Assembly: GCA_024642665.1 (NCBI GenBank)
Contig: JAHEAR010000007.1
Coordinates: 92,452-125,407 of the forward strand
Direction of reading: 5' to 3'
DNA: 32,956 nt
Source: Bacteroidota bacterium
Lineage (GTDB): Bacteria > Bacteroidota > Bacteroidia > Chitinophagales > Saprospiraceae
Positions 1 to 32,956 of this stretch are shown here, one piece after another. The position numbers were made by a program, and so were the translations under genes. Under the pieces are notes generated by a model, which saw only the letters and a list, made by a program, of their open reading frames with translations, made no database searches and was not told the DNA's origin. The number at the start of each line of letters is the position of its first letter. The first letter of the stretch is position 1.

Positions 1-3
1 TTA

Positions 4-666
4 ATGGCTAATTTTGCCCCCCCAATGGTAGAGCAATTAGACACGCACATAGAATCTCTCATTTTCGTTGCCCAGCAACCGGTGAAAAGAGAAGATATCC
101 GATATAACCTCGAAAACGCACTTCAGGTCACCATCGATGAAGACAGTATTGATGGAGCACTGGTCCGCCTTCAGGAAAAATACTGGGATGATAGTTTCGC
201 TATAGAAATTGTAGAAGTTGCCGATGGATTCCAGTTTGTCACCAAGGGGGCATACCATCATATCGTTGGTTCTTACCTTAAACAACTGACAAAGAGAAGG
301 TTGTCAAGAGTGGCCCTGGAGACTTTGGCCATTATTGCTTATAAACAACCTGTATCTCGTTCAGAAATTGAACAAATCAGGGGGGTTAATGCCGATTACG
401 CGATCGACAAACTACTCGAAAAGGAGATGATCGAAATCGCGGGTAGATCACAGGGTCCCGGAAAACCATTATTGTACGCGACCAGCGGGAAGTTTATGGA
501 CTACTTTGGCCTTAAATCAATAGATGATCTCCCCCAACTAAAGGAATTTCAGGTGCCGGACGAAGAAATCGGTGAACAATCTTCTCTCGATGAGGTTGTT
601 TCCTTTGCACCATCATCTGATGATGCGTCCCAGTCGGAATTACGTCCGGCAGACGAATCTGAATAA
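4..666 (+). CDS. scpB: Segregation and condensation protein B (ScpB)
   Basis: ScpB is the winged-helix kleisin partner that binds ScpA and SMC to form the bacterial condensin, acting in the cytoplasm on chromosome compaction and segregation. The 220-residue protein has the family layout: an N-terminal region beginning HIESLIFVAQQPVKREDI, then the most conserved stretch around residues 100-160 with LETLAIIAYKQPVSRSEIE, IRGVNADYAIDKLLEKEMIE and GRSQGPGKPLLYATS. The last 45 residues are acidic and low in complexity, as is common in ScpB tails. The start is ambiguous: the ATG at 4 is at the window edge and another in-frame ATG at 25 (MVEQLDTHIES) fits the family equally well. The next gene begins 10 bases after the stop, so they are probably co-transcribed. 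Confidence 0.95.
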   Translation: MANFAPPMVEQLDTHIESLIFVAQQPVKREDIRYNLENALQVTIDEDSIDGALVRLQEKYWDDSFAIEIVEVADGFQFVTKGAYHHIVGSYLKQLTKRRLSRVALETLAIIAYKQPVSRSEIEQIRGVNADYAIDKLLEKEMIEIAGRSQGPGKPLLYATSGKFMDYFGLKSIDDLPQLKEFQVPDEEIGEQSSLDEVVSFAPSSDDASQSELRPADESE

Positions 667-675
667 AACTTCTAT

Positions 676-1194
676 ATGAGCGACGCCCTGGTAAATAAAA
701 TAGCGGCTAGCGGCCTCATCACACTCAAACCTGAGGAATGGGCACCACACGTTCGACCCGAATCTTTTGACCTCAAGGATCATTTGTTCATGGGACAGAT
801 TCTGAAAGAAAAGGATTTCAGGGAGATGGTAAAGACCCATGACTGGTCCCAATACCGGGAGAAGATCCTATGTGTATTTTGCTCTACGGATGCCATTATT
901 CCAAACTGGGCATTTATGCTGGTCACTTCTATGGCATCCCCTTTTACTAAAGAAGTATTTTTTGGATCTCCCGATCAATGGATTAATCAACAGGTCTTAA
1001 ATCATATAGAACAGCTGGATCTGACACCCTATACAGACCAAAAGCTTATCATCAAAGGGTGTAGTGAACAAATGGCGATTGGCCCCGATATCTATATGGC
1101 ACTCACCGGTAAACTTCTTCCGGTCGTTAAGTCATTAATGTTTGGTGAACCCTGCTCAACCGTACCGGTCTATAAACGACCCAAATCAGTCTGA
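676..1194 (+). CDS. DUF2480 family protein
   Basis: This 172-residue cytoplasmic protein matches DUF2480, a Bacteroidota family of unknown function. Recognisable parts are the N-terminal VNKIAASGLITLKPEEW, the phrase DLKDHLFMGQILKEKDFR, and the central DAIIPNWAFMLVTSMASPF, with a Cys-containing KGCSEQ near residue 130. There is no signal peptide or membrane segment. It lies 10 bases after scpB and 20 bases before murF-alr, so the three probably share a transcript. The function is not known; the family call rests on recall of sequence pattern. Confidence 0.85.
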   Translation: MSDALVNKIAASGLITLKPEEWAPHVRPESFDLKDHLFMGQILKEKDFREMVKTHDWSQYREKILCVFCSTDAIIPNWAFMLVTSMASPFTKEVFFGSPDQWINQQVLNHIEQLDLTPYTDQKLIIKGCSEQMAIGPDIYMALTGKLLPVVKSLMFGEPCSTVPVYKRPKSV

Positions 1195-1214
1195 TAATTC
1201 CCTACCTTCATGCT

Positions 1215-3668
1215 GTGTATACAGCAAAAATAATTGCTTCTTATTTTCCTGAAGGCACTCACCTTCTGTCTGATCCTGATGCCAAAATCAGCCAGCTTTG
1301 TATTGACAGCCGTAAAGCTGCATGGCAATCTCATGCCATCTTTATTGCCCTGAAAGGAGCTCGTGCCGATGGTCACCGATATATCCTGGATGCCTGGAAA
1401 CATGGTGTCAGAAATTTTCTGGTGGAGGATACGATTGATCTTACTGAGATGCCCGAAGGAAATTACATTTCAGTACCTCATGTGTTAGAAGCCTTTCATC
1501 ATATGGCTGCAGAACACCGAAAAACTTTTTCAGGAAAGGTGATCGCAATTATCGGAAGCAATGCCAAAACCTGGGTGAAGGAATGGTTGTATATGTTGAT
1601 GCACCACGATCTGGCCGTATACCGGAGCCCCGGCAGTTATAATAGTCAGGTAGGAGTGCCACTTTCTGTTTGGAATATCCCATTGGATGCAAACTTTGCC
1701 ATTATAGAAGCAGGACTTTCCAAGCCGGGTGAAATGACTAAACTTCAAAAAATAATCCGACCGGATATCGTTGTATTTACCCATTTTGGTGATGCACATG
1801 ATGAGGGTTTTGATGGAAATAAAGAAGTGAAGCTGAATGAAAAACTCATCATGTGTTCGGAAGCCACATCAATAGTTTTTCCAAAAGATCAATCGACGGT
1901 TTTCAGAAAAATAAATGAGTCTTTTCCGGCAAAAAACCATTTTACGTGGAGCCTTCAGGGGGATGGAATGGTCAATGGCACTGAAGTAAAAATGGAAGAA
2001 GGCTCTCAGGTGCAGATCAGCATTGACGATAAACATCACACCTATCATATTCCCTTTTCAGGTGTAGTGCCTGTGTCAAATAGCTTAGCTTGTGTCACCA
2101 CTTTTCTCGCGCTTGGTATACCCCTTGCACCCAGATTGAAATGGATGGCCGATCTGCGTCCTATCGATATGCGGCTAAAAGCAGAGATCGGTATTCAGGG
2201 TTGTGTGATCATCAATGACAGTTATAGTCTGGATCTCGATTCATTACAATATGCACTTGAGAGTCTTGACATCGCCGGTCAATCACAAAAGAAAACGCTG
2301 ATTCTTTCAGATCATGCAGTAGGTCGCCCGCATATTTATGAAGCACTTGCTCGCATGATTAATGGCGCCGGTATGGATAAATTAGTGTGCATTGGAAATG
2401 AGGTTAAGGTGCTTCTGCAACTTGTATCCCCTTCCATTGAAGCATATGCTTATAAGGATGTTGATGAGTTTTTTCGGCAGGGTGGGATTGCTGATTTTTA
2501 CAACGAAGTGATTCTGCTTAAAGGCGCCAGACGATTTGGATTTGAGCGCATTGCCAGAAGATTGCAATTGAAATCGCACAGCGCTGTTTTGCATGTTGAC
2601 CTTGGTGCATTGGATCACAACTTAAGATACTTTTATAGTCGTATCCATCCCGGTGTCAAAAAGATTGCAGTCGTCAAAGCAAATGCATACGGTGCCGGAA
2701 GCATGGAAGTTTGTCGCTTCCTGTCCTACCAGAATATTGATATGCTGGCTGTTGCGGTCATCGATGAAGGGGTTGAATTGCGTGAGGCAGGTATATCGAT
2801 ACCTGTGATGGTACTAAATCCTGATCCCGATGGCATGGAAAACATTCTTGAATTTAATCTTGAGCCGGAAGTTTATAATGCCTTTATTTTAAAAAAACTT
2901 CTCCGTTTGTGTTCGTTCCGTCAACAGCAGGCTGTGATACATATCAAACTTGATACGGGCACACATCGATTAGGTTTTGGGAGGGAACAAGTGAGCGAAC
3001 TCATTGAACTATTGAGTGATCAGCCATGGATTCAGGTGGGAAGTATTTTTTCACATCTGTCCGCAAGTGATGATCCAACGTTCGATGATTTTACGCTTAA
3101 GCAGATTGCTCGTTTTGAAACTTCCTACAAAGCACTTACAGATGGATTAGGGTATACACCTCCTCGTCATGTGCTGAGCACTGCGGGTATTCTTCGCTTC
3201 CCTCAATTTCAGTTTGAAATGGTTCGACTTGGTATCGGCTTGTATGGTGTCGGATTGCCGGAGCATAAGGAGCTTATGCCGGTGCATAGTTTGAAAGCCC
3301 GAATTCTACATATTCAGAATATTGATCCTGGTGAATCCGTCAGCTATTCCAGAAGTTTTATCACCGATCGATCACGAACAATAGCCACTGTCAATCTTGG
3401 TTATGCCGATGGCCTTCCGCGTGTAGCAGGGGATGTTGGTTGCTCCTTTTTATTGCATGGGCAGCAAGCGCCTATCATCGGAAGGGTCTGTATGGATATG
3501 ACAATGATAGATGTATCCGATATTCCTGAGGCCGGTATAGGTGATGAGGTGATCGTATTCGACAAAACGCAATCATTGGAAGTTCTCGCCAAAGCATGTG
3601 GCACGATTCCCTATGAGATTCTCACACACCTCAATCTGCGGATCCGGAAGGTGTATGAGCATGGATAA
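1215..3668 (+). CDS. murF-alr: Bifunctional MurF / alanine racemase fusion
   Basis: A fusion typical of Bacteroidota. The MurF half (about residues 1-450) would add D-Ala-D-Ala to UDP-MurNAc-tripeptide, and the Alr half (about 455-817) would make D-alanine using PLP, both in the cytoplasm. Alr looks intact: PLP lysine in AVVKANAYGAGS, KLDTGTHRLGF, FSHLSASDDP, RLGIGLYG, VSYSRSF, NLGYADGLPR and GRVCMDMTMIDV. The MurF half keeps the fold (YNSQVGVPLSVWNIP, AIIEAGLSKPGEM, AHDEGF), but the ATP loop reads IGSNAKT where GSNGKT is usual, and the usual DSYN reads DSYS. The start is GTG at 1215, because the protein then begins MYTAKIIASYFPEG as relatives do and no in-frame ATG lies upstream. Whether the ligase half still works is uncertain. 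Confidence 0.93.
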   Translation: MYTAKIIASYFPEGTHLLSDPDAKISQLCIDSRKAAWQSHAIFIALKGARADGHRYILDAWKHGVRNFLVEDTIDLTEMPEGNYISVPHVLEAFHHMAAEHRKTFSGKVIAIIGSNAKTWVKEWLYMLMHHDLAVYRSPGSYNSQVGVPLSVWNIPLDANFAIIEAGLSKPGEMTKLQKIIRPDIVVFTHFGDAHDEGFDGNKEVKLNEKLIMCSEATSIVFPKDQSTVFRKINESFPAKNHFTWSLQGDGMVNGTEVKMEEGSQVQISIDDKHHTYHIPFSGVVPVSNSLACVTTFLALGIPLAPRLKWMADLRPIDMRLKAEIGIQGCVIINDSYSLDLDSLQYALESLDIAGQSQKKTLILSDHAVGRPHIYEALARMINGAGMDKLVCIGNEVKVLLQLVSPSIEAYAYKDVDEFFRQGGIADFYNEVILLKGARRFGFERIARRLQLKSHSAVLHVDLGALDHNLRYFYSRIHPGVKKIAVVKANAYGAGSMEVCRFLSYQNIDMLAVAVIDEGVELREAGISIPVMVLNPDPDGMENILEFNLEPEVYNAFILKKLLRLCSFRQQQAVIHIKLDTGTHRLGFGREQVSELIELLSDQPWIQVGSIFSHLSASDDPTFDDFTLKQIARFETSYKALTDGLGYTPPRHVLSTAGILRFPQFQFEMVRLGIGLYGVGLPEHKELMPVHSLKARILHIQNIDPGESVSYSRSFITDRSRTIATVNLGYADGLPRVAGDVGCSFLLHGQQAPIIGRVCMDMTMIDVSDIPEAGIGDEVIVFDKTQSLEVLAKACGTIPYEILTHLNLRIRKVYEHG

Positions 3669-3795
3669 TGGGCCCCGGAGTTCTATTAGGCCTTAAAGTA
3701 AGGAAAGAGGGCCTTTCTATCGGTTCATAAATGCAGTGTTAATCAAGTGTTACCAAGTGCTTTATAGCCAGTATTTTCCCTAAAAAAATCGTCTA

Positions 3796-3829
3796 TTTGG
3801 CGGGTTCAGCCGATTTATGGCTATTTTTG
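3796..3829 (+). promoter_or_regulatory. Putative Bacteroidota-type promoter for the PPIase operon
   Basis: TTTG at 3796-3799 and TATTTTTG at 3822-3829 fit the Bacteroidota primary-sigma pattern (TTTG near -33, TAnnTTTG near -7), separated by 22 bases, within the reported spacing range. The predicted start near 3836 leaves a leader of about 27 bases before the ATG at 3863. This is the only clear promoter-like pair in the 194-base gap after murF-alr, and I saw no convincing terminator for murF-alr there. Confidence 0.55.
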
Positions 3830-3862
3830 CGCCCTTAATTCTACATAACAATTTATCTGCCC

Positions 3863-5809
3863 ATGAGATTTCTTTTGTTTTTGACCTTAGCGTCCCTTCT
3901 TTCCTTAGGTCATATGAATGGTCAATCCGATGATCCGGTTCTTTTTACAATAGATGGTAAATCAGTAAACACCTCGGAATTCTCGTATATCTACGAAAAG
4001 AATAATCGAGAAGACGCTGATTATTCTGAAGCCAGCCTGGACGAATATCTGGATCTGTATACGAAGTTTAAGCTGAAAGTGAGAGAAGCTTATGCCATGC
4101 AACTCGATACTATACCTCAATTGCAAGCTGAGTTAGCCGGTTATCGAAAGCAATTAGCCAATAGTTATCTGACCGATAAGGAAATTACGGAACGATTGGT
4201 GGAAGAGGCCTTTGAGCGGATGGAATCGGATGTACATGTATCTCATATACTGGTGAAGCGAAATACTATGGATCCGGCGGACACCCTTAAAGCATATCAG
4301 AAGATACAGGCTGCCTACCAAAGACTGATGAATGGCGAATCATGGAATACCGTCGTTTCTGATGTATCTGAAGATTCTGGGTCCAGAAACTTTGGCGGTG
4401 ACATTGGGTATATTACGGCACTTCTACCGAATGGTTTTTATGCTTTTGAAACAGCTGCCTATACTACACCCGTCGGTGGATTTTCGAAACCTATTCCAAC
4501 GGAACTCGGATATCATATTGTCAAAGTACTTGATATAAGAAAACCGGCTCGGGGCGAAATGGATATTGCTCATATATTATTAAGAACAAAAAAAGATGGC
4601 AGTGATAGTCAGGCTGTTTTGGCCAGAATGCAGAGCATTCATGAGAAATTGGATGGAGGAGCCGCGTTTGAGTTATTAGCTAAAGAATTTTCAGAAGATA
4701 AAGCTACCGGCGAGCGCGGTGGTGGCATTGGATCTATTTCTATCAATCAATATGAAGCCGCATTTGAAAATGCCGTTTTTGCCTTACAAAATGATGGAGA
4801 CTACACAGAGCCGGTTCGCTCCTCCCTCGGTTGGCACATCATCAAGCGCCTTCGGATGAGACCGGTCAAAAGCCTTGAAGCCTCACGAAAAAAGATTGAG
4901 ACACAAATCAGCAGAGATGAACGGATCGCCATAGCACGTCAATCGATGGTGGTTCGTATAAAACGGGATGCGGGTTACGCTTTGGATCAGACAGTGTATA
5001 CCGAGTTTGTGGCCAATGCCGGCGATAATCTCCAAACTTACCGATGGCAAGTGCCAAAGTTGGAAACACGTACCCTGATCACTTTAGGTGGTGAAACCTA
5101 TTCAAACATAGATTTCGGAAACTATGTCTTAAGTAATGCGCGGGCACGCATGGGAGCCGCGAAAGGCACCGACAATCAAATAATACTCGATAGGGTGTTG
5201 GCCGATTTTGTTGAAGAAAAAGCGCTTTATTTTGAAGAGCAAAATTTATCAAATAAATATCCGGAATTCAAATCGCTGATGCGAGAGTATGAAGAGGGTA
5301 TTCTTCTTTTTGAAGCAACAAAGATTAATGTTTGGGATCGCGCCAGTAAAGATTCTGCAGGTTTGGCAGAATTCCATGCCGCACACCGAATGGATTACAT
5401 GTGGGATGAACGTGTTGAAGTAGCTACGGTCACCCTTGATTCTGCATCCTTGTCAAGCCTTCCTTCCATTAAAAAATGGGCCCAATCCAAATCACTCGAA
5501 GCCGTCGCAGAGAAAGCTGCAAAAAAGAAAATCAATATGCAGGTGACGAGAAAGATTTATCAGAAAGAAGATGCGCTTCCTTTTGGACTGACCTGGGCAG
5601 AAAATCAACGAGCGGATCTTCCTGAGGGCAATGGTTTTGCGACAGTGGAGAGAATTATTCCGCCTACTCCGAAGAAGCTGGAAGAAGCGATGGGTTATAT
5701 TATAGCCGATTATCAGGATCAGTTAGAAAAAGACTGGGTCGCCTCACTACAGAAGAAATACCCTGTTCAGGTGAATGAAGCTGCCTTGAGGAGTCTTGTT
5801 AGAAAATAG
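3863..5809 (+). CDS. Periplasmic peptidylprolyl isomerase with two parvulin domains
   Basis: An exported PpiC/SurA-type folding factor of 648 residues. A signal peptide covers residues 1-21 (hydrophobic FLLFLTLASLLSLG, cleavage near GQS). An N-terminal helical chaperone region follows (to about 120). Two parvulin domains then begin at VHVSHILVKR (about 130) and MDIAHILLRTK (about 235), each with the typical end FGGDIGYI...GYHIVKVLD and GGGIGSIS...GWHIIKRL. The remaining 280 residues are helical with no domain I can name. It is expected to chaperone outer-membrane proteins, with cis-trans prolyl isomerisation by the two domains. It leads a three-gene operon with two related folding factors. 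Confidence 0.88.
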   Translation: MRFLLFLTLASLLSLGHMNGQSDDPVLFTIDGKSVNTSEFSYIYEKNNREDADYSEASLDEYLDLYTKFKLKVREAYAMQLDTIPQLQAELAGYRKQLANSYLTDKEITERLVEEAFERMESDVHVSHILVKRNTMDPADTLKAYQKIQAAYQRLMNGESWNTVVSDVSEDSGSRNFGGDIGYITALLPNGFYAFETAAYTTPVGGFSKPIPTELGYHIVKVLDIRKPARGEMDIAHILLRTKKDGSDSQAVLARMQSIHEKLDGGAAFELLAKEFSEDKATGERGGGIGSISINQYEAAFENAVFALQNDGDYTEPVRSSLGWHIIKRLRMRPVKSLEASRKKIETQISRDERIAIARQSMVVRIKRDAGYALDQTVYTEFVANAGDNLQTYRWQVPKLETRTLITLGGETYSNIDFGNYVLSNARARMGAAKGTDNQIILDRVLADFVEEKALYFEEQNLSNKYPEFKSLMREYEEGILLFEATKINVWDRASKDSAGLAEFHAAHRMDYMWDERVEVATVTLDSASLSSLPSIKKWAQSKSLEAVAEKAAKKKINMQVTRKIYQKEDALPFGLTWAENQRADLPEGNGFATVERIIPPTPKKLEEAMGYIIADYQDQLEKDWVASLQKKYPVQVNEAALRSLVRK

Positions 5810-5830
5810 TTTTACAGGCCAGGCCTAAGG

Positions 5831-6694
5831 ATGAAAGGAGTTCTTTTTTACATAGCTGTTTTTTGTGTCGGTAGCCTGGTGGCATGTAAAAGTGAATCTC
5901 CTCCTGAGGAAGTTGTTCCCGAACCGGTTTTATTGGCTCAGGTTTTTAACTACAAACTTTACTACAGCGATATAAAAGAGCTCATCCAGGGATACGAAAA
6001 TGAGCGCGATAGTATTCAACAGGTGCGATCCCTGACCGAACACTGGGTTCGGGACAGGTTGATTCTGGTGGAAGCTGAGAAGAAGTTTCCAAAAGAGGCC
6101 AATATGGAGCAGCTGCTGGAAGACTATCGACAATCGCTGCTTCGCCATTTTTTTGAGCAAAAGACCTTGGAGGAGCAATTGGATACGGTCATTACCGAAG
6201 CAGATTTACTGACTTATTATGAGGCCAATAAGGAGCTGCATCGGTTACAATCCGGAATTCTCAGAGGGTATTATTTCAAAATCAAACGCCCGGAGTCAAA
6301 AAAGGATAATATTTTAAAGCTCTGGAAAGGATTCCCGCAAAAGAATAGAGATGAAATCCTTAGCTATACACTAGCCAATGGATTGACCAATTGGTCTGAT
6401 TCCTCAGAATGGCATGAGATGAAAATGGTGACCCAGCTGTTTCCGGAAGGTACACTTTCTCCCGGCGCAATTCGTTCTAATCAAAGCGTCATGCGTGAGG
6501 ATAGGGATTATATTTATCTGCTTTATCCACTAGAGGTATATCAGGAAAATGATGTAGCGCCACTGGATAGAATTCGGGAGCATGCCGCAAGGTTTATTCT
6601 GCATCAGCGTGAACTCGAACTGCTGGAGAAAATAAAAAAAGAAATTTACGACCGGGATATTCAGGATGAACGGGTTAAAATCTATAATGAATGA
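5831..6694 (+). CDS. SurA-like lipoprotein without a recognisable PPIase domain
   Basis: A 287-residue lipoprotein. The N-terminus MKGVLFYIAVFCVGSLVAC has a lipobox ending at Cys19, followed by an acidic and proline-rich linker (KSESPPEEVVPEP). The rest is charged and helical, with the pattern of a SurA/PpiC N-terminal chaperone domain (LIQGYENERDSIQQ, VRDRLILVEAEKKFP), but I see no HILV/GGDLG parvulin signature. It lies between two PPIase genes: 21 bases follow the upstream stop, and its own stop overlaps the next start as ATGA. It is probably a membrane-anchored chaperone partner of its neighbours; that role is inferred from position and fold pattern. Confidence 0.75.
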   Translation: MKGVLFYIAVFCVGSLVACKSESPPEEVVPEPVLLAQVFNYKLYYSDIKELIQGYENERDSIQQVRSLTEHWVRDRLILVEAEKKFPKEANMEQLLEDYRQSLLRHFFEQKTLEEQLDTVITEADLLTYYEANKELHRLQSGILRGYYFKIKRPESKKDNILKLWKGFPQKNRDEILSYTLANGLTNWSDSSEWHEMKMVTQLFPEGTLSPGAIRSNQSVMREDRDYIYLLYPLEVYQENDVAPLDRIREHAARFILHQRELELLEKIKKEIYDRDIQDERVKIYNE

Positions 6695-8061
6695 AAATGT
6701 TGAGCAATAGTTTTTTACTTACCCTTTGTGCATGGCTGATAGTCGGAGTGCTTTCGGCACAGGACACCCTCGTGCTCGATAAGATCATCGCAAAGGTTGG
6801 GAGCGAAGTAATATTTCATTCTGAAGTAGAAGAGCAAATGGCCATGGCCAGGGAACGAAAACAAAATCCTGGACAGAAAGACCAGTGCCAGATATTAGAA
6901 AGTCTGATGGCCCAATCTATGTTGGTACATTATGCCAAAATCGATAGTGTGGCCGTGACCGATGCCGAAGTAGATGGGGAAATAGATGCGCGTATGAACC
7001 AGATTCTGGCGTATATGAATAATGATCGCAAGTTATTTCAAGAGGTATATGGACAAACCGTCAGTGAAATGCGAGAGCAGGTCAAAGAGGATATGAAACG
7101 AAAACTTTTGGGTGATCGTATGCAGGCGCAGGTGATGGACAATGCGGATGTGACCCCTGCCGATGTACTGACATTTTTTCATAGTATTCCAACCGACAGC
7201 CTGCCTTATTTCAATGCAGAAGTAGAATTAGCGGAGATTGTCGGATATCCCGAAGTCAATTTAGAAGAACAGGAAAAAGCCCTTGAGAAAATTGGTAAAA
7301 TAAAAGCGGAATTGAAGTCCGGTGAGGATTTTGCTACTCTGGCCAGAAAATATTCTGAAGACGGAAGTGCAAGGGATGGTGGAGACCTCGGTTGGACCAC
7401 CAGAGGGAGTTTCGTACCGGAGTTTGAGGCTGCGGCATTTCAATTGGAGGTGAATGAAACATCTGATATTGTCGAGACTGATTTTGGTTATCACCTCATC
7501 CAATTGTTGGAGCGAAGAGGAAATTCAATTCATTCGCGTCATATTTTGATTCGACCAAAAATAACGAAAGAAGATCTCAAGTTAATTCAAGATCGATTAG
7601 ACTCGGTACGCATGCTGATTCTGACCGATAAAATATCCTTTGTGGATGCAGTAGCAAAATATGGCGATAGCAAAGTACAGAGCTATACCAATAATGGACG
7701 AATGATCAATGCAAAAACTAATAATACCTTTTTTGAAACAGGTGATGTCGATAGCGAAATCTTCTTTAGCATCGATACGCTTGAGATTGGTGAAATAACA
7801 CCTCCCATTGAGTATCGAACGCCCCTCGGCGATTACTCCTATAAGATTGTTCAACTTCAGGGACGGACATCACCACATCAGGCAAATTTAAAACAGGATT
7901 ACAGTCGCATTCAGGCCGCCGCCCGCGAGAGTAAGCGTAATGAGGTCTTTGGTATTTGGGTGGACAAGCATATACCAAATACGTATATCGTTATTGACCC
8001 TCAGTACAAAGATTGTGAGGATATAGCCCGATGGCAGGCGCAGTGGATGACCGGGAGATAG
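6691..8061 (+). CDS. SurA-like periplasmic chaperone / peptidylprolyl isomerase
   Basis: A 456-residue exported protein with a signal peptide at residues 1-23 (LLTLCAWLIVGVLSAQ). A SurA N-terminal domain follows, starting LDKIIAKVGSEVIFHSEVE, which is the most telling motif and is shared with SurA. A parvulin domain lies at about 175-270 (LARKYSEDGSARDGGDLGW, FGYHLIQLLERRG) and a second, less conserved one starts at SRHILIRPK (about 280). It should protect and fold outer-membrane proteins in the periplasm. Translation is coupled to the preceding lipoprotein by a 4-base ATGA overlap. The gene is followed directly by a degenerate repeat block, whereas in other Bacteroidota I recall a MoxR-type ATPase gene here. 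Confidence 0.88.
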   Translation: MKMLSNSFLLTLCAWLIVGVLSAQDTLVLDKIIAKVGSEVIFHSEVEEQMAMARERKQNPGQKDQCQILESLMAQSMLVHYAKIDSVAVTDAEVDGEIDARMNQILAYMNNDRKLFQEVYGQTVSEMREQVKEDMKRKLLGDRMQAQVMDNADVTPADVLTFFHSIPTDSLPYFNAEVELAEIVGYPEVNLEEQEKALEKIGKIKAELKSGEDFATLARKYSEDGSARDGGDLGWTTRGSFVPEFEAAAFQLEVNETSDIVETDFGYHLIQLLERRGNSIHSRHILIRPKITKEDLKLIQDRLDSVRMLILTDKISFVDAVAKYGDSKVQSYTNNGRMINAKTNNTFFETGDVDSEIFFSIDTLEIGEITPPIEYRTPLGDYSYKIVQLQGRTSPHQANLKQDYSRIQAAARESKRNEVFGIWVDKHIPNTYIVIDPQYKDCEDIARWQAQWMTGR

Positions 8062-8340
8062 GCGAAGGGCAAAGGGCGCAGGGCGCAGAGTAAAGGGCGA
8101 AGGGCAGGAAGCGAAGAGGTGAGGAGTGAGAGGTCAGTGGTGAGTAGTCAGTGGTGAGTAACCCCGAGCATCTCAGGTCTATAAATCTCAGGTTTCATGA
8201 TATTAAATGGTTATGAAGGTTAAAAGGGTTATGAAGGTTAGGACAATTAAATCCCAGGTCCCAGGTCTGCAAATCCCAGGTCTATAAGTCTCAGTTGTCG
8301 CGTCATGTGTCTAAAAATCCCAGGTCTCGTATCCAGCATG
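8062..8340 (+). repeat. Two-part degenerate intergenic repeat block, copy 1
   Basis: The 311 bases between the surA-like gene and the next gene hold no gene. Part A (8062-8160) is G/A-rich with short tandem units such as AAAGGGCGCAGGGCGCAG and GTGAGTAGTCAGTGGTGAGTA. Part B (8166-8340) repeats a unit resembling CCCAGGTCTATAAGTCTCAG five or six times. Between them GGTTATGAAGGTTA occurs twice (8209-8222 and 8227-8240). The same A-then-B order in the same orientation recurs after the next gene (10155-10344). Confidence 0.85.
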
Positions 8341-8372
8341 AATGCATCACTAACTGCCTAATAAAATAAAAA

Positions 8373-10154
8373 ATGAAGTCATCCCATGCCCTTGTAATTA
8401 TCGCTTTGCTATGGTTTATACTTGGGGCATTCTATTATCCTAAATGGGACAAGCCGAATAGCGAAGCAACCATCTCATGGGATGTGAGTGGATACTATCA
8501 TTACCTCCCTGCTATTTTCATTTATCATGATCTGCGACAGCAAAACTGGATCAATGATATCAACACAAAATACCTTCCATCACCTGCCTATGATCAGGCT
8601 ATAGGTCATCATGATTCAGGGAATAAAGTAAACAAATATGCTGCCGGGCAAGCAGTCCTTTATTCGCCATTTTTTCTTTTGGCGCATGCCTATGCAAAGA
8701 TTTCAAAAACTTATCCTGCCGATGGATATAGCAAACCGTATCAGTTTAGTATATGGTTTAGTAGTCTTTTGTTTTCGATGCTGGGGCTTTACCTTTTGCG
8801 GAAAATTTTAGGGATTTATTTTGAGGATAGGACAGTGATGCTTTCGCTTATTGCTTTGGCAGTAGGGACGCATTGGATGGAATATGCTGCTATCACCAAT
8901 GCAATGAACCACGGTTGGCTTTTTACGCTGCTATGTATTTTAATCCTTAGTACCATTCGATTTTATAAGCGCAGTGATTGGCTTTCTGTTTTTGGAATTG
9001 GAGTTTCGATGGGGTTGGCCGTGCTCACCCGACCAACAGAAGCGGTTTGGGTTTTAGTACCATTCTTATGGGGCATTGAAAGTATAAAAGCGCGATTTTC
9101 ATTCTTATTCACCCGGTGGATGAAAGTACTGGTAGCGATGGCCATCACCGGATTGTTGGTCAGTATTCAATTGATCTATTGGAAGTATGCAGCAGGAGAG
9201 TGGATCGTTTATACGTATGCTGATCAGGGATTTACCTGGCTACATCCCAGAATTTGGGCAGGTCTTTTGGGTGTGAAAATTGGATGGTGGACGTACACGC
9301 CTTTGATGTTTCTGGCAATGTTCGGTTGGTATGGGTTGTATCGCAAACACCGAAATTTATTCTGGTCATGTTTTAGTGTGTCGATTTTGGCCATATACAT
9401 CACAGTGAGTTGGACACATTTCGACAAGGGAGGAGGATTAGGTCAGCGCAATCTCATTCAGGTATATCCTTTAATGGCTTTTCCACTGGCGATCGTGATC
9501 GACTGGTTTGCAAAAGTTGATTTAAGAAGATGGGTACTTTTTGTAATCATTGGATTAAATATGTATTACAACGGATGGTGGATGCATCAGGCGCATAAAG
9601 GCGGATTTTTTCAAGCCGGTCAATTGACCACTCCATATTTTTTGAATGTGGTTGGGCGACTGGAGCCTAACCCTGACTATTTCAAACTTTTGGATACCGA
9701 TGAATACTTTAAAGGAAAACCAAAGGCATTGACCATGATTATTGACAATAATTTTGAACAGGATTCTTTGTATTGTTCTGCAGATTGGCCCGGAGGTAAT
9801 CGTGCGAAATGCCTGAATAGTGAAAATCAATTCTATGGACCGATCGATATTTCATTGCCTTCGTCTCAACACTTTGATTGGTTGCACTTAGAAGCAGATT
9901 TCATGGTGCAGGAAAGAGATTGGAATGTTTGGAACTACACCCAGTGGATCGTTCAGTTTTATCAGGGGGATGTGGCCATTAAAACAAATTTCATTCGCTT
10001 GCAACGTCTGGTCATCAATGACCATGTCCGCACCCCTGTTTTCTTTGATGTAAAAACTCCTGAGACTACTTATGATCGATGCACCATGACGTTGTGGAAT
10101 GCTACTTCGCCCGGGAAGTTGCTCATGGACAATCTTAAAGTAAGTGCATTTTAA
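8373..10154 (+). CDS. GT-C-like multi-pass membrane protein with C-terminal beta-rich domain
   Basis: A 593-residue integral membrane protein with about ten hydrophobic segments (among them residues 5-24, 125-145, 180-195, 203-232, 252-270, 310-350 and 396-412). The first external loop carries an aspartate-rich sequence, SWDVSGYYHYLPA, placed as in GT-C glycosyltransferases that use lipid-linked sugars. A soluble tail from about residue 430 is rich in beta-strand pattern and aromatic residues, and ends LLMDNLKVSAF. I read it as a possible sugar or lipid-linked glycan transferase; no exact family was recognised. It is isolated by a repeat block on each side and resembles the gene at 23080-25320 in architecture. 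The ATG at 8373 is the first start giving the initial membrane segment. Confidence 0.7.
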   Translation: MKSSHALVIIALLWFILGAFYYPKWDKPNSEATISWDVSGYYHYLPAIFIYHDLRQQNWINDINTKYLPSPAYDQAIGHHDSGNKVNKYAAGQAVLYSPFFLLAHAYAKISKTYPADGYSKPYQFSIWFSSLLFSMLGLYLLRKILGIYFEDRTVMLSLIALAVGTHWMEYAAITNAMNHGWLFTLLCILILSTIRFYKRSDWLSVFGIGVSMGLAVLTRPTEAVWVLVPFLWGIESIKARFSFLFTRWMKVLVAMAITGLLVSIQLIYWKYAAGEWIVYTYADQGFTWLHPRIWAGLLGVKIGWWTYTPLMFLAMFGWYGLYRKHRNLFWSCFSVSILAIYITVSWTHFDKGGGLGQRNLIQVYPLMAFPLAIVIDWFAKVDLRRWVLFVIIGLNMYYNGWWMHQAHKGGFFQAGQLTTPYFLNVVGRLEPNPDYFKLLDTDEYFKGKPKALTMIIDNNFEQDSLYCSADWPGGNRAKCLNSENQFYGPIDISLPSSQHFDWLHLEADFMVQERDWNVWNYTQWIVQFYQGDVAIKTNFIRLQRLVINDHVRTPVFFDVKTPETTYDRCTMTLWNATSPGKLLMDNLKVSAF

Positions 10155-10344
10155 TGCAGGAGTGAGGAGTGAGTGGTCAGTGGTGAATGGTGAGGAGAGG
10201 GGTGAATGGTCAGTCGTGAGGTGTGAGAGGTGAGTGAAAGGTTGAGTTGTATGAAGAACCCTGCGTGTCTCAGGTCTAAAAGTCCCGGGTCTACCAGTCT
10301 AAGGTTTCGCGTATCAAGTCTCGCGTCTAAATGTCTAAGGTCCC
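10155..10344 (+). repeat. Two-part degenerate intergenic repeat block, copy 2
   Basis: Part A (10158-10250) is built from GTGAG/GGTCAGTGGTGAATGGTGAG-like units. Part B (10267-10344) is built from TCTCAGGTCTAAAAGTCCCGG-like units with decayed forms (TCTAAGGTTTCGCG, TCTAAGGTCCC). It has the same order and orientation as the block at 8062-8340 and starts directly after the stop codon of the preceding gene. On the minus strand Part A translates to a monotonous Ser/Thr/His/Leu string, which is the source of a false reading frame here. Confidence 0.85.
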
Positions 10345-10391
10345 AAAAAATAAAAAAGACCGATCCTAACCCCCCTGTTTGGACCGGTCTT
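10345..10391 (-). terminator. Hairpin with T-run on the minus strand (bidirectional or misplaced terminator)
   Basis: AAGACCGATCC (10356-10366) pairs with GGACCGGTCTT (10381-10391) with one mismatch around a 14-base C-rich loop. Read on the minus strand it is followed by TTTTATTTTTT (10345-10355), a good intrinsic terminator. Read on the plus strand, the A-run precedes the stem and no T-run follows, so it would end transcription of the preceding gene only weakly. No minus-strand gene lies upstream of it. Confidence 0.6.
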
Positions 10392-10443
10392 AATGAGGTA
10401 ATCGACATTTGATCATCTCTATTGACCTTAGGTACTGCATATA

Positions 10444-10519
10444 CAATGCCAAACTTGCATTGAAATGGCTGGTAAATACGTCATTTTGACAGTTAAAAGG
10501 CGATGGCACGCCTTTTGAC
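10444..10519 (+). promoter_or_regulatory. Inverted repeats upstream of htpG
   Basis: Three dyads lie in the htpG leader: CAATGC-N7-GCATTG (10444-10462); the short palindrome GTCATTTTGAC (10480-10490); and GTTAAAAGGCG-N6-CGCCTTTTGAC (10492-10519), whose arms pair at 10 of 11 positions. TTTTGAC occurs twice, 29 bases apart (10484 and 10513). None matches CIRCE. They could be operator sites or a leader hairpin for heat-shock control; no protein can be named. I could not place a confident promoter. Confidence 0.45.
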
Positions 10520-10560
10520 CATCAGGGATGTAATTGTTAAGTATTAAAAATCAAAGAGTT

Positions 10561-12429
10561 ATGACCAAAGGCAATATCTCGGTTCAAACCGAAAATATTT
10601 TTCCAATCATCAAAAAATTTCTCTACTCAGACCATGAAATCTTTCTGAGAGAGCTAATCTCCAATGCCATAGATGCTACTTCCAAACTTTCCGCTATCGC
10701 GGGATCAGGAGAGATTGATAGCGAACTGGGCGACCTGACCATTCACGTCAATGTTGATAAGAAAGCCGGTACAATTACCATCAGCGATCGAGGCATCGGG
10801 ATGACTGAAGCAGAAGTAAAAAAATACCTCAATCAGCTCGCTTTAAGTAGTGCCGAGGAGTTTGTCAAAAAATATCAGGGTAAAACCAATATCATCGGGC
10901 ATTTTGGGCTCGGATTTTATTCTGCCTTTATGGTGGCCGATAAAGTAGAAGTAATCACCCGAACATATAAGAAGACGCCAAAAGCTGTACGCTGGATTTG
11001 TGAAGGAAATCCGGAATATGAGATGGAGGAATATGATCGCAAAGAACGCGGTACGGACATCATCCTACACGTGAGTGATGATAGCAAAGAATTTTTAGAG
11101 AAGGACCGTATTGAAGGTCTGCTGAAGAAATACTGCAGCTTCCTGCCATTCCCAATTCAAATGGGTACGCGAACAGATATCCGATGGGAAGGAGAAGGAG
11201 AAGACAGAAAAAAGATTGAAGAAGAAGTACCCAATATCATCAACGATACCGATCCACTCTGGAAGCGGAAGCCGGGTAAATTGAAGGATCAGGATTACCT
11301 GGATTTTTACAAGCAACTTTATCCCATGTCACCGGATCCAATGTTCTGGATTCATTTGAATATTGACTATCCGTTTAATCTGACCGGCGTTCTTTATTTT
11401 CCAAAAATTGGAAACCAGTTTGAGCTACAAAAGAATAAAGTTCATCTCTATAGCAATCAGGTATATGTGACGGATGAGGTGAAGGAGATTCTTCCGGAGT
11501 TTTTGACCCTGCTGCATGGGGTGATCGATAGTCCGGACATTCCACTGAATGTTTCAAGAAGTTATTTGCAGAGTGATTCCAATGTCAAGAAGATCACCGG
11601 CTATATGACCAAGAAGGTAGCTGAGCGACTGGCTAAGTTATTTAAAGATGATCGCAAGGAGTTTGAAAAGAAATGGGATGATATCGGTGTGTTTGTGAAG
11701 TACGGTATGATCACCGATGATAAGTTTGAAGAAAGAGCGAAGAGTTTTGTGTTGTTGAAAAATACAGAAGGAATCTATTTTACGCTGGAAGAGTATCTGG
11801 AGAAGATTAAGAAGACTCAAGTCGATAAGCATGGTCGCACGGTAGCCTTATACACCCCATCTCCGGAAGCCCATACCTCCTATATCAAGCAGGCCACTGA
11901 TATGGGCTATGATGTGCTCCATCTCAATCACATCATTGATAATCACTTTATTCAGCAACTTGAACAGAAAGGGGAGAATTTGACTTTTGTCCGGGTGGAT
12001 TCAGATACACCGGATCAGTTGATTCAGAAGGAAGAGAAAACAGAATCCGTACTAAATGAGAAGGAGCAGGAAAAGGTCAAAGAGATTTTTTCTACACTTC
12101 CGGGTATAGCGGCTCACCAGTTAATGATCCGGGCGATGCCATCCACCAGTCATCCGGTGATGATCACCAGACCCGAATTCATGCGCCGTATGCAGGAGAT
12201 GCAAGCTATGCAGGGAATGGACGGCATGGATATGTTTGAAAATAGTTATCAGGTGATCGTCAATGCAAATCATCCCTTAATAGCAGAAAAGCTGATCGGT
12301 ATGCGCAGTGCTGATAAGAAAGAAAAGTTTGCGGCTTATTTGTTACGGTTGGCAAAACTGAATCAGGGGATGTTGAAAGGAGAAGAGATGGATTCATTTA
12401 TAACTGATAGCATCGAGTTTCTCTCATAA
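10561..12429 (+). CDS. htpG: Molecular chaperone HtpG (Hsp90)
   Basis: Bacterial Hsp90, an ATP-dependent cytoplasmic chaperone. The GHKL ATPase domain is clear: FLYSDHEIFLRELISNAIDA, DRGIGMTEAEV, and the lid-proximal GHFGLGFYSAFMVADKVEV. The middle domain carries GVLYFPKIGNQFELQKNKV and the conserved arginine region NVSRSYLQSD. The C-terminal dimerisation part has SHPVMITRPEFMRRMQEMQ with a Met-rich stretch. An in-frame TTG at 10534 would extend the frame by nine residues, but I chose the ATG at 10561 because MTKGNISVQTENIFPIIKKF is the usual beginning and CAAAGAG lies just upstream. The length of 622 residues is normal. It is monocistronic, with dyads upstream and a strong terminator downstream. 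Confidence 0.97.
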   Translation: MTKGNISVQTENIFPIIKKFLYSDHEIFLRELISNAIDATSKLSAIAGSGEIDSELGDLTIHVNVDKKAGTITISDRGIGMTEAEVKKYLNQLALSSAEEFVKKYQGKTNIIGHFGLGFYSAFMVADKVEVITRTYKKTPKAVRWICEGNPEYEMEEYDRKERGTDIILHVSDDSKEFLEKDRIEGLLKKYCSFLPFPIQMGTRTDIRWEGEGEDRKKIEEEVPNIINDTDPLWKRKPGKLKDQDYLDFYKQLYPMSPDPMFWIHLNIDYPFNLTGVLYFPKIGNQFELQKNKVHLYSNQVYVTDEVKEILPEFLTLLHGVIDSPDIPLNVSRSYLQSDSNVKKITGYMTKKVAERLAKLFKDDRKEFEKKWDDIGVFVKYGMITDDKFEERAKSFVLLKNTEGIYFTLEEYLEKIKKTQVDKHGRTVALYTPSPEAHTSYIKQATDMGYDVLHLNHIIDNHFIQQLEQKGENLTFVRVDSDTPDQLIQKEEKTESVLNEKEQEKVKEIFSTLPGIAAHQLMIRAMPSTSHPVMITRPEFMRRMQEMQAMQGMDGMDMFENSYQVIVNANHPLIAEKLIGMRSADKKEKFAAYLLRLAKLNQGMLKGEEMDSFITDSIEFLS

Positions 12430-12474
12430 GGATGGATCGCATATCTTTTTAACGCAAGCGTTAGCACTAAATAC

Positions 12475-12513
12475 TCTCGCAACACCATAACCATGTGTTG
12501 CGAGATTTTTTTT
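12475..12513 (+). terminator. Intrinsic terminator of htpG
   Basis: TCTCGCAACAC (12475-12485) pairs perfectly with GTGTTGCGAGA (12495-12505) around a 9-base loop and is followed by eight T (12506-12513). It lies 46 bases after the htpG stop. A second small palindrome, TAACGCAAGCGTTA, is at 12450-12463. Confidence 0.93.
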
Positions 12514-12609
12514 ACAGACATCTAAAGCAGGGTCGATGACGACTAGTCAGAAGCGAAGAAAAAGTTTTTGGAATGGGTTTTTAGAAGGGTGCTAAGGAAT
12601 CGTCACCTT

Positions 12610-12726
12610 AAAAAATAATACCACCTGACACAAAAGCTGGGGACCTGTTTTCTCCTTTTATTACTAAAAGGTGAGATTTTGGATGTTATGCAAGGTCACA
12701 CCAAATCTAGAGCCAGGTGGTAATCT
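12610..12726 (-). ncRNA. Candidate structured small RNA, about 117 nt
   Basis: On the minus strand TACCACCTG (complement of 12714-12722) pairs exactly with CAGGTGGTA (complement of 12619-12627), closing a 104-base domain. Inside it, AGATTTGG (12708-12701) pairs with CCAAAATCT (12682-12674) with one bulge, and CCTTTTA-N4-TAAAAGG forms a hairpin at 12654-12671. The closing stem is followed by TTATTTTTT, as in an intrinsic terminator, and a TATATTTG element lies just upstream. No reading frame is present. It could be a 6S-like regulator (a Bacteroidota 6S-Flavo class exists in Rfam and is near this length) or a mobile-element remnant. I could not test a covariance model. Confidence 0.45.
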
Positions 12727-12731
12727 GGATT

Positions 12732-12739
12732 CAAATATA
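12732..12739 (-). promoter_or_regulatory. Putative -7 element for the small RNA
   Basis: The minus strand reads TATATTTG, an exact TAnnTTTG, ending about six bases before the predicted RNA start. A second exact match, TACATTTG, lies at 12745-12752. Neither has a clear TTTG at the -33 position, so the promoter call rests on the -7 element alone. Confidence 0.4.
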
Positions 12740-12828
12740 CTAAACAAATGTAAAAAATTATCATAAATATCCCCTAAATCTGCTGAAAAGTGATTTTTGG
12801 GACTATTCATACGCTATATAGCCTCCTT

Positions 12829-13959
12829 TTACCGGTTAAACGGGTCTGAAAACCGCTCATCATGCATATAGTTTTCATCCGTCAGCGTATGTAAAAAGGC
12901 GACAATAGCTGATTTTTCACTGTCATTCAACCCTAAGGTTATAGCTTCTCCCGTATCCCAGCTTTTAAATAAATTATCAAGATTGGGTGATTTTTGAATA
13001 CCGGTATTATAGTGCTCCACGACTTCTTCCAGGGTAGCAAACCTTCCGTCATGCATGTAAGGCGCAGTCATCGCTACATTTCTGAGTGAAGGAATCTTAA
13101 ATACACCAATCAGTGCATCATCAAATACGCCCATTCCAACATCCGTATAAGTTTCATCGAGACCTATATCCGCGATATCCTGCGCCCAACCAAATCCGCC
13201 ACCATTTGGTGGAAAAAATGGATCCGTAAAAAAGCCACCGCGGTCGTTAAAATCGGGACCTGAATGACAATTGTAGCAAGTGCCCTTGCCGAAAAACAAA
13301 TCCATCCCTTGTTGCGCAAGCGTAGAAAGAGGCTGACCGACTGCCTGATGACGATCCATTTCGCTATCACAGCCGATCATGCTTTTGACAAATTGTGTCA
13401 TCGCATGAGCGATTTTATCAGCGGTTACTTCGGGAGAACCATATGCTTTGACAAATAAATCTTCATAGTAAGGAGCCGCCTTGATTTTGGTCACCAGGAA
13501 ATCCATATTCTCCATACCCATTTCTTTGTGATTGCGAACAGGCTCCAGGACCAGATCATCAATGCTTGTGGAACGTCCATCCCAAAAAAGTAAATTATCA
13601 TCATAGAGGTTGCTGATCGGGGGAGCATTGCGATCTGTTTTTTGATGGTTGATACCATCACTGAGTTTTGTTTTATCCGAAAAACCTACAGATTGACTGT
13701 GGCAGGAACCGCAGGAAACGGTATTGTCAATAGACAATATGCGATCATAGAACAACACTCTTCCCAGTGTGGCCCCGGCATCCGTGATTCCAATTTCCTG
13801 TCCTTCCATATGACTATGCATACCGCCCCATTTAGGACTGTAGTCATAACTGTTTTCCGGAAGTACCGGGTAGGTGATTTTGGTTTGAAAAGAGTCTTTT
13901 TGGCAGGAGATCACCGCGAACAGTAAACAGAGGGACAACAAGGTCATTAAGTGTTTCAT
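12829..13959 (-). CDS. Di-haem cytochrome c peroxidase family lipoprotein
   Basis: A 376-residue MauG/CcpA-type di-haem peroxidase. The N-terminus MKHLMTLLSLCLLFAVISC has a lipobox ending at Cys19, so it is probably anchored to an envelope membrane. Two haem c sites are present: CGSCH in NTVSCGSCHSQSVGF (about residue 85) and CYNCH in GKGTCYNCHSGPDF (about residue 230). The conserved FKIPSLRNVAMTAPYMHDGR with its methionine lies near residue 300. The family reduces hydrogen peroxide with electrons from cytochromes, though some members oxidise other substrates. It is the last gene of a minus-strand set of three, 38 bases after the barrel-like protein. Its physiological substrate cannot be told from sequence. 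Confidence 0.9.
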   Translation of the reverse strand: MKHLMTLLSLCLLFAVISCQKDSFQTKITYPVLPENSYDYSPKWGGMHSHMEGQEIGITDAGATLGRVLFYDRILSIDNTVSCGSCHSQSVGFSDKTKLSDGINHQKTDRNAPPISNLYDDNLLFWDGRSTSIDDLVLEPVRNHKEMGMENMDFLVTKIKAAPYYEDLFVKAYGSPEVTADKIAHAMTQFVKSMIGCDSEMDRHQAVGQPLSTLAQQGMDLFFGKGTCYNCHSGPDFNDRGGFFTDPFFPPNGGGFGWAQDIADIGLDETYTDVGMGVFDDALIGVFKIPSLRNVAMTAPYMHDGRFATLEEVVEHYNTGIQKSPNLDNLFKSWDTGEAITLGLNDSEKSAIVAFLHTLTDENYMHDERFSDPFNR

Positions 13960-13997
13960 ATCGGGTAAGATTTAGATGATAAGTTAAAGAATATTTT

Positions 13998-14654
13998 TTA
14001 AAAATGAAAGCGCAAATAAATTGTTGCCGGTTCTACGACAGTTAAAGCATTGCTTTTAACCGTTTCTTTCGTATTGTCGAAATCAGGAAAATTGGTAAAG
14101 AGCTGTTGTAATTCAGATTGGGAGATTGAATAAATCAAGCTGGTTTCGAGGCCTAAGCTGATCCTTGGGTGTACAAAATATCTAACGTCAATCACAGGAC
14201 CTATCCCTACATTCCATTCCAGTCTTCTGGTAATCACTTCATCAAACCCACTATCCTCAGTAATATCTTGCCTGGACCATCCTCCCGGCATTTGCAGACC
14301 GGCTTTAATCTGCCAGTGTTGATGATTAAAAATAAATCGGGTTACGGCCAGCTGACCGGAGATGGAAAATTGGTTGTTGATGTCACTATCCAAAAACCCA
14401 TCATAGCTGGTATTGGATTTGTTGTAATCAGGTCGGAAGCCCATCTGAACCGCGTATTTCTGACCGGCGTATTCTAATGTTATAGCCGGATACGTTTTTG
14501 TTTTATTATCTCCATTGAATAATTCATGCAGGATATCCCCAGTACTAATCCCAATGTTCCAATGATAGTATTTAGGTCCGGTGTCTGCCTGACTCCAACT
14601 GACGACTGTCGGTAGCAGGAAGGCAATAGTGATATAGAAATGTTTATACGTCAT
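13998..14654 (-). CDS. Putative small outer-membrane beta-barrel protein
   Basis: A 218-residue exported protein: the signal peptide covers about residues 1-22 (FYITIAFLLPTVVSWSQA). The body alternates polar and hydrophobic residues in strand-like runs (AITLEYAGQKYAVQMGFRP, RISLGLETSLIYSIS) and ends in an aromatic residue after ATIYLRFHF, a usual outer-membrane barrel ending. I do not recognise a specific family. It lies 3 bases after the upstream lipoprotein gene and 38 bases before the peroxidase gene, so all three are likely one operon. Confidence 0.65.
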   Translation of the reverse strand: MTYKHFYITIAFLLPTVVSWSQADTGPKYYHWNIGISTGDILHELFNGDNKTKTYPAITLEYAGQKYAVQMGFRPDYNKSNTSYDGFLDSDINNQFSISGQLAVTRFIFNHQHWQIKAGLQMPGGWSRQDITEDSGFDEVITRRLEWNVGIGPVIDVRYFVHPRISLGLETSLIYSISQSELQQLFTNFPDFDNTKETVKSNALTVVEPATIYLRFHF

Positions 14655-14657
14655 GGT

Positions 14658-15956
14658 CTACCAGGGGAACTTCAGGATAAAGGTTTTTGCAAAATTGGTA
14701 TTGAAAGTAGTAGCGACGACATACAAAATGTCTTCATCAGCGATAAGGTCTGAATAGGTTAATGCGGGAAGTTCGATCGTACGCTCTACAATGATCGCAG
14801 GTAAATTGGAAAGATCAGCGAACTCCAGAAACATGGCTCCATTTTTATTCAAGATGTAAGCCACCTTCTGCTCATCTTCAGAAAATCTTGCAAAGGCTAT
14901 AAAGACTCCATTACCCGGAGCGAGGGAAGCAATATTTTCACCCGCACGATTGATGATGTCTCCTCCATTACCTCCAATAAACAGCTCACTTCCCTGTGCA
15001 CAGGTATTCTGTAAATCAGGTTGACTAAGCCTTCCTGAAATAGCTTGCTCAGAGAGGATGAAGCCATTCGAATTGACTGTATATCGTTTAGATCCGTTCT
15101 GTCCAAGGGTCAGCACCACAGTTGGGTCACCTTCAAAAATGGCTATATTCTGACTGCTAATAGTTCCATTTCTTGAATCAATAGGGAGCAGTGTGGATTT
15201 ATTTAAAACCTGAAAGTTAGCGCCAGCCGATTGCGAAGCCACAAATATGAGTTGCTTGTATGGGCGTGCGGACCAACAGACATCCGAAAAACTTCGTTTT
15301 TGAATAGTGGTCATGGAGGGGAAATTGTAAACGCCCAGCCAGGCCGCTGATTGATTAAAAGCCACCACATGGGTAGCATTGTTCCACTGATATATTTCCA
15401 GGGACGGAAAGTTGAAGGTCATGTCACTAACCGAGTTTGTTTTTATTCCGGTTTTGTAATTCACCACCGAAAAAATATCATTGACTCTGTCGTAGGCAAT
15501 CATTTCATCTAATCCGCGCAGGTGTGCTGCTTTATCATAAAAGCCTTCAAAGGAATCATAGTTTTCATCGATGCATATCGTAGGGGAGTACATAAACCGA
15601 TCATCTACGGCGCAGTACAATTTATAACAGGTTTTTTCTCCGATGAGCAGATTAGAGGTAGAAAAAGAATTTTCATCAACATCCTTAATTCGTTTCAGGA
15701 TGGTCACGTCCTGATTGATTTCAGGGGTAGGACGATCAGGAATCACCTCACTGGACTGAAGAAGAATATATTCTTTAAATCCGGTGACTTTGACTTTATC
15801 CCAACTAAAATGCGTGAGCGAATATTCAGTGGTGTACTCCAGGGACAGGGCAGGGAGGCTATTGGTTTGATCGGGCTCATTCAGGGTACAACCTGCGGAG
15901 ATGATCAACATTAAAGCTGACAGAAAACTTATACTTTTGGGGCAGAATGGTGTCAT
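14658..15956 (-). CDS. Lipoprotein with FN3-like and propeller-like regions
   Basis: A 432-residue lipoprotein with a lipobox in the N-terminal segment ALMLIISAGC (Cys22). Residues about 35-130 read like a fibronectin type III fold (YSLTHFSWDKVKVTGFKEYI, then CYKLYCAVDD). The remaining 300 residues hold repeated short beta-strand runs with the rhythm of a beta-propeller (IYQWNNATHVVAFNQSAAWL, VFIAFARFSEDEQKVAYIL). No enzyme motif is seen. It is the first gene of the lipoprotein / barrel / peroxidase set and diverges from the gene at 16041. A binding or scaffold role at the cell surface is possible; this is inference from architecture. Confidence 0.65.
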   Translation of the reverse strand: MTPFCPKSISFLSALMLIISAGCTLNEPDQTNSLPALSLEYTTEYSLTHFSWDKVKVTGFKEYILLQSSEVIPDRPTPEINQDVTILKRIKDVDENSFSTSNLLIGEKTCYKLYCAVDDRFMYSPTICIDENYDSFEGFYDKAAHLRGLDEMIAYDRVNDIFSVVNYKTGIKTNSVSDMTFNFPSLEIYQWNNATHVVAFNQSAAWLGVYNFPSMTTIQKRSFSDVCWSARPYKQLIFVASQSAGANFQVLNKSTLLPIDSRNGTISSQNIAIFEGDPTVVLTLGQNGSKRYTVNSNGFILSEQAISGRLSQPDLQNTCAQGSELFIGGNGGDIINRAGENIASLAPGNGVFIAFARFSEDEQKVAYILNKNGAMFLEFADLSNLPAIIVERTIELPALTYSDLIADEDILYVVATTFNTNFAKTFILKFPW

Positions 15957-16040
15957 AATTACTTTGAATAATAGCCTGCTTTGAAGGATAGACGTAAACC
16001 ATTTACCCTTTGGTTGGGTTTATATCCATAAATTTGTCCT

Positions 16041-16556
16041 GTGCAAAAACAACCAACGGCCGATTTTGCCGAATTTATAGATTTCTTCCCGGAATTAACA
16101 CTCCCTTTAAGCCTATTGCCTGATATAAGTCAGATTCCTGTTGATCCGCTACCGCTGCCCGGCGTACTGCAGGATGCTTTTATTCTCCCTTTTGAAGCAG
16201 ATGAGGTGGATGATTTTACAGAGTTTGTTCCCTTTGGACGACTATCCGGAACAAAAGATTTTTATGCCATGATTTACTGGAAAGCCGGGTTACTGCGTTA
16301 TGAGTATATCCTCGCTACGTATTCAAAAGCAGGAGAGCCATTGAGTCATGCGATTGTAGGTGGAATCCGATATGAAGAAGAGGGAACGCTTCACTCTGTT
16401 GCGATCGTGCAGGAGGATTTACAAATTGTGATTGCGGAAGGATTGGCAGATACCATGATAGAGGGTGTTGATCCCGCACAGACACAGACTTACCAAATGG
16501 CAATTCTGCCTTCAGGTATTATTACTTACGAAACAAATGAAGAAAAAGAAGAATAA
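16041..16556 (+). CDS. Conserved-looking hypothetical protein upstream of rnr
   Basis: A 171-residue acidic cytoplasmic protein with no signal peptide and no family I recognise. The N-terminal ADFAEFIDFFPELTLPLSLL suggests a helix, and the middle has beta-strand pattern (DFYAMIYWKAGLLRYEYILA, HAIVGGIRYEEEGTLHSVAI). The start is GTG at 16041; no ATG occurs in frame before residue 76. A TAAATTTG element at 16029-16036 sits only four bases before the GTG, which would make the message nearly leaderless. Its end overlaps the rnr start by 20 bases, so the two are probably translationally coupled and may act together. Confidence 0.7.
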   Translation: MQKQPTADFAEFIDFFPELTLPLSLLPDISQIPVDPLPLPGVLQDAFILPFEADEVDDFTEFVPFGRLSGTKDFYAMIYWKAGLLRYEYILATYSKAGEPLSHAIVGGIRYEEEGTLHSVAIVQEDLQIVIAEGLADTMIEGVDPAQTQTYQMAILPSGIITYETNEEKEE

Positions 16557-18795
16557 AACAAAAATACCCCACACACCTTCCAATCACAAGGGCCAGAAAC
16601 TTCCGTATGCTAAATTGCGGATGCTGGTCTTAGAGACCATCCAAAAAAGCAATAGTCCTTCATGGACTGCGCCACAACTTCTCAAAAAGTTAAAAATTGC
16701 CAATAGCAAACCGGATATTCAGCGTGTTCTGGATGGACTCGTCAAACATGAAAAGTTAGCGCAAAAAGAAGAAGGTGTGTATACATCCATGATGCGTGTG
16801 AAAAGTGTGAAGGACGTTGAGAAATTAGCGAAGCCGGCAAAAATTCATGGTAGCAATGTGTATGAAGGGAAGGTTGATCTGACTCGTTCCGGAGCAGCAT
16901 ATATACTCATCGATGAGTTGGAAGATGATATCTATGTACCTGCAAGATATACCGGTGGAGCTATGAACAAAGATATTGTGCGTGTTGATTTGTTGCCGCC
17001 ACGTAAAGGGAAAAAACCGGAGGGACGTGTTATTGAAGTTGTGACCAGAGCATTGCAACAGGTGATGGGTACCATGAAATTGTATAAACGATTTGGAGTC
17101 GTTGTTCCTGACCGGATGAATATCCAGTTTGACATCATCATTCCTCTAGATAAACTGGGAGAGGCGGTCGATGGCGATAAGGTCGTCGTCAAGATTACAG
17201 ACTGGACGCAATCCTCTCCATCCGGAGAAGTAGTCCATGTGCTTGGTGCGTCAGGAAGTCATGAACTGGAAATGCAATCCATTCTCATTCATAATGGTTT
17301 TAATCTGGCATGGCCTGAAGAGGTTCTTGCGGAATGCAAATTATTACCGGAAGGTATTTCTGAAGAAGAGATTGCTAAGCGAAGAGATTTCCGGGGGGTG
17401 ACTACGTTTACGATTGACCCCATTACGGCAAAAGATTTTGATGACGCCCTTTCCATTCAAGTACTGGAGAATGGAAATACGGAGGTGGGTGTACATATAG
17501 CGGATGTGTCACATTATGTAAAACCGGGTACAGCCCTTGATAAAGAAGCGTATCTCCGATCGACCTCGGTTTATCTGGTGGACCGCGTTTGCCCGATGCT
17601 GCCCGAAAAATTGTCCAATGAACTTTGTTCTCTTCGACCTTTAGAAGAAAGTTTGTGTTACTCCGCTGTTTTTGAATTTGATCCTAATCATAAGATTGTG
17701 AATCGATGGTTTGGTCGCACGATTATATTTTCTGACCATCGGTTTTCTTATGAAGGTGCTCAGGAGGTCATGGATGCCGGTGAAGGGCAGTTTGTCGATG
17801 AATTAAATACACTGACAAAAATTGCCCGCACCCTTCGAAAGCAGAAATACAAGAATGGCGCGATCACGTTTGAAACGGATGAGTTACAATTTAAGGTGGA
17901 TGAATTAGGACAAACGCTGGAGATTTTTGTCAAGGAAAGACTTGAAGTGCATTTGTTGATCGAGGATTTTATGTTGCTTGCTAATCGGGAAGTGGCCACG
18001 CTCATGCATGAAAAAGGAAAATCTCAGGAGATACCATTTCCATACCGGGTGCATGATGTGCCGGATCCGGATCGTCTGCTCGATTTTCAACGGTTTGCTA
18101 ATGAGCTGGGCTTTTCGTTAAAGATTGACACGCCAAAACAAGTAGCGCAGTCTTTTAATAAATTGGCAGAGGCAGCAAAAGAAGATGAGAAGCTCAGGCT
18201 ATTGGAGCCACTGGCCATCCGTACGATGTCGAAAGCTATTTATACCACCAACAACATAGGACATTATGGTTTGGCATTTGCGTATTATACGCATTTCACT
18301 TCGCCCATTCGACGTTATTCGGATGTTTTAGTGCATCGAATTCTGGATGCAAATCTTCATGGTACACACCGCGAAAAGAAGGACACACTAGAGGCTATGT
18401 GCAAACATATTTCTGATCGCGAACGTGCAGCCATGTCTGCTGAACGGGAATCAATCAAATATAAGCAGATGGAATATCTGAAGGAGAAAGTGGGGCAGGA
18501 GTTTGAGGGTGTGATTTCCGGTGTGATTGAAAGTGGCATATTTGTAGAGTTAGTGGAATCCCGTGCAGAAGGGATGATATCCTTTCGAACGATGGGAGGA
18601 GGATTTTATATGACCGCTCCTTATACTGCGGGATCGAGAACAGGGGAGACCTACACCATCGGTCAACCGGTGCGGGTCCGGATTATTCGCATTGATATGT
18701 CTTCGCGACAGATGGATTTGGAATTAGTGGACCAGGAAACTTCTGAGAAAGGATCAGAAAGGGTTTTTAAGAAAATGAAGGGACGGAAGAAGTAA
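16537..18795 (+). CDS. rnr: Ribonuclease R (RNB-family 3'-5' exoribonuclease)
   Basis: RNase R degrades structured RNA from the 3' end in the cytoplasm. The domains appear in the usual order: an N-terminal winged-helix region (about 20-90, WTAPQLLKKLKIANSKPDIQ), cold-shock domains (about 100-260), the RNB catalytic domain starting RRDFRGVTTFTIDP with the metal-binding aspartates in DPITAKDFDDALS and HYGLAFAYYTHFTSPIRRYS, and a C-terminal S1 domain (about 660-745, FEGVISGVIESGIFVEL) with a basic tail. An upstream GTG at 16465 opens the same frame, but I chose the ATG at 16537 because MKKKKNKTKIPH begins the basic N-terminus typical of the family and avoids a 92-base overlap. The protein has 752 residues. 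Confidence 0.96.
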   Translation: MKKKKNKTKIPHTPSNHKGQKLPYAKLRMLVLETIQKSNSPSWTAPQLLKKLKIANSKPDIQRVLDGLVKHEKLAQKEEGVYTSMMRVKSVKDVEKLAKPAKIHGSNVYEGKVDLTRSGAAYILIDELEDDIYVPARYTGGAMNKDIVRVDLLPPRKGKKPEGRVIEVVTRALQQVMGTMKLYKRFGVVVPDRMNIQFDIIIPLDKLGEAVDGDKVVVKITDWTQSSPSGEVVHVLGASGSHELEMQSILIHNGFNLAWPEEVLAECKLLPEGISEEEIAKRRDFRGVTTFTIDPITAKDFDDALSIQVLENGNTEVGVHIADVSHYVKPGTALDKEAYLRSTSVYLVDRVCPMLPEKLSNELCSLRPLEESLCYSAVFEFDPNHKIVNRWFGRTIIFSDHRFSYEGAQEVMDAGEGQFVDELNTLTKIARTLRKQKYKNGAITFETDELQFKVDELGQTLEIFVKERLEVHLLIEDFMLLANREVATLMHEKGKSQEIPFPYRVHDVPDPDRLLDFQRFANELGFSLKIDTPKQVAQSFNKLAEAAKEDEKLRLLEPLAIRTMSKAIYTTNNIGHYGLAFAYYTHFTSPIRRYSDVLVHRILDANLHGTHREKKDTLEAMCKHISDRERAAMSAERESIKYKQMEYLKEKVGQEFEGVISGVIESGIFVELVESRAEGMISFRTMGGGFYMTAPYTAGSRTGETYTIGQPVRVRIIRIDMSSRQMDLELVDQETSEKGSERVFKKMKGRKK

Positions 18796-18832
18796 TGGCT
18801 TGCAGCACGGGTCACCACTATTCTGTTTGCTA

Positions 18833-19105
18833 CTAGTTTTTAAGAAACATAAACATGCCGGTTGCCAGGATCAATAGGAAGGAATACAGATAAAGCGATT
18901 TTGGTGAAAACTTTTCTTTCATCCATTGGATAAACGAAAGTACCGGAAGTATAAAAAGTAATACGATCATCGGGAGCCACAGAAGTTCGAAAGCAGCACC
19001 AAGGATACCGAATTTGTATACATTGATAAGTTGTCCCAGACACCAGAAAACAGCTGTTAATACACTTAATAGAAAAATGATTTTGGATTTGCGGACTGGA
19101 TTCAT
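18833..19105 (-). CDS. Small three-helix membrane protein, unknown function
   Basis: A 90-residue hydrophobic protein with three likely membrane segments: about 9-30 (IIFLLSVLTAVFWCLGQLI), 37-59 (AAFELLWLPMIVLLFILPVL) and 72-88 (LYLYSFLLILATGMFMFL). Basic residues at the N-terminus (MNPVRKSK) suit a membrane protein start. No family is recognised. It converges with rnr, and the 37 bases between the two genes hold no obvious terminator. The 163 bases upstream hold no further gene. Confidence 0.6.
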   Translation of the reverse strand: MNPVRKSKIIFLLSVLTAVFWCLGQLINVYKFGILGAAFELLWLPMIVLLFILPVLSFIQWMKEKFSPKSLYLYSFLLILATGMFMFLKN

Positions 19106-19268
19106 TTTTAATTTTTTATTAATTCAATTCGGTGGTCCGGGCTACCTGCCTTGAAGCCTTTCTTGAATTAGATTGTGTCCTGATAGCTTTCTCTAAAATC
19201 ACAATTTCCATTTTTAAGAAGAAATGATTAACCTTCATTACTCAGGACTTATTTCCTGATGTGGTTTC

Positions 19269-19958
19269 TTACATCTTCATCATCTTTTTGATGCCTATGT
19301 GCCTGTTGAATTCATCACGAAATAGAATTAAATACATGCCGGAAGGGAAATAGGAAACGTCAACCTTATCCTGGTTTAGAACATTGTTATATGATGCCAT
19401 TATTTGTCCGCTCATATCCAAAATAGTAATCCTGTAGGCATCCCGGCTTCCTGTTATACTGAAATAGTTATGAACAAGCGAGGGTAGAATTTCAATTTCT
19501 TCTAAGTCTGATACTATGTTTGTGGAAGTAATCTCTTCCTCTGTGCCGCCATTTCCACTCAGCACTGCCCAATTCCCAATAAAAGCACCGGGAATAACTT
19601 CTGTTTCTTCCCAGTACAAGGTATCCTTCATGGTGCAGATAATGCCTTCTGGATTATTTGTTATCACAATGGAGGCTTTCATGGAATCGGTTAGCGGGAC
19701 AGAGTGGTTAAAGAGTACAAATCCTTGCTCGGAGGCGTTTCCTGAAGTAGTATCCCGGTATATAACTTCACCTGAAAAAGTAGTTACTTCCCAAACACAT
19801 ACATTGGCAAATCCTGAAGGGATATTAAAAAAGCCGGCATGATACAATTGGATATAGGTGGTATCAGATGAGGATATCTGTACAGATACAGTGGAGCATT
19901 GCCCATAGGATGTTAGATGGGCTGTTACAAAAAAGAATAATGCAATGAATGGTCTCAT
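19269..19958 (-). CDS. Secreted protein with T9SS type A sorting domain
   Basis: A 229-residue exported protein. The signal peptide covers residues 1-19 (FIALFFFVTAHLTSYGQC). The middle 130 residues are beta-rich with no domain I recognise. The last 75 residues have the pattern of a type IX secretion C-terminal domain: EIEILPSLVHNYFSITG, YRITILDMSGQIMASYN, SYFPSGMYLILFRD and a basic end IKKMMKM. The usual PNP motif is replaced by PSLVHN. It should be exported to the cell surface by T9SS. A TCAGGA-N6-TCCTGA hairpin lies after the stop (19242-19259). Confidence 0.8.
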   Translation of the reverse strand: MRPFIALFFFVTAHLTSYGQCSTVSVQISSSDTTYIQLYHAGFFNIPSGFANVCVWEVTTFSGEVIYRDTTSGNASEQGFVLFNHSVPLTDSMKASIVITNNPEGIICTMKDTLYWEETEVIPGAFIGNWAVLSGNGGTEEEITSTNIVSDLEEIEILPSLVHNYFSITGSRDAYRITILDMSGQIMASYNNVLNQDKVDVSYFPSGMYLILFRDEFNRHIGIKKMMKM

Positions 19959-20098
19959 AGATTAAATTGTAGTGGAAAATGGATGGCAATATATATTCTT
20001 TTACTGAATGGAGCCTAAGATTTTGTCATTAGGGATTTCACCAATGCTTGCTTTGGAAGCAAGTGTACACAGGTAACAAGCATTACGTTGATTATGCA

Positions 20099-20133
20099 TT
20101 TATTAAATTATAAAAGAGTTATAATTTAATAAA
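20099..20133 (-). repeat. Perfect 15-bp A/T-only inverted repeat across a stop codon
   Basis: TTTATTAAATTATAA (20099-20113) and its exact complement (20119-20133) flank a 5-base loop. The right arm is the end of the T9SS-sorted gene on the minus strand: it encodes the last four residues, FIKL, and the stop. It can form a hairpin in the message that begins inside the coding region. There is no G/C in the stem and no T-run after it, so it is an unusual terminator or a message-stability element. Confidence 0.7.
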
Positions 20134-21228
20134 CTTTTTGGTCATCATACCATGTACAGCATCTTCAAGGATCAGCCAGTAAACACCCGGATGCAAATCC
20201 TGAATATCAAGGCTCGTAGTTCCTTTCCGGATTTGTTCAGTAAGGGCTATGACCTGACGTTGGCCGAGTTGATTGACAATGAATAGATGGCCTGACGCTG
20301 CTGTCGTTCCTTCAGGGTATTTTACCCAAAGCGCATTAGTGGCAGGATTAGGAAATAATTCAAAACCGTAGTATCCTTTTTCCCGGGTTACAGACATAAA
20401 AACATTTGGATCGGATTCTCGCATGGCAGGAGCATCATCGCACTCCGGTTTTACTGAGCATTTTCGTTTCTTGCCGCAAAGATCTGTAATTGTTACTTCC
20501 AGTTTGATTCTCCCTTCTCCGACGGCCATGGTTATATTGTCCGTGCCCTGACCGGTCAATATCGACCATCCACGCGGGTTGCCTTTGATCTCCCAGGTGT
20601 AATCAAAGGAACCATAGCCCCCTGTGACAAGAACAGAAAACGGAATACCGGAATCCCCACAAGCTATAGTACCTGGCACTATTATTTCACAGGATGTTGG
20701 TCTGGGATCCTCTACCACAATTGTTGACCAGCAACTATTGCCGGAAACAGGATCGGTAATAGTAACCTCTACGGGCGTGCCGATGTCCGCACAACTCACG
20801 GTTGACGGACTGATGATGGCACCTGGAATACAGGCGCCGGGAGGATCATATAATAAGATATCAGGCATAAGGGTGAGTGTGCCGGAAGGTCCAAGGGCAA
20901 CGTTTATATCAGCATAGCAGGTCATGGCTCCGACATTATAGCGCACATGGACATTGCCCGAACAACTATTTCCTGTCAACGGGTCCGTCACTGTAAATTC
21001 TACGGGTGAACCAATATCACTGCAGTCAAAACTTGAAGGCTCAACGATTAAGGCGCCGCATTCGGGTCCATAAAAATTCAGTACATCTTCAGAAGTTATA
21101 TTCGCATGTCCGCTGGCATCAAGGGTAAGATTAATGTCTGCATAGCACGCGAGGGTACATTGTGCTTGTAAAGACGTATAAGTAAGGCAGGTCAATACTG
21201 CCATAAAAGCCATTCTAAACTTCCTCAT
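20119..21228 (-). CDS. Secreted HYR-like repeat protein with T9SS type A sorting domain
   Basis: A 369-residue exported protein with a signal peptide at about residues 1-22 (FRMAFMAVLTCLTYTSLQAQ). Two tandem modules of about 75 residues follow (about 26-100 and 101-175), each with the sequence CYADIN, then SGH/SGT, a Cys-containing turn, DIGxPVExTxTDPxxGNSC and a final strand. This HYR-like repeat with paired cysteines is one I associate with Saprospiraceae adhesin-like proteins. A PKD/Ig-like part follows (about 180-265). The C-terminal T9SS domain has FELFPNPATNALWVKY, GVYWLILED and a basic end KKFIKL. It is probably a cell-surface or released protein; the ligand is unknown. Confidence 0.82.
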   Translation of the reverse strand: MRKFRMAFMAVLTCLTYTSLQAQCTLACYADINLTLDASGHANITSEDVLNFYGPECGALIVEPSSFDCSDIGSPVEFTVTDPLTGNSCSGNVHVRYNVGAMTCYADINVALGPSGTLTLMPDILLYDPPGACIPGAIISPSTVSCADIGTPVEVTITDPVSGNSCWSTIVVEDPRPTSCEIIVPGTIACGDSGIPFSVLVTGGYGSFDYTWEIKGNPRGWSILTGQGTDNITMAVGEGRIKLEVTITDLCGKKRKCSVKPECDDAPAMRESDPNVFMSVTREKGYYGFELFPNPATNALWVKYPEGTTAASGHLFIVNQLGQRQVIALTEQIRKGTTSLDIQDLHPGVYWLILEDAVHGMMTKKFIKL

Positions 21229-21366
21229 CAGATTGGGTTTTTGGTTTTAAGGTTAAAAACTAATTTAACAATATTTTTGGATAAACGTACATATTCGATT
21301 TTTGATACATGGTATAGCGCGTGCTATGTCAGGTGGTACTTATCCAACAGAGATGATTAGGAATAT

Positions 21367-21869
21367 TTATTCAAATGCTTTAAACGCCAATGGTACAATC
21401 ACCCAATGATCAGAAACTTTAAAAAGGTGGATCTCATTTTTTGTTCAGTTCCATCTTCATTCAGATACTGCATGGCATATCAAGTAGTTCCGTCTTTGAG
21501 ATGGTCAGGTATTAGTATATATTCTTCAGGCAATCCGTTCGTTTCACCTTTCCTGAGTTCATTTTTTGTCAAAGATAATATGTTAAGCTCGGCGTTCTCC
21601 ATTAGAGGTTTGATGCTATTTATAGAAATTTTGCTCATGTCAGCCCAACGCATGTTAGAATAGGAGATTGCTTTGCTGATGGATTCGCCGTTGGTAAAGA
21701 TCTGCTTCAGATCTTCTTCTAAGGGCATTAACTCATCGAATAACCTGTGATTTTCATCGGTCTTAAGCTGATGAACTAAAGAGGCCAATTCCTGTAATTC
21801 AGCATTGTGGTGCTTATTGCAGGAAATGAAAGCGATCAAAATCAGGACAGATAAAGCTATTGCTGGCAT
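21367..21869 (-). pseudogene. Lipoprotein gene broken by a stop and a frameshift
   Basis: The open part (21480-21869) encodes 129 residues: a lipoprotein signal ending FISC (Cys17), then a helical domain (LASLVHQLKTDENHRLFDEL). It ends LKDGTT at a TGA. The same frame continues past the stop as YAMQYLNEDGTEQKMRSTFL, and a one-base shift in the TTTTTAAAG run then gives KVSDHWVIVPLAFKAFE and a TAA at 21367. TGA probably replaced TGG (Trp). The intact protein would be about 167 residues. Two sequencing errors are possible, but decay is simpler because the neighbouring DNA also looks decayed. No family is recognised. Confidence 0.65.
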
Positions 21870-21950
21870 TAGTATTTAGTTCTTTTTATATGATTAGTAA
21901 ACAAGTAAATTATATCATTCATGTAGTGTTTAACAGTCCGTTTATTTACT

Positions 21951-22013
21951 ACTAACGGTTTAGGCTATGGGCAGTGTCCCGAAGGGCATGGCGTATAGGT
22001 TTTGTTGTGTGCA
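21951..22013 (+). repeat. attC-like imperfect hairpin next to the GNAT gene
   Basis: CTAACGG (21952-21958) and GTTGTGT (22004-22010) bracket an imperfect hairpin: 21965-21980 pairs with 21984-21998 (CTAT with ATAG, CCC with GGG, loop GAA) with several unpaired bases. AAC at one end and GTT at the other, with a mismatched stem between, is the layout of an integron attC site, but the GTTRRRY core is not matched exactly. The end GTATA-N6-GTTGTGTGCA recurs inverted at 22515-22534. Confidence 0.4.
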
Positions 22014-22020
22014 GTTTTTA

Positions 22021-22488
22021 TTAGTTCAATTTTTTCCAATAGATTACCTTATCCTCTCCGTCTTTCCAAAAGTCCTGAATTGTTGCTTCTTTCCTATATC
22101 CGAGTTTATCGTAAAATTTTCTTGTCAGCTCAAATACTGGGCTGCTGGAAGTTTCTACGATTAATATTCTATTCGCTCTTTCGGTGAGTAGGTTTTCTAT
22201 GTAAGTAATCATTTTACGTCCTTCTCCTTTTCCTTGAAGTTCTTTCCGTACAGCGATTGCAAGTAAATTATAAGTCCCTTCAGTTAATTTTTCAGGCGTA
22301 CAATAACCAAGTCCAATGACTTTGCCTTCGCGGACATTTGTGAACCAAATTTCTTCAGATTCTGGATTGTCCAAGTAGTTCGAAATCATTTCTTCAAGAT
22401 ACTCGGAAGGAAAGAGTTCACTTGAGTCAAGCACTTCTATAAGTCCTTGCAGATCTTCTCTTGTTGTATTTCTAATTTCACTATTCAT
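22021..22488 (-). CDS. GNAT family N-acetyltransferase
   Basis: A 155-residue acetyl-CoA-dependent acetyltransferase. Motif A is clear: YNLLAIAVRKELQGKGEGRK with the QGKGEG acetyl-CoA pyrophosphate-binding loop (about residues 80-95). The C-terminal motif FYDKLGYRKEATIQDFWKDG follows the usual order. The substrate is unknown; these genes often modify amines, peptides or antibiotics. The gene stands alone, is bounded on both sides by inverted copies of a GTTGTGTGCA motif, and lies in a patch of decayed genes, so it looks like an acquired cassette. Confidence 0.9.
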   Translation of the reverse strand: MNSEIRNTTREDLQGLIEVLDSSELFPSEYLEEMISNYLDNPESEEIWFTNVREGKVIGLGYCTPEKLTEGTYNLLAIAVRKELQGKGEGRKMITYIENLLTERANRILIVETSSSPVFELTRKFYDKLGYRKEATIQDFWKDGEDKVIYWKKLN

Positions 22489-22514
22489 TTCTACACTTTC
22501 ACGGTTATTTCAAT

Positions 22515-22534
22515 TGCACACAACTTGTTTATAC
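22515..22534 (-). repeat. Inverted copy of the GNAT cassette boundary motif
   Basis: The minus strand reads GTATA-N5-GTTGTGTGCA, matching GTATA-N6-GTTGTGTGCA at 21993-22013 on the plus strand. The two copies point toward the GNAT gene from opposite sides and lie 2 to 27 bases outside its reading frame. Confidence 0.6.
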
Positions 22535-22569
22535 CCACTGCATCATAGCAGATTTTCTTCCATAGGAGA

Positions 22570-23010
22570 AGTAGGGTGAACGTTTTGATGATGATATATT
22601 CACACCAACACCATTATCACTTACCGTAAGATAAGCATAACATACATGAATGGAGTTGGGATAAACGTTTAGACCCTGTAGGATTTTTTTCATGAACCGC
22701 CGTAAAGTAATTGTCTGTACTGGCCCCAAAATGAGCTTGAAACTGATCGCGGGTAAAGGTTTTGTCAGATTAACCATTTAGAAAATCACCTATCAGACAG
22801 ATTATTTCCATATTTCTCCCCTAGAATGTCGTGAACATCACCGGACTGAACACTATACTTGTTTGCTCCTCCGACCTCATGTTCAAGAATGACATACGAA
22901 TGTCATTCTTATCACGACAATATCACTATGCGCGCATCATGCTCACTACCTTCCACATCATTGAAAAACTGTCAGATGCTCACACGATTATCAGCACCGC
23001 TTTTTAGCCT
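22570..23010 (-). pseudogene. Probable decayed coding sequence, family unknown
   Basis: The 590 bases between the GNAT gene and the next gene hold no clean gene. One minus-strand frame reads protein-like between stops: NRVSI, QFFNDVEGSEHDARIVILS, SYVILEHEVGGANKYSVQSG and DVHDILGEKYGNNLSDR (about 22995-22775). Another frame continues with TFTRDQFQAHFGASTDNYF and TAVHEKNPTGSKRL (about 22755-22650). The stops are mostly TGA, and a perfect hairpin (22885-22910) falls in the middle. I cannot name the source family. The only open frame of note here (82 codons, 22529-22777) looks like a shadow. Confidence 0.4.
22885..22910. repeat. Perfect 11-bp inverted repeat
   Basis: AAGAATGACAT (22885-22895) and ATGTCATTCTT (22900-22910) with a 4-base loop ACGA form a perfect hairpin. 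No T-run follows on either strand, so it is not a standard terminator. It interrupts the decayed coding sequence. Confidence 0.75.
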
Positions 23011-23079
23011 GATGATTATAGCGTTTATTAAACTTTATTGGCTGTGGCCGTCAATGCACAATTCTTATAAGCAAACCTC

Positions 23080-25320
23080 TCACTGACTCACAGGGATAGG
23101 TAAGTTATTAAAAAGTGTCATTTCCGGAAAACGAAATATACAGGAATCTTCTTGTTGGCGGATCAACAGATTGTCAATGACAGGACCAGCATTATCAATG
23201 TATAATTCATAAGCATATCCTCTGCCTAAGGTTGTCAATGGAATATGCACTTCAATCCACTCGCCATAGGCATCCGACCAGGAGATATTGTCCCGGTGAA
23301 ATCCCTGGTTGGTGGTGACTACACCTTCAGGATTTTTTTCTAAAATGCGAGGTACAGGAACTGCGCCTTGTTTATGATCTACATGTGACCAGAAACTCAC
23401 CTGCCATTCGCGGGGTGTGGATGCGGTATCGGTATATGACCAGATCAAGGTGGCAGGCGTTAGAATAGGTAGTGCTCCTTTGCCGGTCATCAAGGTATCA
23501 CATGGGTGATCATCAAATCCATCGTACCATCCCCTGAACGACCTATGTGGGGTGATGGCATCAATTTCGGGTGAGGTGACATTTTTAAATACGTCTGCCG
23601 ATAGAGCGTACAGGGTGATTGACTGGTAGGTCCCTATTTTTTTTGCTTTCCTTATCCACTGCCATTCGGCGGTTGTTACAAACTCTTCTTCGCAAAGTAA
23701 CAGGATAGGCTTGTCAGAAAAAAGTGCTGCTCGACGTTTTGGTGCATATGGGGTTGAAATTAATTCCAACAGATCAAGCCCTTGTGCAACGGATGTACGG
23801 GACATTGCATAATCAATCAGCGGTAGACCTGTTTCGGAAGCGGCGTGGATGCCTTCTCGTAAGGTCCAGAATCCTCGCTCGATCCCCATGTTTTCATTCC
23901 CAATGACTACTAACGGAAATTGTAAAATAGCCTGGAAATCATCGGGTGAATAACCTTGTGCATTTAGCAACGGAACATAATCATCCTTAGAGGATGTCAA
24001 TGTATGATTGACTTGAAATACAGGTTCGCTCACAGCTTTAATATTTGACCAGGATTCAAAACCCCAGATGACAAATACAGATCCCAGCAGGTATCCTCCG
24101 ATTCGACCGAGGTCCTGCGCTCTTATTTTTACATAAGCCTGCCATAGTAAATAACTGCAGACCAGGAGGTAGAGATAATAAAATGGAATGCCAAATCGAC
24201 CGAGTCCACGGAATTGTTTTAACACAGGCACAGCTTCCCAAAGAAACTTAAATCCGTTTTGATAAAAAACACCTCCAGCCAGACACCATGAAATAACTGC
24301 TGACCAGAGGATTATTTTTATATGCGTTTGTAAAGGATCATTCTTTTTTTTCCGAAAAAGAAAAATAAGAATAACCGGTAGCATTAACAATCCGATAATC
24401 CCCACATAGGCAGATCGCTCCGTAATCGGTTTTTCACGATGCAGAATGCTCGTCCACGCTTTATCAAAGGGTGGAATGAAGGAGAAAAAAGTAGTTTCAA
24501 ATGTGATAGTAAAACTATTAATGCCATAGGGCTCAGTGGGTCGGTCCTGAATTGGGTCAGTCACCTTTCGTAATCCCACCAGAAACATTCCCGGAAGAAT
24601 AAGTGCGCTTAATAAAAAAGGCATAAGTTTTTTTACCGCGATTTTATCTTTTCGGTTATAGATCCACCAGCATGTTGTGATTGAAAAGATCACCACAGAA
24701 TTAAACAGGAGAAAATACATGTGTGTGAGGCTCGTCACTATAGTCAGGACCCCTAGTGCACCGGCCCATAGCCAGCGTTTGTTTTTATTCCTTATCAGTA
24801 GATCCAAAAGCAAAAGCATCAAAGGGATATACATGACATATCCCAGCCCATAATGCCCATGTAATCGCCATAGTTGGGGGGACATAAAAGTAATACATGC
24901 AGCAGCACCCAGTGCCCACCATCTGCCAATATCCCATCTGCGTAATAGCAGATAGGTAATTAGAAATGCCAGGTAAATGGAAATCAACAACAACATATTC
25001 ATTGTCCCCACGACATGCTTGTCCATATCAATGACATGTCGATCTATCCATTGCAGGACGATTGCGAGAATGGGTTGATTGTCCGTGTAGATGATGTGCT
25101 CCCCGTACGGATAGTTCATCCCGGAAAAATGCCAGCCTGAATCATGCTGGACATAATAATCCAGCGTGAAATAATTTTTGAGTCCATCACCGGTGCTTTC
25201 AAACAAATAGCACGCGGGACACTCAAAAACTTTCTGAAACAAATGGTAGATGATCACACCCGGCAAGGTCAGCACCAGCGTGACCCAAAGTATTTTTAGC
25301 CATGAAAAATTAGATTTCAT
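23080..25320 (-). CDS. Large GT-C-like multi-pass membrane protein with C-terminal beta-rich domain
   Basis: A 746-residue integral membrane protein with about eleven hydrophobic segments in residues 8-425, including LLLISIYLAFLITYLLLRRW and MYFLLFNSVVIFSITTCWWI. The first external loop (FESTGDGLKNYFTLDYYVQH) holds acidic residues placed as in GT-C sugar transferases. A soluble region follows: a mixed domain (about 430-590, with DFQAILQFPLVVIGN and RGFWTLREGIHAASETG), then a beta-sandwich-like end (about 595-746) rich in Trp and ending near AGPVIDNLLIRQQEDSC. I infer transfer of a lipid-linked sugar in the envelope; the exact family is unknown. It resembles the gene at 8373-10154 in layout, including the terminal IDNL/MDNL strand. 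The gene is monocistronic. Confidence 0.68.
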   Translation of the reverse strand: MKSNFSWLKILWVTLVLTLPGVIIYHLFQKVFECPACYLFESTGDGLKNYFTLDYYVQHDSGWHFSGMNYPYGEHIIYTDNQPILAIVLQWIDRHVIDMDKHVVGTMNMLLLISIYLAFLITYLLLRRWDIGRWWALGAAACITFMSPQLWRLHGHYGLGYVMYIPLMLLLLDLLIRNKNKRWLWAGALGVLTIVTSLTHMYFLLFNSVVIFSITTCWWIYNRKDKIAVKKLMPFLLSALILPGMFLVGLRKVTDPIQDRPTEPYGINSFTITFETTFFSFIPPFDKAWTSILHREKPITERSAYVGIIGLLMLPVILIFLFRKKKNDPLQTHIKIILWSAVISWCLAGGVFYQNGFKFLWEAVPVLKQFRGLGRFGIPFYYLYLLVCSYLLWQAYVKIRAQDLGRIGGYLLGSVFVIWGFESWSNIKAVSEPVFQVNHTLTSSKDDYVPLLNAQGYSPDDFQAILQFPLVVIGNENMGIERGFWTLREGIHAASETGLPLIDYAMSRTSVAQGLDLLELISTPYAPKRRAALFSDKPILLLCEEEFVTTAEWQWIRKAKKIGTYQSITLYALSADVFKNVTSPEIDAITPHRSFRGWYDGFDDHPCDTLMTGKGALPILTPATLIWSYTDTASTPREWQVSFWSHVDHKQGAVPVPRILEKNPEGVVTTNQGFHRDNISWSDAYGEWIEVHIPLTTLGRGYAYELYIDNAGPVIDNLLIRQQEDSCIFRFPEMTLFNNLPIPVSQ

Positions 25321-25344
25321 GGTAGGTGCTTTAAGCGAAAGGGA

Positions 25345-25419
25345 TTAGACCAAAGTGATTTTCCCATCAGGTGTTTTGACATACATACCAGGTAAGGTAT
25401 TTCCAACCAAGGCGTTCAT
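25345..25419 (-). CDS. Possible 24-residue small protein
   Basis: In the 194-base gap before the large membrane protein gene, an ATG follows GAAGAAGAATTTTA and opens MNALVGNTLPGMYVKTPDGK, with four further residues before the stop. It ends 24 bases before the next start. It could be a leader peptide, a remnant of a sorting domain (GNTLPGMYV resembles part of one) or chance. I see nothing else in this gap. Confidence 0.25.
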   Translation of the reverse strand: MNALVGNTLPGMYVKTPDGKITLV

Positions 25420-25514
25420 TAAAATTCTTCTTCAAAAGTAAGGAAAGAATATGATCAAATCCTGACCACGTATGGTGAAGTATTTACTTTGGCACTTAAT
25501 TGTTATAAGGAAGA

Positions 25515-26234
25515 CTAATTGTGTCTGCGCTTGTTGTTTTTGTTTTTAGACTGATTGTTATTGCGTCTGCCATGCTGTTGTTGGCCGGAGCCCTTGTTGT
25601 TTTTTCGACGCTGGGTGTTTGGGGTAGGAAGTTGAACATTTTTATAAGCATCAATGCTTGCCTCTACAGGGACGTCAATTTCACCATTCGACATTTTTCG
25701 AAGGTCGTTTTTGATGAGTTCATCATTGACAAATTGCTCTTTGCCCCAGGTACGATAGGCCAGTTTCATATAGGAGCCAATGATTTTGGAAAACTCGTCT
25801 CGCTTGATCCCCGGTTCCATGGATTTTGCTTTTTCGACCATCGTATGGACATTCCAGCCATAGTGACGATACGGAATTTTCTTCTGCGGATAATCCATGT
25901 CCTCGGAAGGGATCATGAACACATCCCCTTTTTTATGAATCACTACCGAATCCGGTACTTTAACATCCAGTTCATAACCGGCGATAAAGTATAAGTGATT
26001 CCATAATTTATCAGCGATCTCTGTGGAGGTCTTTGTGCCCGGCAGCATCTGATTCATTAGTTCAATCAGGGTTTCTACATACCACTGACGTTTTTCCGGA
26101 TCCTCAATGGTCTTGGCATGTTGCACAAGTTTTTGAATATTGCGGCCATATTCGGGAAGGGTTAATTTTTCTCGGGCGGAATTATATTCCAGGATACCTT
26201 CTCCGATTGTTTTATTGTTCTCTTCTAATTCCAT
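25515..26234 (-). CDS. DUF4290 family protein
   Basis: A 239-residue cytoplasmic protein of a Bacteroidota family of unknown function. The family core is clear: LEYNSAREKLTLPEYGRNIQ (about 18-37), VQHAKTIEDPEKRQWYVETL, LWNHLYFIAGYELDV and KKIPYRHYGWNVHTMVEKAK. The last 40 residues are a basic, Asn/Gln/Lys-rich disordered tail (GRRNNNQSKNKNNKRRHN), suggesting nucleic-acid or ribosome contact; that is inference. The first ~17 residues extend beyond the usual start, so translation may begin a little later. The gene is followed upstream by 91 bases without a gene, then glmS. Confidence 0.85.
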   Translation of the reverse strand: MELEENNKTIGEGILEYNSAREKLTLPEYGRNIQKLVQHAKTIEDPEKRQWYVETLIELMNQMLPGTKTSTEIADKLWNHLYFIAGYELDVKVPDSVVIHKKGDVFMIPSEDMDYPQKKIPYRHYGWNVHTMVEKAKSMEPGIKRDEFSKIIGSYMKLAYRTWGKEQFVNDELIKNDLRKMSNGEIDVPVEASIDAYKNVQLPTPNTQRRKNNKGSGQQQHGRRNNNQSKNKNNKRRHN

Positions 26235-26325
26235 GATGTACGAATGTGTATATTTTTTTTGAAACGCTTACATTGAGCGTGTAAAGTTGGTGTCCTTCAG
26301 CGGATACCACTTTTTTGATAATGGT

Positions 26326-28164
26326 TTATTCTACCGTAACAGATTTTGCCAGATTTCTTGGTTGATCTACATTACAGCCTCTTAAGGTGGCAATATGATA
26401 TGAAAGTAATTGCGTAGGGATCACCGATAAAAGTGGTGAAAACGGTTCTGCAGTTTCCGGAATCTCAATCACATGATCGGCAAATTTTGAAATTTCCTTT
26501 GCCCCATTGGAGACGATTGCAATCACTGTTCCTTTTCTGGCTTTTACTTCCTGAATATTACTTAATATTTTGTCATACGCACTCTGGTTGGTCGCCACGA
26601 CAACTACTGGCATATTTTCATCAATCAGTGCAATGGGTCCGTGCTTCATTTCGGCAGCCGGGTATCCTTCCGCATGGATATAGGAAATCTCTTTCAGTTT
26701 GAGAGCTCCTTCGAGCGCCACCGGAAAGTTATATCCTCTGCCAAGATATAATGAATTATTATAGGCCGTCATTTCTGAGGCGATGTATTTTATTTGTTCT
26801 TCCACTTTCAGTGTCTCGGCAATTTGTTCAGGGATTCTGGCCAGAGCAGAAATAAGTGTTCGGTACCGGGAAGAAGAAATGGTTCCTCTTCTTTTTCCAA
26901 GCCATAATGCAGCCATGCTAAGCAAAGTGACCTGGCCGGTAAATGCTTTTGTAGATGCAACCCCAATTTCCGGTCCGGAGTGGATATAGGATCCTGCATC
27001 AGTCAAACGTGCGATAGAAGATCCAACGGCATTGACCACACCATAAATCATGGCTCCTTTGCCTTTGACATGTTCGAGCGCAGCCAGTGTGTCAGCGGTT
27101 TCTCCGGATTGTGAAATCGCCATGACGATATCTCCTTCCCGAATCACCGGATTGCGATAACGCAATTCAGAGGCATATTCTACTTCAACAGGAATTCTGG
27201 CCAGATCTTCAAACAAATATTCTCCAATCAAACCGGCATGCCATGATGTACCACATCCTGCTAAAATAATGCGCTCTGCATTTTCAAAAAGCCCGCCATA
27301 TTCTTCCATACCGCCGAGCTTGACCCAACCTTCGTGATCATTCAATCGCCCACGCATACAATCTGAAACGGTTTGTGGCTGCTGATGAATCTCTTTCAAC
27401 ATGAAGTGTTCGTACCCACCTTTTTCAAGTTCTTCAATGCGAAGAGAAATTTCTTCAATATGCGGCTTTTGCACCACGTTTTTGCTATCCTTAATCGTAA
27501 CACCTTCGTTTCGATCCAGGATCGCGATTTCATTATCCTTCAGGTAGATTACTTTATTCGTATGGCGTACAATAGGAGTTGCATCAGAGCCAATAAAATA
27601 TTCGCCTTCTCCCATCCCTACGACCAAAGGACTTTGTTTTCTCGCGGCAACTATAACATCCGGGTTTCTATCATCTGCTACGACAATAGCATAGGCGCCT
27701 ACCACCTGAGAAAGGGCCATACTCAGGGCATCAGCCAAATTTAGTTTTTCTCTATTCTGATATGCTTCTATCAGATTCAGAAAGATTTCTGTATCCGTCT
27801 CACTCGTAAATGTATAGCCTTCTCTGGTCAGCGCTTCTTTCAGCACGGCATAGTTTTCGATAATCCCATTGTGTATCAGTACCAGATGACCATTATTCGA
27901 AACATGGGGATGGGCATTGATATCATTTGGTTCGCCGTGAGTGGCCCATCGGGTGTGTCCCATACCGGCGGTAGCCGGGAGTTTTTGCTGACCGATATAG
28001 TTTTCAAGTTCCGAAACTTTACCTTTTTTCTTAAAAACAGTCATACCATTTCCCAAGAGAGAAACACCGGCACTATCATAGCCTCTGTATTCTAATTGCT
28101 TCAATCCTTGTATCAGTATTGGATACGCAGGACGAGGACCAATATATCCGACTATTCCGCACAT
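26326..28164 (-). CDS. glmS: Glutamine-fructose-6-phosphate aminotransferase (isomerising)
   Basis: GlmS makes glucosamine-6-phosphate from fructose-6-phosphate and glutamine, the first committed step to UDP-GlcNAc for peptidoglycan and lipid A, in the cytoplasm. The 612-residue protein starts MCGIVGYIGPRPAYPILIQG, exposing the catalytic Cys1 after Met removal. The glutaminase part has LEYRGYDSAGVSLL, GHTRWATHGEP and HNGIIENY. The two SIS sugar-isomerase domains contain ILAGCGTSWHAGLIGEYLFE, SQSGETADTLAALE, and EIGVASTKAFTGQV; the C-terminus DQPRNLAKSVTVE is canonical. It lies downstream of the DUF4270 gene with a 109-base gap, so it may have its own promoter. Confidence 0.98.
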   Translation of the reverse strand: MCGIVGYIGPRPAYPILIQGLKQLEYRGYDSAGVSLLGNGMTVFKKKGKVSELENYIGQQKLPATAGMGHTRWATHGEPNDINAHPHVSNNGHLVLIHNGIIENYAVLKEALTREGYTFTSETDTEIFLNLIEAYQNREKLNLADALSMALSQVVGAYAIVVADDRNPDVIVAARKQSPLVVGMGEGEYFIGSDATPIVRHTNKVIYLKDNEIAILDRNEGVTIKDSKNVVQKPHIEEISLRIEELEKGGYEHFMLKEIHQQPQTVSDCMRGRLNDHEGWVKLGGMEEYGGLFENAERIILAGCGTSWHAGLIGEYLFEDLARIPVEVEYASELRYRNPVIREGDIVMAISQSGETADTLAALEHVKGKGAMIYGVVNAVGSSIARLTDAGSYIHSGPEIGVASTKAFTGQVTLLSMAALWLGKRRGTISSSRYRTLISALARIPEQIAETLKVEEQIKYIASEMTAYNNSLYLGRGYNFPVALEGALKLKEISYIHAEGYPAAEMKHGPIALIDENMPVVVVATNQSAYDKILSNIQEVKARKGTVIAIVSNGAKEISKFADHVIEIPETAEPFSPLLSVIPTQLLSYHIATLRGCNVDQPRNLAKSVTVE

Positions 28165-28273
28165 AATATTATAGAATTACAAAAGTTGAAATATTGAAGA
28201 GGGTCTATGTATCTGAGCCCTTTATCGAAACATGCATTCGCAGTAATGAGTTCAGATATCTTCACTATATCAC

Positions 28274-29623
28274 TTAATTAATTTTGGTATAGGCCACACT
28301 TAATCGGGGAGCATACATGGGGTGATCCGGGCCATAAATGACTGATCGACTGGGTAAGTTCCCTTTTGCAAATGGATTGAAATATATGACATTTTCAATT
28401 TCTCCTTTATAGATGCTATTGACCTGCAGCGTAACATTCATTTTGTATTTGTAAACTGCGGGAGGTCCTGCTTCGATTTCAGTTAATCTTCCACCATAGA
28501 GCAGGTAATAGGAACTGGTGGTGCTGCTGCTACCGGTAAGGCTAAGCGCGGACATCACATCCTCCGAATTGATGATTCCATCTTCATCATCATTTTCCTG
28601 GGTCACACAACTAACTACAGGAGGATATAGGTCAGGCAAATCACCGTCGGGAAAGGAACAGAATAATTCAATCTGAGCCTGATTGATGATTGCGACTCCA
28701 AGGGTATCCAATCCTTCCAGAAGCATTTTAGTGCGGACACCGGATAAGCCCTGGAAGTAAAAAAAATCTTTTTCTTCGTCAGTGCCTAGCGCACTCTCTA
28801 CCATTGAACCAGTGTAATCATGCTCCATATGAACAGTTTTAACACTGCCGGACGTGATGACAAATCTAAATTCCTGGTCCTCGACGGTTCCTTTATCATA
28901 ATAATAAGATAACCCGCTGGTGGCATTAACCAGATTAAAGCTGAGCATGGTATTCGTGGCGCCGGTCATTTTGACATACAGGCCATTAAAATAATGCAGA
29001 AAACTATCCTGATTGGAAAGCGTTGCGGTATCCTGTTGCGTGATTTCCTGCATTAACATCACATCGAGTGGAATGCGAATGCAAGGGGCAACTTTAGTTG
29101 TATCATTTGGTCTGATGATCGTTACGCTATCGCGCACATTTGGTACAAAAGTTACAGACCCTAAAAGTTCCGGACTTGTCAGAAAACGATGATTGGAATA
29201 GTAGTCCGCTACAAATGGAGGGTTTTCCATCATTCGATAGACTTCCAGTGTCACCGGTTCATCCAATGAGCCATAGGTGTACAAAGAATCGTAACGGAGT
29301 TGAAGCACTACAGAATCGAGTGTGGATCCAAGCAGTGCAGTTGCCACTCCCGGCAGTAATGGCTGAAAGTACATATCAGCAGTAGATCGTCCAAAAACAG
29401 GTTCTTCTATATTGCCGCACAAATAGCTGAAAAGTTGACGACTGGTACTATTGCTATGTACAATTATACTATCTGTGACCTCAGTAAAAAACGACAGGTC
29501 AAAAGAGTCAACATAATTCAGTGAAGCCTTCTGGTCATCTAAAAATTCAGAGCCAATAGACACCGGCTTACTGCATGAAAGAATGATAAACAGACAAAAG
29601 GCAGAAAAAAGTCTAATGTGCAT
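28274..29623 (-). CDS. DUF4270 family lipoprotein
   Basis: A 449-residue lipoprotein, with a signal MHIRLFSAFCLFIILSC ending at Cys17. The DUF4270 family is found in Bacteroidota and has unknown function. Telling parts are SIGSEFLDDQKASLNYVDSF, FSYLCGNIEEPVFGRSTADM (the family's description of a variant region) and LDSVVLQLRYDSLYTYG, followed by long beta-rich stretches. It is probably an outer-membrane lipoprotein facing the surface. It lies 36 bases after the glycogen-synthase-like gene and before glmS, the order I recall for this family in other Bacteroidota. Confidence 0.85.
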   Translation of the reverse strand: MHIRLFSAFCLFIILSCSKPVSIGSEFLDDQKASLNYVDSFDLSFFTEVTDSIIVHSNSTSRQLFSYLCGNIEEPVFGRSTADMYFQPLLPGVATALLGSTLDSVVLQLRYDSLYTYGSLDEPVTLEVYRMMENPPFVADYYSNHRFLTSPELLGSVTFVPNVRDSVTIIRPNDTTKVAPCIRIPLDVMLMQEITQQDTATLSNQDSFLHYFNGLYVKMTGATNTMLSFNLVNATSGLSYYYDKGTVEDQEFRFVITSGSVKTVHMEHDYTGSMVESALGTDEEKDFFYFQGLSGVRTKMLLEGLDTLGVAIINQAQIELFCSFPDGDLPDLYPPVVSCVTQENDDEDGIINSEDVMSALSLTGSSSTTSSYYLLYGGRLTEIEAGPPAVYKYKMNVTLQVNSIYKGEIENVIYFNPFAKGNLPSRSVIYGPDHPMYAPRLSVAYTKIN

Positions 29624-29659
29624 ATGCGAAAATACTACCCGTGTTTCGAAAAACTAATG

Positions 29660-30472
29660 TTAGCCCATTAGCTCTTTATATAAATCGAAATAAACCTGCA
29701 ATAAATCATCCTGCTCCTGAAATGGGAGCAGTTGTTTTTTGGAGGCTTTTGCTTCCTTTGCGAGCGCTGCATCAAGATCTTTTGTCCCCTGGATTAAAGC
29801 ATCTGAATATTCGATCGCTCCTTTGTGGAGATTAACGTGACCATCACCATTTTGGTATGCCTCCAGATCTTTTGGCTGAAGATTGTTGATGGAGGCTTTG
29901 GTAAAAAAGTCCTTCTTGAAATTGCTTTCAAGCGATTGGTTATAAAGCGAATAAATGATCTTACTCTTCTTGAAAAGCGGATCATCTTTATAGGCGGTTC
30001 TTAGATATAAAGGCACCAGTGAGGTCATCCAGCCATGGCAATGCACGATATCCGGTGCCCAGCCAAATTTTCTAACGGTCTCCACAGCGCCTTTACAGAA
30101 AAAGACCATGCGATCCTGGTTGTCTGCGTATAGCTTTTTAGCGCCATCTTCGAAAATGAATTTTCGCTTAAAAAACTCCTCATTATCAAGAAAATATACC
30201 TGAAGGCGCGCACCCGGAAGGGAAGCAACCTTGATAATTAATGGATAATCATCATCATCGATGATAATATTCATACCGGATAGTCTGACGACCTCATGCA
30301 AACGATGTCTGCGTTCGTTGATGCTCCCAAAACGAGGCATTAACACCCTGATTTCCATACCATTATCCTGTGTAAATAAGGGAAGGATCTTTAAAAGGGC
30401 GGAAATTTCAGTTAAATCGGTATAGGGAGACATTTCCTGTGTCAGGAAAAGCACGCGTTTTTTTGTACTCAT
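29660..30472 (-). CDS. Glycogen/starch synthase N-terminal-domain protein (likely non-catalytic)
   Basis: A 270-residue protein matching the N-terminal Rossmann half of GT5 glycogen synthases: KKRVLFLTQEMSPYTDLTEI, EIRVLMPRFGSINERRHRLH, QVYFLDNEEFF and WAPDIVHCHGWMTSLVPLYL. The C-terminal half that binds ADP-glucose is absent, and the substrate-binding KTGGL motif is replaced by TDLTEISALL, so I doubt synthase activity. In Bacteroidota this short form is common and often diverges from panC; panC is not adjacent here. It leads the set with DUF4270 and glmS. A regulatory or scaffold role in envelope sugar supply is speculative. Confidence 0.82.
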   Translation of the reverse strand: MSTKKRVLFLTQEMSPYTDLTEISALLKILPLFTQDNGMEIRVLMPRFGSINERRHRLHEVVRLSGMNIIIDDDDYPLIIKVASLPGARLQVYFLDNEEFFKRKFIFEDGAKKLYADNQDRMVFFCKGAVETVRKFGWAPDIVHCHGWMTSLVPLYLRTAYKDDPLFKKSKIIYSLYNQSLESNFKKDFFTKASINNLQPKDLEAYQNGDGHVNLHKGAIEYSDALIQGTKDLDAALAKEAKASKKQLLPFQEQDDLLQVYFDLYKELMG

Positions 30473-30540
30473 TGATTACGTTTATCCTAAGGTCATCAAA
30501 AACAATGTTCCACATGAGCACTAATTGCTCAAAAGGGCTG

Positions 30541-30548
30541 CAAAGATA
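30541..30548 (-). promoter_or_regulatory. Putative -7 element upstream of the glycogen-synthase-like gene
   Basis: The minus strand reads TATCTTTG, an exact TAnnTTTG, giving a predicted leader of about 60 bases. No TTTG was found at the expected -33 spacing. The 197-base gap holds no gene. Confidence 0.3.
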
Positions 30549-30669
30549 GCTATTAATTAGGTAAGATTTTCGATCGATTCCAATTCAAAGGCTTGAAAAT
30601 CAGTGTACTTTGTCAAAAACATCTGTCAAACAGGAAAAAGATATATGTAATAATCTAATTTACAGTTGG

Positions 30670-31587
30670 TTAAAATGAAAAGCGCGATTGAAAGTCATGC
30701 AGTTCTGTCACAAAGGGGACAGAAGGCAGTTCGATCTGGCTCCAAACCTTACATGGGGTGGATGTGATCATATCTCTCATCCGGATATTATAATTGGCAT
30801 GAATAATATCAAGGCCCGGATACATCGCCTGAATTTTTTCAGCTATTTCGTTGATGTTATAATTGTGCTCCACTACATTATACACTCCAGGCAAGACATG
30901 ACCTTCCACAGCCGCGGTGGTTACTGAGGCCAATTTGTCCACATGAATAAAGCTTCTGTGCTGGTCTCCGCTTCCATTGATGGTGATCTTGCCCAGGAAG
31001 TTGGCCTGAAATAAAAAACGATTGACTACAGCATCAATTCGGTAAGACGGATTATACCCATATACATTACCTGATCGAAGGATAATCACTTCGCAGTTTC
31101 GCTTCAGCACATTGATTTGCTTCTCCCCTTCCCATTTTGATCTGCCATAAAACGAATGGGGCTGTGGAATGGCTTCTTCATCGACCGGCTCCGCATGATT
31201 CCCATAGATCGAGATACTGCTCATGTAAATGACTTTTGAGACGGATGATTTTTCGATCGCGTATGCCAGTTGTGCGGTCCCCCAGTGATTGATCTGATCA
31301 AACGAATGTGCATCAGAATCCGCAAAGGGAGTAGTCACTTTCGCGGCAAGATGAACGACGCAGTCTATTCCTTCCAAAGCTTTTTGAAGACTCCTTCCGT
31401 CGAGGATATCCCCATGAATAAATTTGACCGGCTTATGATCAAATTTAGCTTCCGTAAAAAAGCTAAAGTTACTTCGTGATAGATTGTCATAGATTGTGAT
31501 GGAATGAACTTTCCCTACCTTCTCAAGAAGTTGCCTGACGACACTATAGCCGATATATCCGGCACCGCCGGTGATAAGTATGTTCAT
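30670..31587 (-). CDS. NAD-dependent epimerase/dehydratase (extended SDR)
   Basis: A 305-residue extended SDR enzyme, probably acting on nucleotide sugars in the cytoplasm. The Rossmann NAD site is MNILITGGAGYIGYS with GGAGYIG; VHLAAKVTTPF and the catalytic YGRSK (Tyr and Lys, residues about 157-161) follow, then ILRSGNVYG and GSGDQHRSFIHVDKLA. The substrate cannot be told. The open frame extends 45 codons upstream, but I chose the ATG at 31587 because MNILITGG is the standard SDR beginning. That start overlaps the cysH-like stop as ATGA, so the two are coupled, which is an odd pairing of sulfur and sugar enzymes. Confidence 0.92.
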   Translation of the reverse strand: MNILITGGAGYIGYSVVRQLLEKVGKVHSITIYDNLSRSNFSFFTEAKFDHKPVKFIHGDILDGRSLQKALEGIDCVVHLAAKVTTPFADSDAHSFDQINHWGTAQLAYAIEKSSVSKVIYMSSISIYGNHAEPVDEEAIPQPHSFYGRSKWEGEKQINVLKRNCEVIILRSGNVYGYNPSYRIDAVVNRFLFQANFLGKITINGSGDQHRSFIHVDKLASVTTAAVEGHVLPGVYNVVEHNYNINEIAEKIQAMYPGLDIIHANYNIRMRDMITSTPCKVWSQIELPSVPFVTELHDFQSRFSF

Positions 31588-32288
31588 GGTTGTTTTGCTT
31601 TGGTATCTGATGATCCTTTGACAAATTCGGTTTGGATCCCGCACTCTTCTTTTGACATACCGGCCCATCGACCCTCTCGGGATTCCTGATTTTCTGCAAA
31701 GGAACGGGTGCAGGGCATACAACCGATGCTGAGGTAGCCTTTTGCTTCGAGGGGATGTTCCGGGAGATTAAATTCTTTTCGGTAATCCCAGATCATTTTG
31801 GACGTCCAGTCTAGCATCGGGTGATAGCGAAGTTTGCCTTCGCCCATTGTTTCTTCTTCCTGCAAGGTAGATCGGAATTTAGTCTGGTCCCGTCGTACAC
31901 CATTGATCCAGATATCATGTTGGGCGATAACAGGTTCCATTGGTAATACCTTATTGAGATAGCAACAATGATCTGGATTGTTGACGAAGAAAAACTTGCC
32001 TTGTCCATCGCGTTGCCCTGCCTTAGAAACCGGTGAAGAAACATCAATGATTTGTATACCAAACCGGTCACCGATGACATGGCGAAATTCCATGGTCTCC
32101 GGAAAGTGAAAACCGGTATTCAAAAAGTAAACGGGGATCTCCGGTGCAAATCGGCTGATGATGTGTAAGAGAGGCAGGCTATGGGATTGGAAAGATGAGC
32201 TGACGAATGCTTTTTTACCTGCTGCTTTATAAGTAGCCAGTTTTTCAGCAATTTGATTGGTATAGGATGTCAGATTCAATTCTTCCAT
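31584..32288 (-). CDS. cysH: CysH-type adenylyl-sulfate reductase
   Basis: A 234-residue phospho-/adenylyl-sulfate reductase family protein, which reduces activated sulfate to sulfite. The ATP-PPase-like fold has SSSFQSHSLPLLHIISRFA, then YFLNTGFHFPET. The Cys pairs CCYLNK and GCMPCT match the [4Fe-4S] type that uses APS. The catalytic C-terminal cysteine lies in KEECGIQTEF; the usual form is ECGLH or ECGIH, so His is replaced by Gln here. A TAACTTTG element lies 8 bases before the start. No other sulfate assimilation genes are in the window. The next gene starts within its stop codon. Confidence 0.9.
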   Translation of the reverse strand: MEELNLTSYTNQIAEKLATYKAAGKKAFVSSSFQSHSLPLLHIISRFAPEIPVYFLNTGFHFPETMEFRHVIGDRFGIQIIDVSSPVSKAGQRDGQGKFFFVNNPDHCCYLNKVLPMEPVIAQHDIWINGVRRDQTKFRSTLQEEETMGEGKLRYHPMLDWTSKMIWDYRKEFNLPEHPLEAKGYLSIGCMPCTRSFAENQESREGRWAGMSKEECGIQTEFVKGSSDTKAKQP

Positions 32289-32341
32289 AATGGAACAAAG
32301 TTATGACATCTTGAAACAAGCGCAGGTCCCGGATAGTTTAA

Positions 32342-32869
32342 TTAGTTTTCTTCAAATTCGAGTACAACAGAATTCATACAAAAGCGCTTGTACGTCGGTG
32401 GTGGGCCATCATCGAAGATATGTCCAAGATGTGAATCGCATCGCCCGCATTTAACTTCTATGCGTTTCATGTTATAGGAATTATCTGATTTGTAAGTAAC
32501 GGCCGTCGTTCGAATTGGTTCGAAGAAACTTGGCCATCCACACTCACTTGCAAATTTTCCTTCGGACCGAAACAATGCATTTCCGCATACACGGCAATAG
32601 TAGGTACCGATTCCGGTATAGTCCCAGTACTCTCCGGTAAATGCGCGTTCCGTGCCTTGTTCTCTCGCTACCTGATATACATCCTCCGGAAGAATTTTTT
32701 TCCACTCTGCATTGCTCACATGAAGTTTTACTGTATCTGTTCGGGAGTAAAAGGGGTTGTCCTGAGCACCATCTTTTTCCATGCCTTGTTTGTTTTTCAG
32801 CTGCCCGGATTGGGCACAACCGGTGTAAGAAAAAGAGATGACCAATAACAGAAGGAAAATGTTTTTCAC
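32342..32869 (-). CDS. msrB: Peptide-methionine (R)-S-oxide reductase MsrB, lipoprotein form
   Basis: MsrB reduces methionine-R-sulfoxide in oxidised proteins. The 175-residue protein has a lipoprotein signal ending SYTGC (Cys18), so it is an envelope repair enzyme rather than cytoplasmic. Family motifs: FTGEYWDYTGIGTYYC, the zinc cysteines in CRVCGNALF and CGRCDSHLGH, GWPSF, and the catalytic Cys in YKRFCMNSVVLEF. An extra cysteine precedes GWPSF (ASECGWPSF). The stop is 53 bases from the cysH-like gene start, so it may be co-transcribed with it. The 87 bases upstream to the window edge show no clear promoter. Confidence 0.95.
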   Translation of the reverse strand: MKNIFLLLLVISFSYTGCAQSGQLKNKQGMEKDGAQDNPFYSRTDTVKLHVSNAEWKKILPEDVYQVAREQGTERAFTGEYWDYTGIGTYYCRVCGNALFRSEGKFASECGWPSFFEPIRTTAVTYKSDNSYNMKRIEVKCGRCDSHLGHIFDDGPPPTYKRFCMNSVVLEFEEN

Positions 32870-32956
32870 GATAGTGTGTTTTTTATGGAGTGATGGGTGA
32901 TGGATTTATGGGTATAACCGATTAATAGTTTATTTGTTTAGGAGTTTTTATTCTAC

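Follow-up and report, generated by a model that had tools for sequence, protein, structure and literature searches.

A predicted structured small RNA gene between convergent htpG and cytochrome c peroxidase genes, conserved within a genus of uncultured Bacteroidota

The closest described relatives in kind of the RNA predicted here are GibS of Bacteroides and Rfp18 of Flavobacterium, both of them stand-alone intergenic RNAs that are conserved within their genus. GibS belongs to a set of candidates for which a start site and an intrinsic terminator are reported, and Bacteroides is said to be without obvious homologues of Hfq and ProQ, both according to PMC7366714, while strong folding is stated for Rfp18 in PMC9723704. 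The predicted RNA, which we compared with these two by description, is likewise intergenic, free-standing and conserved within its genus, but unlike them it is enclosed nearly whole by a stem that closes its ends, and nearly every one of its bases is conserved. It is also like 6S-Flavo (RF01685) in its near length (108 positions in that family) and its rod-like minimum-energy fold, and like 6S RNA (RF00013) in the closing stem, bubble and apical hairpin of one of its two competing folds. Text searches in which all terms were required found no paper on small noncoding RNAs in Saprospir- organisms, and none on a small RNA downstream of htpG.

We analyzed a stretch of 32,956 nucleotides from an uncultured Bacteroidota bacterium, referred to here as the window. 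The predicted small RNA (sRNA) gene is on the minus strand of the convergent gap between htpG, a plus-strand gene coding for an HSP90 protein (Pfam PF00183), and a minus-strand gene for a di-haem cytochrome c peroxidase (PF03150), both of which aim into the gap. We consider it probable that this is a structured sRNA gene with its own transcription, directed leftward by a -7 box of the sigma-A type (12739-12732) and ending in a T-run at 12618-12610, and a new structured sRNA, restricted so far to its genus, is the most likely identity of the element. We infer the transcription of this sRNA, its start, its end and its mode of action from the features described below.

Most of the sequence elements listed in the initial annotation were found as claimed, all on the minus strand. 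The exact TAnnTTTG box (TATATTTG, 12739-12732) is ahead of the predicted start and has the same letters in the sister genome, and an exact 9-bp pair of TACCACCTG (12722-12714) with CAGGTGGTA (12627-12619) closes a domain of 104 bases. Read directly from the sequence, this closing stem (P1) lengthens to 11 pairs by an inner G-U and a C-G, which gives a 5' arm at 12712-12722 and a 3' arm at 12619-12629. Directly 3' of it is the T-run (TTATTTTTT, 12618-12610), which coincides with the border of conservation and is the putative end of transcription. The 7-bp inner hairpin CCTTTTA-GTAA-TAAAAGG (P3, 12671-12654; eight pairs in the fold of the sister) is also present, as is the possible pairing of GACCT (12697-12693) with AGGTC (12646-12642), in which one pair is A-U in one sequence and G-U in the other, the pairing being kept. 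The 8-bp inner helix of AGATTTGG with CCAAAATCT was only partly borne out: the pairing exists, but it needs a bulged A, and its register loses one pair in the sister genome. A shifted register of 11 pairs (P2, 12674-12708; 12708-12698 with 12686-12674, with a 2-nt bulge) pairs in both genomes with a single one-sided change (G-U / A-U).

In Flavobacterium psychrophilum the -7 box is placed at -12 to -5, according to PMC9723704, and by this spacing the predicted start would be at about 12727, five bases ahead of the stem, and the RNA at most 118 nt long (12610-12727, both ends being predicted). Upstream of the box, a conserved putative promoter region (12740-12779) contains the blocks CATTTGTTTA and GGGATATTTATG and is identical at 32 of 40 bases by ten-base bins; no TTTG was seen there at the spacing of a -33 element. 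Two further minus-strand matches to TAnnTTTG were noticed, one within the RNA (12702-12709) and the other preceding the proposed box by 13 bases (12745-12752), the second of them not exact in the sister genome. On the other side of the gap, an inverted repeat (12476-12485 with 12495-12504) and, after it, a T-run (12506-12513) belong to htpG itself.

Conservation, not structure, is the stronger evidence for this putative sRNA gene. The genus is represented in our collection by two genomes, the own genome (G000) and its sister (G001). In the sister, too, the element lies between htpG and the peroxidase gene, and over 125 alignment columns the two copies differ by 8 substitutions and a single 1-base indel. 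The RNA element is 93.5% identical between the two, compared with whole-codon identities of 79% in htpG and 78% in the peroxidase gene, and the four-fold degenerate third positions of these genes are near saturation (78/201 identical in htpG and 47/133 in the peroxidase gene, 35-39%). Positions 12610-12729, at 94.2% identity, outrank every other stretch of 120 bases in the syntenic 18.8 kb; the second-ranked one, upstream of htpG, reaches 93.3%, and the median of all is 71.7%. The spacers on the two sides are identical at 46% (12430-12600) and 59% (12761-12826, which takes in part of the conserved promoter region). By ten-base bins, 8-10 of 10 bases are identical from 12610 to 12779, except for 6 at 12750-12759, and the values are 6 just below 12610 and 3-8 beyond 12779; a small conserved patch was also found at 12560-12579. 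Conservation thus sets in where the T-run ends and goes on to some 50 bases beyond the predicted start in the upstream direction, a footprint that is that of a predicted promoter plus transcript and unlike that of an ORF. Across the whole block, no frame is open in both genomes, and the indel puts the frames out of register, so no protein accounts for the block, and comparison of frames, third positions and the synonymous sites of the neighbours detected no coding constraint on the element. This conservation from promoter to T-run, set against near-saturated synonymous sites, argues for the independently transcribed small RNA of the initial annotation, as a predicted transcript.

Several other conserved elements were observed in the same comparison. 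A second conserved noncoding element is located upstream of htpG on the minus strand (10345-10480), of which 70 bases (10356-10425) are identical in the sister; it ends in an 11-bp hairpin (10391-10356) plus a T-run with a folding z of -3.65, has five weak Rfam matches with none at cut-off, and matched three of 60 genomes at E≤0.01, namely the own genome, the sister and a third (G005) in which the match is inside a long reading frame. Ahead of htpG, TGGCACGCCTTTTGAC (10504-10519, plus strand) is identical in the sister, and we take it to resemble a sigma-54 -24/-12 site. In addition, a conserved leader (15960-16040) carries TAAATTTG (16029-16036) before a reading frame that starts at 16041, and in conservation the stretch of 120 bases that starts at 16017 is third within the 18.8-kb synteny.

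Structure by itself is suggestive and no proof of an sRNA. Under scan criteria that were set after the feature had been seen (a stem of at least 8 pairs around 75-150 bases, a tail rich in T, and TAnnTTTG at most 22 bases upstream), the window has a single such site, the sRNA itself, and 60 dinucleotide shuffles have two in all (mean 0.033). When the promoter box was left out, three sites were found in the window versus 2.2 per shuffle, so a stem plus T-run alone is not unusual, and the window shows no enrichment of TAnnTTTG by itself either (30 found, 27.9 expected). The sRNA strand folds with a z of -3.73 in the window (0/200 shuffles as stable) and the opposite strand with -2.00; the element of the sister genome is weakly stable, with a z of just -1.75 (9/200 shuffles).

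Two folds compete for this sequence, and P1, P3 and the GACCU/AGGUC helix (12693-12697 with 12642-12646) are common to both. Both sequences have as their minimum-energy fold a rod made of P1, an interrupted helix that leads to GACCU/AGGUC, an asymmetric bubble with 18 nt on one side and 4 nt on the other, and the P3 hairpin. In the alternative, P1, the P2 hairpin and P3 are formed, and GACCU of the P2 loop pairs with AGGUC as a pseudoknot. The rod has an energy of -35.5 kcal/mol in the window and -34.2 in the sister, versus -29.8 and -30.0 kcal/mol for the P2 fold calculated without the pseudoknot, and the consensus fold of the two sequences consists of P1, P2, P3 and another short helix. All 34 pairs of the P2/pseudoknot fold are kept in both sequences, two of them through one-sided changes, and 33 of the 34 pairs of the window's rod are kept, with two one-sided changes and one pair broken in the sister; the P2/pseudoknot fold explains the substitutions at least as well as the rod. 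No compensatory double change was found in either fold between the two sequences, own and sister, and substitutions shun paired columns no more than expected by chance (P = 0.09 for one fold and 0.27 for the other); with only two sequences, covariation is uninformative and does not decide between the rod and the P2/pseudoknot fold.

Homologue searches returned the element in the genus only. By blastn against 100 genomes including the own one, 16 matched at E≤0.1, and all matches but those of the own and sister genomes were at most 34 nt long. A covariance model of the element (R1) gave 17 of 398 family genomes at E≤1, with 160 bits for the own genome, 162 for the sister and at most 27.5 for the others; over 396 genomes of the order, the own genome alone matched at E≤0.01, the sister being evidently absent from that sample. 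Both R1 searches scored at most eight candidates per genome, a depth at which distant homologues may escape, and within it no genome outside the genus gave a homologue. The best non-genus match (27.5 bits) spans the start of a reading frame, presumably recA, and was discarded as chance; the other weak family matches (15 non-genus genomes at E≤1 in all) were set aside after five of their alignments had been viewed. Furthermore, at 28 htpG loci of the best-scoring relatives R1 found nothing above 15.5 bits, and the stem and T-run scan gave 21 sites, none of them with a promoter box. Among the matches listed, no HtpG from outside the genus exceeds 67% identity; the genus is thus isolated, and absence elsewhere may reflect a lost signal and not a lost gene.

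The initial annotation had compared the size and shape of the element with 6S-type RNAs, and this likeness did not extend to family membership, which is not supported. The Rfam search that it proposed gave no match in the window at gathering thresholds and five weak ones at E≤10, none to a 6S family, and no Rfam family covers the element at its cut-off; RF01685 and RF00013 were silent across the own genome. All 14 controls of the RF01685 run were silent too, and among eight named genomes this model matched the three of Flavobacterium at 82.9-83.5 bits, just below its cut-off of 85 bits, and none of five other Bacteroidota records (among them the sister genome and one labelled Chryseobacterium), so its reach is limited. 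Of 30 relatives, two matched RF01685 at E≤1, the best at 35.1 bits (G014), and none was above cut-off. With RF00013, the own genome had no match at E≤1, and six of 14 control genomes matched, four of them above cut-off. An own genome with no recognisable 6S leaves room for a diverged one.

In this regard, the element could be the 6S-like RNA of the genus, an asymmetric-bubble rod that would bind RNA polymerase as a promoter mimic, diverged beyond Rfam and moved from the gap between zapA and rny, a reading that we consider unlikely. Its positive 6S marks are the rod-like fold, with closing stem, asymmetric bubble and apical hairpin as the minimum-energy fold of both sequences, and a length near that of 6S-Flavo, and nothing else; conservation over the whole length would also suit a housekeeping RNA. 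In the one Flavobacterium locus opened, 6S is between zapA and rny, a position unlike that of the element between htpG and the peroxidase gene, and no common motif with this control was seen by eye. The zapA-rny gap is only 77 bases in both the own and the sister genome, but the rny loci of 16 relatives also had no 6S family at E≤0.5 (16 of 30 loci, with the intergenes viewed in 26), which makes the short gap weak evidence of a 6S move. Against this reading, moreover, the relatives, in which a 6S is to be expected too, yielded no homologue, the bubble is strongly asymmetric, in contrast to 6S RNA (RF00013), the only TAnnTTTG of the RNA is on the 5' arm, and one pair of the rod is broken in the sister. 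A more elaborate version, in which the sRNA would be the missing 6S-type RNA of the lineage, moved beside htpG with its sequence rebuilt and switching between a promoter-mimicking rod and a released pseudoknot with the GACCU/AGGUC helix in both, seems to us improbable.

Similarly improbable is that the element is a 3'-UTR element plus terminator of the cytochrome c peroxidase mRNA, perhaps a processed sRNA, with no promoter of its own. It shares the strand of that gene and is about 100 bases past its stop codon, and a simple terminator scan, which allows loops of 3-8 (P1 encloses 86 bases), found no minus-strand terminator between the two, nor one at the T-run itself. However, the -7 box is conserved at the right distance from P1, the region upstream of it is conserved as well while the spacer between gene and promoter has diverged, and conservation of the loops would be needless for a mere terminator. 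A small peptide gene is very unlikely: an ATG at 12683 on the plus strand begins a frame of 27 codons (22 in the sister) and a minus-strand stretch of 22 codons without an ATG is open in both genomes, but the bases outside these open stretches are equally conserved, and over the 22 shared plus-strand codons only two of five differences are at third positions, though the synonymous sites of the neighbours are near-saturated. Lastly, the end of a mobile or repeat element (REP, MITE or insertion sequence) is hardly credible, since, although a 25-nt piece of the 3' arm resembles a repeated palindrome in a distant genome (G065), the copies elsewhere that the initial annotation had named as a sign of such an origin were not found (single copy in the own genome, where the other matches at E≤1 are of 16 and 18 nt), the place is the same in the sister, plasmid and phage collections gave no match and a 30-base core had no exact match in viral contigs. 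The palindrome in G065 is REP-like, of 12 bp (GTGTCAGGTGTT..AACACCTGACAC), and occurs there in two copies (L005, 1507-1566 and 1755-1814).

For the preferred reading, a new structured sRNA, conservation of nearly every base, beyond a seed and a terminator, suggests that it would act as a folded whole and not as a seed-only antisense RNA. P1 would lock the 5' and 3' ends together and protect them, and the exposed conserved stretch CAUAACAUCCAAAA (unpaired probability above 0.7) could serve as the contact surface, the most likely partner being either a protein or, in trans, a single mRNA or a few. Among 26 start regions in the window no mRNA target was found: the best two duplexes (-51.6 and -51.5) pass only the 5% level of 100 shuffles (-49.2; minimum -55.6) and, with 26 tries, are about what chance would give. 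A possible antisense target on contig 30 (a shared stretch of 16 nt, E 0.45) was rejected; it lies ahead of a tRNA-Glu gene and about 190 bases short of a gene that we take to be gap, and was judged to be outside the leader of the latter.

If transcribed, the RNA is probably important to the cell, being conserved at 93.5% next to flanking genes at 79% and 78%, and it would offer a clean test case for the roles of sRNAs in Bacteroidota.
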